Positions 1 through 64,000 of a DNA stretch of 64,000 nucleotides are shown in pieces. The position numbers were made by a program, and so were the translations under genes. Under the pieces are notes generated by a model. The model saw nothing but the letters and a program-made list of their open reading frames with translations, did no database searches and had not been told where the DNA came from. The first letter of the stretch is position 1; every line of letters begins with the position of its first letter. The DNA comes from Trichomonas vaginalis G3 (taxonomy: Eukaryota > Parabasalia > Trichomonadida > Trichomonadidae), in the NCBI RefSeq assembly GCF_026262505.1, contig NC_067204.1, positions 4,559,797-4,623,796 of the forward strand, given 5' to 3'.

Positions 1-173
1 AAAAGATTATTAAACCCGTTGCAAACTTTTTGGCACCAGTAGCGAAAACGGCAGGAACTATCATAGGTGGAGTATTAGGTACTAAAGCAGGTAATCCGGC
101 GATGGGAGCACAAGCAGGTAACGCAGTTGGTGGAATTGCTGAAGGAATACTTAATAAAATAGGAGGTAGATAG
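1..173 (+). CDS. Glycine/alanine-rich small virion-like protein, 3' part
   Basis: The window opens inside this gene; only the last 56 codons are present. It is nearly identical to the complete 78-residue copy at 20,358-20,594. That copy begins with an amphipathic basic and aromatic helix (MAAGFFKKLWDGIKK...) followed by a Gly/Ala-rich stretch with GTIIGGVLG and GNAVGGIAEG. Such small cationic, glycine-rich proteins are common in Polintons and recall membrane-active minor capsid proteins; that role is inferred. It lies next to the capsid gene in both elements. One substitution changes a serine to phenylalanine relative to the other copy. Confidence 0.75.
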   Translation, partial: KIIKPVANFLAPVAKTAGTIIGGVLGTKAGNPAMGAQAGNAVGGIAEGILNKIGGR

Positions 174-201
174 TGGAAAAATAAATAAATAAATATTATT
201 T

Positions 202-417
202 TTATCTTAGTATCGGTTGTAGTCTTTGATAAACTTTTTCTCCTTTATTTAAAACTTCTCTTATTGGGGCGGCTTTTGGTGTTATTGATTCAGCAACGTC
301 ACTAATTGCTTCTTTATTCTTAAATATCCAATTTGCCCCCTTCTTCAATGTTTCCCAAACTTTACTCGCTCCTCTTTTTACTCTATCCCACAGTTTCTTA
401 AATATACCTGCAGCCAT
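202..417 (-). CDS. Small amphipathic protein, 71 aa
   Basis: Encodes a short basic protein whose N-terminus (MAAGIFKKLWDRVKRG) closely resembles that of the neighbouring plus-strand glycine-rich protein, so the two are probably paralogues sharing a membrane-active helix, then diverging. The rest is helical and charged and ends ...VYQRLQPILR. It is transcribed away from the capsid gene, with 69 bp between the two start codons. The second copy at about 20,619-20,828 has lost its start codon. Function unknown; a minor virion component is the best inference from size, helix and position. Confidence 0.7.
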   Translation of the reverse strand: MAAGIFKKLWDRVKRGASKVWETLKKGANWIFKNKEAISDVAESITPKAAPIREVLNKGEKVYQRLQPILR

Positions 418-486
418 AGTTGATTATTTCATTAAAATTAAAAATTCATTTTCATCTTTTAATTTTGATTTTTTATTTATTAATAA
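418..486. promoter_or_regulatory. Divergent promoter between small protein and capsid gene
   Basis: The 69 bp between two start codons are almost pure A/T. They carry the T-rich block (TTTTGATTTTTTATTTATT) followed by AATAAATG that recurs, as a run of T with few A's ending in AAATG, before most plus- and minus-strand genes of these elements. No host-type initiator is evident. Promoter function is inferred from recurrence. Confidence 0.5.
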
Positions 487-2129
487 ATGACGACTAACTA
501 TTTGGTGCCAAACACTAAACCGATTAATGGAAATGTGTTTCATTCATTCGAAAAGATAAATGAAATATTCGCAAAGAATGACGGTAGAAGATATTATAGA
601 GAACTTGAAAGTTCATGCTATGACTCTGATGCTCCATATTTTGATGATAAACAAACTCATTTAAGAATTACAAATCCGGCTCATGATGTGAACCAATTAG
701 GTGACACATATATGAAACGCAAAGTTAAAGCAACTCTAGTTTCAAATAAAGCTTTCACATGTGATGCCGCTTTTAAATGCATGCGTTTATTCGTTGGTTA
801 CAAATCATCAAATCAAAGCTTTAAACAATTAGAAGTAGAAACCGAAAGAGGTGATGCCGGTTATCTTCAGATGGATTGCGCCCGTGAATCTTTCGCATTT
901 GCAACATATAAACCAAAATCAGAAAGGAAAGTTAAAAAGTTTGTTCATGTCTTCGTTATAATAATGTTCAAAAATATGATAACTCAGTATGTGGTAAATA
1001 TATTGACCCTTCAGAAGTTTTCAAGAAAGCAAATGAAGAAGTTGATGTCACTTTTGATATGGTTTATTCCGGTAAATGATTTGTTAGCATTTCAGGCGTT
1101 CGATGATTATCCTAAATCATTTGGTGATATCATTCTTAAATATTATGTTTTCAGGGATACTTTAGTATTTTGTCAGGTTGACCCGTTAAGAGTTGCTGAT
1201 TTACAAAATTACGTTTATGAAAAGATAACTGATGAAAATTATGAAAAGATTATGAATCATGTTATAAATATGATCGCAAATTCCAACAAATCGGACTTCC
1301 TGCCAAATTAATTACAAGCTTAGCCGCTACATCTGCTGAGGCAACAGTTGATGACGTTATTATTTCATGCACAAAGATGGAAGTTTTAGAGGATAAATGC
1401 ATTACACCAGGATACGGTTTAATTGAAGAATCAGTTAAAGCAATACCACGTTTATTCAGTAAGGAAGATCCATTCATGATTCCAGCTCAACATATTGACG
1501 TTCGTTCACTAAATGGAGGTTGCATCACTCCTGAAGGTATTAGCTCAGATTTCTCATACGCTCTTCATAATGTTACAGATGTTGTGTTAGCATTTCCGAA
1601 GAATGCAATGCAAAGAACGGTTTTTAGAAAATCCAATGCTTCGAGTCTTCAGGTCACTATAGATTCCAGAAACTTCCCCGATCAAGCGATGACCACAGTG
1701 GGCGACATATTCTTTACACGTATGCTTCAAGCTTCTGATTTAGATGGAGTGAATGAATGCACAGAAGAATACGAGGACTCATTAACTAGACCACTGAATG
1801 CAGATGATGGCACGCCATTAGCTAGAACATGGAAAGACCAAACTTCATTCTTATGCACTATTCCAGTTCAACATGATGGAGCGGGTATATTCTTTGATGG
1901 ATTAGAAACTTTCAACTCACAAGTTACAGTACAAGTGAAAGCTTATCCAATCATTCAGGGTGAAAATGACACTTACTGTTCAAAGGTGACAAATCCTCCT
2001 CAGGTTTGGTTTACTAGGACTACATATTGGACATGGACACCGGACGAAGGTTTGAAATATCATCCAACAGGTACACCACCACAGTATAGAAGTTCATATG
2101 ATGAAATATTGATGAATAGAAATGTTTAA
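487..2129 (+). pseudogene. Major capsid protein gene (double jelly-roll type), broken, copy A
   Basis: About 547 codons when read across frames, the usual length of a Polinton major capsid protein. The same protein family is at 20,896-22,534. Recognition rests on position next to the packaging ATPase 5' end, length, abundant beta-strand sequence, and a C-terminal part with PPQVWFTRTTYWTWTPDEG. Compared with the other copy it has one-base changes near 947 and 1061 that compensate each other, an uncompensated loss near 1264, and a second compensated pair near 1620-1650. The two open pieces are 487-1311 and 1377-2129. The other copy is broken at different places, so each can be used to locate the other's lesions. 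A capsid assignment is strong for the element but not proven by a motif. Confidence 0.7.
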
Positions 2130-2153
2130 AATTATAAATTTATTTTTGATTAA

Positions 2154-2771
2154 ATGGATTTAAATTCATACACTCCCTATGAAGAATTAGCAGGAGTATA
2201 TAATACATACGTAGATGATATGATTAATGAAGCATTGAGTGATAATAGAAATGCTCTATTGATAACAAGACCAGTTTTAAATACTCACCCAAATTCAATA
2301 TTATATAATAAATTCAATATTCATAATGGATTAAATACAATTCTTGAGATGATTTACCCCATTGGTTCAATATATACATCAATGAATTCAACAAATCCAG
2401 CTGATGTATTCGGTTTCGGTACATGGCAACAAATAACCGATCGTTTCCTCTACTGTGCTAATAGTTCAAAACAAACCGGTGGTTCAAAGAAAATTAAAGA
2501 AGCAAACCTTCCGCCGCATAAGCATACAGGAACTACAAACTTTTCTGGCGACCATATACACTCATTAAGAGACCACCCATTATACAACTCAGACTATGAA
2601 GCCGGTCATGATGTTTTATCTCCAGCTTATAACGATTCAACAAAAAAGACTTTTCGACCAACTGAACCAGGAGGAAATCATTCACACACTTTCACAACAA
2701 ATCCAACAGGCTCGGGTGAAGATTACATGCCACCTTATATGACAGTATATGCATGGTTTCGCGTTCAATGA
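2154..2771 (+). CDS. Chimeric gene: packaging-ATPase 5' end joined to tail-fibre-like tip
   Basis: A 205-residue ORF made of two parts. The first 35 codons match the start of the packaging ATPase at 22,559 (MDLNS.TPYEELAGVYNTY...). The rest is a phage-type fibre tip: YPIGSIYTS, FGFGTWQQI, DRFLYCANSS, GGSK, then three His-x-His pairs (HKH, HIH, HSH) and a terminal YMPPYMTVYAWF. In T4-like short and long tail fibres such His pairs bind metal at a trimer axis; that is family knowledge. In element B these two parts are about 5 kb apart, so a deletion that removed the ATPase body and intervening genes best explains the fusion. The start has the T-rich element promoter. Confidence 0.8.
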   Translation: MDLNSYTPYEELAGVYNTYVDDMINEALSDNRNALLITRPVLNTHPNSILYNKFNIHNGLNTILEMIYPIGSIYTSMNSTNPADVFGFGTWQQITDRFLYCANSSKQTGGSKKIKEANLPPHKHTGTTNFSGDHIHSLRDHPLYNSDYEAGHDVLSPAYNDSTKKTFRPTEPGGNHSHTFTTNPTGSGEDYMPPYMTVYAWFRVQ

Positions 2772-2812
2772 ACGCTCAATGTTTGTTTCACAAACTTTAG
2801 AACGGCATAATT
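2763..2812 (+). other. Stem-loops at the 3' end of the fibre gene
   Basis: Just at and after the fibre stop codon lie GTTCAATGAAC and GTTTG..CAAAC inverted repeats inside a GTTC...GAAC frame. The same structure, enlarged, follows the fibre gene in element B at 29,355-29,437. They may mark transcript ends, as hairpins do in some large DNA viruses; this is inference. Confidence 0.4.
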
Positions 2813-2833
2813 TAAATTTTTATTTTAGTATAA

Positions 2834-2929
2834 ATGAAGATTCTACCATATGGTGTTATTGGAAGAGATAAAGATGGAAACCCAATATTTGATCCAAAGT
2901 TAAAATTAAAGTTACTGACAACAACTTGA
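2834..2929 (+). CDS. Possible 31-aa peptide gene
   Basis: A short ORF (MKILPYGVIGRDKDGNPIFD... ending LLTTT) preceded by TTTTTATTTTAGTATAAATG, the same T-rich start context as the other element genes. It has no counterpart after the fibre gene of element B. It may be a real tiny gene or the truncated 5' end of a larger one. No known family recognised. Confidence 0.35.
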   Translation: MKILPYGVIGRDKDGNPIFDPKLKLKLLTTT

Positions 2930-2956
2930 AAAGTTGCTGAAACCAAAACAGGATGA

Positions 2957-2993
2957 AAAATGAGAAAATGAGAAAATGAGAAAATGAGAAAGA
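2957..2993 (+). repeat. TGAGAAAA microsatellite
   Basis: About four tandem copies of the octamer TGAGAAAA ending in an A-rich tract, between the 31-aa ORF and the 60-aa gene. Confidence 0.8.
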
Positions 2994-3030
2994 AAAAAAT
3001 TTAAATTATGCAATTTTATTTTTATCATAA

Positions 3031-3213
3031 ATGACAAAATTAATTAAGCCAACTATTTCTAAATTAATAATACCAATGAAATCATTTCATGGAGTACTTA
3101 TCCCAGGTTCTTCACAATTAGCCGGGGCAAGTGTTGTGGCTCAAGGTGGAACATTAGCGAATCCATTCAAATTATTAACTAAAGATGAACTTAATAAAAT
3201 GATGATAAAATAA
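3031..3213 (+). CDS. Conserved 60-aa element protein, copy A
   Basis: Encodes a 60-residue basic protein with LIPGSSQLAGASVV and a C-terminal lysine-rich LLTKDELNKMMIK. The copy at 29,458-29,640 differs at only three residues, so it is under constraint or recently shared. Both copies follow the fibre gene and have the strong start context TTTTATTTTTAT..TAAATG. Gene order conservation suggests it is a genuine element gene, possibly a small virion or core peptide. No known family recognised. Confidence 0.65.
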   Translation: MTKLIKPTISKLIIPMKSFHGVLIPGSSQLAGASVVAQGGTLANPFKLLTKDELNKMMIK

Positions 3214-3241
3214 CTGATAACAAAATTTTATTTTTATATAA

Positions 3242-3433
3242 ATGGATACCCCACAAGCTCAAAATTTACCACGAATCATACCAAGGGAGGAAATGATAAA
3301 AATGATGCAAGAACGAATTAAAAACAACAAACCACGAAAACCGAGAAGATGCGGTTATGCAGTAATGATGAAAGAAGAACCCAGAAGGGTTCGGCGTCTC
3401 GAAGAGACGTTGTCGAAGAGGAATAAAAATTAA
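3242..3433 (+). CDS. Basic 63-aa protein
   Basis: A short, strongly basic ORF (MDTPQAQNLPRIIPREEMIK..., later PRKPRRCGYAVMMKEEPRR) preceded by TTTTATTTTTATATAAATG. The 3' end overlaps GC-rich stem-loops: GAACCC-AGA-AGGGTTC and GTCTC-GAA-GAGAC at about 3,377-3,408. A DNA-binding or packaging peptide is conceivable from composition; the function is unknown. No copy is seen in element B. Confidence 0.5.
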   Translation: MDTPQAQNLPRIIPREEMIKMMQERIKNNKPRKPRRCGYAVMMKEEPRRVRRLEETLSKRNKN

Positions 3434-3491
3434 ATTTGGATTGAGTTTAAAAATTCATCTTTATTAAATTCATCTCTTCCAATCAATTTAT

Positions 3492-3748
3492 TTATTCTAT
3501 TAAATTCTTTATTTTTGCTTCACTCAGTTTAAGGATTGAACGGTAAGTTTCTAATTTTTCGATTATTTCTTTCCTCTCTTTATCGTTTTCAATTACTTTA
3601 GTTTTATTGGCATCACCCCACCGCATTGCGGCTTCTTTTTGTAATAGCATATTTTTGATTTAATTCTGTTTAGTTTCTTTTTATATTCATTATCTGGACT
3701 CTGAATCTTAATTGAATCAGGACTCTTGGCTGCTTTGTTGTCACTCAT
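3492..3748 (-). pseudogene. Small coiled-coil gene with a frameshift
   Basis: Reading from the ATG at 3,748 gives MSDNKAAKSPDSIKIQSPDN..., then a one-base shift near 3,655 is needed to continue into a charged helical part (EAAMRWGDANKTK ... LETYRSILKLSEAKIKNLIE) ending at 3,492. The start has the T-rich promoter. About 85 codons if read through. It lies 19 bp from the integrase stop on the same strand. No family recognised. Confidence 0.45.
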
Positions 3749-3767
3749 TTCTTACGAAATAAAAAAA

Positions 3768-5354
3768 TTAAATATTATTTAAATATAATGAGTAATAAAA
3801 TAAATCGGAATTTCTATTAATTTTATTGTTAACCTCAACTAATGCATTGCCGTTAATATATCTAACAAATTCAGCTATTGTGTCAAATCTTTGTCTTCTT
3901 TTTGTCATTGATTTATCAGTTTTTCCATAATCGAGATGAATCAAAACTTTATCCCCCTGTTTAAAATTCATGAGCCCCGAATTAATTTGTTCACGTTTAA
4001 CATCATTTAACCTTTCCATTTGCTTTCTAATATATTCCCATTCTTTTGAAATATCATTTTTCATTTCCACTGGTTTCATGTTTATAGTTCTATGCCATGT
4101 ATTATTGTAATAATATACTAACTGCTGTATGATGGAGTCATGATTTCCATCCCAGTATATCTGACCGTTAACCCCTAACGCATCTCTAAGAGTTCTCATT
4201 ACCGCATCAACTATTTTATTATGAAACGTATATGGAGAGGATGAAAAGTAAAAATTAATTTGTGGGAAATAATGAATCATAGCTGCCTGAAATCCTTTAT
4301 CACCATCACCCCTTATATTATCTACTCTTTCATGATCTAGTAAGTATTGAATAGCTCTTCTTGTTTCCTGTTCTGTTTTCCCTTTCACTGGAATGCAATA
4401 TAAATATCTAGTGTTAATGTTAATGGCAAATAAATAAGTAACGTTTCCTTTTGAATATTCTAAATGATCTATTTCGTATGAATATGGATATGGTGCAAAT
4501 GAAGGGCGACTAAATTTTTCCTTTAACGGTTGAATTTTCGGGTCAATTGGTTTATTTAATATCTTGAAATCCTTTTTAAAATATTTTTGTTTCTTTAATG
4601 TTTGAAATGGATATAATAAAGTGAATGATGAAGGATTAACTGAAGGAGGAGGTACTACCGTTGGAGGTTTTGGTGTTGTAAGTGGTTTAATTTTATCTGC
4701 TTTGATTTTGGATGATGAAGTTTTAGTTGTTGATTTTCCTTTCATTAATTCTGGATGTATTCTATTCATTTGTTTTAAATATGCTGTATATAAAGGTTTG
4801 ATATACTTTCCCGCTTCGAGTTTATGTTGAAGGATGAATTCCAAAAGTTGATCTTCATTTAAAAGTCGGGCTGAATATGGTTTAACTAATGAATCATAAA
4901 TTAAAGCTTGTGCATCATTTATGGTCTGAAGGACCTGGCGTTTTGCACCTTTAGCTGTTGAACATTTGCTACTTTCTCTTTTGGTGTTGTTTTCGGCTTT
5001 TTTCTTCTTTTGTTTTTGTTCCTTTGGTTTTTGCGGCTCAGGATTATATAATTTATATAATTCATCAATCTCTTCTTCTGTTAATACTTTATTTTTGAAA
5101 TCTTTCAACTGTTTAAGTTGTGATTTAGTTTTTCCCTTGTATATTCATTATTTTTAATTTTGTCTTTAATTTCAGAAATTATTTTATCATGATATTTCAA
5201 AATTTCATTTTTATAATATGAATAATAATAATCCATATCATCACCCGTTATATTGTTATTATGTTTTGGAGATATGATTTTAATTCATATAATTAAGAAA
5301 ATTTTGATTAAATACTAAATCATCAATTAAATTTTCTAAATCTGCGTTATCCAT
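3768..5354 (-). pseudogene. Retroviral-type integrase (rve fold) of element A, frameshifted at the 5' end
   Basis: The intact 3' part (to 5,108) has an integrase core: first acid in YEIDHLEY, second in IRGDGDKGF, third in HNKIVDAVMRTLRD, then a C-terminal part with FKQGDKVLIHLD. The third catalytic residue is Asp where most integrases have Glu. The long open frame has no ATG at its head. The likely start is 5,354, because that ATG follows TTTTATTTTTATATAA, and two one-base losses in homopolymer runs (near 5,275 and 5,131) separate it from the core. A lysine-rich N-terminal region with QVLQTINDAQ is echoed by a remnant at 27,514. It would join element ends to host DNA. This copy is probably inactive. 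Confidence 0.85.
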
Positions 5355-5378
5355 TTATATAAAAATAAAATAAATGTT

Positions 5379-5802
5379 TTAAGGGTGCCCACCTCTTTGA
5401 ATCATAGTATCAAAACCATTATTTACATATTGAATCGCATCATTAACGGTTCCTCCTTCTAAAACGGTATCAAATGGTGGAGTCCAGATTTCCTGATGAT
5501 GATCATAAAATCCAGCAAAATTAACCGTATTATTAGGTAAAATATGAATCTCAGCGGTATATCTTCTATCTAAATTTCAAACCTTGATTTTGTTGACGCA
5601 TCAAATTATTGAAATTTCTTTCTTCAGGGGTGAATGTTCTTCTCCGTTGACGTTGTGGTGGTGGTGGTGGTGGTGGTCGTTGTTGCGGCTGTTGATGCTG
5701 TGGTGGGATTTGAAAAATTCGTTGCGGTTGATTATTTGGAATCTGAAAGTTAAAACCATTTGGTATAAATCTATTCGGTTCCTTTTGTCCCTTCTGTGGC
5801 AT
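5379..5802 (-). pseudogene. Proline/glutamine-rich structural-type gene with one frameshift
   Basis: The first ORF (78 aa, 5,566-5,802) carries a run of seven prolines and PQQRPPPPPPPQRQRRR, starting after ATTTTATTTTTAATAAAATG. One base is missing near 5,577; the next frame continues as a coherent chain (TAEIHILPNNTVNFAGFYDH ... NNGFDTMIQRGGHP) to a stop at 5,379, giving about 140 codons. Located between polymerase and integrase genes. Role unknown. Confidence 0.55.
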
Positions 5803-7500
5803 TTTATTAAAAATAAAATTTTAAATTGTATTAAATAAATGGCATACAACATCCATTTTCACAACATACAGCCTTAGTGTGTGCTCCTGTTAATGCAGTC
5901 TTACCGATTGTTAAGCGAGTCATTGACCCGTTTTTAAGTTGTAAATTAATATTCTGACCATCAAATATCACTTTATCATTTATTATATCCAAATAATTTT
6001 TAGGTGTTAATTGTTTATTTTGTCGTAAACTAACACCTTTCATTTTTTGTGCAATCTTTTTAAAATCACTTCCATCAATTGAACCGTTGAATGATGTATA
6101 ACACTTAGGGCATAAAGCAACCATGTTATCACCTTGTTTCTCAATTGCTAAACCCAATAACTTCTTCTCATGTGCTTTTTCTTCAGCTTTATTCTTTAAT
6201 TTAGGTTTAAATTTCTCATCAAAACAGAAGAAATCAAATGGTGCGAATTTGAAAATGTTTTTATCATAAAATTGTTTATCGGTAACAATTGCTTGAAATG
6301 CTTGAGTGTTAGGAAGACTTGGATCGCCAGCAATAGCCCAATAAGATGAATCAGTATCACCTTCAATGAAATGAAAACGATTAACATCCATGCATTTATA
6401 CATAAAATCATAAATGAAAACCAAATACCAGTATTTAGCATTATCTAAAGTGAAGAATGCCTCTTGTAAACATGTATCACATCTATAAAATCTATCTTTA
6501 AGCATCACTTGATATGTATCCTCACCTATTTCTCTTATGTTTTTAAACTTATTTGACATACATGCAACGCGTGCCTTCTGTGCATTCATTATTTTAGTCT
6601 TTGCGTAATTTTGTGTATTCATTGCATCGTAACCATATGATCCATTAAGCGAAATCTTGCAAAATAAACTTTTTCCTTTATTTCCTTCTAATTCAGCCTT
6701 TTGTCTTTCGTTCATAAATTCGTTCGCAAATTCATTAAAGCAAGTGTTTTTCGTAAATGTTAAAATTGATTGAATATCATCGATGATAAAATGAAATCTG
6801 TCTATTAGATACCAAAGATAATAATAAGAAAATGGTTGATATTGGTTGTGTGTTGATGCTAACTGAGTTAATTTCCTCTGTTTCTGGTCAACCGGTAGAT
6901 TGTTTGATTTCATGTAATTATACATAAAACTGCCAATTGTTTTTTCATCTGTGATAATATCTAAGTTTCTTATTATCGGTAAAAAGTTTATGTAATCATT
7001 AATGTATTTTTCATCAATGTGACCCTTTACTTCAGCCACGAATAAAGTATTTTTCTTCTTAATTATTCCCAGTGCTTTTGCTTTCTTTGTTGCTGTATCA
7101 CAAATGATAACACCATTCAATCTTCCCGGCATATACATTTTATGGTCAGTATATTGAATGAAATCATGAGGATTAGATGAAAATGATGAAGGATATAATG
7201 AATTAAAATCAACACCAACGAAATGAGTCATGATGTTGGAAGTGTCCTCATTTGATACAGTTTTAGTTTCTGGACTATATGAAAGTTTATTAATGTGCGT
7301 GATTCCTTTAAGATTTACTCTATGTTGAACATTTGATAAACCACCAGTAATTCCATTACGGAGAATGTGATAAGCTTCAACTGAATCTAAAGTCATTGGT
7401 AAATTATTTTTTAATGTATAATTTCTTAAATTGATTCTTAAACGTTGAACATCTTCATCTTTATTTGATTTTACGACATTGCAATAACAACACATTAACT

Positions 7501-8320
7501 TGTAATGCATGAAAATTCGGTTCACTTCATTTTTGACACTTTACATATCGGATGTATTATCTAAGAATTATATTATAAAATAATAATTTTGTGTTTTATA
7601 AGTTTATTTGTATAAATTGATTCAAAAAAAATGGAAAGACAAGAAGTGGATCTGCCAAATGAAAATCAGTTTTTGAACTTTGTATAAGGAATTGTTGGCT
7701 ATGATGTACTGATCATGAATCAGTACATCATAGCCAACAATTCCTTCCCAAACAGCGGGAAACTTTGTCTGAATAGTTTAACATTCAGACAAAGTTTCCG
7801 CTGTCAGAGAGGGAATGGAAGGGTAAGAGGTATATATTCATAATGTATACCTCTTACCCTTTCATTCCCTCGAGAAAGTTCAAAAACTTGGGTGCAATCA
7901 GTTCTGATTGCACCCAAGTTTTTGAACTTTGTATAAGGAATTGTTGGCTATGATGTACTGATCATGAATCAGTACATCATAGCCAACAATTCCTTCCCAA
8001 ACAGCGGGAAACTTTGTCTGATTCCACACTAATTTTATTAATTTATCTAAACTTTTATCCTCGTCTACAATTTAATCATCAATAATTATCTCTTGTTCTA
8101 TTTCACTATTATATATATATATATTTATATGATTTGATTTAAAAAAAATAAATAAATTAATAAATCATTTACTCAAATATATCAAAAGTTTTATTTTTAT
8201 ATATAAAGATAACTACTTTTAAAAAAATACCCTATATATTTTGCCAAGTAAACTATTTTTGTCATGTAAACTTGTCACTTTTTGTCAGAAGTGAAGTGAA
8301 CCGAATTTTCATGCACAACA
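7501..8320. mobile_element. 820-bp non-autonomous transposon with a hairpin array
   Basis: Ends are inverted repeats of about 40 bp: both start TGT..TGCATGAAAATTCGG (left 7,501, right end 8,320 on the opposite strand) and run to a GACA block. It is flanked by the 15-mer AACAACACATTAACT at 7,486-7,500 and 8,321-8,335; in the polymerase gene the 15-mer should occur once. A 13-15 bp duplication is longer than in common eukaryotic DNA transposon families (2-11 bp). There is no transposase; the only start-like ORF is an 18-codon stub at 7,631 (MERQEVDLPNENQFLNFV). The interior is dominated by hairpins described separately. Confidence 0.8.
7668..8021. repeat. Array of near-perfect hairpins and a 105-bp direct repeat
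   Basis: Five adjacent fold-backs. A: 28-bp perfect stem 7,686-7,713 with 7,719-7,746, loop CATGA. B: 7,752-7,774 with 7,783-7,804, about 22 bp with one bulge. C: 7,811-7,834 with 7,846-7,869, 24 bp with one G-T pair. D: 7,878-7,901 with 7,904-7,927, 24-bp perfect stem with a 2-base centre. A again at 7,935-7,962 with 7,968-7,995. The segment 7,668-7,772 is repeated exactly 249 bp later at 7,917-8,021, giving a second A and half of B. Each stem has a different sequence. Confidence 0.9.
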
Positions 8321-10181
8321 AACAACACATTAACTGACAATTTTCTTTGGTATGTGGTTTTTCATTATCGATTCTATCCAATGTTGGTTTATTTGCATAT
8401 GTAAACGCTTTACCACACATTTTGCATTTAGATGAAAGGATTAAATCGTGATAGTATTGAAAATCATCCATTGAAACATCATTTTTAGTATCTCTTTCTG
8501 CTTTTTCATCTTGTTTCTTATATGATTCAATTTTATATTTCCAATACTTTTTCGTTAATTCAAAACTTGATTCTATCTCTTCCTCAGGATATTTTTCATT
8601 AGGATTAAAGTCTTTATATGCTAAAGCGTAACGAATCATTGAAGCATTCGATGATAAAGAAAGATTATGGAGCATATCAATTTTATAAACAAATGTTTCT
8701 TCAATAATTTTATCAATTGGGTCAATCATAATTTCAACATCTTTATTGCAATAATGAATAAAATATTCTAATCTATTCTTAAAATTTTTAGCATCATTGA
8801 GATATATTTGATAATCACTATCTGATATAGTTTCTTGAGTTAATGCTGAATAAAATGAATCTTGAGTGAATGGTTCCACTTTATATAATTCTTCTTCGTA
8901 ATTTTCCCACGTGATAAATTGATAAGGGAAAAAGGATTTAACACGTGTTTTATTATTTCCGAAATCTTGAGTGAATTGATCTAATGTTCCACCCGCTATA
9001 TAATTTCTGATGTCAATAAATCTTAATTCATATGGAACGTTTGTTTTCTTTACAATGATTTGCTTAAATTGTGAAGATGAACCCAGCATTGATTTTATTT
9101 TCCATTTTGCAGTGTTTAAATCACGAAGAATTAAATTTAAATCAAACTTTCCCGAATTAAAACCTATGATATTCACTTTATTGAATTCCTCATCTAGAAG
9201 TTCTTTAAATGCTTCCTTCTGTTTTTCATTTAATGTATGGGACAAAGTCCCCGCCGTTTGCGGCTTCAATAATTCATCGTATTGACTCATATTTGATTTA
9301 GCAACTAATGAACAGGTTGAAAATAAAAATTCAATCCAATCAGAAATAAAAGAATCACTCGAAGTTAAACAAAAATTCCTCGTATATGTTTTATCATTTA
9401 ATTTAACCGTTGATGATACCATGAATGGTTTTAAGTAAGCGTTCAAAGTTGCACACTCAGAAAGTTGTAATTCTTCTTTAGTCTCTAATGTTTCGAAGTC
9501 AAAAGTAATATAATATCTTGTCGGTTTATAATATTTCTGCAAATTGTGAGCTAATAACCACTGATATATCTTCTGTTTCGTAATATGTGGTGCATATGGT
9601 TGCTGGGTCTTTTGCAATTGAACGTCTTGAATTAATCTTCCATTATTTTCTTTACATTTCTCACAATGCTTTAAAAATCTTCTTTGGTTTTTCCTTTCTG
9701 GACCATCACGGATAGAATAAACTTCTTCTTTACAATATGGACAAACTTTATAGCCGGTGAGTGCTTCAACGTCTGTTATTCTGTCAGCGTGAAGTTTTCC
9801 ACATGGACTCTGTGTTAATAAAATATTTACTGTTTCAAATTCTGGATCTATCATTATTGAATCCACTAATGGAAAGTCTACCTTATTTATGTCCACCTCT
9901 TCTGGTTGAGGATCACAATAATAGAAATCAATATTAACATTTAACATTCTCGCTAATCTCTCACTTTCTGATGAAATGTCAAACCCTTCATATGCATCTA
10001 TTGCTTCATTTAAATAGCTTCTACGAGTTTTAGGATTAACACCATCAGGAATGTTATAGAAGCGTTTAAATAACCTTCTACCTTCTGCTCTAATTTGATT
10101 ATCATTCATTTTAGCTGTTCCGTTTTTGTTCATTTATGTAAGAATAAAAAATTAAAAAATAAATAAAAATAAAGTTTATTT

Positions 10182-10917
10182 TTAAAGCCCATAAAATGAA
10201 TTAAGAACACATAAATTTTTATCATCTGCGACGTGACGAATACATTTTAATTTACTCAAGAATGCGTACCCTGATACATTAAATCTAATTCCTGTCTTAT
10301 TTAATTTCACAACTTTGAAAAGGAATGTATGAATAGCTATAAAATGATGAAGAAGATGTTTTATGGGGTGCTTCCATTTTTTCTGAAATAAATGAATAAA
10401 TATAATGCTTATACGTTTTCATATCTTTTATATTCTTAATAACGAATGATATAGACCTTTCAACTTCGTCTTCCTTCGGTGCTGTTCTTTCATATGAAAC
10501 ATTATTAGTATCTTCAACAATGAAACCGCAATCACATAAAATTTTATATGTTCCAATGGTTTCTTTTGATATTTTATCTAATAAATCAAAAACTTTATCA
10601 ACACCTGTGCATTTATTTAAATAATAATTTGTGTAAATATCATGATCTTCTTTCTTAATCGTATTAGTTGCATATGTCACGTTTTTTAGTGCTTTTTTGA
10701 ATTTTTCGGAATCTAAAGGTGGTGAAAATAAGATACAGGGGTATTCTTCATTATCAATAAATTGTAACTTATGTTTACGAATAAATTTAGTACCTTCTTC
10801 TGAAAGTGTTTCGTCTATTTCACCATCTAATAAATTTTGTGTTGATTCTGAGACATAATTTTTATACCTTTCTTCATGAGATTTCTGAACTTCTGATTCT
10901 GAAGCTGGGATATTCAT
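10182..10917 (-). pseudogene. Unknown element protein upstream of polymerase, C-terminus shifted
   Basis: The open frame 10,297-10,917 gives 206 residues (MNIPASESEVQKSHEERYKN...), acidic at the start, with a serine-rich SSSSFYSYSYIP near the end. One base removed near 10,310 lets it continue in a coherent frame (NKTGIRFNVSGYAFLSKLKC ...) to a stop at 10,182. The start lies 8 bp after the previous gene's stop and lacks the usual T-rich promoter, so the two may originally have been one gene of about 370 codons split by another shift. The family is not recognised. The position beside the polymerase would suit a replication accessory or terminal protein, but no motif supports either. Confidence 0.45.
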
Positions 10918-10925
10918 TAAACCCT

Positions 10926-11297
10926 CTACTTCATTTTCATTATATTTTCAACTTCTCTTAATTCCTTAATTTTTTCATCTATTTCATCTCTTATTTTTTT
11001 CAGTCTTTCAATTTCATTGTATTCATCATCTTTAATCCGTTCTTCATAATATTCAGGAAAAACATCAGGTTCTTTAGGTTTTTCTTCTTCAGATGTGGGA
11101 TATAAGAAATTTATAACATCATCTTTATTCATTTTTCCATCATAATCAAACTCATTTAATAACTCCGCGAATTTTTGACAATTTCTTAAATAATATTTAT
11201 CAACCTCATAACCCGCCTCCTCTAATATATCCTTTATTTCCTCATTTGTGAATCCCAATTTTTTAACGTCGTTAGTTTTGACGCTCATTTCATACAA
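10926..11297 (-). CDS. Acidic coiled-coil protein, 123 aa
   Basis: MYEMSVKTNDVKKLGFTNEE... with a strongly charged C-terminal helix (ERLKKIRDEIDEKIKELREV). The start follows TTATTTTTTTATTTTGTATG, a good element promoter. The fourth codon is also ATG. The stop is 8 bp before the next gene on the same strand, possibly a broken fusion. No family recognised. Confidence 0.5.
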   Translation of the reverse strand: MYEMSVKTNDVKKLGFTNEEIKDILEEAGYEVDKYYLRNCQKFAELLNEFDYDGKMNKDDVINFLYPTSEEEKPKEPDVFPEYYEERIKDDEYNEIERLKKIRDEIDEKIKELREVENIMKMK

Positions 11298-12359
11298 AAT
11301 AAAAAAATAAAATAATAAACATAACTAAGTTTTAATTTTTCGTAAGACATGAATTTTTAAAGTTTATTTTTTAAAAAGGTAACTAAACTCCTTTCGCCGA
11401 TCCGATTTGCCCCATATTTAAAATATAGCTTGCATATGTAGAAGAAAAGCTAATTTTGAAGTACGCCCGAAATTCACCAACAGGATTTCGAGCTACTAAA
11501 AAGGTACTTTTAAATGTGATTTTTTTATAAAAAATTAAATTTATTTTAAGATCAGACTAAAAACTAATTTTATGGAAAATCTATATCGACAAATTTATTA
11601 CTTATTGGGTATATAGATTTTTTGATTATGGTGATTATGTCTGATATGCTTCCAATAAGCCAAAACACATTTCATACTGATTTCTATAAAAGGTATCTTT
11701 ATTATAGAAGTGTAAGCTATATCTGTTTGTTTTTTTATTATAACAAATTCAAAATTCTCTTATAAGGACTAGATGAAATCTGTATTATTAAATCATTAGC
11801 TAAATGAAGGTTCAAATAGAAAGTAAATATCAATTTATATGATACTGAAACCAAATAGTTCTTTTAATAAAAGATAACACGCTGAAAATTATTGAGTATT
11901 TGCAAATCTCAAAAATCTATTGGTGAATTTGGCTCAACTTTTAAAATTATAACATCCATATCAAATCATAAAAGCAGACAAAAATTAAAGCCAAACCTAT
12001 CGGCCAATTTTTTTTGATATTTTGATTTTTGAGGTATACTTTTAAAAGTGGATTTAAAGCACTGATGAAAAAACATTAACTTCTGTCGTTATGATTATTG
12101 ATTTAGACAATAATGATTTTAATCTTTGATTATCAAAACACTAAAGTCATCTTTTTAACATTTGCTTGGTAGCATTAACTCAAGTCTAAAGTACTATTTT
12201 ATGTGGCACTCTTAGAATTTTTGTATTCATTGTACACGCTGAAATAGTACCATTAAAGTTATGGCGGACTTTCAAAAAATAGTTTGGTCACCTTTTTTTA
12301 AAAAAATTTTTATTTTTTATTTCATTATGGTAGTGAATCTTTCATTCATGAAAATAATT
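11298..12359. other. Non-coding AT-rich stretch of element A
   Basis: No ORF or repeat I can support apart from a CGTAAGACATGAAT motif near 11,340 resembling CGTAAG motifs in the terminal repeats. Composition is uniform and AT-rich. It may be decayed coding DNA. Confidence 0.4.
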
Positions 12360-12368
12360 ATTTCTAAT

Positions 12369-13557
12369 AAGGGTTTCGTTTTGCTAAAATTGTCACTTTT
12401 ATAGCATATTTGTTTTTGGATGTTTTGCGAAACCAAAAAAAAACTATGATATACAATGTGTGTGTAAAGAAAATACTTTATTTACTAGTTAAAAAATCAT
12501 TTGGTATTGATCAAGTTATTTTTTCTGGATAAGATATTATATGGATAATTGGATAGAAAATACAATTATATAATCTTGTACCTGGTTTAATTAAGCTAAT
12601 TGTCATCAAAAACTTGTAATTTTTATGAATTTCAGATTTTCTTTTCATTACTGCTTTTCTTAATAGGTCAAGTTCTTATTTACGTTATAAAGTATGATAT
12701 TTACAAATATCAAGTTATCATGTTTTTTGAGAAATTATGAGAAACAAACAAAAATGAAAAAGATAGGAATAGCAATGAATAGTGATGTGGGTATAGAAAA
12801 TGTAAGAGATATGAATGCAAAGCAATCAGTATTTAGGATATTGACCATAGTAAAATATATGTTTAAACCAACTTATATTTTGGTTGTACACCACTTGTAT
12901 GTGCCGGATACCATTGTGTCAAATTTTTTCTGAAATTAACTTTAAAAGTACTAAGTAAGATCATGAGATATAGCAATATATGTTTAAACCAACTTATATT
13001 TTGGTTGTACACCACTTGTATGTGCCGGATACCATTGTGTCAAATTTTTTCTGAAATTAACTTTAAAAGTACTAAGTAAGATCATGAGATATAGCAATAT
13101 ATGTTTAAACCAACTTATATTTTGGTTGTACACCACTTGTATGTGCCGGATACCATTGTGTCAAATTTTTTCTGAAATTAACTTTAAAAGTACTAAGTAA
13201 GATCATGAGATATAGCAATATATGTTTAAACCAACTTATATTTTGGTTGTACACCACTTGTATGTGCCGGATACCATTGTGTCAAATTTTTTCTGAAATT
13301 AACTTTAAAAGTACTAAGTACGATCATTTATTTTTGCATAATATAATGCCAATATGGTTTCTTTTGATTTTATTTCATTTATAAGCAAATCAGATTTACC
13401 CAAAAACTCCACTCCATAAGCGTTCATTTGCTAAATTAAAAAGTGACAATGGGCTAGTCTGTCCCTTTCTCGAGTGGAGTCAAAGGTCGAAATTGCTAGC
13501 TAAATGTTTTTTAGCGAAATTGCGTATTGTACGTTTTTTTCGCAAAACGAAACCCTT
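12369..13557. mobile_element. Non-autonomous Mutator-like element, 1,189 bp
   Basis: Perfect 16-bp terminal inverted repeats AAGGGTTTCGTTTTGC (12,369-12,384 and the complement ending at 13,557), flanked on both sides by the 9-mer ATTTCTAAT (12,360-12,368 and 13,558-13,566). A 9-bp target duplication is typical of Mutator-like elements. There is no transposase; the interior holds 121-bp tandem repeats. It has inserted into the 3' end of the gene at 13,480-14,130. Confidence 0.82.
12855..13320 (+). repeat. 121-bp tandem repeat, about 3.9 copies
   Basis: The motif GTTTAAACCAAC recurs at 12,861, 12,982, 13,103 and 13,224, exactly 121 bp apart, and the copies look identical by eye. Each unit contains GTACACCACTTG and ends AAAAGTACTAAGTA. 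The array is internal to the Mutator-like element. Confidence 0.95.
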
Positions 13558-14130
13558 ATTTCTAATTTCTTTTATTCTCTCGTACATACTAGATTTGAAG
13601 AATTCAGAACATTTCCCATAATCTCCTAAATGTTTTCTTATCCCTAACGTGTGCCCGTTATTATATGAAACTGAATAAACTTTATCTTTATCTTTACACC
13701 TTTCATCACTTCCAATATATTTATATCTCAGTTTTGATTTAGCATTTTCATATTCATTAACGTTTAATAATTCACAGTCTTCCTTTTTAAATTGATGTTT
13801 AAGATATTCAGGATTTAATACTCTACGTTTATATGCTCCTAACTTAGTTCTAAAGGTTTTTCTACAAAATTTAGGAATTCCATCCTCTTTAATGTCATCA
13901 ATGATTTCCATTTCATTATTTTCAATTTCTTCTTCTCGTTTATGAGGTCTTTGATTATGACTCCATTGATTCCATGAAATTAAATATTCTTTATCATTAT
14001 ATTTATACCTCATTAGCTTATTTTGGCTTTCATATTCATTTAATAATTCACAATCTTCATTTTTAAATTGAAGTTTAACCCATTCAGGATTTAAACAATG
14101 TTTAATTAATCGCGGAATATCTGACATCAT
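13480..14130 (-). CDS. Element gene with two repeated modules; 3' end replaced by a transposon
   Basis: 216-residue ORF starting MMSDIPRLIKHCLNPEW. It contains two related modules of about 55 residues: LNPEWVKLQFKNEDCELLNE...YLISWNQWSHNQRPHK and LNPEYLKHQFKKEDCELLNV...YSVSYNNGHTLGIRKHL. The pattern recalls treble-clef-like or DNA-binding repeats in large DNA viruses, but that is a guess. After ...RIKEIRN (position 13,558) the codons come from the inserted Mutator-like element; before insertion the frame ended a few codons later at about 12,345 (NYFHE then stop). It is the gene nearest the element's right end. Its 5' end is homologous to part of the terminal repeat of element B. Confidence 0.55.
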   Translation of the reverse strand: MMSDIPRLIKHCLNPEWVKLQFKNEDCELLNEYESQNKLMRYKYNDKEYLISWNQWSHNQRPHKREEEIENNEMEIIDDIKEDGIPKFCRKTFRTKLGAYKRRVLNPEYLKHQFKKEDCELLNVNEYENAKSKLRYKYIGSDERCKDKDKVYSVSYNNGHTLGIRKHLGDYGKCSEFFKSSMYERIKEIRNKGFVLRKKRTIRNFAKKHLASNFDL

Positions 14131-14139
14131 CTATATATA

Positions 14140-14382
14140 GCTTCTTTTATAAAAGATAAAAAATAAATTATTTTAAAATTAATGTTAATTTTTAAAATGT
14201 GTTTAGTATATAATATTTATTACTAATTTATTTAATAATGTCGCGCTTTCTTACGAATTCATGACTTAAAAAACGTAAGAAAAAATTTTTATATCATCTA
14301 TATATAGAAGATGTGAAAATATACCTTCATCTATATATAGACGTAACAAAAAAAGTCACTAAACCCTTCAACATATACTACT
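14140..14382. repeat. Right terminal repeat region of element A
   Basis: Reads toward ...AAAAAAAGTCACTAAACCC...TATACTACT, parallel to element B's end (AAAAAAGGTCACACAACCC...TATACTACT). It contains three CATCTATATATAG motifs and inverted CTTACG/CGTAAG pairs. The matching left end lies outside the window. Confidence 0.7.
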
Positions 14383-15735
14383 TGTCAGATTCAATTCCAA
14401 GAAATCACATTTCATATAAAGATTTGAAGGATATTGCCTTCTATATATTTTCGTATATGCATTGAATATGAAATGTTTTAAGTCTTTCATGATTTCTAAA
14501 TTGAGCAAGAAAGATCACACGAAGGAATACAAAAAAGTTAAAATTAAAAGAGTGATATTTTATAGGTAGGTTGGGATGTGATATTATTTCTTGAACTTTA
14601 ATTTAATTTGTAAATCATTTTATCTGGATGAGAGCCTTTGGCTGATGAAATAAAAATTTTATGTTTAGATGCATGATGGTATTTATATACATTTATCATT
14701 TTTCTATTGCAGAGTTGATATTGAAAAACATTAACTCAAGTACAATTGTTATATAAGACCTGCATTTTTCTTAATGTGGCATTCATTTGTTAATGATTAT
14801 CAAAAATATTATTGTGAATCATTATTTTCTCATAGATATTAAAGTTTGGAGATAAAATTTTAAGCCATATAGTTATCCCATGCCAGTAGATGGTTGTAAT
14901 GATTATTCTCGCAAATAATACTTATTTTCAATTTGAGAGAATTTTTTGTTTTCACAAATAATTGATTTTATTCGTTGCAAAGCATCATTATAAAGATAAA
15001 ATAATTTGAATTAATAATATATGAAAATAGGTGAAAACTAATGTTGAATTGAAATAAAACAATAAAAATAAAAAGTCAATCTATCAAATGCTATATAATT
15101 AATGATTATAAGTTAAAAATAATTAATAATTGAAATTTTATGTAATGATATTGAGAGCTATTGAATTTTTTGTTATTGAAATTATCAATAAATTGAAAAT
15201 ACAAAATAATTTAGAAAATATCGAATAAAATTATGATATTATGGCTAAACAAGGCAAATGTTATTAATAAACTTTTCACAATTCCCGATATGTATTTGAG
15301 AAAAAAACAATATATCATATAATATGAAATAATATGCTAAAAAAGAGTTGTGAGGAAATTATGGTTTTAATCAAATTATTAATTAATTTTAAAAATTGAA
15401 AACAAAAAACACATATTCAAAAAATTCAATTTAATGAACGTACTTAAACAAATAGTTTATAACTGAAAGTAAATCCATATTTTGCAATTTTTATAATTTT
15501 TATAAAAAACGATGACATTTATTTTTTATTTTAAATCACATATGGTATAAAATATCAAAAATAATTTTTGTGAATATTCAAATTAGTTCAAAATTTTCAA
15601 TGCGTTACATAAATATTTTTGAATGCAGATTTATAAATTCTATCTGTAATATGGAATAAAAAATAAATCAAGTATTAATGTGAAAAATAATTAACACCCA
15701 TTCAAAAAAACAAAAATGATTTCATTATTGAATTT
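14383..15735. other. Host intergenic region, no gene seen
   Basis: 1.35 kb of AT-rich DNA, first six bases possibly the target duplication of element A. No ORF or RNA gene I can support. TTTCATTATTG at about 15,720 precedes the kinase start and fits the trichomonad initiator pattern TCA(Py)(T/A). Confidence 0.5.
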
Positions 15736-16626
15736 ATGAATCCAACAGATGAATCATATGCTAAGATTAAAAATATCATCATAAAAGATATTGTTGATGC
15801 TGATGAACACATGGTAGTGTATTTAGTTTATGATCCTCATTATGAAACGCACTTTGCTCTGAAAGTAATTCCTGAAAATCGTTTTCGTCAATCAGAAATC
15901 AATCTAATGAACGAAATTGATGATCCTTCAATTGTTCGAATGTATAATTACGAGCACTATGAAGGATTTATCTACATTTTATACGAATTTTGCCAAGCCT
16001 CATTATATTCCATTATCAAACAAAAGAATTACTTAGATGGTGATAATTTAATCCGCTATTCATGCGGTATTCTGAAGGCAATTCAAGCATGTCAGAATAA
16101 TAAAATCGCTCATTTAGACATAAAGCCAGAAAACATACTTCTTGATGATTATGATAGGATAAAGATATGCGATTTTGGCCTTAGCATCAAATACGAAAAC
16201 AAGGACACAGAACTTCACTATGGTGGCTCAATCCCATTCATTGCTCCAGAAATATTAGACATGAAGCCATATAATCCATTTAAAGCAGATATATGGTCAA
16301 TAGGTGTCACATTTTTTGTTATGGCAACCGGATTTTTCCCTTGGATCGGAGCTGATGAAACAGAATTGTGTCAAAATACTTTGCACAAGAAACCACAGCT
16401 AGAACTTATTAGAAATCATGAATTTCAAAAAGTTATTGGTTGCTGTCTATCCAAAAACCCCGAAGAGAGACCAACAGTTGATCAATTACTTAATATGGCC
16501 ATATTTAGGCAAAATTCTCTCTCAAATCAGGCTTTACCAACGATTCTCCCAAGATTATATAATGCTAGACCTCGTATAAAACATACCACATGTATATTCA
16601 AAACGCCAAAAAGAAATTCACTTTAA
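15736..16626 (+). CDS. Serine/threonine protein kinase, small, CAMK-like
   Basis: A 296-residue single-domain kinase. Visible motifs are the VAIK-type lysine in FALKVI (Lys43), catalytic loop HLDIKPENIL (Asp128), CDFG (146-148), FIAPE (about 168-172), DIWSIGV, and a final ERP. The glycine-rich loop is absent: the segment is VDADEHMVVYLVY, so nucleotide binding may be altered. HLD replaces the usual HRD. Short, divergent kinases of this sort form a large family in trichomonads. There is no signal or membrane segment, so it is probably cytosolic. The ATG lies just downstream of a TCATTA initiator-like motif. Confidence 0.95.
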   Translation: MNPTDESYAKIKNIIIKDIVDADEHMVVYLVYDPHYETHFALKVIPENRFRQSEINLMNEIDDPSIVRMYNYEHYEGFIYILYEFCQASLYSIIKQKNYLDGDNLIRYSCGILKAIQACQNNKIAHLDIKPENILLDDYDRIKICDFGLSIKYENKDTELHYGGSIPFIAPEILDMKPYNPFKADIWSIGVTFFVMATGFFPWIGADETELCQNTLHKKPQLELIRNHEFQKVIGCCLSKNPEERPTVDQLLNMAIFRQNSLSNQALPTILPRLYNARPRIKHTTCIFKTPKRNSL

Positions 16627-16819
16627 TTTCGGTTATTAATCATTGTAAATTTAATTTGTTTGTTTGTTATAATAAATTTGTATATAAAGATATTTGAATC
16701 ATTGATTTTTTTGTAAATGTGAGAAAATGAATGTAAAATATTGTTTTCTATTCATATGTAACTAAGTCTACTGATTTATTACAGCTAATATCAAAATATT
16801 ATAATATAAAAATTTACAT

Positions 16820-19303
16820 TTATATGAGGGAAAGAGTATTTTCGATAGTCTTCATTAAGTTATCGTTAGATATCTTAATGGTCTTGATTTCTGACAGAAG
16901 ATCATCATTAATCGATAAAATCGATGAAGCCTTCCTAAAATTGCCAGTTGACAAGAGAATTGATAGCGCAAAGTTCTGTTTATTAACTCCTATAAGGGAA
17001 GCGCAAATGAAATTAACAACAGAAGGAAGAGAATATTCTGAAAAAGAATTAACATCCAAATAAACATATTTCAGCATAGATTCAAGTTTGATGGCAGGGA
17101 AGTTCACCTGTTCACAAATCTTTGGAATATCTAGGTCAAATAGTTCAATTAACCTAATTGCTTTGCTAACTTCATATTTTTGAAGCATATTTACAACAGG
17201 AGCTAGGAAATCTTCATGTGGCTTTTGGAAGTAGCCAATTCCTTGTTTTACAAGCTCACAAAACAATTTCGGATTTGATTTATTAAGAATAACTATTTGA
17301 GCTGGTTGGGATAGATTCTTGAATACAGCGAATACATCTATTGTCATCATAAACTCATCTAATTGAGAATTTTCAAATTTGGATAAACATTTTGAAAAAA
17401 TCTGAGATTGTAATAGTTTGTCTCCTAAATTACAGAATCTCTTAAGTGTTAATGAGAATTTCTTGACTTGGTCTGAATATAATAAAGTATCAGCCAAAAA
17501 TGTTGATAAATCTGGACAACCATCGAAATGTTCAAGCGCCATTTCAAAGTTTTCATCACTATCAACTGATGGCATCAACAAATGTGGTATAACAACCTCT
17601 TTCCTCAAAATAATTTTTCCAAATTGAATATCAGGCAAAAAGTTATAAAAACAATAGCCATCTGAGAATAAAACAGATCCATTAAACGGAAACAACGATC
17701 CATTAAACATAACAATATATTGACATGGTTTTTGAATGACCAACATGTCACTTTTTGTCACGAACCAAATTCTAGAACATCTTGTTGCTAATTGTTCTTT
17801 AGTTGTTTGGATTATTACTGATCCGTCTACATTAAAAACAACGGCCTTCGATCTCTTTGTTGCCAGAGCATCTTGTATCTGGTTTGTTACGTTCGTTGTT
17901 TTAATGTTTATGTAGATTTTTTCATCTTTTCTGGTGATGAATTTCGTATCAATGGGTTCATTGGACAATTTAATGACAGAGAACTTCGTGTTCGCGGAGA
18001 GAACGATCTTATTATTACATACATGCATTGTTAAGGCTGCATGAGATAAAGGGAACCAGCCAAGCTCATTACAATGAAAATCAAAAAATGCAACGTAATA
18101 TCCGTACATGTCTTTGCTGTAGGAGACAATAACAATCGTGTCCATGATGATTGTTGAGTGCAAAACTTCCATTTGAACGACTTCTGACAATTCATTTTTT
18201 CTATACGTGGCAAAACCTTTTTTATTGCATAAAAGAAGGACGTCTTTGTATACTACGGCATTACTCAATGGGAAAAATAGCTTAGCTGTGTCATCACTTG
18301 AGATATCAAAAATTTTTTCGTTGGAAAATATGTTAAAAACAGCTCTGGGAGTAAATCCGTATTCGCATTTGAATGTTATGAACTGTATTGACTTAACTCC
18401 TTCATTTGAGACTAGAATTAGCTGTTGATTTGTTTTATCAAGACAAAATGACGTACAATCTTTAATTGAGTTGATAGTAATGTTATTTATTGATCCTGTA
18501 ATGGAATTCCATATGCGTAATAATCCATTTCGATGAAAAGTAGCATATGAAGTTCCATTATTTAAAAATGTGTGGCCAATGATTTCTGACTTGGAATCTT
18601 CGACTTTAAGTATGACTGTCGAGTTCTCTTCGTATCCTTTGAGCGCGATATGAACTGAATTGTCGTTTTTTATGCATCCAGCGAATGTTGAGTTTTGATG
18701 ATAGCAAATTTCAGAAATATTTGGACAATTGATACTTGTAACTTGTAATGGAGCTTTTCCTTGTATTATTTCTGGTTTAATTTGAAAATTAATCGGTCTA
18801 TTATTTGCAAGTCCGTAAAGAGTATACGGTTCTTGAAACATGGGGTTCTTGATGGCACCTATTTCGGGTGGTAACTGAATTTTTTGCTTAATTTTTCTTT
18901 GTGGATCATATAAAAATATTTCGGAAGTAGATGTACAGATTCCGAGTAAATTTTTAGCAATAAATGTTGATACTATGATTTTTTCGATAGAAATTACTGT
19001 TGGTTCAAGAAATTGGCCTTCAGAATCGATTTTTTGATGGAAAATTGTTCCTGCACATGTTCCATATGCAATATTTTCCTTATCAATCCATTGAATCCAA
19101 TGATTTTGTCCATATTTTTGAATAGATTCTTCATCACGCTGGTAATTTGACACAAATGGAAAGTCAATTAATGATGAATCATGGATAAATATATCATCCT
19201 TGGTGAGAAATGCAATATAATTTGAATCAAAATAAGATTTAACTGAGCAAATTCCTTCTTTTTTAAAGAGTTCGATTTCTTGATAAGGAATCGAAGTTTC
19301 CAT
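16820..19303 (-). CDS. Beta-propeller plus helical protein, possibly RIC1-like
   Basis: An 827-residue protein. Residues 1 to about 540 are strand-rich, with weak WD-type repeats (for example GLLRIWNSITGSINNITI); about 550-827 are helical (LSTFLADTLLYSD ... VVNMLQKYEVSKAIRLIELF). This propeller-then-solenoid order fits RIC1, partner of RGP1 in activating Rab6 at the Golgi, and also other vesicle coat or tether proteins. No single motif decides. The first ATG is used and the frame is uninterrupted. Element B sits about 320 bp upstream of its start and may have displaced promoter sequence. Confidence 0.6.
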   Translation of the reverse strand: METSIPYQEIELFKKEGICSVKSYFDSNYIAFLTKDDIFIHDSSLIDFPFVSNYQRDEESIQKYGQNHWIQWIDKENIAYGTCAGTIFHQKIDSEGQFLEPTVISIEKIIVSTFIAKNLLGICTSTSEIFLYDPQRKIKQKIQLPPEIGAIKNPMFQEPYTLYGLANNRPINFQIKPEIIQGKAPLQVTSINCPNISEICYHQNSTFAGCIKNDNSVHIALKGYEENSTVILKVEDSKSEIIGHTFLNNGTSYATFHRNGLLRIWNSITGSINNITINSIKDCTSFCLDKTNQQLILVSNEGVKSIQFITFKCEYGFTPRAVFNIFSNEKIFDISSDDTAKLFFPLSNAVVYKDVLLLCNKKGFATYRKNELSEVVQMEVLHSTIIMDTIVIVSYSKDMYGYYVAFFDFHCNELGWFPLSHAALTMHVCNNKIVLSANTKFSVIKLSNEPIDTKFITRKDEKIYINIKTTNVTNQIQDALATKRSKAVVFNVDGSVIIQTTKEQLATRCSRIWFVTKSDMLVIQKPCQYIVMFNGSLFPFNGSVLFSDGYCFYNFLPDIQFGKIILRKEVVIPHLLMPSVDSDENFEMALEHFDGCPDLSTFLADTLLYSDQVKKFSLTLKRFCNLGDKLLQSQIFSKCLSKFENSQLDEFMMTIDVFAVFKNLSQPAQIVILNKSNPKLFCELVKQGIGYFQKPHEDFLAPVVNMLQKYEVSKAIRLIELFDLDIPKICEQVNFPAIKLESMLKYVYLDVNSFSEYSLPSVVNFICASLIGVNKQNFALSILLSTGNFRKASSILSINDDLLSEIKTIKISNDNLMKTIENTLSLI

Positions 19304-19620
19304 AAAAAAAAGAAATGTTTCTTTATAAGTTATCTACCTTTAGATTAATCATACAATGACATTATATTATCTTGTTTCATATCAATTATAGATCTCATGA
19401 ACAAAATTTCCTAAAGTATGGCAAAAACATGTTAGGATTAGAAAATATGCGACATTTGGAAGGAGTTACAGAGTTCACACATCTGAAATTCCTCTTTGGT
19501 TGAGAAATTTTTATAAGTAATATTGTTCTTTTATCATCTCTTCTCAATCCACTTGCATGGTTTTATTATAGGTCTAGAGAAACTTTAACCTTCATCTTGT
19601 CCATATAAGAAATAATTAAT
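19304..19620. other. Host upstream region next to element B
   Basis: Short intergenic DNA upstream of the 827-residue gene, interrupted by element B at 19,627. No other feature recognised. Confidence 0.5.
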
Positions 19621-19626
19621 TTAATC
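19621..19626 (+). repeat. Target-site duplication TTAATC, left
   Basis: TTAATC immediately precedes the element B terminus AGTAGTATAT; the same six bases follow the right terminus at 42,241. Confidence 0.9.
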
Positions 19627-19932
19627 AGTAGTATATATAGCGGGTTGTGTGACCTTTTTTGTAAACGTAAGAATTCATACAATATAGAACGATTTTGTAT
19701 CATTTTTTTTAACATATGAAGTAAAAAATGTATGATTCTTACGGTTTTTATTCTTACGTTTTTGAATAAATCAAGATTTAAAAATGATACAAATTGTAAG
19801 ACATTTACACTCAACCCATACATAATGAAATAAAAGAAGTTATATATAGATGATGTCAGCTAATCCGTGATAAATGAAACCAATGTTTAAATCCTGAATG
19901 AAGTCATAAATGAGTAAAAAGAAATTAGAAAC
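19627..19932 (+). repeat. Left terminal inverted repeat of element B, 306 bp
   Basis: Matches the complement of 41,935-42,240 with no difference I could find by eye. It carries several CGTAAG/CTTACG motifs (19,675-19,770) that could be integrase or replication-protein sites. The inner part, from GATGATGTCAGCTAATCCG to TTTAAATCCTGAATG, is a decayed match to the start of the gene at 14,130, so the repeat has captured or retained a gene end. Confidence 0.95.
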
Positions 19933-20291
19933 TAATGATTATTTGAATTTATGAAATCAATTATTTGATTCATTCTTTCTTCAATCTCTTCTATTCTTTT
20001 TGTTAAATCATCAATTTTCATTAATGAGGTGATTCTTGATTGGGGAATAGATTTCAAACTAACCACTCCTTTTATTTTTGAAATTTTGAATCCATCAACT
20101 TTAAACATTTTATTCAATTTACATGTTGTCAATTCTTCAAATAATTTTTTATTATTAGCATAATAGTCATTAAATTCTTCAACAGATGAAAAAATTTTTA
20201 TTTCAGTAATTGGTTTAACAACGTTTATTTTTTGTTGAACATTTTCACTTATTTCTTCCTCTGTTTCATTTATTTTTAACATTGGTTTCAT
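19932..20291 (-). CDS. Element protein with C-terminal coiled coil, 119 aa
   Basis: MKPMLKINETEEEISENVQQ... with a C-terminal heptad-like helix (DDLTKRIEEIEERMNQIIDF). The start has CTAATTTTTATTTAATGATAAATG, the element promoter type. Its stop abuts the terminal repeat. The first bases ATGAAACCAATGTT also occur inside the terminal repeat at about 19,875. Function unknown; a coiled-coil structural or DNA-end-binding role is possible from position. Confidence 0.55.
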   Translation of the reverse strand: MKPMLKINETEEEISENVQQKINVVKPITEIKIFSSVEEFNDYYANNKKLFEELTTCKLNKMFKVDGFKISKIKGVVSLKSIPQSRITSLMKIDDLTKRIEEIEERMNQIIDFINSNNH

Positions 20292-20357
20292 TTATCATTA
20301 AATAAAAATTAGAATATAAGTGATGAAATATATTTTTTAATTAATATTAAATCAGAA

Positions 20358-20594
20358 ATGGCGGCAGGATTCTTTAAAAAATTATGGGATGGAATTAAGA
20401 AAGCTGCAGGTTGGGTTTATAAAAAGGTTATTAAACCTGTTGCAAACTCTTTGGCACCAGTAGCGAAAACGGCAGGAACTATCATAGGTGGAGTATTAGG
20501 TACTAAAGCAGGTAATCCAGCGATGGGAGCACAAGCAGGTAACGCAGTTGGTGGAATTGCTGAAGGAATACTTAATAAAATAGGGGGTAGATAG
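20358..20594 (+). CDS. Glycine-rich amphipathic small virion-like protein, 78 aa
   Basis: Complete copy of the protein cut at the left window edge. An N-terminal amphipathic helix (MAAGFFKKLWDGIKKAAGWV) is followed by a Gly/Ala-rich hydrophobic section (GTIIGGVLG, NAVGGIAEGILNKIGGR). The N-terminus resembles the small proteins at 202-417, 36,415-36,816 and 40,071-40,313 in being basic, aromatic and amphipathic. Adenovirus protein VI and related minor capsid proteins use such helices to disrupt membranes; applying that here is inference. It sits upstream of the capsid gene. Confidence 0.7.
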   Translation: MAAGFFKKLWDGIKKAAGWVYKKVIKPVANSLAPVAKTAGTIIGGVLGTKAGNPAMGAQAGNAVGGIAEGILNKIGGR

Positions 20595-20618
20595 TGGAAA
20601 AATAAATAAATATTATTT

Positions 20619-20828
20619 TTATCTCAGTATTGGTTGTAGTCTTTGATAAACTTTTTCTCCTTTATTTAAAACTTCTCTTATTGGGGCAGCTTTTGGTGTT
20701 ATTGATTCAGCAATGTCACTAATTGCTTCTTTATTCTTAAATATCCAATTTGCACCCTTCTTCAATGTTTCCCAAACTTTACTCGCTCCTCTTTTTACTC
20801 TATCCCACAGTTTCTTAAATATACCTGT
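20619..20828 (-). pseudogene. Small amphipathic gene, start codon lost
   Basis: Same frame and nearly the same sequence as the 71-aa gene at 202-417 (ends ...LQPILR), but the bases that encode the start and first residues there are replaced by a sequence with an in-frame stop, so no ATG begins the frame. Otherwise open. Confidence 0.7.
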
Positions 20829-20895
20829 TTAGATATTGTCATTCATTAAAAATTCATTTCCATCTTTTAATTTTAATTTTTTTATTTATTAATAA

Positions 20896-22534
20896 ATGAC
20901 GACTAACTATTTAGTGCCAAACCAACCGATTAATGGAAATGTGTTTCATTCATTCGAAAAGATAAATGAAATATTCGCAAAGAATGACGGTAGAAGATAT
21001 TATAGAGAACTTGAAAAGTTCATGCTATGACTCTGATGCTCCCATATTTTGATGATAAACAAACTCATTTAAGAATTACAAATCCAGCTCATGATGTGAA
21101 CCAATTAGGTTGACACATATATTAAACGCAAAGTTAAGCAACTCTAGTTTCAAATAAAGCTTTCACATGTGATGCCGCTTTTAAATGCATGCGTTTATTC
21201 GTTGGTTACAAATCATCAAATCAAAGCTTTAAACAATTAGAAGTAGAAACCGAAAGAGGTGATGCCGGTTATCTTCAGATGGATTGCGCCCGTGAATCTT
21301 TCGCATTTGCAACATATAAACCAAAATCAGAAAGGAAAGTTAAAAAGTTTGTTCATTCGTTATATAATAATGTTCAAAAATATGATAACTCAGTATGTGG
21401 TAAATATATTGACCCTTCTGAAATTTTCAAGAAAGCAAATGAAGAAGTTGATGTCACTTTTGATATGATTATTCCGGTAAATGATTTGTTAGCATTTCAG
21501 GCGTTCGATGATTATCCTAAATCATTTGGTGATATCATTCTTAAATATTATGTTTTCAGGGATACTTTAGTATTTTGTCAGGTTGACCGTTAAGAGTTGC
21601 TGATTTACAAAATTACGTTTATGAAAAGATAACTGATGAAAATTATGAAAAGATTATGAATCATGTTTATAAATATGATCGCAAATTCCAACAAATCGGA
21701 CTTCCTGCCAAATTAATTACAAGCTTAGCCGCTACATCTGCTGACGCAACAGTTGATGATGTTATTATTTCATGCACAAAGATGGAAGTTTTAGAGGATA
21801 AATGTATTACACCAGGATACGGTTTAATTGAAGAATCAGTTAAAGCAATACCACGTTTATTTAGTAAGGAAGATCCATTCATGATTCCAGCTCAACATAT
21901 TGACGTTCGTTCACTAAATGGAGGTTGCATCACTCCTGAAGGTATTAGCTCAGATTTCTCATACGCTCTTCATAATGTTACAGATGTTGTGTTAACATTT
22001 CCGAAAAATGCAATGCAAAGAACAGTTTTAGAAAATCCAATGCTTCGAGGTCTTCAGGTCACTATAGATTCCAGAAACTTCCCCGATCAAGCGATGGCAA
22101 CAGTGGGCGACATATTCTTTACACGTATGCTTCAAGCTTCTGATTTAGATGGAGTGAATGAATGCACGGAAGAATACGAGGACTCATTAACTAGACCACT
22201 GAATGGAGATGATGGCGCGCCATTAGCTAGAACATGGAAAGACCAAACTTCATTCTTATGCACTATTCCAGTTCAACGTGATGGAGCGGGTATATTCTTT
22301 GATGGATTAGAAACTTTTAACTCACAAGTTACAGTACAAGTGAAAGCTTATCCAATCATTCAGGGTGAAAATGACACTTACTGTTCAAAGGTGACAAATC
22401 CTCCTCAGGTTTGGTTTACTAGGACTACATATTGGACATGGACACCGGATGAAGGTTTGAAATATCATCCAACAGGTACACCACCACAGTATAGAAGTTC
22501 ATATGATGAAATATTGATGAATAGAAATGTTTAA
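20896..22534 (+). pseudogene. Major capsid protein gene (double jelly-roll type), broken, copy B
   Basis: Homologous to 487-2,129 over the full length. Relative to that copy it has extra bases near 21,016 and 21,041, a gain near 21,110 and a loss near 21,136, and a one-base loss near 21,588 in a C run; the longest open part is 21,656-22,534. None of these positions is broken in copy A, so the two copies decayed independently. It is followed after 24 bp by the packaging ATPase, the classic Polinton capsid-ATPase pairing. Start context is the T-rich promoter. Confidence 0.72.
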
Positions 22535-22558
22535 AATTATAAATTTATTTTTGATTAA

Positions 22559-23380
22559 ATGGATTTAAATTCATCCACCCCTTATGAAGAATTAGCGGGA
22601 GTATATAATACATACGTAGATGATATGATTAATGAAGCATTGAATGATAATAGAAATGCTCTATCTAAGGAAAAATTGATGAAAATTCCATATTCTGAAT
22701 GTTACTTAAATTCAATCACTGCAGCAATTGGTAAACAGAATAAAGGTAAAACATTAACGATATTAAAACAAATTATCATTATTGCTAACACTTCCCCCTA
22801 TTCACATGTGTTAATTTATATCAACCGTTCAGGTTCACCTTCAGATGATACATTTGAATCTTTAAAGCATTTAATCAAAATTCCAATTATTTATTTATCA
22901 CAAGAAGAAGCAGAAGATTATTTAAAAAACTTTTTAATGTATAAAGAATTATATAATACAATCAAGAAGCAAGGATTAGAGGATAAAATTATTGATAAAC
23001 AACGGGATGAATTATTTGAAACACTTTCCATTTCAAATTTTGATAAAGAATTTTTGCATTCACTCATTTTTCTAGATGATGCAGTGAAATCAAAACTAAT
23101 AACAAATGAGAAATCATATTTTAATCAGTTATTAACTCAATGTCGACACATTCAATGTTCATTCTTTATGGCTGTTCAATATTTCAAAGCATTAAGCACA
23201 AACATTAAATCAAATCTATCAACACTTTTCATTTTCAGCGGGTTTAGTCGTCAACAGTTGAACGTTATGCTTTATCAAGTGAATTTACCAATGAGCATTA
23301 ATGAACTTTACACACAATATCAGCAATTAGGTGAACGGAAAATAATAGTTGATTTAAAAAAGGAAGTGAAATTTGATTAA
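22559..23380 (+). CDS. Genome-packaging ATPase (FtsK/HerA, A32-like)
   Basis: A 273-residue protein with Walker A GKQNKGKT (about 59-66) and Walker B SLIFLDDA (about 176-183), then a sensor-type segment with QCRHIQCSFFMAVQYFKAL. This layout fits packaging ATPases of Polintons, virophages and vaccinia A32, which push DNA into capsids. The first 36 residues (MDLNSSTPYEELAGVYNTYV...) precede the core and recur at the start of the chimeric gene at 2,154. The frame is intact although the adjacent capsid gene is broken. The start has TTTATTTTTGATTAAATG. Confidence 0.85.
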   Translation: MDLNSSTPYEELAGVYNTYVDDMINEALNDNRNALSKEKLMKIPYSECYLNSITAAIGKQNKGKTLTILKQIIIIANTSPYSHVLIYINRSGSPSDDTFESLKHLIKIPIIYLSQEEAEDYLKNFLMYKELYNTIKKQGLEDKIIDKQRDELFETLSISNFDKEFLHSLIFLDDAVKSKLITNEKSYFNQLLTQCRHIQCSFFMAVQYFKALSTNIKSNLSTLFIFSGFSRQQLNVMLYQVNLPMSINELYTQYQQLGERKIIVDLKKEVKFD

Positions 23381-23427
23381 CTTTTTATAATTAATTTTTA
23401 TTTTTATTTATAATTAAACATACAGAA

Positions 23428-24309
23428 ATGGCAAATCTTCTACAGGTTCCATTAAAACAAGGGACAAAACAAAAAGGTGCATATAATAGAACTATGAAAG
23501 TTCCTGATGGAATGAAAGAATTAGTTCATATTGTTGCTGGTCTTCAAAAAGATGTTAAACAAATGAGAAACGTTTTAACATTACCAGAAGCTCAAGCATA
23601 TGCCAAACGTCATGGTCCAATTGGGAAGCACACGAAGCAGACATTACGGGTCCAAATGGAAAAACCTGATGTAAATGAAGTTTTCGTTACTGATGGTCAA
23701 GGTAATATTAAAGTCATAAATGGTTATAAATAAACTATATCTGATTATCCTAAACGTAAAGCATATAATGAACGTTATCCTATGCAATTTGATGAAAATG
23801 GAAAAGCTGTTAAACAATACATTGGAGAAGGTAAAAATGGTCCAATTAATTCATACCGTCATAATCCATATTCTTATTTCAATGAAGAATTAAATGCTAT
23901 TGAAGAGGGACCGGATGGATTACCACGATATTCTAACCAGTTTAATGGTCAATATGCAAATATTAGACCCGAAATTTCAGCTAAGAAATTCTTTAAAGTT
24001 GCTTTATTCGATCCAGTTTTCGCAAATGTTAAAGATGAACTTAAACAGCAATTTCAACCAATTATAGTAGCAAGAATTGCATCAGGTGCTTTATCTCAAG
24101 CATTCAAAGATTTAATTAAGAAACCATTATATCAGCAACGAGGTTTAACTTATATTTAAGGAATCAGATAAAAGAAAATTTGAGAAATCAGTTGATTATA
24201 AGAATGCAATTAATGAATATATTCGGTCTATTAATTTCGATGAAACAGCTAAAAATCAACTTCATGAACAAATACAGGGAATAATAGATTCAAAAGTTCC
24301 AGTAAAATA
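23428..24309 (+). pseudogene. Minor structural-type gene with a nonsense codon and a frameshift
   Basis: The first ORF (23,428-23,733; [20 protein letters not shown]...) ends at a TAA, and the same frame continues directly (TISDYPKRKAYNERYP, then MQFDENGKAV...) to 24,159. A one-base shift there reaches a further coherent segment (KFEKSVDYKNAINEYI ...) ending at 24,309. About 293 codons in all. It lies after the ATPase, where Polintons often keep minor capsid or protease genes; I see no protease motif. The family is not recognised. Confidence 0.55.
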
Positions 24310-24701
24310 AAAGTTTAAATATATTTTTTTATTCGATTATAAATGAGAAGACGTTTCACTAGTCAAAAGAACACTAACGCAAAAGCAGAGATTACGGTTG
24401 GTTATAATGTAAATGATGATAAATCACGAATTATTCAAAATGTTAAAGTTAATGTTAGCCCCGAATTAACAAGTTCAGCAACTCAACCAAATTTATTAAC
24501 TCGTGACTTACCGAAAAAGGAGGAGGAGAATGAAGAAAACCATGAGAATGGAGACCCAATCATTTTATCTGAACCTGGCAAAGAACCCGTTGAAATTCCC
24601 ACTTATCCAACATACCCCCCACCTCTTTCATCAAACATCGAGAACCCATATAAAATAGACATTAATTCTGAATTAATGAAAATTTACCGTGATATAATAT
24701 A

Positions 24702-25986
24702 GGGTGTCCAAAGGTGCGTTTAGCACAGCGCTCTATATGAGACTATTAAAGGAGATATATGCTGATTATAAATATATAATAAAAAATATGAATATATGTA
24801 TATGATGAGTAAGTTGTATTTTGGCGCCATGCCGGGATATAAAATGAATTTTGAGACAAGAGGCGGTTTTCGCGGAAATTTTGGCGGATTTTTTCATTTT
24901 TTAATGAATCATAAAGAAAACATCCTCGCTCTTGCAAAAAATGCAAAGACTTAAAAAAATCTACGAGACATTGGTAAAATGCTTCGGTATGGATGTCCTA
25001 GCTATTCCACTGTAACGTATCATTTAGGATGTATCACTTCATGAACAAAAAGGCGCCCATCATAAAAATTGACAAAAAATCGCCGATCAAAGAAAAATCA
25101 AAGCAATTCTTCAAGCGCTAGATGAAGACCCAAGAGCATCACTCAGAAGGATAGAGGAGATGACAAAGATACCACGTACAACAGTCAGTTATTATCTGCA
25201 CAATTATTTGAACTACAAACTAGCGTATACACGTTGGGTTCCGCACAACCTTAATTCAGTTCAAAAAAAATCTAGAGTCCAATCTTCGAAAGAGCTCCTC
25301 TCTATATTGGGTGCGTATCAATCCAAGAAGTTTCGCTTTTTAGTAACAGGGGACGAGTCTTGGTTTCAATATGCAACAGAAGCAAAATCATGTGGATCCC
25401 GAAGGATGAAAATCCGCAAACATTCCCGAAGAAAAAAATTGACACACCAATGATGATGTTGTCGGTTTTTTGGGCGTGAATGCATCATCGCAATTGATAT
25501 TCTTCAAAAAACCTAATACGATGAATGCTCAGTATCTAATTGACAATGCTTACTCAAATTATCAATTCTGATGAGTTTGAGAAATCCAAACAAAAAAACA
25601 AAAGTTTGCAATCATTTTGATAATTCAAGAGTTCACAAAAGTCATAAGGAATGAATTACTTGGTGGAAAACAATGTCAAAGTTGTTCCAAACCCAATTTA
25701 TTCACCTGATATTGCACCCTCTGACTTTTATTTATTCGGCACGCTAAAAAAGAGAGCTGAAGGACGCGAATTCGCGAGTCCAGATGATCTTGAAAATTTT
25801 GTAAGAGAGCAATTTGAGCAATTTTCTCATGATGATTTAAAGCGTGTCTTTCAAGCCTGGATCGATCGCTGCGAACGCGTGATTGAATCCAATGGTGATT
25901 ATATTTAAATAAACTTTATATATATGTAACTTGTTTATTTCTATTCGCAGTATTCAGGTTTGTGCTAAACACACCTTTGGACACCC
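24702..25986 (+). mobile_element. Mariner (Tc1/mariner) transposon, defective
   Basis: Inverted ends of about 26 bp: GGGTGTCCAAAGGTG(C/T)GTTT at 24,702 and its complement ending at 25,986, flanked by TA. Length 1,285 bp, typical of mariner and close to trichomonad Tvmar elements. The transposase is in pieces on the plus strand: 25,160-25,453 contains the first catalytic Asp in TGDESWF; near 25,600 is DNSRVHKS; 25,651-25,908 contains YSPDIAPSDFYLFG with the third catalytic Asp. Frameshifts separate the pieces, so it is inactive. Confidence 0.95.
25160..25908 (+). pseudogene. Mariner transposase, frameshifted
   Basis: Cuts and joins mariner ends when intact. Helix-turn-helix-like IPRTTVSYYL is followed by GDESWFQYATE and, after a frame change, NPIYSPDIAPSDFYLFG. 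At least two shifts lie between about 25,380 and 25,650. The N-terminal part begins before 25,160 in another frame. Confidence 0.9.
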
Positions 25987-26306
25987 TATAATTAATAATT
26001 ATGATTCAATAATAAATTTAATTGACCAATCTGGTTTAATTATTTTACCTTATGAATCATTAATTCACATTATCGCCATTCTTTGTGATGTTCAAGATTC
26101 AGACGTTAAGATTCAATTTTTCATAGATGATAGGTTTCATGCTGCGGAACAGTTGCAAAAATAAATCCTATAAAGGATATTAGCACAATTAAAGATATAA
26201 AAATGGAACAACAACTGAACTTCATTTAACATATAATAATATTTATAATAAAATAGTTGATGAATATAAAATATCACTTGAAAAATTCTTTGTTAAGGCT
26301 ATTTAA

Positions 26307-26810
26307 TATTCAAGCATTAACATTATCGAATAATAATCCTTTGAATCATAATCAATAATAATTGACCTTTCACCAGTTTCTATCGTTTGTTTTATTTCTT
26401 TTTGTTCCCCACTATCCGGATCGGTCATTGTAATTGTTTTTGTTATAGTATCAGCTTTATCTTTAACTTCAATCTTTTTTCCATCGGATATTTAAACCAA
26501 AATTCCAAAATTCGATATTGTCAATCTGTTCATATTTTAATCTATCAATTGCATTTTAATACCATCTGAAAATCTTATGAAATGGTCATTATATGGTTTG
26601 ATTGAACTAAATTTGAATGAAGTGAAATATAACCTTTGATGAATATGACATCGACTCATATTTTCTGAAAACACTAAAATTTATAACATGAATGAATTTC
26701 TTATTCGTTGAATTTATGAATTCTTGAGGTAATCTTATTCTAGTTTTATTTATCACTGGAAAATAACGCTTTACCATATTTTTAATCGTAATAAAAATGT
26801 CAATTATCAT
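26307..26810 (-). pseudogene. Degenerate minus-strand element gene
   Basis: An ATG-started ORF (26,607-26,810, MIIDIFITIKNMVKRYFPVI...) and a coherent C-terminal segment in another frame (ISDGKKIEVKDKADTITKTI ... EIKQTIETGERSIIIDYD, ending 26,307) face the same way, with scrambled sequence between (NDHFIRFSDGIKMQLID). It looks like one gene of about 165 codons with several shifts. No family recognised. Confidence 0.4.
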
Positions 26811-26819
26811 ATTATTTCA

Positions 26820-27489
26820 AATAATAACTGTGAATTAAATTAACAGTTAGCGGAATTTATAATGTTACTCTCGTTCTGTGAGTGGTAAATTTAATCCCAT
26901 TTTTTAGACCCTTCAGATTATATATCATTATTAAAGATGACCATGAAAAAGATATGATATGAATTAATAATGTGATAGCGAAATGGGATTAACACGATTT
27001 TAAGTTATTTAAATGAATCATTTATCGTATGGTATGAAGAAAATTTTAATCAAAACCTGATAACTTTTTGAACTTGATGAAATAAATCCTTATTAAATTT
27101 CCGCTGAAAATTAAATTTTGTACTCCTCATTTTCGTTCATTGTTGGGGATATTAAATTTTGAAAAAGATGTTGGGATGTTTGTATTCTGACACTGGTTCC
27201 AATTTCATTTAATCAAATGTGATAAAGTTAATACCCCAATGAGATTTTCACATCAAACATTAGACCCTAACTCTTACCCATCAATACAAAACATTTATCC
27301 ATCAACTTAAACACTTTTCTTCTTATCATATCCGTTTCAATTATCCGGGAATTCATTTATTCTTCATTCAAAAGATTTATCAAAATATTAAATTTAGAAT
27401 AACTGACCTATTTGATTGTGATTTAGAATTTATGAATGAAATATTATGGCAATTTCAAATAGAAAAATAGCTGATGAGATAACGGATTA
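26820..27489 (+). pseudogene. Degenerate plus-strand coding remnant
   Basis: No long ORF, but coherent protein-like fragments lie in changing frames, the clearest being NYPGIHLFFIQKIYQNIKFR...FMNEILWQFQIEK ending at about 27,485. Probably one further structural gene reduced by many indels. Confidence 0.3.
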
Positions 27490-27513
27490 AATATTTATTT
27501 TTAAATCATATAA

Positions 27514-27661
27514 ATGATTAACACAACCACAGCAACTTAAGGCACAAAGCGCCCAGGTCCTTCAAACCATTAACAATGCCATATATGCATATAATTCAAA
27601 GACGGCAAAACAAAACGCAAGGTTGAAATATGGAGATTTGGAGATAGTATTGAAAAAATGA
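27514..27661 (+). pseudogene. Remnant resembling the integrase N-terminus
   Basis: After TTTATTTTTAAATCATATAAATG comes, after a shift, SAQVLQTINNAIYAYNSKTA..., which matches QVLQTINDAQ and surroundings in element A's integrase N-terminal region. The frame stops at 27,661. The rest of that integrase is missing, so element B's left half lost its own integrase and now carries the unrelated one at 36,834. Confidence 0.5.
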
Positions 27662-27683
27662 CCATTTCGAATTCGTTTGCAAA

Positions 27684-29361
27684 GTGTGCAGTGATATCAA
27701 ATATAAAAGAAATTTTATTTATGAATTCAATAAATTATATAAACGGATGATATATCAATTCCAAGAAGAACAAAGATTACGCATTAATGCATTTCCTAAA
27801 GTTTTGAAGATTGGAAGATTTAATTTAAATGAGGAATTCATAAAAGGTTTCCTAAACGACATAATGAAGAAAGCAGATAAGGAATATGTTAATGGTGAAT
27901 TAATGAAGAAAGCAGATAAGGAATATGTTAATGGTGAAATAATGAAGAAAGCAGATAGGAATATGTTAATGTGAATTAATGAAGAAAGCAGATAAGGAAT
28001 ATGTTAATGGTGAATTAATGAAGAAAGCAGATAAGGAATATGTTAATGGTGAATTAATGAAGAAAGCAGATAAGGAATATGTTAATGGTGAATTAATGAA
28101 GAAAGCAGATAAAACTTATGTTAATGGTGAGTTAATGAAGAAAGCAAATTTGGTTTATGTTGATGAAAAAGATAATGAAATTAAAGAAAGGGTTGAATGG
28201 TATCACGAATGGACATCAAAGATTTTTAAAACTAAAGCTGATACAGGATGGGTTTCAGGATGTTTAGACCTTAAAGCAGATAAAACTTATGTTAATGATG
28301 AGTTAGAGAAGAAAGCAGATAAAACATATGTTAACGAAATATACCAAAGTTTGATAGGAACAACTAAAAATATTGAAACTATTGTTGGTGACTTTTCTGT
28401 CGATGAAGAAAATAAATATTTTAGATGGCAGTTTGTACACTCCTTAAAAAATGGTATACGATGTAAACTCATTCCGAAAAATAACAATGAAATGTATGTA
28501 AGCTATAAAAAGAATGACGGAACACAAGTTAAAGTTCCATTAGACAACAACTGTTACATAAACTTATATGAAGACGAACAAAAGAAATATTTAAGAGTTT
28601 ATGAAATGGCAGATATGACATTGCCTGACCCAGCTCCAGCACCATATTATTATGACTATGGAGATGACGATAGAACACCACATGTAGATGAACAAAAGTT
28701 AACATTATATTTAGATTATTATAGATATAAAAGATATAATGCAATAGAAAAAACGAGAATAGTATATTATTATACAGATGACAAAAATAAATATTATAGT
28801 CAAGATTTTACCTACCCTGAAAACATAAGATTATATTATAAAAAATATTCTGACACAAACCAGAAGAAACCTGAAATAGTTGCACTATATTTTAAGTTCA
28901 AAATAGACAATCCTATATTATCTCATATGTTTGATTTAATGAACCCAGTAGGTTCTATTTATACATCTATGGATGCAAGAGGTCCTCAAGTAATGTTTGG
29001 TGTTGGTGCATGGGAACAAATAGTCGACAGGTTTTTGTATTGTGCAAACTCTTCAAAGGAAACAGGTGGAAGTAAAACAATTACAGGCGAAAATTTACCT
29101 GCACACAGTCACTACATAGATTTAAGCACATCTCAAGTAGGTTGGCATAAGCATAGATATTGGGATTGGTCAGGAATGACAAAAGGTAAAGGATATGATG
29201 TTAAAGACGACGTTAAGTTTGCTATAAATTGTTACTGGAGTGACACTCAGGGAGAAGGAAACCATACACATTTCGTTTCAGGATATACACAAACAACGGG
29301 ACAAAGTAAAGAATACATGCCACCTTACATGACTGTTTACGCATGGTATAGAATTCAATGA
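27684..29361 (+). pseudogene. Tail-fibre-like protein, long, one frameshift in the repeat stalk
   Basis: Phage-type fibre: a stalk of MKKADKEYVNGEL repeats, then VEWYHEWTSKIFKTKADTGW, a middle section unique to this copy (VDEENKYFRWQFVHSLKNG ... ), and the conserved tip GSIYTSM, FGVGAWEQIVDRFLYC, ENLPAHSHYI, GWHKHR, NHTHF, YMPPYMTVYAWY. Two one-base losses in the third repeat (27,942-27,978) split it into 27,684-27,974 and 27,979-29,361. The 27,684 end of the first piece is a GTG, so the true start is uncertain; an internal ATG is at about 27,748. The three His-x-His pairs suggest a metal-bound trimeric tip for receptor binding. Confidence 0.82.
27864..28160 (+). repeat. 39-bp coding tandem repeat, about 8 copies
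   Basis: In-frame 13-residue units MKKADKEYVNGEL starting at 27,864, 27,903, 27,942 (37 bp, broken), 27,979, 28,018, 28,057, 28,096 and 28,135. They form the fibre stalk and recall phage tail repeats. Copies are almost identical, so slippage could change stalk length. Confidence 0.95.
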
Positions 29362-29437
29362 ACGCTCAATGTTTGTAAAACAAACTTTAGAACGGACTGA
29401 AAGTCCTGAGCTCCAAAAGAGCGAACGGTATAATTCA
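29355..29437 (+). other. Stem-loops after the fibre gene
   Basis: GTTCAATGAAC, GTTTGTAAAACAAAC, GGACTGAAAGTCC and GCTCCAAAAGAGC inverted repeats follow one another. Compared with 2,763-2,812 there is an extra segment of about 33 bp bounded by GAACGG repeats. Possible 3' processing or termination signal. Confidence 0.45.
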
Positions 29438-29457
29438 AATTTTTATTTTTATTATAA

Positions 29458-29640
29458 ATGACAAAATTAATTAAGCCAACTATTTCTAAATTAATGATAC
29501 CAATGAAATCATTTCGTGGAGTACTTATCCCAGGTTCTTCACAATTAGCCGGGGCAAGTGTTGTGACTCAAGGTGGAACATTAGCGAATCCATTCAAATT
29601 ATTAACTAAAGATGAACTTAATAAAATGATGATAAAATAA
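29458..29640 (+). CDS. Conserved 60-aa element protein, copy B
   Basis: Nearly identical to the protein at 3,031-3,213 (differences Met/Ile, Arg/His and Thr/Ala), again directly after a fibre gene and with start context TTTTTATTTTTATTATAAATG. LIPGSSQLAGASVV is the most distinctive segment. Conservation of an intact short frame beside broken long genes argues for a real product. Function unknown. Confidence 0.65.
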   Translation: MTKLIKPTISKLMIPMKSFRGVLIPGSSQLAGASVVTQGGTLANPFKLLTKDELNKMMIK

Positions 29641-29660
29641 CTGATAACAAAATTTTATTT

Positions 29661-31290
29661 CACTGCTACCATGTTACCATGTGCTACCAGGTTATTCAAC
29701 TTCTCTGAAAAATGATGACAACATGACATTTTGACAACAACATAGAAATATATTTTATCGTTAATGTTTTCGTTAATGTTTTCAGGTTATTCAATTATGA
29801 ATTATTTTTGAAGAACTGAAGGTGCTACCATGTTACCATGTGCTACCAGGTTATTCAACTTCTCTGAAAAATGATGACCACATGACATTTTGACAACATG
29901 ACATTATAACAACATCACTGGGGAAGGCAATTATGAATTATTTTTGAAGAACTGAAGGTGCTACCATGTTACCATGTGCTACCAGGTTATTCAACTTCTC
30001 TGAAAAATGATGACCACATGACATTTTGACAACATGACATTATAACAACATCACTGGGGAAGGCAATTATGAATTATTTTTGAAGAACTGAAGGTGCTAC
30101 CATGTTACCATGTGCTACCAGGTTATTCAACTTCTCTGAAAAATGATGACCACATGACATTTTGACAACATGACATTATAACAACATCACTGGGGAAGGC
30201 AATTATGAAGCATTATTGAAGAACTGAAGGTGCTACCATGTTACCATGTGCTACCAGGTTATTCAACTTCTCTGAAAAATGATGACCACATGACATTTTG
30301 ACAACATGACATTATAACAACATCACTGGGGGAAGGCAATTATGAATTATTTTTGAAGAACTGAAGGTGCTACCATGTTACCATGTGCTACCAGGTTATT
30401 CAACTTCTCTGAAAAATGATGACAACATGACATTTTGACAACATATTAATGACAACATATTAATGACAACATATTAATGACAACATATTAATGACAACAT
30501 ATTAATGACAACATATTAATGACAACATGACATTATGACAACATGACATTATGACAACATATTAATGACAACATATTAATGACAACATAGATTCTTCAAT
30601 AATATGTTGTCATAATGTCATGTTGTTATAATGTCATGTTGTCAAAATGTCATGTTGTCAAAATGTCATGTTGTCATTAATATGTTGTTATAATGTCATG
30701 TTGTCATAATGTCATGTTGTTATAATGTCATGTTGTCAAAATGTCATGTTGTCAAAATGTCATGTTGTCATTAATATGTTGTTATAATGTCATGTTGTCA
30801 TAATGTCATGTTGTTATAATGTCATGTTGTCAAAATGTCATGTTGTCAAAATGTCATGTTGTTATAATGTCATGTTGTTATAATGTCATGTTGTTATAAT
30901 GTCATGTTGTCATTAATATGTTGTTATAATGTCATGTTGTTATAATGTCATGTTGTTATAATGTCATGTTGTCAAAATGTCATGTTGTTATAATGTCATG
31001 TTGTCATAATGTCATGTTGTCAAAATGTCATGTGGTCATCATTTTTCAGAGAAGTTGAATAACCTGGTAGCACATGGTAACATGGTAGCACCTTCAGTTC
31101 TTCAATAATGCTTCATAATTGCTTCCCCCATTAATGTTTTCAGGTTCTTCAATAATGCTTCATAAATACCTTTCCCCCTATGTTGTTGTCAAAATGTCAT
31201 GTGGTCATCATTTTTCAGAGAAGTTGAATAACCTGGTAGCACATGGTAACATGGTAGCACCTTCAGTTCTTCAATAATGCTTCATAAATG
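29661..31290. repeat. Large imperfect palindrome of iterated short motifs
   Basis: Left arm: six 136-137 bp units containing GGTGCTACCATGTTACC (full-unit starts at 29,821, 29,957, 30,093, 30,229, 30,366) then TGACAACATATTAA 14-mers. The centre is near 30,590-30,605. Right arm: dozens of 16-mers of the type TGTCATGTTGTTATAA / ATGTCATGTTGTCAAA, the complement of the left motif, then inverted copies of the larger unit (GGTAACATGGTAGCACC at about 31,075 and 31,245). No ORF. It lies between the fibre cassette and the helicase gene. Confidence 0.92.
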
Positions 31291-31342
31291 AATAACCTGA
31301 AAACATCACTGGAGGAAGGCAAAAATAAATTCAAATCATACT

Positions 31343-32365
31343 TTATAAAGCTTCATTTGCAGGTATTTCATCATCAGTAAATGAATCCTCATTATCGTTT
31401 GGTTCGACCTGTTTATATAATCCTTTCATTTCTTCTTTCAAAACATAACACCATGTTTGTTCACCATCTATTCTTCTATGTTTCCTATCACATTTATCCT
31501 TAATACTCATTTGGAAATTCTTGTCTTTCATGTCTGATGGTTTGCAGAATAGCGCATTTTTACACGTCATACCTGCACACAATTCATCATAATGTGTATT
31601 TATCCATACATCTAAAGGATTTGTTGATAATTCAATTAAATCTTGTTTGGCTTCAGTCATCGGTATGATTCGTACATTAAATGATGAAAGGTCGTAATTG
31701 ATAAAATACGTCAGTAAATTATCATAAAATTCCTTTGTGCATGAATTCATCAAATTCTTGAAGTAATCAAATTGACCCTTAAATTTACCATTAACTCTTA
31801 AAACTACATATCTTCTGTCTCCAACTTCAATTCTGACAGGGTAAACGTTATTAGTTACGAAAATGAAATTGGCAACGTTCTGTGCTGTTCTTCTGGGTTG
31901 ATTCTTTTCATTAATTCTAATCTCATTATCTGTTATAATTGATTTCAAAGCGTTGAAGTTTGCGAGTCTGTCTTCACCTACATTCTTGAGTTCATTAAGT
32001 ACAAGAAACATTTTATCTCAACTACTGAATTGAAATTACCCGTTAGCTCACTTATTTCAGTAATGTTTTTGCATGAATAACCAGCGAGAAGTTCAGAAAT
32101 AATGTCAGTGAATCTGTTTTTACCTATTCCCTGAAGTCCTTTCAAAATAATTGCTGTTTCATTCTTGATTCCAGGATGTTGAATCATTGATGCAATCCAG
32201 CCGAGAAGGTATTTATACACTTCATCGTTATTATCACAAACGGCTTCTTTAATGAAATTCATAAACATCTCAATTTTTGAGTAATCTGGTTTTTCGAGAA
32301 TGTTGTATTTATAACCTTGAAACGTTGAGAAAACATCAGGGGAATCAGATTTAGAGATAAAACCT
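31343..32365 (-). pseudogene. Superfamily 3 helicase (D5-like), truncated and frameshifted
   Basis: The C-terminal half of a viral-type replicative helicase. Present are Walker A LKGLQGIGKN (about 32,140), an SF3 Walker B region in FLVLNELK (about 32,000), and sensor motif FIFVTNN (about 31,865). A single-base loss near 32,000 separates the Walker A piece (31,978-32,268, extending upstream in frame to about 32,365) from the Walker B piece (31,343-32,011). Upstream of 32,365 the sequence changes abruptly to a different, less AT-rich segment, so the primase or D5 N-terminal half is gone. SF3 helicases occur in virophages and some Polinton-like viruses. It cannot be functional. Confidence 0.82.
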
Positions 32366-32841
32366 TGCCCGACTCATCTACCGTTTCTTCGAAGAGATAG
32401 ACGCCATCTGGAAGGTACTCGGAAAGGACAGAACATGCAACACCGTGACTGTCGTGAACACAGAATTGCCGAAGGTATTATCAAAGAAGAGGAAGAAGAG
32501 GAAGAGAGAAGAAGAGGAAGAAGAGAAACACGAAGAAAAGGAAGTTTGGTCAACCCTTGTTGTCGATGACGCTTCGAAATTTCCAACCCTACCCATACCA
32601 AATCCGCAACAAGGAGACAGGCAAGGTTCTTACCCAGTCCTCAACAACTTGGGACACTTGAACCTTAACCTTCGGAATCGCGGTTCAATCTCCATGGGCA
32701 GCTTGTCGGTATGCAATGGGTTCCAAATCCAGACAAGAAGACGAGGGTCAGACAATTGACGGTGACAAGCTCAACAACCGTAAGGAGAACCTCGAGTGTC
32801 TAAGAGAAAAAAATTTTATTTTAGGGGGAAACCCCAAGTAA
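32366..32841 (+). pseudogene. HNH homing-endonuclease-like remnant
   Basis: Less AT-rich than its surroundings. Across three frames it has an acidic/basic N-terminal stretch with EEEEEEKHEEKEVW, then YQIRNKETGKVL, then NLGHLNLNLRNRGS, then WVPNPDKKTRV, then TIDGDKLNNRKENLECL. This order is that of NUMOD4/HNH endonucleases, where the D.KLNN..ENL block ends the nuclease. At least three frameshifts. These are selfish endonucleases common in phages and giant viruses. It abuts the truncated helicase and may have caused or marked the junction. Confidence 0.6.
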
Positions 32842-33384
32842 ATTTAGGTGTTTATTTGGATAAGTATGTTAAATTAAGGGTAATTTGCAAAATTAGTTCC
32901 CGACCTTTGAATTGGGCTTTTCTTTATCCCAGTTGCGTAGGGTCGTCCAGATGGAGTTGGTAGAATTGCCAATCCAAGGACGATTTGTCTCCTCAGGCAT
33001 TGAGGATGTACTGCCGTAGAGTTTCATGACCTCTGCCTTGCACCAGACCACCTCTCCCTTGAAACGTAAGGCTTTCGAAGTGCTTCGAAATGCGATTGGC
33101 TGCTTACCATCCGAAATGACACTTTTTGTCCGTTTGGTCAATGTTTGTGTCTCGTGCCATAGTCGACGAAAATACAGACAAACAGGTTATATATGAGTTT
33201 GAGACCAAGAATGGTGTAACTCGACCTGTCCGATTCAAAGACTCCGAGGGCGACCATGAAATTAAACGGAAATTAGCTAGGAAGGAATATAAAATGGACT
33301 GGTTGCCACACCTCCACCTCCACCACCTTTACCTGTTCCTCAAGTAAATAAGCCTTTCCCTGTTCCCAAGAATTCCCACATTTT
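32842..33384. other. Decayed stretch between HNH remnant and polymerase remnant
   Basis: Two short overlapping ORFs on opposite strands (33,126-33,347 plus, with VIYEFETKNGVTRPV; 32,893-33,141 minus, with KLYGSTSSMPEETNRPW) look partly protein-like but neither can be assigned. Probably scrambled element genes. Confidence 0.3.
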
Positions 33385-35607
33385 AATTCAAATTCGAATA
33401 AAAATTTTTTATTTCATGCAATGTTTTATTTTCTGTGCCGTCTTCAAGTATGCCCCAGTACTTACGCTTGGAGAGGACATGAACTTCGGTGAAAAATTTT
33501 GTCCAATTTGAAATTGACCCATTCTTTTTCACCGACCATGCCCATTCAATGAGTTTGTTGTACCCTTCTTCGTTCGTCATGAGTGCGTCAATGTTCTCAT
33601 AGTAACCTTCACTTTGGATTTGACTTCGGAGAAGAATTTGTTGTAGTTGTCAAGGACTGCCTTTTGCGAACTGAGGGTAAGACCAATGTTCGACAATAGG
33701 TTTTACATGTGGTTACTAAGCCACTTTGACCTTGAGTGAATTCGTACTTCAAAACAAAAGGAGAAAACCTTTCAACAAAGTTGTCGGACCTTCTCATAAT
33801 GTTTACTCTTCATCTTCTTGAGGTTTCTTATGGAATATTCCCCATGTCGAATTCATAAGCAATTGGTGTCATTGCAAGTTTGGGTTGAGCTTTCCTAATA
33901 TCATACAGTTGTTGTATGACTTTTCCAACTGTATAGTTCCTTCCCGGGAACTCACCATCTTCGTTTGGAATTCCAGTCGGAATATATTGGACAAACCTCA
34001 TGTACGCAGCGTTAAGGTCGACATATGTATATCTTTTCCATCTGAGTCGAACTTGTCGCAACCAATTGGTCCAGTTTGTGGAAATTCAAGTGAGTCTCTT
34101 ATCTTCTGAAGAAACTTCTCCTGTTATCTCATAAACATCGTCGAAGTAACCTGTTTCATATAAAACCTTCTGACCTAAACTCAGATGCTCTCCAATACAA
34201 TTTGACGTCAATTGGATGTCTCAATGGAAGTTTGTTATAGCATCTTGAAGTTCTTGCAACCTCATTGGAAGTTCTTCTGGTTCAGGTTGGTATCCGAACA
34301 ATCCAACTCCTTGTGGAATTTNNNNNNNNNNNNNNNNNNNNNNNNNGGAATTGTGTACTTCTTTTGTACTAGAACTTTGTCTGGAACAACTTTTGGTCTT
34401 GCTAACAGTGAAAAGTTTGTTTTCGTCTTTTTTGGTACAAAAGTTTCTGTCAGCTTGTCATCTGGAATTGGTTCTAACAAACCTTTCTCGAAAAGAATTT
34501 TTACAGCTCTGACAATGTTGCACTTGCCTTTTCGAACATGGGTTTGTAAGACTTTCGTTCAACATGAAGTGGTTGTGGACAATTACAATCTTCAACCATG
34601 GTAAGTCTTTGTCAACAACATAGTCGTCATGTGAAGAACCTTTAGCTGTAGGTATGTTGACTCGGATATTGACATTTGCCAACGGTGCAATTTTTGCCAA
34701 TTGACCTCTGAGAATGTACCTTGTCTTCACACATGACTCAAGATACTTCACTCTTCTCTTCTGAAACAAGACCAGAGTTCCTGAAGACATGTAAGAATGC
34801 AAGGTTGTTGACAATTGTTTCAATTGAATTGTAAATTCCATACCTTGTCAAGTCAATGTCAGACTTATTTATGAACGGAAAGTATCCAGCATGTTGTCTG
34901 ACTGCTTGAGGGTTAGGTTGGTACCATTCGAACTTGACACTTGCAATTCCTTCAATTGCATTCAAAATGTCTGAGCGGAGTCAACCATTTGTTCTCTCTT
35001 TGTAGTCTTGAAAGCGTCAAGAAGTTTTGCAGCTGTTTGTTCATTGCCATTGCATAGTAAATGTGACCATCCAAATCCGTTATGGTCAATCTGAGATTGT
35101 GTCCTTTCTTATTTCCGTCTTGAATTGCAGCAAGTACACCCATGAAGCCTTCTTTGTTCTTTCCTTCGTCAAAGTTTACTGTAAAGGTTCGACCAGAATG
35201 TAATTTTTAATTTGACTTCTAACTTCACGATACTTTTCATATGCATATCTTGTTCTTTCCATGGGAGCATGACCATCCTCTGCACTACCTTTTTTCCTTC
35301 TCAAAGGATGCAATTGTTCGTCATGTTTCCAGTAGAATCTGGCAAAGCCGTCGTGTCCTTCAACTTGAGGTTCACTAACATCGAAAGGCATGTCCATAAG
35401 ACGTTCTTCTTCTAACCTCTCTAGTCTGTTTGGATAATTGGCACGTGCTGTTTCCAAATCCATTTCGTAGCGAAGACCAGACAATTTGTCATAGACTTTT
35501 ATGGGTCTTCCCTTCCTATATTTAAACTTCTTCGAAACTCTCCAACCATATCTTTGTAACTCTGCTTTTATTCTAGCAGATTTTCTATCCATTCTATATG
35601 GGGGCAT
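33385..35607 (-). pseudogene. polB: Second family B DNA polymerase, heavily decayed
   Basis: Read across frames on the minus strand: an N-terminal basic region (MPPYRMDRKSARIKAELQRY, 35,176-35,607), then FDEGKNKEGFMGVLAAIQ, RYGIYNSIETIVNNLAFLHV, TRYILRGQLAKIAPL, IVIVHNHFMLNE, then palm motif A in YTYVDLNAAYMRFVQYIP (about 34,030), and a motif C-like ENIDALMTNEEGY (about 33,600) followed by LSKRKYWGILEDGTENK. These parts follow polymerase order but need many shifts, and the 25-N gap falls inside. It is only distantly like the polymerase at 5,831-10,133, so it belongs to another lineage. The 143-residue first ORF might instead be a separate gene. Confidence 0.58.
34322..34346. other. Assembly gap (25 N)
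   Basis: Twenty-five undetermined bases inside the decayed polymerase. The true gap size and the linkage across it are uncertain. Confidence 0.99.
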
Positions 35608-35638
35608 TTTTATAAAAATAAAAAAATATTTTTTTTCT

Positions 35639-36223
35639 TTACTTTACATAACCGCCTGCTGCCATAAGTCTTTGACGCCAACCCATACCAGCTAATGAAG
35701 GTTGACTTGGTTTAGTTTGGAAACTAAACTTTGGTTTTGGTTTATCTTCAGTTTTTGGTTTTTCTTCTTCTATCGGTTTTTCGTCACTTTTCGGTTCCTC
35801 TGACTTTACCTCACCTGCAGGAACAGTTGTGTCGTCAACATCTTCATAAATATCATATGCCATTTGTTTTTGTTTTCCTTTCAACTTTTTGTGTTTGTTG
35901 TAAAGTTTAGAATATTTCGACTCTAAGTCAATGAGATGTTCTATAATGAACTGTTGGTCAGTGAAGTAAACTTTTCCATCTGTTGTCTCGAAAGCTCCTT
36001 CAGACTTCAATATTTTATTTGTGAGAGTCTGTTTCTTTTTTGAGATACTAGCCGTTCCATTTCTATGAAAAGTGACTTTGTAGTTAGGGTTTGTATTTCC
36101 AGACCTGGCACTTTCTATTATTGAATTTTTCTCTTCATCTGTAAGTTCTTTGACAGGTTTTGACAATAGTTCTGAACTTTTTGTTTGTGGTGTCAAATCT
36201 ACCGTTTCAACTTCTTCGGTCAT
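35639..36223 (-). CDS. Charged element protein, 194 aa
   Basis: MTEEVETVDLTPQTKSSELL..., a central YKVTFHRNGTASISKKK, a helical FIIEHLIDLESKYSKLYNKH segment, an acidic/proline linker (EEKPKTEDKPKPKFSFQTK) and a C-terminal GMGWRQRLMAAGGYVK. No family recognised. The start lies after TTTTTTACTGAGATGAAATG, the same leader as the next gene upstream at 36,395, so the two are probably co-regulated. A linker-rich layout suits a scaffold or internal virion protein; this is inference. Confidence 0.6.
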   Translation of the reverse strand: MTEEVETVDLTPQTKSSELLSKPVKELTDEEKNSIIESARSGNTNPNYKVTFHRNGTASISKKKQTLTNKILKSEGAFETTDGKVYFTDQQFIIEHLIDLESKYSKLYNKHKKLKGKQKQMAYDIYEDVDDTTVPAGEVKSEEPKSDEKPIEEEKPKTEDKPKPKFSFQTKPSQPSLAGMGWRQRLMAAGGYVK

Positions 36224-36242
36224 TTCATCTCAGTAAAAAATT

Positions 36243-36395
36243 TTAGTTTGGTTTGTTTTCAACTGGTTGTTTAGGTTTTTTAAGTCGGTCTAAAACTTCC
36301 TGAGGTATAGGAAGAACTTGACAAACACGTTGTGTAACTGCTGGAAGTCGACAAATCCATCTTGAACCCATTTGTCTCAATGCTGTATTGTTCAT
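36243..36395 (-). CDS. Small basic protein, 50 aa
   Basis: MNNTALRQMGSRWICRLPAV... ending KKPKQPVENKPN. It has the leader TTTTTTACTGAGATGAAATG shared with the gene at 36,223; the first ATG of that leader gives only two codons, so the start at 36,395 is chosen. Short intergenic spaces (19 bp each side) support a real gene. Role unknown. Confidence 0.55.
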   Translation of the reverse strand: MNNTALRQMGSRWICRLPAVTQRVCQVLPIPQEVLDRLKKPKQPVENKPN

Positions 36396-36414
36396 TTCAT
36401 CTCAGTAAAAAACT

Positions 36415-36816
36415 TTACATTCCCCACGTTTGAGGCGGTTGAGGTTGGTTATTGTTTACCCACTGTTGTGCATGGTTATATCCTCTGTTAAAGAATCTTT
36501 CACCTTGGTCCATATAGTGTCCTGCTTGGTTATAGTAGTCATTTGCTTTGTTATAATAGTTTCCTGCTTGTCTTCCTACATTGTCCATCCATCCTTGAAC
36601 TTTTCCTCTTGTTTCAGGATTTGGAATAAGATTTGCTGCATCTCGTGCTACATCCCAACCTTTCTGTACAGTTTGTATAATAGGTTGTGCTTTCTCTTTA
36701 AGTATACCTAATGTACTCAAAATCTTCCTTCCAACTCCAAATACACCTCTGGCTATTGTTCCCACTGCGGGCAAAAATCTGGATGCAACTCCTGCTAATG
36801 CGCCAAATAAACCCAT
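36415..36816 (-). CDS. Amphipathic, glycine-start small virion-like protein, 133 aa
   Basis: MGLFGALAGVASRFLPAVGT... is a hydrophobic, glycine-rich N-terminus that could be N-myristoylated (MG start), followed by a helical body (GRKILSTLGILKEKAQPIIQ) and a Tyr/Asn/Gln-rich tail (NYYNKANDYYNQAGHYMDQG). A membrane-active minor virion protein is inferred by analogy with other element small proteins. It shares a 17-bp divergent promoter with the integrase. Confidence 0.6.
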   Translation of the reverse strand: MGLFGALAGVASRFLPAVGTIARGVFGVGRKILSTLGILKEKAQPIIQTVQKGWDVARDAANLIPNPETRGKVQGWMDNVGRQAGNYYNKANDYYNQAGHYMDQGERFFNRGYNHAQQWVNNNQPQPPQTWGM

Positions 36817-36833
36817 TTCTTATGGGTTAAAAA
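36817..36833. promoter_or_regulatory. 17-bp divergent promoter (small virion gene / integrase)
   Basis: Only 17 bp separate the two ATGs: TTCTTATGGGTTAAAAA. Both starts must use core elements in this space or within the neighbouring coding region. Confidence 0.6.
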
Positions 36834-37793
36834 ATGACGAATCCAAACAAGGACCCCTATGTTTCTAAAGCAACAAAAAAAGCACTCATGATAAAAATCT
36901 TTAGTTCAACACCAAATGCTTGGTTTATGGATATCTTGGAAAACATTCCGAGGTATAGAGAAGATGGACCACCATACTGGTTAATATTTGTCGGTCAAAA
37001 CACAAGATACTGTGAAGCCATACCATTACAGTCCAAAAATATTTTAGATATCTTAGCAGCTTTGACAATATTCGTTGACAAATACCATCCAACAAAACTG
37101 ACATCTGACTGTGAAAGTTCTTTCAAATCAGATGATGTAAAAAACTATCTGCGTTCAAAAAATGTAAACCAATATTTCATTGTCGACCAAAACCATTCTG
37201 CTCTTGGTGTCATTGACGGTTGTATAAAAATGTTAAGAGACTTAAACCAACCACAAGGTGGTGAAGCAAATGAAATGTCATATGACGACAAGTATAGACA
37301 CTTCTCCATGGCAAAGATGAGACAAGTTTTAAATATTTACAATAGCCGTAAACAAAAAGGTTTGGGAAACCACTCCCCCGAAGAAATGAAAAACAACCCT
37401 GACTTAGAGAAAGACTATATATTTAATAATTTAGTCAAAAGAGACAAACAAGAAAGAATGCCGGGCTTCAAACTTCAGAAAGGTGACAAAGTAAAAATAG
37501 AAATACCTAAACGCGACCCATATGAAAATACTATTGACTATGACAACAATGGGAACCCGACAGGTACTCACATTCGTGTTCGTAAAAATAGAAGAAAGTA
37601 TACAAGAGAATATTATGAAGTTTTAGGCAAACATGGCAAAATGTACAGACTGCAAGCAGAAGATAAAACTACTATTGTCAGACCTCGTTTCAAACTTGTC
37701 AAAGTTCAAGGTGGTATACTTTCAAAGACAGTTCCTAACAAATATAAGACAACTCCTGACGAATATGCTAAAGAAGTTGAAAATGACGACTAA
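36834..37793 (+). CDS. Retroviral-type integrase (rve fold) of element B, intact
   Basis: A 319-residue integrase. The catalytic core has the first acid in AWFMDILENI (about residue 33), the second in KLTSDCESSF, and 36 residues later VIDGCIKMLRDL, where Asp occupies the place of the usual Glu with exact D-35-D spacing. The C-terminal part is basic with FKLQKGDKVKIEIPKRDPYE and RKNRRKYTREYYEV, an SH3-like or chromo-like DNA-binding tail. It is shorter than element A's integrase and lacks its Lys-rich N-terminus and a zinc HHCC domain. It would integrate element B using the 306-bp repeats. It overlaps the fibre gene stop by 4 bp on the opposite strand. Confidence 0.9.
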   Translation: MTNPNKDPYVSKATKKALMIKIFSSTPNAWFMDILENIPRYREDGPPYWLIFVGQNTRYCEAIPLQSKNILDILAALTIFVDKYHPTKLTSDCESSFKSDDVKNYLRSKNVNQYFIVDQNHSALGVIDGCIKMLRDLNQPQGGEANEMSYDDKYRHFSMAKMRQVLNIYNSRKQKGLGNHSPEEMKNNPDLEKDYIFNNLVKRDKQERMPGFKLQKGDKVKIEIPKRDPYENTIDYDNNGNPTGTHIRVRKNRRKYTREYYEVLGKHGKMYRLQAEDKTTIVRPRFKLVKVQGGILSKTVPNKYKTTPDEYAKEVENDD

Positions 37794-39199
37794 GCATTTC
37801 TATACCATGCGTAAACTGTCATGTAAGGTGGCATGTAGTCTTTACTTTGTCCCGTTGTTTGCGTATATCCTGAAACGCGATGTGTATGGTTTCCTCCTCC
37901 CTCAGTGTTACTCCAGTAACAATCTATAGCAAACTTAACGTTGTCTTTAACATCATATCCTTTACCTTTTATCATTGCTGACCAATCCCAATATCTATGC
38001 TTATGCCAACCTGCTTGAGATGTACTTAAATCTATGTAGTGACTATGTGCAGGTAAATTTTCACCTGAAATCGTTTTACTTCCACCTGTTTCCTTTGAAG
38101 AGTTTGCACAATACAAAAACCTGTCGACTATTTGAGTCCAAGTTCCAAAACCCAGAACTGTTTCTGGTCTGGTAGAGTTCATTGACGTATAAATAGAGCC
38201 TATAGGATATAATGTTTGAAGTATTTCTGTCTTTAATGTTTGAAGCTCTGTTTTGTCTGCTTTCTTGTCATATAAATCTTGAGCAGTGAATTTAATATTA
38301 TGTTCATCCTTCATGACATAAACATCTTTACATCTAATGTTTCTCATCGTCGTTATGTCGTCATCCGATGTTAAACCTTGTGGAAAGTTAGGAGGTTTAC
38401 AATATATTGCATCCCCACCAGTTTCTTCAACCGTTCCTTCAATACTTTCTATAGCAACAGTTGTAAAACTTGTATGTGTATGGTTCTTGTCTGCTTTCTT
38501 CTCTAACTCATCGTTAACATAAGTTTTATCTGCTTTAAGGTCTAAACATCCTGAAACCCATCCTGTATCGGCTTTAGTTTTTAAAATCTTCGATGTCCAT
38601 TCATGGTACCAGTCAACCCTTTCTTTCATTTCGTTATCTTTTTCATCCACATATTCCTTATCTGCTTTCTTCTCTAACACACTAGCCATAAGTCCCTTAT
38701 CTACCTTATTTTCAAGGCTAACGTTTAAGTCTGTTATTTCAGATATAGAATGTGTATGAGTCTTTTTAGAATATTCGTTTTCAGCTCTTGTCACTTCACT
38801 TGACATTTTATTGTCAACATATGTTTTGTCTGCTAGTTCAGGATGAGTATGTTCTTTTGTTGCATAAGCATTGTTAGCTCTTTCTTCTTCTTTTGCTATT
38901 GCATCGTCTACATATTCTTTGTCAGCTTTGTTGTCAACATCTGCTTTCAAAAGAAGTTCATTTATAGGTTTCTCGTTTAAAGTTCCTTTTGTTGGATTTA
39001 TACAGACAGTATGGTTCTTATTGTCTTGAAACAGAAACTCATCTGTCATTGGGTTTAATGTCAGTTTTAAGTTTCCTTCTTTCAATGACTCAGATATCTT
39101 AGAATAGTTTGAAAAGTTTGTTGTGTTCTTATTTAGAGCTTGCACAATGAGTTGTCGGTTGTGTTGTATTTCTCTCATGGAAGCAATATCTTTCGACAT
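37790..39199 (-). CDS. Tail-fibre-like receptor-binding protein, intact
   Basis: A 469-residue fibre. The N-terminus (MSKDIASMREIQHNRQLIVQ) would anchor it to the particle. A stalk of ADKTYVDNK/KADKEYVD repeats interrupted by THTHS segments follows, then the YHEWTSKILKTKADTGW block shared with the gene at 27,684, a variable part (GGDAIYCKPPNFPQGL), and the tip YPIGSIYTSMNS, FGTWTQIVDRFLYC, NLPAHSHYI, GWHKHR, NHTHR, YMPPYMTVYAWY. These are features of phage tail fibres with collar-type tips and metal-binding His pairs. The C-terminal 150 residues are almost identical to the other fibre while the middle differs. Intact and unbroken. Confidence 0.9.
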   Translation of the reverse strand: MSKDIASMREIQHNRQLIVQALNKNTTNFSNYSKISESLKEGNLKLTLNPMTDEFLFQDNKNHTVCINPTKGTLNEKPINELLLKADVDNKADKEYVDDAIAKEEERANNAYATKEHTHPELADKTYVDNKMSSEVTRAENEYSKKTHTHSISEITDLNVSLENKVDKGLMASVLEKKADKEYVDEKDNEMKERVDWYHEWTSKILKTKADTGWVSGCLDLKADKTYVNDELEKKADKNHTHTSFTTVAIESIEGTVEETGGDAIYCKPPNFPQGLTSDDDITTMRNIRCKDVYVMKDEHNIKFTAQDLYDKKADKTELQTLKTEILQTLYPIGSIYTSMNSTRPETVLGFGTWTQIVDRFLYCANSSKETGGSKTISGENLPAHSHYIDLSTSQAGWHKHRYWDWSAMIKGKGYDVKDNVKFAIDCYWSNTEGGGNHTHRVSGYTQTTGQSKDYMPPYMTVYAWYRNA

Positions 39200-39217
39200 T
39201 TTTATTCTAGATAAAAT
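39200..39217. promoter_or_regulatory. 18-bp divergent promoter (fibre / capsid-type gene)
   Basis: TTTTATTCTAGATAAAAT separates the fibre start (39,199, minus) from the next start (39,218, plus). It contains the partial palindrome ATTCTAGAT. Confidence 0.6.
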
Positions 39218-40066
39218 ATGCTTCCAATAGAAAAAGAAAATTCAAGAGTTGCTACAACTAAACCATTAGATGAACTTTTTACTAATGTCGGTCAAAAGTT
39301 TGAGACAGAGACCGTAAAGCATGAAGGCTATCGTTTTGACTACCCATTAAGATGGCTAAGAGACCCATCTGTCACAAAAGCTATTGGCTTTCGTAGAATG
39401 AAGTTTGTGTCTGTAGAAGATAAAAGTTTTCCATTTATTGTAAGGTTTCATATAGATTATATATCTGAAGGGAAACGAAAAATGTGGGAAGAAATTGAGC
39501 TAATACAAGTTGACCTTTCATCTTCTCTACAGACTGCGTTAAAAAATATAGAAGATAAAATAAATTCATGTTATGCAAAATATGCTGATGAATATGCAAA
39601 TACCGAGAGCACACTTTATGTGAGAATTGTATATGACAAACAAAATTCACAAGTGTCATTTCAAATCTACGAAAACAATCCAAATAAAGACGAACAAATA
39701 TATACAGAATTCACTGCAATGTCATGGTATTATTTGCAAAGAATGTTAAATCAGAAAGTCGAACTTCCTTTAGCAAATATTTACAGTCGATATGCAAGAG
39801 ATGAACCATATTTATTTAAAGATGTTTTCGACCCAGCTGCTATTATTGTTCATGCTTCATTTTCTGGCGCCCAAAACTCTTTCTTATGCTTGGCAAATGA
39901 CTTTTACGAAAAACCTACAAAGTTATACGAACCACCAAGTGGAAGTATTTCAGACTTTCAAGTATGGTTTACTACAGATGGAAGAAAAAGAATAATTCCA
40001 TTATACCATGCGTTTTACTTAGAACTTAGTTTCATATACAACTACTATCGAACGGTAAAAATATAA
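39218..40066 (+). CDS. Probable minor capsid/penton-type protein
   Basis: A 282-residue, strand-rich protein: FDYPLRWLRDPSVTKAIGFR, FIVRFHIDYISEG, STLYVRIVYDKQNSQVSFQI, IIVHASFSGAQNSFLCL, FQVWFTTDGRKRIIPLYHAF. It has no enzyme motif. Length and predicted beta content fit a single jelly-roll minor capsid protein, and neighbours are fibre and small virion-type genes. The identification is by context and composition, not by a diagnostic motif. The start lies directly in the short divergent promoter; the stop is 4 bp from the converging 80-aa gene. Confidence 0.5.
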   Translation: MLPIEKENSRVATTKPLDELFTNVGQKFETETVKHEGYRFDYPLRWLRDPSVTKAIGFRRMKFVSVEDKSFPFIVRFHIDYISEGKRKMWEEIELIQVDLSSSLQTALKNIEDKINSCYAKYADEYANTESTLYVRIVYDKQNSQVSFQIYENNPNKDEQIYTEFTAMSWYYLQRMLNQKVELPLANIYSRYARDEPYLFKDVFDPAAIIVHASFSGAQNSFLCLANDFYEKPTKLYEPPSGSISDFQVWFTTDGRKRIIPLYHAFYLELSFIYNYYRTVKI

Positions 40067-40070
40067 TTTT

Positions 40071-40313
40071 TTAATACGGTTGTGGTGTTGGATTTGGTTG
40101 CCAACTAGACTGTGGTGCAGGTTCAGGCTGTTGTATAACAGGAGCTTGCTCTTCTGGTTCAGGGTCTTTAGGTATAATACCAACGAACTGACCTACCCTT
40201 TTACCAATATTTTTGACTCCGTTCCAAATTCCTCTTCCTACGGTTTTTATTCCATTCCATATACCTCTTCCAACTCTTCTGAAGAAGTTTCCAATACTAC
40301 TGAAGAAACCCAT
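40071..40313 (-). CDS. Tryptophan/glycine repeat membrane-active peptide, 80 aa
   Basis: MGFFSSIGNFFRRVGRGIWN is followed by a second GRGIWNGVKNIGKRVGQF; the repeat GRGIWNG(I/V)K makes a strongly amphipathic basic helix. The tail is proline/glutamine-rich (PEPEEQAPVIQQPEPAPQ). It starts MG, so myristoylation is possible. It looks like a virion membrane-penetration peptide; that role is inferred. Fully open. Confidence 0.6.
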   Translation of the reverse strand: MGFFSSIGNFFRRVGRGIWNGIKTVGRGIWNGVKNIGKRVGQFVGIIPKDPEPEEQAPVIQQPEPAPQSSWQPNPTPQPY

Positions 40314-40331
40314 TTTACTATATGTAAAAAT

Positions 40332-40694
40332 CTAATGTCCGCCTAGTCTCTTACGTTTCCTGTTGAGTTCCATAGCATTCTTTAACTGGAGCTCATACAT
40401 TCTGTTTCTCCTCTGGTAGAAAACATATTCTGGGTCAACTCCTGTGTTCGCGTCATCTGCATAAAGTTGTTTATATCCCACTTCAGGGTTTGTATAAAAC
40501 TCTTTCCATCTCATATTTGCATACCATGGTGGCAAACCTAACGCAGCGTCATTTGACATGGCAGTTTGCATTTGTACATCTGTTGGCACTTGACCATAGT
40601 TTGCCATTGCAGTTTGTATTCTAACTTCATTTGGAATATTCTCTGGGTTTGGTTGTCCAGGTTGCTGTGCATTCGCTAAGTTCTGTGCGTCCAT
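40332..40694 (-). CDS. Small element protein, 120 aa
   Basis: MDAQNLANAQQPGQPNPENI... has two related units (VRIQTAMANYGQ, VQMQTAMSNDAA), then WYANMRWKEFYTNPEVGYKQ and a basic end NRKRKRLGGH. The gene is tightly packed (18 bp after its neighbour's start). Promoter ATATTTTTATCTAATATTAAATG. No family recognised; the basic C-terminus could bind DNA. Confidence 0.55.
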   Translation of the reverse strand: MDAQNLANAQQPGQPNPENIPNEVRIQTAMANYGQVPTDVQMQTAMSNDAALGLPPWYANMRWKEFYTNPEVGYKQLYADDANTGVDPEYVFYQRRNRMYELQLKNAMELNRKRKRLGGH

Positions 40695-40717
40695 TTAATA
40701 TTAGATAAAAATATCTC

Positions 40718-40849
40718 TTACGAGTACATATACTGAACATTTGCAGGCATTGGTTCATCTTCATATTCTCTGTACTTTTCTGCCACGTCAAATAAATAAA
40801 TGACACAATGGAAAAAACCTAAAACAAGTAGTCCGATTTCAAACCACAT
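40718..40849 (-). CDS. Single-pass membrane peptide, 43 aa
   Basis: MWFEIGLLVLGFFHCVIYLF is a clear hydrophobic segment, followed by an acidic tail (EKYREYEDEPMP). It overlaps the 3' end of the methylase gene by 31 bp on the same strand in another frame. Too short for most gene finders, but the spacing and composition support it. Function unknown. Confidence 0.45.
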   Translation of the reverse strand: MWFEIGLLVLGFFHCVIYLFDVAEKYREYEDEPMPANVQYMYS

Positions 40850-41652
40850 TTACTTACTAATAAAATTTCTTTATTGTGACACTTTCTCCAGTTTATAGGA
40901 CCTCTCTCATATTCTATCTTGTCATATCTAAACTCATAGTCATGTATGTCCTCTAACCATCTCATAACGGTTTCCAAACCACTTTTATCGGATGTAAAGT
41001 AAAAGCATGGATGGTTATGTATAACGTCTAAAGTTTCTAAAGAGTCTCTCAAAGTCCAGTCTACTTGGTATTGAAAATCCCATGTGTTATAGAACGGCGG
41101 GTCCACTATAAAGAAAACATTTTCCTTGTCTTTATATTTTTCATACAACTCTGTCCAATGACATCTCACAAACTCTATACCCTCAATATATTTTTCTATG
41201 TCCTCTTTGAAAACATTTGTATAGTTAAGATATAAAACTTTTGACATAAGTGTTTCAATGTCATGAACTCTTATAGAACCACTATATAATAGTCTAGCAG
41301 ATATACTATCCCAGTCTATATATTCTGCTTTTTTCAAAACCTCTCTCACAATATTTTTCTTATCTAATGGTATACGTTCCATCTTACCTATAGGTATCTT
41401 TTCTTTTAACGCTTTCAATATATTGTTTGTGTCTGGTATATGTTTGAGACGGTCCATATAGTTGTCGAAGTCATTGCATATAATCTTTGAGTCTGGGAAT
41501 ATTGTATGGCACAAATGGGATATATAGAAACTTCCACCGAACAAATCTACAAATGTTAGACCATTCGGTAGTTTCTTAAGTTCTCTCAATATAATATCTT
41601 TACATTTACTCTTATTTCCAAAGAACGGTAACGGTGGTTTTGTAAAATTCAT
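40819..41652 (-). CDS. DNA N6-adenine methyltransferase (D12/Dam class)
   Basis: A 277-residue enzyme that moves a methyl group from S-adenosylmethionine to adenine N6 in DNA. Motifs: PFFGNKSK near the start (residues 9-16), the cofactor motif FVDLFGGSF (about 34-42), and catalytic DPPF in FFIVDPPFYN (about 189), an aromatic variant of DPPY. Length matches the Dam family (270-280). Adenine methylation is abundant in Trichomonas and Dam-like genes occur in its Mavericks, so it may mark element or nearby host DNA. Intact, with promoter AAACATTTTTATTATTATATATAAATG. It is the last gene before the right terminal repeat. Confidence 0.92.
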   Translation of the reverse strand: MNFTKPPLPFFGNKSKCKDIILRELKKLPNGLTFVDLFGGSFYISHLCHTIFPDSKIICNDFDNYMDRLKHIPDTNNILKALKEKIPIGKMERIPLDKKNIVREVLKKAEYIDWDSISARLLYSGSIRVHDIETLMSKVLYLNYTNVFKEDIEKYIEGIEFVRCHWTELYEKYKDKENVFFIVDPPFYNTWDFQYQVDWTLRDSLETLDVIHNHPCFYFTSDKSGLETVMRWLEDIHDYEFRYDKIEYERGPINWRKCHNKEILLVSKCGLKSDYLF

Positions 41653-41739
41653 TTATATATAATAATAAAAATGTTTTTACCCGAAAAGTGACAGAAAAGT
41701 GACAAACATGAAAACATATATAATTTGTGAAAAGCGACA

Positions 41740-41832
41740 CATTATATAATGTTTTCGACCCAGAAGAAGGCTTCTTCCCAGAAGCAATGGAGGAAGAAGA
41801 AGAGTCCTCCGAATTCACACCAGAAGACTAAC
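41740..41832 (+). other. Short acidic coding remnant
   Basis: One frame gives NVFDPEEGFFPEAMEEEEES...FTPED then stop, like an acidic protein C-terminus without a start; an overlapping frame with an ATG gives a basic 43-residue chain. Neither can be confirmed. Perhaps the tail of a lost gene. Confidence 0.25.
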
Positions 41833-41872
41833 AATTTTCCGAATAAAAACTTCATTTATACTAAACATCTTC

Positions 41873-41934
41873 GGGGCTAGAGGGCACGAAGTGCCTGGAA
41901 GCCCCACTACCTTTTTTTTTTTTTTTTTTTTTTT
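41873..41934 (+). other. GC-rich stem-loop followed by 23 T
   Basis: GGGGCT...AGCCCC encloses GGCAC-GAA-GTGCC, then ACTACC and a run of 23 T (41,912-41,934) directly adjoining the right terminal repeat. The hairpin-plus-T layout resembles a terminator but its function in this host is unknown. Confidence 0.5.
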
Positions 41935-42240
41935 GTTTCTAATTTCTTTTTACTCATTTATGACTTCATTCAGGATTTAAACATTGGTTTCATTTATCAC
42001 GGATTAGCTGACATCATCTATATATAACTTCTTTTATTTCATTATGTATGGGTTGAGTGTAAATGTCTTACAATTTGTATCATTTTTAAATCTTGATTTA
42101 TTCAAAAACGTAAGAATAAAAACCGTAAGAATCATACATTTTTTACTTCATATGTTAAAAAAAATGATACAAAATCGTTCTATATTGTATGAATTCTTAC
42201 GTTTACAAAAAAGGTCACACAACCCGCTATATATACTACT
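41935..42240 (-). repeat. Right terminal inverted repeat of element B, 306 bp
   Basis: Complement of 19,627-19,932, same length and no mismatch seen by eye, ending CCCGCTATATATACTACT. Identity implies recent insertion or conversion between ends. Confidence 0.95.
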
Positions 42241-42246
42241 TTAATC
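42241..42246 (+). repeat. Target-site duplication TTAATC, right
   Basis: Matches 19,621-19,626. The empty site would have a single TTAATC between the upstream region of the 827-aa gene and the 3' flank of the gene at 42,393. Confidence 0.9.
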
Positions 42247-42392
42247 TCATTGATTTGAATATAGATGATAATAAATATAGTTGATATTCAAACATACTCA
42301 CAATTGTATATATCACTTTTGCTATTCATCATATAAAAAAATACAAAAAAATTAAAAAAATATTAAAAAAATACAAAAGACAGATTATTTAT

Positions 42393-43442
42393 TTAACAGC
42401 AGCCTGAGTCAGAAAATTCGGCGGGTGAATCTTCAGCAATTAAGAAGTGTTTGATGAATGGAATACAAGAAGAATTCAAATTAGCCGTAGCAAGTTCGGA
42501 TTTCTGAATGGATGATTTATGAATCCAAGTAGAAAGAACGTAGGATGAATTGTATAACACATTTATTACGTTGATATCATTATTTGTTGATAAAGCCTCT
42601 TTTAATTGATTCAAAATACGGCCAGTACCCTTCTTTAACCATTTATAGTTATCGTCAATATATAATTCGTTGTTGCTCTTCAAACTAACTGGAGAACGGT
42701 CATTTGACATTAAAACTGGATGTGTGATTGCGAAAACACGTAAAGATACATCTGTAAGCTCTTGCATCTGCGATAATTCAATATGAAATGCACATTCTTC
42801 AGTTGATCTATGAGATACAGTAGATGAAGCGATAAAATATGAAAGATATGACGAAATGTATATATCAGTTGTATTGGCTATAGATATTTTGATTCTGCAA
42901 AGCCTTGCTTTCCATAGATCTAAGAGAATTTCTGGAGAATGCAAAAATGTTTTGCAAACTACATTTTGATTAGAAAAGAATCCGTGTAGATCACTGATTG
43001 TAACAGGACTATCAGATATTACATTGCATCTTTTAGCATCTTCGTTGATTTAGTTATAATCAACAGATTTGGCTACACTAATTCTATTTTGGATATCAAT
43101 CAAGAACTCATGTTGCTGTCTTGTAAATATTGGTTTTGTTGAAACAATTCCAACTGATAGTTGTAAGTTTCCACGTGGTGTTTGAATATTTTGGCAAAGA
43201 ATTCCTATTGAAATTACATAGTATTTTCCAACCTTGCAAATCAGGCATTTACCATCAGCCCATTTCGCAGGGAAAAGACTTGTAATATATTCTGATTGAT
43301 CGAAATCTTTAGGAAAAGCCAACTCTGGACCATGTTCGTAATGAAATTGACAAATTAACAGTTGGACCTTATTTACAACAATAGATTGCGATGGACAAGT
43401 CGATGTAAAACTCTCAATACTAAGTAGAATATTAAGAGTCAT
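42393..43442 (-). pseudogene. DENN/longin-like host protein with one in-frame stop
   Basis: From the ATG at 43,442 the frame runs 130 codons, meets TAA at 43,050-43,052, and continues in the same frame (INEDAKRCNVISDSP..., LLDLWKARLCRIKISI...) to 42,393, about 349 codons in all. The N-terminal part KVQLLICQFHYEHGPELAFP resembles the first strand region of longin/uDENN domains (folliculin-like proteins have a similar C.FC..HGP), so a Rab-regulator or trafficking role is possible. Either a recent nonsense mutation (one base from CAA) or readthrough. It lies about 150 bp from the element B insertion. Confidence 0.45.
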
Positions 43443-43806
43443 TTTGTCACTTTTCTGGAATTTTTTACATTGAATATCGGTTAATTACCGACATACAACA
43501 AAATACAACCAGTTGGATAACAATTTTTTGAATTGCATTCAAAATTGAGAACAGTCAGATATAAATCCATCATTGCAAGAGCAGTAAATAATAATGTGCA
43601 TGGAAGGAAAGTTTATAATTATATATTTTTAGTCAACAAAAACAAGAAAATAAGTTTTTCAAAAATAAAATTCAAAAAGAATCACATGAATAGTCATTAA
43701 TCATGTGACAATCTAGTAGTATATAATGACTCTGGCATAAATAGCTTTGAATTCACTAATTATTGATATGATAATTAATAAATTGCAATTTTCATGAATT
43801 TTGCAA

Positions 43807-44598
43807 TTAATGAATAACCTCTAAGCTATCAGCAAAGATTTGAACGACATTTTGCTCTTCTGAAAGAGATTTAGCGCGAGATGCAAATTCTCTTCTTGCT
43901 TTTTTGAGATGGCCTGCTGTAAACTTCTTCTTAGGGGTAAATGTTGCGCCGCATATTGTAATTGGTATTCCTGTTGGTGTTGTTGCTTGCATTTTTTCTA
44001 ACTCTTGGCAGAATTGATTGATAAGCTGATCAACTTTATCATTGTAGTGAGCAGTCTCTGCGCAGCTTGTTGTGGCTTTCTTTGGAATTAGTTTTGCGTT
44101 ATTATTATATGCAGCTTTAATTATGCTATCAATAGTATTTTCATCATTCACATCATTCACAACAATTAAAGGATTATCGAATTTGATTTTGGTTGATGGT
44201 TTCTCCATTCTTCCAATGAGTTTTCTTAATCTTTTTTCATTTGGGTATTTTTCTTTAGATCTGTTGAATGCAGTTTCATCATCAACATCACAGAAAGCAA
44301 CACACCAACGGAGATGGTTCTCTCTTGCCAGACAAAAAATCTCATATCGAAATCCTTTGATGAAATTCATTCCATCACAAATAACAACTCTTTCCAAGCT
44401 AAGCATTCTTCCAACAGCAGCCTTAAAGTCACTTCGGCCGAGTCTTTCGTTGTTTGATGAGTCGAATGTTCCTGCTTCAACGCCTTTCTCGGTAACAATA
44501 GCGCAATCTTGCTTCATTTCATCAAATTTCTTCTTTAAATTATTAGCAAGTGTAGTTTTTCCTGATCCTGGAACTCCAACAAGAAGAATTAAAGACAT
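43807..44598 (-). CDS. KTI12: KTI12-like P-loop protein
   Basis: Works with Elongator in wobble-uridine modification of tRNA; it is related to L-seryl-tRNA(Sec) kinase. Walker A is VGVPGSGKTT (residues 7-16), followed by VICDGMNFIKGFRYEIFCLA, the typical KTI12 segment, and RRLIGRME-like KLIGRMEKPS. About 263 residues, close to other KTI12 proteins. The frame is open upstream to 44,628 but begins with TTG; the first ATG (MSLILLVG) at 44,598 is chosen. Cytosolic. Confidence 0.88.
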   Translation of the reverse strand: MSLILLVGVPGSGKTTLANNLKKKFDEMKQDCAIVTEKGVEAGTFDSSNNERLGRSDFKAAVGRMLSLERVVICDGMNFIKGFRYEIFCLARENHLRWCVAFCDVDDETAFNRSKEKYPNEKRLRKLIGRMEKPSTKIKFDNPLIVVNDVNDENTIDSIIKAAYNNNAKLIPKKATTSCAETAHYNDKVDQLINQFCQELEKMQATTPTGIPITICGATFTPKKKFTAGHLKKARREFASRAKSLSEEQNVVQIFADSLEVIH

Positions 44599-44710
44599 TT
44601 CTGTTTTTTGAATAATAAATTCAGCCAAAAAAAAAATTTAAAATGGGTTACATCATTTCATGCATTAAATATATTGACATGAAAATTAGATCATATTTTA
44701 TCGAGAAACT

Positions 44711-45410
44711 ATGGTTAAATTCCCAAAGAACCCCGAAGATTCAAATGAGATTATATTCATTCATGCGCTAGATTAGTATTAAATGCATGATCCTACAGGC
44801 TATCTAGAAGTGATTGAAAACAATGATATCCAAAGAGATGCATTATCACAAATATCGATGGTTTAGTAGAAATTAAGAAATGTGATTGCAAAATGAAATA
44901 TAAGGTATAACCATACGAATTATCGTAAGTATAATGGCTGAAGTTATGCGCAATGCATCAGTTTCCGTATGAAATTTCCGAAAGTATTTTCAATTCTTGA
45001 AAATCAATGAAAGAACATATGAATACAAATGGAGCAATAAGTTTTTTGAATCAAATTGAACAAGAACTCGCCATAACAAAAATTTTTATCCAATTTTGAA
45101 AAAACAATTTAACAACTTATAGTTAAGATAGAAAATAATCGCACAGAAACGCATACACCTGAAACTCTAAGAAAAGGAAAGAAAATCCAAACAATTGAAG
45201 AAAACATAAGGTCATAAGAAAAAAAAATCATTGAATTTGAAACGAATTCGCCACAGCCTAACGATAAAATCAAATGTTTGTTAATAGGTATTGAGGGTTT
45301 ACTATAGTTAACAAAAACTTTTACAACAGTTCACAAATTAGGAAAATACCGTTGCAAAAGTGACAAATGGAGATTCAATCAATAATGATACAACATAGAC
45401 TAATATTAAT
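44711..45410 (+). pseudogene. Possible degenerate host gene
   Basis: Begins MVKFPKNPEDSNEIIFIHAL then stops; protein-like pieces (DPTGYLEVIENNDIQRDALS, FLNQIEQELA-type) follow in shifting frames over about 700 bp. It could be a decayed member of a host family. No family recognised. Confidence 0.3.
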
Positions 45411-45472
45411 TATTAACTAAATTGAATTGCGTTATTTGTGAACCATATGTTTTATCAGTTTTTCAGAAATCA

Positions 45473-46843
45473 ATGTTTGTTTCTTTGCTAAGCGTTAGGT
45501 TTACTAAGCTTGAACAGCGTTCCAAAGAAGAAATATGTAATAGATATATGACAGACGTCTCAAGCACAAAATATTCTCCTTGGTCAGCATCACCATATCC
45601 AAATCAATACTATAGCTGTAATTTAAAACCTTATGATAAAGTCACAGATGATAGTATAGGATTGAAAGAATTTAATTACATGAGATGGCTTGTTGGAATT
45701 GATAGTGAAAGTTTTATTAGGTATTATCCTGATGATGAAGCTGAAAATTTAACAAGACATTGCGCAGTATATACTGTTGAAAATCTACATTCAAGTAAAA
45801 GGCCAAATTATGGTGATGCATGTTACTCGGCGGATGCAGGAAGTGGTTGTATGGCAGCAATGCGAACAATACTTTATGGAAGTGGAAATTATGATTATTC
45901 AAATGCAATTCAATCATTTATTCGCTCAAATGATGGAAGTGATCCTAATGCCGTAGAAAATAGAAGGTGGGCCTTATCTTATTTAGTACTAGGCCCAAAT
46001 TTTGCTGCAGCAAGGCAAGAACGTCACACAGCATTTGCTATGAGAATTATTTATATTAGTCGTGGATCTGATCCACATCTTCCATTTACAACATATCCTC
46101 CACCTGGATATTTCCCTGCAAGGTTTATATATACAAAATGGAGCTTCTGGGCACCAGGAATTCCTGATAATGCAGACTTATCAATAACTGTCAAAATTGA
46201 TAATGAATTACAATCGATTAATGGCTATACAAACTTGCGAACAAATCTGTATTTAATTCATGCTGGTGTATGTTTTAAAGTTGGTAATTATACAGAAAAT
46301 CAGTATCAAACATTAGTTGGAAAACGTATTGATGTAACCATCACTTACCAAGAAAAAATATTTGAATATACGATTTATCCAATAGATTGTAACTCAGAAC
46401 TAAATATTGCAACAATGTCTCTTATTCCTCCTCCTACACAAACCCCAGCAAGGACTCCATCAATGTCACCATCACCATCAAGATCCCCTACACCATCTCC
46501 TTTACCAACTCCTGCAGTTTCACCTGTCAGAACACCAATACCAACACCTGAGATTTCCCCAGAAGAAACACCAATTGAAACACCATCACCTTCTCCATCA
46601 CAATCAACAACAAAAACAATCTCACCAACAATGTCTGATTATCCAACATATGATAGACAAGAAACAGATAATCTTCAATCAGGAAACAGTAAAAGGCGAG
46701 CAGTAAAAATCGGTGTTGGTGTCAGTGTTGGAATAATTTTACTGATCGGTGTTATTGTAGGTGCCATTTTTATCAGCAAGACTATACTCAAGCGCAGATC
46801 AGATCCAGAGAGAAGTGAAACACAGCTGATGGTGCTCGTTTAA
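45473..46843 (+). CDS. CAP-domain (SCP/PR-1-like) surface protein with TPS stalk
   Basis: About 456 residues: a CAP-type domain with GLKEFNYMRWLVGI (trichomonad CAP signature), NLTRHCAVYTVENLHSSKRP, and NAVENRRWALSYLVLGP in the place of the HRR motif; then a stalk rich in Pro, Thr and Ser (TPARTPSMSPSPSRSPTPSP), and a C-terminal membrane segment VGVSVGIILLIGVIVGAIFI with a basic tail. Such proteins are probably secreted or at the cell surface and may be heavily O-glycosylated. The ORF opens with TTG at 45,422; the first ATG is at 45,473. The signal peptide is weak (MFVSLLSV), so the true N-terminus is uncertain. Confidence 0.82.
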   Translation: MFVSLLSVRFTKLEQRSKEEICNRYMTDVSSTKYSPWSASPYPNQYYSCNLKPYDKVTDDSIGLKEFNYMRWLVGIDSESFIRYYPDDEAENLTRHCAVYTVENLHSSKRPNYGDACYSADAGSGCMAAMRTILYGSGNYDYSNAIQSFIRSNDGSDPNAVENRRWALSYLVLGPNFAAARQERHTAFAMRIIYISRGSDPHLPFTTYPPPGYFPARFIYTKWSFWAPGIPDNADLSITVKIDNELQSINGYTNLRTNLYLIHAGVCFKVGNYTENQYQTLVGKRIDVTITYQEKIFEYTIYPIDCNSELNIATMSLIPPPTQTPARTPSMSPSPSRSPTPSPLPTPAVSPVRTPIPTPEISPEETPIETPSPSPSQSTTKTISPTMSDYPTYDRQETDNLQSGNSKRRAVKIGVGVSVGIILLIGVIVGAIFISKTILKRRSDPERSETQLMVLV

Positions 46844-47260
46844 AGTTAAATATTTCTTAATTCATTCTAAAAATTTTATTTTCATCATATTCACGTTTAA
46901 TCTTCTTCACAATATCTAAATTGATCTTCTTTTGATTCAATTCCCTTTTATTCAATTTAGAAATAATGAAAGTATCTTAAAATATTCAACAGATCTTCGT
47001 AAATATTATTCCTCCTTATTTTGAAAAGACTAAAATGTTATATTTAATAAAGAAATACCCTCATCTCCACTTGAAACCGAATTTTTAAAATATATCAAAG
47101 GTGTTTATAGTGTTTCTTTGAGAACATTGATGAGCATAAAGAAACTTATTAAAAATAAATGCAACTATCTTGATTTGCAATAGTAAATTTTTCAAATGAA
47201 AAAAGATTATTTTTAATTTTAAAACACGAATTACAAACTAACAGTAAGAACTTCAAGTTC
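46844..47260. other. Intergenic region
   Basis: Convergent 3' flanks of the CAP-domain gene and IFT20. AT-rich, nothing else recognised. Confidence 0.5.
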
Positions 47261-47656
47261 TTAAATCATAGCTAATTTATCTTTGTTTTCGGAAAGTTGT
47301 CTTTCATATTCTTCCCAAGATCGAATTTCTGCTGATAATCTTTCTAATTGCTTCTGTTTTGCCTCTATTACATTCTGAAGATCATCCTGAGCACGTTTTC
47401 TGGATTCAATTTCATCCTGAACGCGATTACGTAATGCGATTGATCTGAGCTTCTGATCTTCTACACGTCTGCTTTGTGTTTCCATAAATTCTAAGAACTG
47501 TTTAACATTAGTCATAAATTCGTTCACTTCTGTCGAGAATTGATCGCAACCTGTCTTTAATTTTTGCGTTTCCTTGAACTGCTCAGGCTCAATCACCCTG
47601 ATCTTGTAGTTGTTTTCCGGATCGAATATCACTTTCTGCTGTACTGAAGCTTCCAT
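47261..47656 (-). CDS. IFT20: Intraflagellar transport protein IFT20
   Basis: Subunit of the IFT-B complex that carries cargo from Golgi to flagellum. 131 residues, the family length. Segments YKIRVIEPEQFKETQKLKTG, FLEFMETQSRRVEDQKLRSI, ALRNRV and KQKQLERLSAEI align in order with animal IFT20; the whole chain is a coiled coil. It starts 23 bp from Sec23-like on the other strand. The minus-strand leader contains TCACTTTT, which fits the trichomonad initiator. Evidence that the organism is flagellated. Confidence 0.92.
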   Translation of the reverse strand: MEASVQQKVIFDPENNYKIRVIEPEQFKETQKLKTGCDQFSTEVNEFMTNVKQFLEFMETQSRRVEDQKLRSIALRNRVQDEIESRKRAQDDLQNVIEAKQKQLERLSAEIRSWEEYERQLSENKDKLAMI

Positions 47657-47679
47657 TTTTTATTAAAAAAGTGACAATT
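47657..47679. promoter_or_regulatory. 23-bp divergent host promoter (IFT20 / Sec23-like)
   Basis: Only 23 bp separate the two ATGs. The IFT20 strand reads TGTCACTTTTTTAATAAAAA, with TCACT matching the initiator TCA(+1)Py(T/A) described for Trichomonas. The complementary AAGTGACA lies just before the Sec23-like ATG; a similar AAGTGACA precedes the gene at 43,442. Confidence 0.6.
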
Positions 47680-49413
47680 ATGCAAGCAACAACAGGATTC
47701 TTACCTTTAACGGAAGAAATAAAGAAGAAGACTCCAATACCACTTGGAGTTGCAATTTCACCAACGACTCCAGGTATTGCCGCTGAAATTGATGCAACTG
47801 TCGAGCAATTAATTCGCTGTTCTGCTTGTCAAGGGTATTTATCACCTTTTTGTAAAATCGAAAACGGAAAATGGGAGTGCTCAATATGCCACACACAACA
47901 CCTATACGAAGAAAGTGAAATATCTAAAGCTCAATTAGCAAATTCGAATTATCAAGTTAATATACGGAAAAATCCAGAAATGGGACAATTCATATGCATT
48001 TACTTTTCAACCGATTTTAATGAAAGTGATTTCAATAGAAATAAACAGGCATTAACTGGTTTATTGCGCTATCTTCCAAAAGATGCGAGATGCATTATAT
48101 TTATTGGCAGTGAACAATATCCTATTGCTTTGCTTGTTCCACCACAAAAGTTTGAATGCTTTTCATTGAATTCTGAAAATACAGATGATCAAATTGCTCC
48201 AGACGCTTATTCTGTGACCACAACAGAACCAAACAAAGAAAATACAGAACTTCATGTTGCTTGCATCGCCAAATTCAGTTCATTTAATGCGATTTTAGGC
48301 TTAGATTTGGCAAAATTCTTCTTTACTCAAGAAACAATTCCAGCTGCCGAAAGAGCCCTTGCTAAGATATCACGTAGTAAAGATAAAACCCCTGTAATTA
48401 AGTCAATTGAGCTTGCAGGAACTCTTGCAAACGCATTTACTCCATCTCCTTTACGTTTCATATCATTTGTCGACCAAATACCTCGTACACCTCCAATTCT
48501 CGAAGCATTACGTAAATTCCTTGTTCGTCTCGATTATGTTGTTACAAATTACACAAAATGCATTCCAGATATGGCCAAAGTGCTTCAAGGCGAGATATAC
48601 ATCCTCTCAAATGAAAATCCTGGTGGCCAGGGAATGAATATCGCGAGATCTACTTCTGCATACCAATTAGTTTCAAGATGCAGAGGCCACAGATGCGCAA
48701 CTGAATGGAAACAAGCACCTAATCATCTTTCCGAGGTACAAGAGCAAGTAATCTTTTTGCCTGTCTTGATTTCAGATAATCAACCTTTGGCTTTAGAGAT
48801 TGTTCCACTTCCGAACCAGCCATCATACGTATTCCAACTCACTGCTAAATATTACATCAGCGAACCTGATAATACAGCTTTTATTTTCAGAGTTATGAAT
48901 TTCGAAATAAAATCTACAGGAAAACTCCAAGAATACGTAAGTTCCGTAAATTGGAATGTGGCCCTTTGGTTCTGGATGCATAAAGTCTTCGAAAAATACC
49001 AAAGAGAAGCTGTATCAGCTTTAATGAGAGGAGCAGCGAACGTTATTGCAGAGGTTGGCGATGTAAGTGAAGATCTCAAGAGGGCGGTTTGTTCTACACG
49101 TCATCTTTACGCTTTGGGCTCAGATCCGATTATGAAATACATCGGAGGCCAATTAATGTTCACGACTGTTCCGGAATCACTTAATATAGTTCCTAAAATC
49201 ATTGTTAATAACGGAAAGAAGATTGTTCTTTCAGCAAATGGAGTATATGAAGATTCTCCTGATGGAACTTCATTTTCGGAAGAAGCCATTGCATACCAGA
49301 GCAAATATCCTATTTATTTGCCAATTATCACACCAATTGATAAGAATTTGGCTGAGATTGACCAAGAATATCTTGGAATCTTGGACAAACTTGTAAGATC
49401 GCTTCAGAACTAA
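47680..49413 (+). CDS. Sec23-like COPII coat protein, short
   Basis: Inner COPII coat component that activates Sar1 at ER exit sites. It starts with PIPLGVAISPTTPG and a zinc finger CSACQGYLSPFC...WECSIC (cysteines about 47, 50, 67, 70), then a trunk-like region and helical part. It has 577 residues from the first ATG at 47,680 (the open frame starts with GTG at 47,671), compared with about 760 in other Sec23s; the C-terminal gelsolin-like part seems reduced or missing. A divergent Sec23 paralogue, or less likely Sec24-like. Confidence 0.8.
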   Translation: MQATTGFLPLTEEIKKKTPIPLGVAISPTTPGIAAEIDATVEQLIRCSACQGYLSPFCKIENGKWECSICHTQHLYEESEISKAQLANSNYQVNIRKNPEMGQFICIYFSTDFNESDFNRNKQALTGLLRYLPKDARCIIFIGSEQYPIALLVPPQKFECFSLNSENTDDQIAPDAYSVTTTEPNKENTELHVACIAKFSSFNAILGLDLAKFFFTQETIPAAERALAKISRSKDKTPVIKSIELAGTLANAFTPSPLRFISFVDQIPRTPPILEALRKFLVRLDYVVTNYTKCIPDMAKVLQGEIYILSNENPGGQGMNIARSTSAYQLVSRCRGHRCATEWKQAPNHLSEVQEQVIFLPVLISDNQPLALEIVPLPNQPSYVFQLTAKYYISEPDNTAFIFRVMNFEIKSTGKLQEYVSSVNWNVALWFWMHKVFEKYQREAVSALMRGAANVIAEVGDVSEDLKRAVCSTRHLYALGSDPIMKYIGGQLMFTTVPESLNIVPKIIVNNGKKIVLSANGVYEDSPDGTSFSEEAIAYQSKYPIYLPIITPIDKNLAEIDQEYLGILDKLVRSLQN

Positions 49414-50958
49414 TATTTTTGTTTTTTGTAGTTGTAATAAATATTTCTAATAACATATAAATCTTTTCTTTTTGTCATAAATTTCCGAAATCTTAAAACA
49501 AAGTTCTTAAACTATGTCATTCACTTAGGTACACAAAAATGCTTAATAATTTGTATGACATTTTTAGTTCCAAATTAATTGTCATCGTAAATATTCGTTT
49601 TTGGGTCAAGAGAATAAACTATCTGACATATCCTTGAAATTTGAAAATTCTTTCAAAATTTCATTAACTTATTGAATCTGATAGAGTTTTGCTATAAAAT
49701 CTGATTCACATTATAAGAAAACTCGGAATTTGCGCCATAAGTCTTCATACATATCCTAGTATTAGTGCGTATTCTTATATAAATGTCGACAATTCTGAAT
49801 TTAAGTGTTATATGAACGATTCAAAAATATTTTCGACTTATTTCCAAGGTTCTCCTATTTATAAAAGCGGTGGAAAAATACTGTTTGAAAATATATAAAT
49901 TAGATTGAACTCAAATTCAACATCTAATGAGTTTAATTTAAGGATGTCGGAACTGCCAAAAGCGCAAATTTTGTTCATCACGAATTGCCAAGCTTGGCAA
50001 TTCTTGGATGAGCGAAGTTTTGAAAAAAAATTAGTAAATTTTGCATTATTTAAGTCTGAAAGAAGCAAAAGAATGCTATATTTTAGTTTCTAAAACCAAA
50101 TACATATAACTATGATATGTATATCTTATTGGGCGAAATATCGCCGGGAATTTTTTAAGAATTGCCAAAATGACCTCAGAATTGCCAAGTCTGCATCCTT
50201 ATTTAATTCAATCAATAATTAAAAATGGTACAAAATACATATTCTTCTTCAGCAATAAAATTAATTTTCAGCAAATTTGTCAGGGGCGTGAAGTGACCCC
50301 AAAAATGTCGGAAAGGTGTAATTCTCTAGAATATGATTATTTCTGCTTTTAATGTCGAACAGCATTCGAATCAAAAATAATAGTGTTTTTCAGATCAAAA
50401 AAGAAAAAAGAAAAACGACAATACATTCTAACCGGAAAACTCTCTCAAAAATTGAATTTGAATTCACAAAGACAAAAGTATATTAAACCTTAACACTAGC
50501 CTTAACAAAATAAACTTAGATTCGCGAAAATCTTAGAGTATTGCCATGCAAGGCGTATAAGATCGATCCCAATTGTAACCACAGAAAGAACGACTCGAAG
50601 TTTGATGGTCCAGAGTAATTAAGGTGTTTCTTTCAACTTTATTCAATCGGATCTCTTAAAGCATCATGTCTTAAAGCTCAACAGAGCATATGAACCTTAA
50701 AAGAATCCAAAGTTCAAAATATAAATCAAAATTCAAATTCAAAATTATGAATCAACAAAGACAGAATTAAAACAGATGAATATATTACTTACCGTTTATA
50801 GTCAACAGAAGATTCTTTAAAAAAAATTAAAAAAAAATAGATAAAAGAGAAAATCTCCTATAATCATTTTATTTCATCAAGTCTAATCGCTTTCGACCTG
50901 TCTTTTTCTGACTAATGTCGCATTTCAATTAGTAAGATTTTAAAAAATCAAAAGCACC
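49414..50958. other. Intergenic region with duplicated flank of the beta-helix genes
   Basis: Contains blocks that recur downstream: 49,800-49,930 resembles 52,685-52,800 (GGTTCTCCTATTTATAAAAGC), 50,200-50,320 resembles 53,800-53,925 (TTCAGCAATAAAATT), and 50,430-50,958 resembles 54,320-54,864. It also holds a perfect 22-bp palindrome at 49,982-50,003 (GAATTGCCAAG and its complement). No gene seen; probably remains of another family member. Confidence 0.6.
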
Positions 50959-52617
50959 ATGTATAGTCATCTAACTTGCATTTTATTATTCAGTGTGCTA
51001 ACTATTTATCACCTAAGTCTGAGAAATCTTTTAGTTTTCAAAAAAGAATTATATTTCCAAAAATATTTTCATTCAGACACTTCCGATGATATCTGGAATG
51101 ATCTAGATAGCTTGAACTACACAAAAATTTCATCCATCGCGCAATATTTTGTTCATGATGCCATTTTTAGTGAATCAGACCCGGAAAGTAGCATTATCTA
51201 TTTGAACGGAACTACTAATTCTAAGCTCCTCGTTTATAATACAATTTTCGATTCAATAAAACTGAAATATACAAATGGTGGCTGCATTTATAAAAAACGA
51301 GGCTCATGTTTCCAATATCGAGTTTGTGCTATTAATCCAAAAACTACCTCAGATTCAAGCTATAATCCATATGCTTACATTGAATTGGATGATTCTCTTT
51401 CAAGTAAAAATTACATGAAGGAAGTATCTATATTTGGAGCAGGTAAACAATCGGCACCAACAAATCATAGATTCGGAGAAATGATCTTTAATAACGTAAA
51501 TATCTCTAATTCAGATACAGATCATCATGCAACATATGCGCTTAGAGGATCAAAATTTAGTACAAACTGTATATCATACTGTCAATTTTTGAGCAATTCA
51601 TGTTCTGTTACAGTATGTCTTCATCACTATGGTTTAACCATGCAGCTGAAATACTCAATTATTGATAGTAATAAATGTAGTCCGACCAATAGTAATGCAA
51701 ATGGAGTAATACATGCATATTATACTACTCTAACATTCCAAAACTGTAAAATTACAAATAATCAAGGATATTCTTTATTTTATACTGAAAGTTCAACTAT
51801 TAAAGTTGAATCATGTTATTTGGCCCGAAATCCAAATACTAATAGTGCAACAATTACAAGTACTTTAAACTCATTAAATATTCCAATGAACTCAGATGAA
51901 ACATATAAATGCAGAATTTTTTACGATCCTTCTATCATTATCAAAAGTTTTCAGATCCAAAACAAGCTTATTTATAAACAAACAGGTTGGAAAATTCAAG
52001 GGAGTATAGTTTTTCTATCCAACTCTAAAATCAATACAGTTACTGTTAAACCATGGATTGAAACCAGCCAACAACTAGAGAAAACTTATGCTAATCTGAA
52101 TTCAAATAACTTTTCCTTTAGTCTCACAAATATAAATAACATTGCATTAGGTAACCACAAATTAGCTATTAAATTAAAATCCGGCAATTATGAATCAAAT
52201 GAAATTTCAGATTCGTTTACTTTGATTGACAATTTAACGATAAATATAGGAAATGTTTTTCACAATAATGCGTATGTTGCCATATCAGGAAAGATTATAT
52301 ATAGTACAGTAAACTACAACATCGAATTAACTGCATCAATTGATTCGCAATATTCGGCCAAAATTAATTTTGTTCCTGATCAAAATGAAATGGAAAATCC
52401 ATTTTCAATTGCCTTACAGACTTCTAAAGAATTAACACCAGGAAAACATACAATACATGTAAAAGCTTACCAAAAAGATGTTGACAAATATGTAGGTGAA
52501 GCTCAATTCGTTTTTATAGTAACTTCACAGGAAGAACCTTCAAAGGAGAAAACTTCAAAAGTAGAAACGACTTCATGCCTAGAAAAATACACTATTTTGA
52601 AGAATATTCGCCGCTAA
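50959..52617 (+). CDS. Secreted beta-helix-like protein (PMP-like family)
   Basis: 552 residues. The hydrophobic N-terminus (MYSHLTCILLFSVLTIYHLS) is probably a signal peptide. Residues about 80-310 have short strand-turn repeats with Asn and Cys (FNNVNISNSD, GVIHAYYTTLTFQNCKITNN, NQGYSLFYTES) typical of right-handed beta-helices such as the polymorphic membrane protein-like proteins of trichomonads. About 340-520 form two Ig-like or Ca-binding-like strand modules. The end is EEPSKEKTSKVETT, a short stalk, with no clear membrane anchor. Probably an extracellular or adhesin-type protein. Its paralogue at 54,865 is broken. Confidence 0.7.
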   Translation: MYSHLTCILLFSVLTIYHLSLRNLLVFKKELYFQKYFHSDTSDDIWNDLDSLNYTKISSIAQYFVHDAIFSESDPESSIIYLNGTTNSKLLVYNTIFDSIKLKYTNGGCIYKKRGSCFQYRVCAINPKTTSDSSYNPYAYIELDDSLSSKNYMKEVSIFGAGKQSAPTNHRFGEMIFNNVNISNSDTDHHATYALRGSKFSTNCISYCQFLSNSCSVTVCLHHYGLTMQLKYSIIDSNKCSPTNSNANGVIHAYYTTLTFQNCKITNNQGYSLFYTESSTIKVESCYLARNPNTNSATITSTLNSLNIPMNSDETYKCRIFYDPSIIIKSFQIQNKLIYKQTGWKIQGSIVFLSNSKINTVTVKPWIETSQQLEKTYANLNSNNFSFSLTNINNIALGNHKLAIKLKSGNYESNEISDSFTLIDNLTINIGNVFHNNAYVAISGKIIYSTVNYNIELTASIDSQYSAKINFVPDQNEMENPFSIALQTSKELTPGKHTIHVKAYQKDVDKYVGEAQFVFIVTSQEEPSKEKTSKVETTSCLEKYTILKNIRR

Positions 52618-52682
52618 CGAAATATCAAAATTAAACTAAAAAAATTACATTTTTAACCCAATATTTGCTGAGTTGGATTTTT

Positions 52683-53786
52683 ATATAACAACAATATTTT
52701 CGGCTTATTGTCGAGGTTCTCCTATTTATAAAAGCAGGGGAAAAAATGTTTGAAAATTTAAATATAAATCAAATTCAATATCTTCTGCTGACTTTTCAAA
52801 TTTTGTTTCATCTTCACTTTTTTTCAATATCACAGCATCAAGAAAATGTCTTTGTCACATTTCAATAGATATAAAACTGGATAATTTAATTATTAAGAAT
52901 AATAATTGCGCACGAGAAGATGATAAAGAAAATGGAATAATATCAGCAAGTGATAGCTCAAATGTACAAATAAAAAATTTTTAACGCGATTATAATTCTA
53001 GGATTATAAAATTGGATTACTGTGTTAATATTATGGTGAAAATACAAAACACTGTATTTATAGAAACTAAAGAAGCAAGGTCTTCATTTGATATTACTTT
53101 CAAGTACTATGATACATTTCTATGTAAATCATTCTATAAATCTGCAATTCATTTCAACCAAGTTGAAATTCTTCAAATTATTGTCAAAAAAGCAAGAAAA
53201 TACAAGAATTTCAATAAGTGTTCAATTTACTTGTAGTACATACCAACAGCATGTATGCTTAATTACATGGTTTGATGATTTTATTCAAGTGAAAAATCAA
53301 ACATTTTTAAATGTATCTCAAAGATTAGTTGATAATGAAATTGAAAATCCAGATGATTTTTCATTTGGACAGCATGTATTAAATGTAATTATAAGGGATT
53401 CAGATAGCATTGAGTCTAACACGGTTTCAAAAGCATTTATTGTAATACGCAATGTAACTATATCATTGACAAAAGTGTTACATAACAAAGAATATTTTGT
53501 AATAATAGGAAATATTGTTTTTGATAGAATTAGCTATGATATTATGTTAATTGTATCAATGCTCGATAGTGATCTAGCTCGATCTAAAATAAATGAAGAT
53601 CAGCATGAATTTACTAAGCCATTCAAAGTAAATTTTTCAATTCTTAGAAATCTTACTATTGGAAAAAATAGTATCAAGATAAGAACACTGCATCAAGAAA
53701 TTGAAGGTAAATGTTACTACGTATTTTATTGTCATCCAAAAGAAACTTCGCTTCGATCTGGATTCTTCAAAAGTAGACAGAGATAA
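52683..53786 (+). pseudogene. Third, degenerate copy of the beta-helix gene
   Basis: The open part 53,088-53,786 contains NVTISLTKVLHNKEYFVIIG, matching the C-terminal module LTINIGNVFHNNAYVAISG of the intact gene, and lacks the signal peptide and helix part. Upstream fragments (for example near 52,870) resemble the middle of the gene in other frames. Confidence 0.65.
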
Positions 53787-54864
53787 GGCTCTTACCATAA
53801 TGAGTTAACTCAATCAATAATTAAGAATGGGAAAAAAATTACATATTCCTCTTCAGCAATAAAATTTGTTTTTCCTGAAGATGTTAATTAAAGAGCAGTA
53901 ACTTTAGAGCCAAAAATCGCGGATATGTGATCAGTTATATTAATATATGTATATAAAAGATTGATTTGTTTTGTTATTCTTTCTTTTGGCAAATGTTTTT
54001 CATATTATGATTGAATTGAAATTTCTTTTATTGCATTTTAGTTTTTTATTCTATAATTAAGCCATTTAAGATCATTGGTCCATATCCGTTAAGTATAATT
54101 TGAAACTATTCATTAAAAAAGAAAGTTAATTATGATAAGTATGGCAATGTAAAAAGAAGAAGAACTATTTGAGGACTAAATTTATAACTTAGGGCGCATA
54201 TCGAGATGACAATACGAAATTGACAATTCAAATACAGAATCTGAATGTAGTTAAGATTACAAAATCTTATCGAAGCATCGTAATTTAAGGTAACTAAATG
54301 AGTAAAAATGCAAAAACAAAATCGACGATACATCTTAACCCCAAAACTCTCTCAAAAATTGAATATGAATTCACAAAAACAAAAGTTTAATAAATCCTTA
54401 CACTAACTTCAACAAAATAAACTTAAATTCACGAAAGTCTAAAATATTGTCATACGTGGCATGTTACATCGATCCCGATTGTAACCACAGGAAAAACGAC
54501 TAGAAATTGGATTGTCCAAAGTAATTAAGGTATTTCTTTCAACTTTCTTCAATTGAATCCCTTGAAGAATTATATATTTAAACTCAACAGAGCATATTAC
54601 CTTAAAAGAATTCAAAATTCAAAATATAAATCAAAATTCAAATTCAAAATTATGAAGAAACAAAGACAGAATTAAAACAAATGAATTCGTTTCTTACAAT
54701 TTATTGCCTACTGAAGATTCTTTAAAAAAAAATTAAAAAAAATAGATAAAAGAAGAAAGTTCCTTTAATCATTTGATTTCGTCAAGTCTAGGCTTATTCA
54801 ACCTGTCTTTTTCTGACTAATGTCACCTTTTTATTTAGTAAAATTTTAAAAATTCAACAGCACC

Positions 54865-56554
54865 ATGTACAACCATCTAACTTGCATTTTCATATTCAGT
54901 ATGCTAACTATTTATCATCTAAGTCTGGAAAATCTTTTATTTTGCAATAAAAAATTATATTTCCAAAAATATTTTCATTCAGACACTTCTGATGATATCT
55001 GGAATGATCTAGATAGCTTAAACTACACAAAAATTTCATCTGATGGAAGATATTTTGTTCATGATACAATTTTTACTAGTTCAAAAAATAAAACTAGCAT
55101 TATCTATCTGGATGGAACTAATATTACTGAGCTTATTGTTTATAATACAATTTTTGATTCAATAAAATTGAAAAATGGAAATGGCGGCTGCATTCATCAA
55201 AGTCGAGGCTCATGTTTCCAATATCGAGTTTGTGCTATTAATCCAAAAACTATCTCAACTTCAAGCGAAAATCCATATGATTACATTGAATTGGATGATC
55301 CTACTTCAAGGAAAAATTACATGAGAGAAGTTTCTATATCTGGAGCAAGTAAATATGGGGCACCAACATTTCATAAAAAAGGAGAAATAATCTTTAAAAA
55401 CGTCAATATATCTAATACTGAAACAACTTATTATTAAATACTCTAATTTTGATACAAATTGTATATCATACTGTCAATTTTTGAACAATTCATGTTCTAA
55501 TAAAATATGTCTTTATCACTATGGTTTAACCATGCTGCTGAAACACTCAATTATTGATAGAAACAAATGTAATCTGACCAATAGATTTGCAAATGGAGTA
55601 ATATTTGCAGAGCATACTACTCTAACAATCAAAAACTGTACAATCACACAAAATCAAGGATATTCTTTATTTTCTCCTTATAGTTCAACTATTAATGTTG
55701 ATTCAAGTTATTTAGATGAAAATCCAAATACTGAAAATGTAACAATTAAAAATACTGTAAACTCATTTGATATTCCAATGAACTCATATGATACATATAA
55801 ATGCAGAATTTTTTACGATCCTTATATCATTATCAAAAGTTTCCAGATTCAAAATAAGCTTATTTATAAACAAACAGGTTCAATAATTCAAGGGAGTGGA
55901 GTTTTTCTATCCAACTCTAAAATCAATACGGTTACTGTAATATCATCGATTGGTCAACAAGAGAATATCAATGTGGATTCGAATAACTTTTCCTTTAATC
56001 TCAACATTACAGATTCCCTTGAATTAGGTACCCAAACTTTAGCTATTAAATTAAAATTCGACAATTATGAATCAAATGAAATTTCAGATTCGTTAACTTT
56101 AATTGGCAATTTAACGATAAATATAACAAAGGTTTTCCACAATGAAACGTATGTAGCCATATCAGGAGAGATTATATATAGTACAGTAAACTACAACATC
56201 GAATTAACTGCATCAATTGATTCAACTGATGAAGCCAAAATTAATTTTGTTCCTGATCAAAATGAATTGACAAAGCCATTTTCAATTGCCATACAGATTT
56301 CTAATGAATTACAACCAGGAAATCATACAATACATTTAAAAGCTTACCAAAGCGATGTTGACAAATATATAGGTGAAGCTCAATTTGATTACACAGTAAC
56401 TTCACAAGAAGACCCTTCAACGGAAGAACCTTCACAAGAAGAGCCTTCACAAGAAGACCCTTCACAAGTAGAACCTTCAAAGGAAGCGCCTTCAAAAGTA
56501 GAAACGACTCCGTTCCAAGAAAAATACTTTATTTCCAAGTATCTTCGCCGCTAA
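54865..56554 (+). pseudogene. Beta-helix-like secreted protein paralogue with a frameshift
   Basis: Very similar to 50,959-52,617, beginning with the same signal-like MYNHLTCIFIFSMLTIYHLS. The first frame stops at 55,437 (NTETTYY then stop); one base displaced, homology resumes and runs from about 55,440 to 56,554. The C-terminal stalk has expanded into EEPSQEEPSQEDPSQ repeats. Relative to its sibling the shift is a single base near 55,432. Confidence 0.8.
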
Positions 56555-57138
56555 AGAAGTATCAAAAATCAACTAATATTTACCCTTTTTACCAGTTATA
56601 TGATGATTTCGATTTTTATATAACAAAACATCGGATTTAATGAGAAAATGCGACAATATAACAACTAGAAAAGAATAGACAGGTTAAATAGCAACAAATA
56701 TTTTTCTGTCTATTCTATTCAATGCTCAATTTTAAGTTTCCTTTAAAATAGAACTAATCATTGAAAACTATGACAAAAATTCATATTTCTTCAAACGAGT
56801 TCAGAGAATTGATCCAAAGCTCAATTCTCTAAAAAAATCCAGAAAAATATGTTAATTCTTTTGCAATTCAAATTTTGGGATCTTTTAACGTTCAGAATAA
56901 TTAGAATTGCAACATATTAAAGAATTTCTTTGCAATTTGTTGTCAGAACTCAAACCAAAGAAAATATGAAATTATTTGTTTATAATTTGTTTAACCTGAA
57001 TCGTTTGGACTGTATCATGATATTTTAAAAAATGTTAAGTTATTCTTTTCTCTATAGAATTAAAATTTTTTTACATTATTTTAGAAACAAAAATGATTCA
57101 CAAACATAAATAATTCCACAACAAAAACAATATCTAAT
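56555..57138. other. Intergenic region
   Basis: Convergent 3' flanks; AT-rich with nothing recognised. Confidence 0.5.
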
Positions 57139-58518
57139 TTAAGATGTCTGACCACTTTCTTCAGTCAATCCAAGCATGTCTACAACGCATCCGAGAGCTG
57201 CAACAGATTCTGAGTAATCAACATAAGTAACAGGTCTAATTGACTGTATATATTTACCAAAACCTGGAAAACTCCATGGAGCCGAGACAATTGACTCGTT
57301 TTCTTCAGGATCGTACTGTAATTGTTCGTCATTTCCAGCAATTCCAATTGCAAACTGATGCTGGGTAGAGAGGACACAAAGGAATGCTCTGTAAAGTGCT
57401 CTGACAGCTGGAGAAAGTTCTTGGTCGACAATTGCGGCCGCAGTAAGGTAAACAAGCCGAGATTGAACGTGTAACTTGTCTCTTAGTGTCCAAATAAGAA
57501 GAACCTGTAAGGCAGCTGCGGCTACGAACTCCGTTTTGTCAAAACTTAATTTGATAATCGTTTGAACTGAAGAAGAAGCCTGGGAAGCCTTTGCAAAGGA
57601 TATTGCAAGACAGTATAAGAACTGTAGTGAAGGATTCGTCTCTGAATTGATCTTTTCTTGGCATTTTGCAACAGTTTGTTGAGTTAATAGGAATTGCTTA
57701 GGAGCTAGGTTATGTGTCCAGTCTACTTCTGAAAGTCCTTTATTAAATGAAGTGTTTGGAAGAAGCAAAGCTGTAATTCCACGTTCTGTTCCCCAAATGA
57801 CGGGCCATGTATCAAAAATCGAATGAATATCATCGATTGAGATTATATATTTGTCGTCAACATTGGAAAGTGCTGTAAAAACAACATCAGAACTTGTATT
57901 TTTAAGATCTTGTAAACTTTTAACGAGAAAAGTCGTCATTGTTGCAGGAAATTGTGTAAGATTTTGTTGGATGAGGCTTTGCAACTGTTTCAGCTGGTCA
58001 ACCCTGCCACGCGTTAAAGCAATAAATAATTGAGTCGCTTTTTCGTTTTTTGTCTGTGCAATTCCTTTAATAAGTGGTGAAAGTGACATAGGTGATTTAT
58101 CGACGAATTCGTAGAATTTTTCTGGCTGGAATTTAAATAATAAGTCCATTATATCGTAAACTCTTAGATCGATTCCATTTGACTGCAAAAACATGGATGG
58201 AACGAATCTGGGCTGGTTAAGCAATTGGATATATATAGTATTTTTGTTTGGCGAAGTTTCAACAGAACGCAAAATTTCGTGAATTAAATTAATAATAGAG
58301 ATTGGGATATCTTTTGAAATGCTCTGCTTAGAGAGGATCATTACCATGTTGTTTAATAGTTTTTCTAGAATATAAGGATTTTTTTCTGGGACAAATTCGA
58401 CAATTTGTGCGTACAAATTCGGTAAATCTTTCATATCGGCGTTTTGGATGGTAGTTATCATATCATTTAGCCGCTTTTCTTTCACATCAACATCTGATTT
58501 ACCAAATAACCAATTCAT
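57139..58518 (-). CDS. Armadillo-type vesicle tether, p115/Uso1-like head
   Basis: 459 residues, helical throughout. Starts MNWLFGKSDVDVKEKRLNDM; IYIQLLNQPRFVPSMFLQSN and DKSPMSLSPLIKGIAQTKNE...LFIALTRGRVDQLKQLQSLI match the p115/Uso1 head (family pattern VSPMGVSRLMDLL...LLQALT). It tethers ER-derived vesicles to the Golgi. The long coiled-coil tail of animal p115 is absent. The partner Sec23-like gene is also in this window but not adjacent. Identification rests on the SPM..S.L block and the fold. Confidence 0.62.
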   Translation of the reverse strand: MNWLFGKSDVDVKEKRLNDMITTIQNADMKDLPNLYAQIVEFVPEKNPYILEKLLNNMVMILSKQSISKDIPISIINLIHEILRSVETSPNKNTIYIQLLNQPRFVPSMFLQSNGIDLRVYDIMDLLFKFQPEKFYEFVDKSPMSLSPLIKGIAQTKNEKATQLFIALTRGRVDQLKQLQSLIQQNLTQFPATMTTFLVKSLQDLKNTSSDVVFTALSNVDDKYIISIDDIHSIFDTWPVIWGTERGITALLLPNTSFNKGLSEVDWTHNLAPKQFLLTQQTVAKCQEKINSETNPSLQFLYCLAISFAKASQASSSVQTIIKLSFDKTEFVAAAALQVLLIWTLRDKLHVQSRLVYLTAAAIVDQELSPAVRALYRAFLCVLSTQHQFAIGIAGNDEQLQYDPEENESIVSAPWSFPGFGKYIQSIRPVTYVDYSESVAALGCVVDMLGLTEESGQTS

Positions 58519-59109
58519 ATGTAAAAATTTAATTTTTTATATCACATGTCTTTTATGAAGAAAAAAAATATTTTAGAAAAAAAAAACCAAGATTTGATTA
58601 ATTAAGACTTCATTCATAGTTTTTAATGGGAAGTTAACTTGTACTGGTCTCGATATGTTTTCCTCGTGTTGTGGGAATGACAATCGGTGAAAATATTTAT
58701 TCCAGTGAAATTACGAAAAATTAATATGTTAATCTCTATGAAAACAAATAGTTCTAATATTGTGAATAGTTGAGAGGAATGATTTACAGTTATTGAAGTT
58801 CAATAGACTGAAGATGAGTGTTTTTTCAGTTTCCCTGCTAATAAATGCACATAGATATGGTATCGAATTCTTTTGGCGCAGTTTCTCCTCCGCGCTCTTT
58901 GAAATTTTATGGAACTTGAAGATTACAACCAAGAAATTTCAAAACACCACCAACGAAATACATGTTTTTCTTGTTAGTCATATCAATGAAATTTTCTATT
59001 TAGGAATCTGAGTTCGTTGGGAATTGAGGAAAATCAATAGTCTACACAATTTCACTTAAAAAACGTACAATTTTTCTTCAAAATCTATACAATTTTTTTT
59101 TCTTCAAAA
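58519..59109. other. Intergenic region between divergent genes
   Basis: 590 bp between the p115-like and B56 starts. TTTCACTTAAAAAA at about 59,049 upstream of the B56 gene has the initiator TCACT. A short minus ORF at 58,729-58,932 is not supported. Confidence 0.45.
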
Positions 59110-60621
59110 ATGCCTCCGCGCACTGTAGTGAGGCGCTCAGTTATTACTCAGAAGATGGCTACTAAGGTGGCCCAGTCAGCAAACCCAAGAGCCGCTGTTC
59201 CGAGTTTGTTGAAGCTCAACCAAGTTCTGAAAAAGAGGCAGAATCTGGTTGTTCCTCACTCAGAGTTACAATCATGCATTGAGCATAAAAGATTCATCAG
59301 TTCAACATATTCGGTCGGTGATTATGGCCAAATTGAAGAACTTCCTGACTTTGATAACGTCCAACCAGAAGAATACAATAACCTCTTTAGAAAATATCTT
59401 CTACAGTGTAAAGTTAAATGTAACTTCAATAGCCAACTACAAGACGTAAAAAATATTCAAATGAAAACGAACTTTCTCAATGTTATCATTAAACAAGTTT
59501 CTTCGCCAGATTTTATAAAGATCGTTGATAAAGAAACATTAACAGAGTTCTTCCAAATGCTTAAATCGAACATAATTCGTTATACTCCGCCAATTCCAGA
59601 TCTCGCCCGAGTTCCGATGATTGGTGACGATATTACAGATACAATCATCGAGGCTTCATGGCCGCACCTTGAACTTGTTTATAAGGCATTCCAATCTTTC
59701 CTTGAGAACCCTAAAATGGATCCAAAATCATTTGTCGACAATATCACACAATCATTCGTTCACAGACTCATATCATTATTCAACACTCCAGATATTCGCG
59801 AAAGAACTGTCCTAAAATTGCTTGTTCATCGTCTTTACCTCAGATTTAATGTTCATCGTCCTCTTATCCGTACCGAAATGCAAAATGCTCTCTATACTTT
59901 CCTATTTGAAGACAAATTTTTCTGCGGCGTAAACGAAATCCTTGAAATTTTTATGAGTATTATTAACGGATATTCAGTACCTCTCAAGCAAGAGCATTTG
60001 CGCTTCTTCCATTCGATCTTACTTCCATTGCATGGTTCCGATTTCTACCATTCCTTTGCAGATAACTTAGCCATTTGTATCGGACAATATGTACAGAAAG
60101 ATGCCTCTCTAATGGTCGACTTTTTCAAGGGACTTCTTACTTTCTGGCCGAAATCCTCTACGGTTAAGGAAGTAATGTTCATTGAACAGTTGGATCATAT
60201 TTTAGAGGTTATTAGTGACGATCAGTTCGATGCAATTAGGATGCAGCTGTTCGATAAGATAGGAGATCTAGTACAATCTAACGCTTTCCGTGTAAGTGAA
60301 GCGGCAATGATTTTATGGAGAAACGATAGATTTGTTGAACTGTCTATTAAGTACTCTAACGAGATCTTGCCAATAATTACCCCTAGATTATACGCTACTG
60401 GCATGCAGCATTGGAACTCAGCTATCAAAAATTTGGCTGTATCCGTTATTAGAATTTGTATGGATTCCGTGAGCCCAGAAGAGTCAGCACAATTCAACCA
60501 GAAGGTAAAGGAAAATGAAGAAGCAAGCGCAAACCAATTACAGATGAAAAAGCAAACTTGGCTGGCAATTGAACAGCAGGCGTTTACGAATAACCCAGAA
60601 ATGAGACCACAGCAAGCATAA
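59110..60621 (+). CDS. Protein phosphatase 2A regulatory subunit B56 (B')
   Basis: Directs PP2A to substrates; a solenoid of HEAT-like repeats. 503 residues. Unmistakable B56 blocks: ASWPHLELVYKAFQSFLENP, IRERTVLKLLVHRLYLRFNV, RPLIRTEMQNALYTFLFEDK, GVNEILEIFMSIINGYSVPL, and FWPKSSTVKEVMFIEQLDHI. The N-terminal basic tail (MPPRTVVRRSVITQKMATKV) is family-typical. Intact. Confidence 0.97.
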   Translation: MPPRTVVRRSVITQKMATKVAQSANPRAAVPSLLKLNQVLKKRQNLVVPHSELQSCIEHKRFISSTYSVGDYGQIEELPDFDNVQPEEYNNLFRKYLLQCKVKCNFNSQLQDVKNIQMKTNFLNVIIKQVSSPDFIKIVDKETLTEFFQMLKSNIIRYTPPIPDLARVPMIGDDITDTIIEASWPHLELVYKAFQSFLENPKMDPKSFVDNITQSFVHRLISLFNTPDIRERTVLKLLVHRLYLRFNVHRPLIRTEMQNALYTFLFEDKFFCGVNEILEIFMSIINGYSVPLKQEHLRFFHSILLPLHGSDFYHSFADNLAICIGQYVQKDASLMVDFFKGLLTFWPKSSTVKEVMFIEQLDHILEVISDDQFDAIRMQLFDKIGDLVQSNAFRVSEAAMILWRNDRFVELSIKYSNEILPIITPRLYATGMQHWNSAIKNLAVSVIRICMDSVSPEESAQFNQKVKENEEASANQLQMKKQTWLAIEQQAFTNNPEMRPQQA

Positions 60622-61066
60622 GATCCGTTACAAATCATGATTGGTGTTTCTTTCCTAGTTTTATTAATTTGGATTAATTTTTTCGGCTCTATTGATTTTG
60701 TTATACATTATTTTGTTTTCAATATCATATAGATATATTTTTATAAATATATTTTTATGTTTTATTTAATAAAAATTTATAAATTTTTTCATTATCTTTA
60801 TTTTCATTGAATATCCCTTGAATATAGTTCTATTTAAAGTTATAACAAAAGGGGGTAACCTTTCCAAAAACAAAAGCATCGACCAAAATGATATCGATTA
60901 GATTCTGTATGATGGACACAATGATGATGTATATGGGCTCCTAGAATTGTTATAACTCGCGACCTTAATACTCATATCTCTTTAGTTAATACTTTCGTTT
61001 CATGTTTCAAAGTTAGTGATTAAAAAGTGACAGTTTGAAAAATAATAAGTTACTTCTGCTAAAATA
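60622..61066. other. Intergenic region
   Basis: AT-rich. Contains AAAGTGACAG at about 61,024, like the AAGTGACA motif near other starts, ahead of the small gene at 61,067. Confidence 0.45.
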
Positions 61067-61246
61067 ATGAATCCTGTTAATGAATCTGCCAATCCTGTTG
61101 AAGAAGAAAAGCCAAAAGAAACAACGCCACAGCCTCAGCAAAATCAAAATCAAAATGAAACTCAAAAAACACAAATCAAAAACAAACTTTGGACTCCAAG
61201 TGATTTTGAAGCAATCCATCAAATGTTATCGAAGTATTCCAAATAA
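61067..61246 (+). CDS. Small host protein, 59 aa
   Basis: MNPVNESANPVEEEKPKETT, a Gln/Asn-rich linker (QPQQNQNQNETQKTQ) and a conserved-looking end NKLWTPSDFEAIHQMLSKYS. Upstream AAAAAGTGACAG resembles leaders of other host genes in the window. Too short for confident family assignment; it may be a small subunit of a larger complex. Confidence 0.5.
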   Translation: MNPVNESANPVEEEKPKETTPQPQQNQNQNETQKTQIKNKLWTPSDFEAIHQMLSKYSK

Positions 61247-61648
61247 TTAATGGTATATTTTCGAAATTTAAATCTCGAAACTTTATATACTTAAATAGAA
61301 GTTAATGTTGTATTAGATATTACTTTATTGTACTCGGACAAATAAATACTCGTACTTATTTAGACTAAATAAAATAAAGATTAATTATTTTCATATTTTG
61401 AATCTAGAAAGACACAATTTAACTGATATTCTTTCGTATGAATACACAAGCTGAGATATATACACTGATTAATTAATAATGAAAATGAAAGTCAAAAAAA
61501 TTATCAATATATTTGCACTTTTTAAGGGTAAATTCGGAAAAAGTATAAATATTCCATCATACAGTTATCTTGCATATTTGAAATATCAGGTAAAAATGGC
61601 TAGATTTCAAAATTTTTATAATATTTTATTTATTTTACAAAAAAATAT
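61247..61648. other. Intergenic region
   Basis: AT-rich, nothing recognised. Confidence 0.5.
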
Positions 61649-63091
61649 TTAGAAACCACCACGAGCATATGCTTGCATTGATCTATTTCTGAATTTCTTA
61701 GCTAAATCTCTGTCATTGAAAAGATCATCAGCTTCTCCTTCTTTTCTGATGTGTAGAATGCTTCCATCGATGCATCCAACATCAGCCAATGACTGTTCAG
61801 TGTATTTAAGCTTAGCTCTGTATTCCTTATACTCAAGTACGATTTCTAATTCTTCATCTTCAAGTTCGAACATATTTTGAGCGACTTGGATAACTTTTTC
61901 AACAGTTATTGATGGCATGAATGATTCTTCTTGGTCCTGACCATCGTATTCAAGAATAACTTTTACATTCTTTGGAGCTTCCTTCTTTATACACGTAACA
62001 GCAGGTTCTCCGTATTTCTTGACTAATTCTTCCCATCGTGGATGCTTTTCATGACCATTTTGATAAACTTCGTTCGCAAAATGATTCAAATAAAATACTT
62101 CGCTGTCTCTTCTTTCTTTATCCAAGATGCTGCTGCCGTTTAGCTTCGTTATTTGTGGATAGCGAGCGATTGTAAGCATTCTGACATCAACTTCGCCTTT
62201 AATTTCTTGAATTGGGTTGCGATTAACACGAATCTCTGTCAAAGCTTTGTAATTTGTTAATGCATCGAGAGAGAATAAGTCTTCGATCTTATTCGATGCA
62301 AGAGACAAAGATTCAAGGCTTAATAATTTTCCTTCTTTGAAATCGATCTTTGTAATTGTATTATCGTTGAGGAAAAGATTCTTTACGTTTGGAAGATCTC
62401 CAATTGTATCAATTACCGTCGATAAACTTGAAATTTCGAGATTATTTAATTTGATTGTTTCAAGTTGCTTACATGTCTGTAATACCTTAAAATTACGTAT
62501 AGATGTATTAGATATATCAATAATTTTGAGGTTTGGTAAGGCTTTGAGAAATATTTCAAGCTGATCTTCTTTGATATTTGTATCATTAAGTACAATTTCT
62601 TGTAAATTATACGTATCTTGTGTTGTTGGAAAGTCTACAAAGTGAAGGCATCCTAATGTAAGGCATTCAATGTTCTTTCCGAGTTTTAAGAGATCCCAAA
62701 TGAATTGGAATGATCCTACAAGGGAGCAAGCGACATTAACTGTTTTAACAGTCTCTGGGAAGTTATCAAACTCGCCTACTTGGTCAACATTTGTTGAATC
62801 CAAGGATAATGATCCACCAACCAAGGAATATTCGTGTATTATTTCAGAAATTTTGACGCCCTTTTTAACAGATGAAGCTCTTAAGAATGATCCACTGTTA
62901 GGAACTGTAACATCAAAAAGCTTTTGACCTTTATATTCGCCATTGTGCTTTCCACGTGATGGATCATCCCATTCGACACCATACCAGTCATCTTCGCCAC
63001 CTTTACTATCAACTAGTCGACCTGACCAGCGGATTGTAGCACAATGATTATCAGTTGTTCGAACTCTTTGCATAATGACAAACGTGCACAT
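61649..63091 (-). CDS. TBCE: Tubulin-folding cofactor E
   Basis: Helps assemble and take apart alpha/beta-tubulin dimers. Domain order is diagnostic: N-terminal CAP-Gly (ATIRWSGRLVDSKGG...DDWYGVEWDDPSRGKHNGEY, then GSFLRASSVKKG), leucine-rich repeats from about 120 to 330 (LPNLKIIDISNTSI, LESLSLASNKIEDLFSL, LTEIRVNRNPIQEI), then a ubiquitin-like end (ELEIVLEYKEYRAKLKYTEQ). 480 residues. The ORF starts MCTFVIMQRV; family alignment suggests the second Met (63,073) is the likely start. Cytosolic. Confidence 0.95.
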   Translation of the reverse strand: MCTFVIMQRVRTTDNHCATIRWSGRLVDSKGGEDDWYGVEWDDPSRGKHNGEYKGQKLFDVTVPNSGSFLRASSVKKGVKISEIIHEYSLVGGSLSLDSTNVDQVGEFDNFPETVKTVNVACSLVGSFQFIWDLLKLGKNIECLTLGCLHFVDFPTTQDTYNLQEIVLNDTNIKEDQLEIFLKALPNLKIIDISNTSIRNFKVLQTCKQLETIKLNNLEISSLSTVIDTIGDLPNVKNLFLNDNTITKIDFKEGKLLSLESLSLASNKIEDLFSLDALTNYKALTEIRVNRNPIQEIKGEVDVRMLTIARYPQITKLNGSSILDKERRDSEVFYLNHFANEVYQNGHEKHPRWEELVKKYGEPAVTCIKKEAPKNVKVILEYDGQDQEESFMPSITVEKVIQVAQNMFELEDEELEIVLEYKEYRAKLKYTEQSLADVGCIDGSILHIRKEGEADDLFNDRDLAKKFRNRSMQAYARGGF

Positions 63092-63284
63092 AAAATTCAG
63101 GGGATCGTTTTAATTCAAATTTTGATAATAAGTTAAACCCCCAATAAATCTTAAATGTTCAAGCTATTTTACATATAAATAGCCCGGACTCACGAAATAA
63201 TTTATTAGATATAACTCAATAAACAAAATGAAAAGCATTACTCACCTAATTTTATAAATTTACAAGATTATTAATATAAATTTT

Positions 63285-64000
63285 TTAGAATAATCCAAGA
63301 GAAAGACCTTCACTAAGTTGTATTGTAAATAATGAAAGATGGTATCGGTAGTGGTCTCTCTTTTTGCATGTGAGGATGCTGCACGGCCTGATACAATCAC
63401 GATTAAAATGGCAATCTGTATAAAGATGTTCGAGGAATGTTTCATTCTTGTTCTCGATATCAATTCCGCACGTAAGACTAACGCAGTTTGAAAATGCGTT
63501 ATCTTCGATGTTTTGAACGCAAATAGGAATATTTATGTGAGTTAGAGATGTACAGTCAGAGAAAGCATAGCGGTAGATAGTTTCGACTGAGTCATCAGGT
63601 ATTAGTATGTTTATTAAGTTCTTACAAGCAAGGAATGCACCGGCAGAGATATTTCTAATTGTCGATGGTATATAGAAGAATTTGGAAGGAGATGCAGGAG
63701 GATAGCAGACAAGAACTGTCTTGTTCTTGTCGAATAGTGCGCGATTCCCAACTGAGAAGTAATCGCTCTCGTTGCAAATGAATTGACGAATTGAGGTGCA
63801 TCCTTGGAAAACAAAGAATCCAAGTGAATTTAATGAGCTATTATCACTAATTATGAATGTTTCAAGATTCTTGCAGCTTTTAAATGCATAATCTGATATT
63901 GTTTTTGTATCGCGTGGAATTGTAATACTACTGATATTTGTCCACTCAAATGCATTTAACCCAATACTTTGGATAGAAGAGGGCAAATTGATGTATGTAA
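63285..64000 (-). CDS. BspA-like leucine-rich-repeat protein, 3' part
   Basis: Runs off the right edge. LRR_5 repeats: INLPSSIQSIGLNAFEW, TIPRDTKTISDYAFKSCKNL, FVFQGCTSIRQF, YIPSTIRNISAGAFLACKNL, YRYAFSDCTSLTHINIP, QNIEDNAFSNCVSL, each with the I.P.....I...AF..C..L pattern. A Cys-rich non-repeat end (FNRDCIRPCSILTCKKRDHY) follows. These form the largest gene family in Trichomonas and many are surface proteins, but no signal or membrane segment is visible in this part. At 63,986 the codon is TTG and the frame continues to the edge, so it is not the start. Confidence 0.92.
   Translation of the reverse strand, partial: TYINLPSSIQSIGLNAFEWTNISSITIPRDTKTISDYAFKSCKNLETFIISDNSSLNSLGFFVFQGCTSIRQFICNESDYFSVGNRALFDKNKTVLVCYPPASPSKFFYIPSTIRNISAGAFLACKNLINILIPDDSVETIYRYAFSDCTSLTHINIPICVQNIEDNAFSNCVSLTCGIDIENKNETFLEHLYTDCHFNRDCIRPCSILTCKKRDHYRYHLSLFTIQLSEGLSLGLF

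Follow-up and report, generated by a model that had tools for sequence, protein, structure and literature searches.

A non-autonomous transposon of IS481EU type in Trichomonas vaginalis with an interior of tandem, covarying hairpins

Introduction

The window analysed in this study is the whole stretch of 64,000 nucleotides from Trichomonas vaginalis G3 at positions 4,559,797 to 4,623,796 of contig NC_067204.1 (forward strand). Inside it, an element of 820 bp interrupts a gene and contains a row of long hairpins. What kind of element this is, and how its hairpins came to be there, is the question raised by the locus. Transposons with internal tandem repeats are common, and such repeats can seed satellites, as in Tetris and Helitron-type elements of Drosophila. 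In bacteria, REP/BIME arrays consist of palindromic units that are dispersed in the genome and linked with transposases.

IS481EU, published in 2023, is a superfamily of parabasalids whose enzyme is IS481-like and whose ends have the form TNT..AYA (PMC10045372). In that account, the target duplications measure about 4, about 15, or about 25 bp and are sometimes mixed within one family, the inverted ends are mostly shorter than 50 bp, non-autonomous families exist, and Banshee is probably the same as IS481EU (PMC10045372). Template switching in DNA replication is reported to produce compensatory changes of several bases together with completely inverted loops (PMC8794818). T. vaginalis is reported to have two PIWI-like Argonautes, a Dicer orthologue, and PIWI-type small RNAs of about 34 nt, with a candidate piRNA region on chromosome IV at 14-24 Mb of another assembly (PMC7845603). 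miRNA was barely detected in this organism, at 0.0046% (PMC7844918). In this study, we describe the element, its relatives, and the other carriers of its hairpins, and weigh the explanations for the hairpin row.

Materials and methods

Copies were sought in the 180.85-Mb assembly. L-numbers denote extracted loci and C-numbers denote contigs. The end motif of 23 bases was searched with up to two mismatches, and the reversed pattern served as a control. Fifteen loci around related transposases were scanned for hairpins.

Homologous hairpins were aligned with MAFFT without further constraints (A, 6 sequences; C, 7; D, 4; B, 6). The near duplicates L060, L069, and L072, the second A of L071, the second B of L064, and the C and D of L065 were left out of the alignments. 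The hairpins of L062, L063, and L067 belong in part to copies of the first family (the family of the window element) that lie nearby or are nested, and a single C hairpin of L067 was the only one of them to enter the alignments. Covariation scores were compared with 500 shuffles, and pairing partners slid by 1-3 columns were used as a control.

Variability was determined for pooled array units, which are not independent of one another, and for a set with one right end per element. The latter set held 45 ends that passed the length filter, 44 of which were distinct.

Results

The 820-bp element

The element is bounded by inverted ends and by an exact direct repeat of 15 bp, AACAACACATTAACT (Table 1). 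The inverted arms are 39 nt long and 90% complementary, with 38 nt of each inside the element, in agreement with the ends of about 40 bp given in the preliminary description; the 15-bp target duplication proposed there was also borne out. This duplication had been called unusually long. Since about 15 bp is normal for IS481EU (PMC10045372), its length is no longer odd.

The interrupted gene lies on the minus strand. Its two flanking frames were submitted to Pfam apart: the downstream frame gave a DNA_pol_B_2 match of E 5.4e-5 and 22.7 bits, below the cut-off of 25.8, and the upstream frame gave no match. The window copy retains 13 codons of a transposase gene, which are joined to an arm of the B hairpin with a 2-base overlap at the junction. 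This junction indicates an internal deletion. Judged by comparison with a longer copy, the window element is a deletion product from which nearly all of the transposase gene was lost.

Elsewhere in the window, a frame at 2154-2771 has a baseplate Gp10 C-terminal domain (E 4e-31), an uninterrupted protein kinase frame lies at 15736-16626 (Pkinase, E 4e-47), and tandem arrays with periods of 121, 39, 136 and 14-16 bp lie at 12854-13327, 27862-28146, and 29792-31039.

Table 1. Features of the element and its surroundings (positions in the window; a dot marks features without strand).
Feature	Position	Strand	Description or basis
Whole non-autonomous element, fitting IS481EU type	7501..8320	+ (strand of the lost transposase gene)	820 bp
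Target duplication, left copy	7486..7500	.	15 bp, AACAACACATTAACT
Target duplication, right copy	8321..8335	.	15 bp, AACAACACATTAACT, same as left copy
Left inverted end, TGT...	7501..7538	+	Inverted-repeat and end-motif search
Right inverted end, ...ACA	8283..8320	-	Inverted-repeat and end-motif search
Transposase gene remnant	7631..7669	+	ATG and 12 further codons, ended by internal deletion; comparison with L043:1067 onward
Interrupted gene, downstream part	5831..7525	-	Weak DNA polymerase B match (Pfam)
Interrupted gene, upstream part	8262..10133	-	Without Pfam match
Full tandem unit	7668..7916	+	249 bp, four hairpins; repeat comparison
Hairpin A	7686..7746	.	Perfect 28-bp stem, loop 5 nt
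Hairpin D	7752..7804	.	Inner stem 17 bp and outer pairs, right arm lacking one base, loop 8 nt
Hairpin C	7809..7871	.	Stem 30 bp including two G-T pairs, loop 3 nt
Hairpin B	7875..7930	.	Perfect 27-bp stem, loop 2 nt
Second unit, partial	7917..8021	+	Same as 7668-7772, perfect direct repeat
Second hairpin A	7935..7995	.	Identical to the first; perfect direct repeat
Hairpin D, orphan left half	8001..8021	.	Repeat comparison

The hairpin row

Five consecutive fold-backs had been noticed earlier, and all five were confirmed at the positions in Table 1. They are beyond chance. Six hairpins scoring at least 13 were found in the 64-kb window, five of them inside the element with scores of 17-28; four simulated 64-kb sequences of the same dinucleotide content gave 0-1 such hairpins each, with a best score of 15. 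The RNA fold of one unit had a z of -23.3 against 200 shuffles.

Several particulars of the preliminary description have to be revised. Its statement that each stem has a sequence of its own does not hold, as hairpins 1 and 5 are the same and lie inside a perfect direct repeat of 105 bp, so that the interior amounts to 1.4 copies of a 249-bp unit with four hairpin kinds (B-A-D-C). Three stems rather than two are perfect, and the loops measure 2-8 nt instead of 2-11. The stem range of 22-28 bp stands only in part, as the longest stem measures 30 bp and one base of the second hairpin is unpaired. The remark that the element is unlike an ordinary MITE was correct: the five hairpins are separate and none spans the element, which rules out a one-hairpin MITE. 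A Foldback-type long inverted repeat was also considered and rejected.

Searches of L043, L059, L064, and L071 against known RNA families returned 139 Rfam matches up to E 0.1, none of which attained the gathering score. The sub-threshold miRNA matches, which occurred on both strands, were taken as chance matches of the kind that any hairpin gives.

Family copies and transposase

The end motif had 310 genome matches (159 + 151), and the reversed-pattern control had 0. Mapped copies consist of a left end, an array, and a right end, some being truncated or nested, and the array reaches 20 full units in L041. The ends and arms, whose copy number the preliminary description had proposed to count, are therefore present in many copies, and the stems are not constant between copies but covary between families.

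Target duplications were compared in 43 two-ended elements, three of which belong to related families (L059, L061, L062); the two copies in L040 share one site with copies in L047, so the 43 are not independent insertions. Duplications of 14-16 bp were found in 35 of the 43 (exact 15 bp, 23; 14 bp, 8; 16 bp, 3; 15 bp with a mismatch, 1). Two elements had 5 bp and six had none. In L040 and L047 (C2:10.38-10.42 and 11.05-11.09 Mb), family copies recur every 4.6-4.9 kb or so with one common target duplication. These repeats form a tandem segmental duplication, which also contains a frame of 609 aa that we take to be BspA/LRR-like from its look.

Longer copies of about 2.2 kb (for example, L043:938-3169) have a 310-codon frame between the left end and the array, and the array of these fuller copies lies between the transposase gene and the right end. 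The frame encodes an rve-type DDE enzyme (Pfam rve, 2e-15). Its best NCBIfam match is IS481 (1.8e-33; 116 bits, under the model's cut-off of 224), and it bears a weak similarity to PFV integrase (E about 1e-3). Uninterrupted transposase copies are present, with 129 genome matches (128 of 1617 candidates scored). Among the best 120 of 159 homologues, two are labelled parabasalid (Histomonas meleagridis and Tritrichomonas foetus), the majority are metagenome proteins that lack a name, and a few have bacterial-style names. Two peptide-pattern scans of genome contigs found no prokaryotic relatives, the patterns saying little on IS481 generally. At C4:16.98-17.30 Mb, L059-type transposases (323 aa) stand at steps of about 6.3 kb, and many are identical, as expected of recent tandem amplification.

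The family shares with IS481EU the rve/IS481-like DDE enzyme of its longer copies, ends of the TNT..AYA form (here TGT..ACA), inverted ends below 50 bp (38 bp), and duplications of about 15 bp (14-16 bp) with occasional short ones. By its ends, enzyme, and duplication, the window element fits the IS481EU type. The preliminary description had recognised no described family, and the ends do fit this described superfamily (PMC10045372). With deletion-derived MITEs the element has in common both ends, a lost coding interior, target duplications, and many copies. It differs from one-hairpin MITEs in lacking a spanning hairpin and in that the row of separate hairpins is also found in transposase-bearing copies.

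The tetrad in related families

At least one hairpin was detected in 11 of the 15 related loci. The scan was empty in L066, L068, L070, and L073; the stretches of L070 and L073 span 2.8 kb each and may stop short of the hairpin position. L064, with a transposase stretch 45% identical to that of the first family, has all four hairpins in the order B, A, D, C. L059 and L060 (transposase 46% identical) have A and B together with a C-like hairpin, which was aligned, and L061 and L069 (65% and 64%) have C and B. D, B, and A were found in L065 and A, B, and D in L072, each with C by BLAST; L071 has B, C, D, A, and A and one further hairpin. A second, different satellite at L074 (C1:6906900-6909300) is built of 250-bp units C-B-A-D, which is the same cyclic order. 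The homology of B and D across families is an interpretive reading and was traced partly via intermediates such as L071 and L064. These comparisons establish an inherited module of four hairpins in the cyclic order B-A-D-C, with a unit of about 250 bp and the ability to expand in tandem.

As we read it, with the transposase gene as reference, the cluster runs B-A-D-C cyclically in the first family, L064, and L065, and C-B in L061; it is reversed in L059, L072, and L071. The A arm of the first family has 1069 and 1090 genome matches on the two strands, its B hairpin has 1056, and a B-type hairpin core common to L074, L059, L061, and others has 1005. The B hairpin had 0 matches in viral contigs. 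The L059-type family has its own tandem repeat of about 125 bp after the transposase gene (L059:2517-2826, L070, L073), which is expanded in L070.

Stem changes and loop inversions

Two-sided changes were found in 12 of 28 pairs in A, 11 of 30 in C, 15 of 27 in D, and 17 of 31 in B, or 55 of 116 in total. The control with slid partners gave 0-5 two-sided pairs. The covariation score was matched by 0 of 500 shuffles in all four hairpins, the shuffles ignoring relatedness; for the measure of further pair types, shuffles equalled A in 27 of 500 and C in 42 of 500. Because the aligned hairpins had been selected for folding, the percentage of paired positions is not independent evidence, and the two-sided changes alone count.

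The loops occur in both orientations. In the first family, the B loop is TT in 59 cases and AA in 67, with the rest of the unit keeping its direction. The A loop is CATGA in 135 and TCATG in 25, and the two orientations number 98 and 5 for D and 93 and 6 for C. The 50 exact-match B hairpins listed have either TT or AA in the loop, apart from a single AT. Of the five units of the L074 array, the second and the fifth have D in inverted orientation, and L061 and L069, which belong to the same family, differ by a flip of B. In the last unit of L079 (about 1229-1370), the D hairpin was seen by eye to carry, relative to the neighbouring D hairpins, a change in one arm that is matched in the other, a compensated pair inside a single array.

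Both marks of template switching, two-sided stem changes and inverted loops, are present. From the alignments, it is apparent that the stem arms evolve together and that single hairpins flip in place. Template switching would be the simplest joint account of the two-sided changes and the flips, and repeated fold-back copying, as the preliminary description had it, fits these changes and loops best among the earlier ideas.

Conservation and strand tests

In the pooled array units, which are not independent, stem variability was 0.0145 versus 0.083 in loops and 0.089 in spacers (p = 1.2e-6). With one right end per element, stem A had a variability of 0.0142 versus 0.0154 in the adjoining non-coding end, and the orphan D half-arm was more variable, at 0.0646. 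Variable sites made up 17 of 56 in stem A and 46 of 261 in the non-coding end (p = 0.04), the larger share being in the stem. Stem A is thus not slower than its neighbour when each element is counted by one end, and purifying selection within the family is not claimed.

Mismatches across families showed no significant strand bias (G-T 26 versus A-C 15, p = 0.12). Within the family, there were 12 distinct G-T and 10 distinct A-C changes; weighted by occurrence, the counts were 20 versus 68, in the reverse direction. The two cluster orientations together with the lack of a significant strand bias argue for a process that takes place on the DNA or is indifferent to strand, and against an RNA transcribed along with the transposase.

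Other carriers of the unit

On C1, 14 of the 23 exact A-arm clusters among the first 100 matches listed do not lie within 3 kb of an exact end motif. Four of the C1 clusters (L075, L076, L078, and L079) were examined. The units of L078 and L079 are 96-99% identical to that of the window, and their element has different ends, TATCATAAG.../TGTTGTAAG..., and 4-bp duplications, TGGT and ATGA. Judged by ends and duplication alone, this element fits the 4-bp class of IS481EU. At L079:4-438, a minus-strand transposase-like frame with helix-turn-helix matches and a weak Tc3-type match adjoins the element.

L075 and L076 have units 91-96% identical, plus further hairpins. The units of L076 adjoin a gene piece that gave no clear family when searched alone; the family became clear from its longer relative in L077, a MULE transposase of 559 aa (1e-7, above the cut-off). 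L075 has the first part of this piece. A 190-residue frame of the L076 type was seen by eye in about 80 of the 150 matches listed, and the three on C1 with this frame each stand beside A or B hairpins. The unit is therefore common to different transposons, as it occurs in the family with 15-bp duplications, in the element with 4-bp duplications, and beside MULE sequence. MULE-derived pieces with the 190-residue frame also recur at steps of about 5-6 kb at C2:1.18-2.00 Mb.

Discussion

The best account of the locus, to which we give a probability of about 0.7, is a derivative of an IS481EU-type transposon that carries a passenger hairpin module shaped at the DNA level. In this account, an internal deletion, as the sequence comparison shows, removed nearly all of the transposase gene, and the window element would presumably have been moved in trans by the DDE transposase of about 310 residues of the longer copies. 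Template switching, or an exchange between arms in a cruciform, would most likely copy one arm from the other and invert the loop. The module would be a passenger between transposons; it is located in at least three contexts, which it probably reached via recombination.

An ordinary MITE or an assembly artefact is very improbable. The ends, the size, and the duplication are MITE-like, but the unit stands at numerous independent sites, the duplications of which differ, and copies with a transposase gene have it as well, and an artefact of a single locus is refuted by the other copies. A small-RNA source, in which transcripts of the hairpins would be processed into guides for the silencing or regulation of transposons or genes, is improbable to a lesser degree. 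The long perfect stems and the very stable RNA fold would suit such a source, and Argonautes, a Dicer orthologue, and small RNAs of about 34 nt are reported from this organism (PMC7845603). Moreover, 51 of the 129 transposase matches, many of them tandem duplicates, lie at C4:14-24 Mb, which is 5.5% of the genome; the candidate piRNA region has these coordinates on chromosome IV, to which C4 may or may not correspond. Against guides stand the lack of a strand signature both across families and within the family, the occurrence of the cluster both along and against the direction of the transposase gene, the nearly equal numbers of A arms on the two strands, and the Rfam result. Among the 100 A-arm matches listed, no solitary target was seen; by eye, all were in hairpin pairs or in arrays of about 250 bp. 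The Dicer-type guides suggested by the preliminary description find no support, given small RNAs of PIWI type (PMC7845603) and almost no miRNA (PMC7844918).

The remaining explanations concern why the stems stay paired. That the row is purely a by-product, a neutral tandem repeat caught in a transposon and shaped by template switching alone with no role in its spread, is a serious possibility, somewhat short of an even chance. Flips with compensation are the expected outcome of template switching, stems are not slower than their neighbours within the family, and internal tandem repeats are common in transposons. However, the four homologous hairpins keep their cyclic order at a transposase identity of only 45%, and the unit occurs in several transposon contexts; a neutral accident predicts the order of the tetrad and its sharing less well. 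A further reading, which we take to be less likely than not, is bolder: the tetrad may be a selfish "hairpin satellite" that grows in tandem, keeps its pairing via template switching and selection for folding, and transfers between unrelated transposons (IS481EU-type elements with 15-bp and 4-bp duplications, and MULEs). A structural DNA or RNA element selected because pairing serves its carriers in replication, in binding of the transposase or a host factor, or in protection from silencing is rather unlikely. The hairpin order and the period of about 250 bp kept in diverged families, the two-sided changes in nearly half of the pairs, the low variability of pooled stems relative to loops and spacers, and the greater variability of the orphan half-arm speak for selection. 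The extra conservation of stems disappears with one copy per element, and template switching would account for both compensation and flips with no need of selection (PMC8794818). If the tetrad has a role, our guess, itself doubtful, is a strand-indifferent role of the DNA rather than a guide RNA.

Parts of this picture have counterparts elsewhere. As in Tetris and Helitron-type elements, a tandem array expands inside a non-autonomous element; in the present case, hairpins take up nearly all of the unit, and the stems covary from family to family. REP/BIME arrays are alike in their dispersed palindromic units and their link with transposases, but their sequence and enzyme are unrelated, they belong to another host domain, and their units differ in size. 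With the template-switch hairpins described for RNA genes (PMC8794818), the present hairpins have in common compensatory changes of several bases and completely inverted loops, whereas they form a mobile satellite unit with B orientations near 1:1. TvMULEs are MULE transposons of the same host (PMC2725143), and the unit of L076 lies next to a truncated MULE gene. The main text of the TvMULE paper does not mention a palindrome, hairpin, tandem, stem-loop, satellite, or internal repeat (PMC2725143). The main text on IS481EU does not mention a hairpin, palindrome, tandem, fold-back, or satellite, and its supplement may contain the array unremarked (PMC10045372). Such a hairpin array was not found described in the literature as covered by titles and abstract openings, a search that supplements and most subscription papers fall outside. 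The kind of transposon is known; the non-autonomous member is new, as is the hairpin tetrad as a covarying, flipping, and transferable satellite unit.

The order of the tetrad and its period of about 250 bp persist while the stems are rewritten pair by pair, the loops invert, and the unit is met with in different transposons. If the reading as a selfish satellite is true, carrier transposons take the tetrad through the genome of T. vaginalis. With about a thousand copies for each of two hairpin patterns, one genome offers a large natural series, which can be used to study how long perfect DNA hairpins arise, stay paired, and spread. It also poses the question of whether template switching alone can mimic the covariation that is commonly taken as proof of RNA function. 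If it can, this would be a direct caution for the discovery of structural RNAs in repeats.
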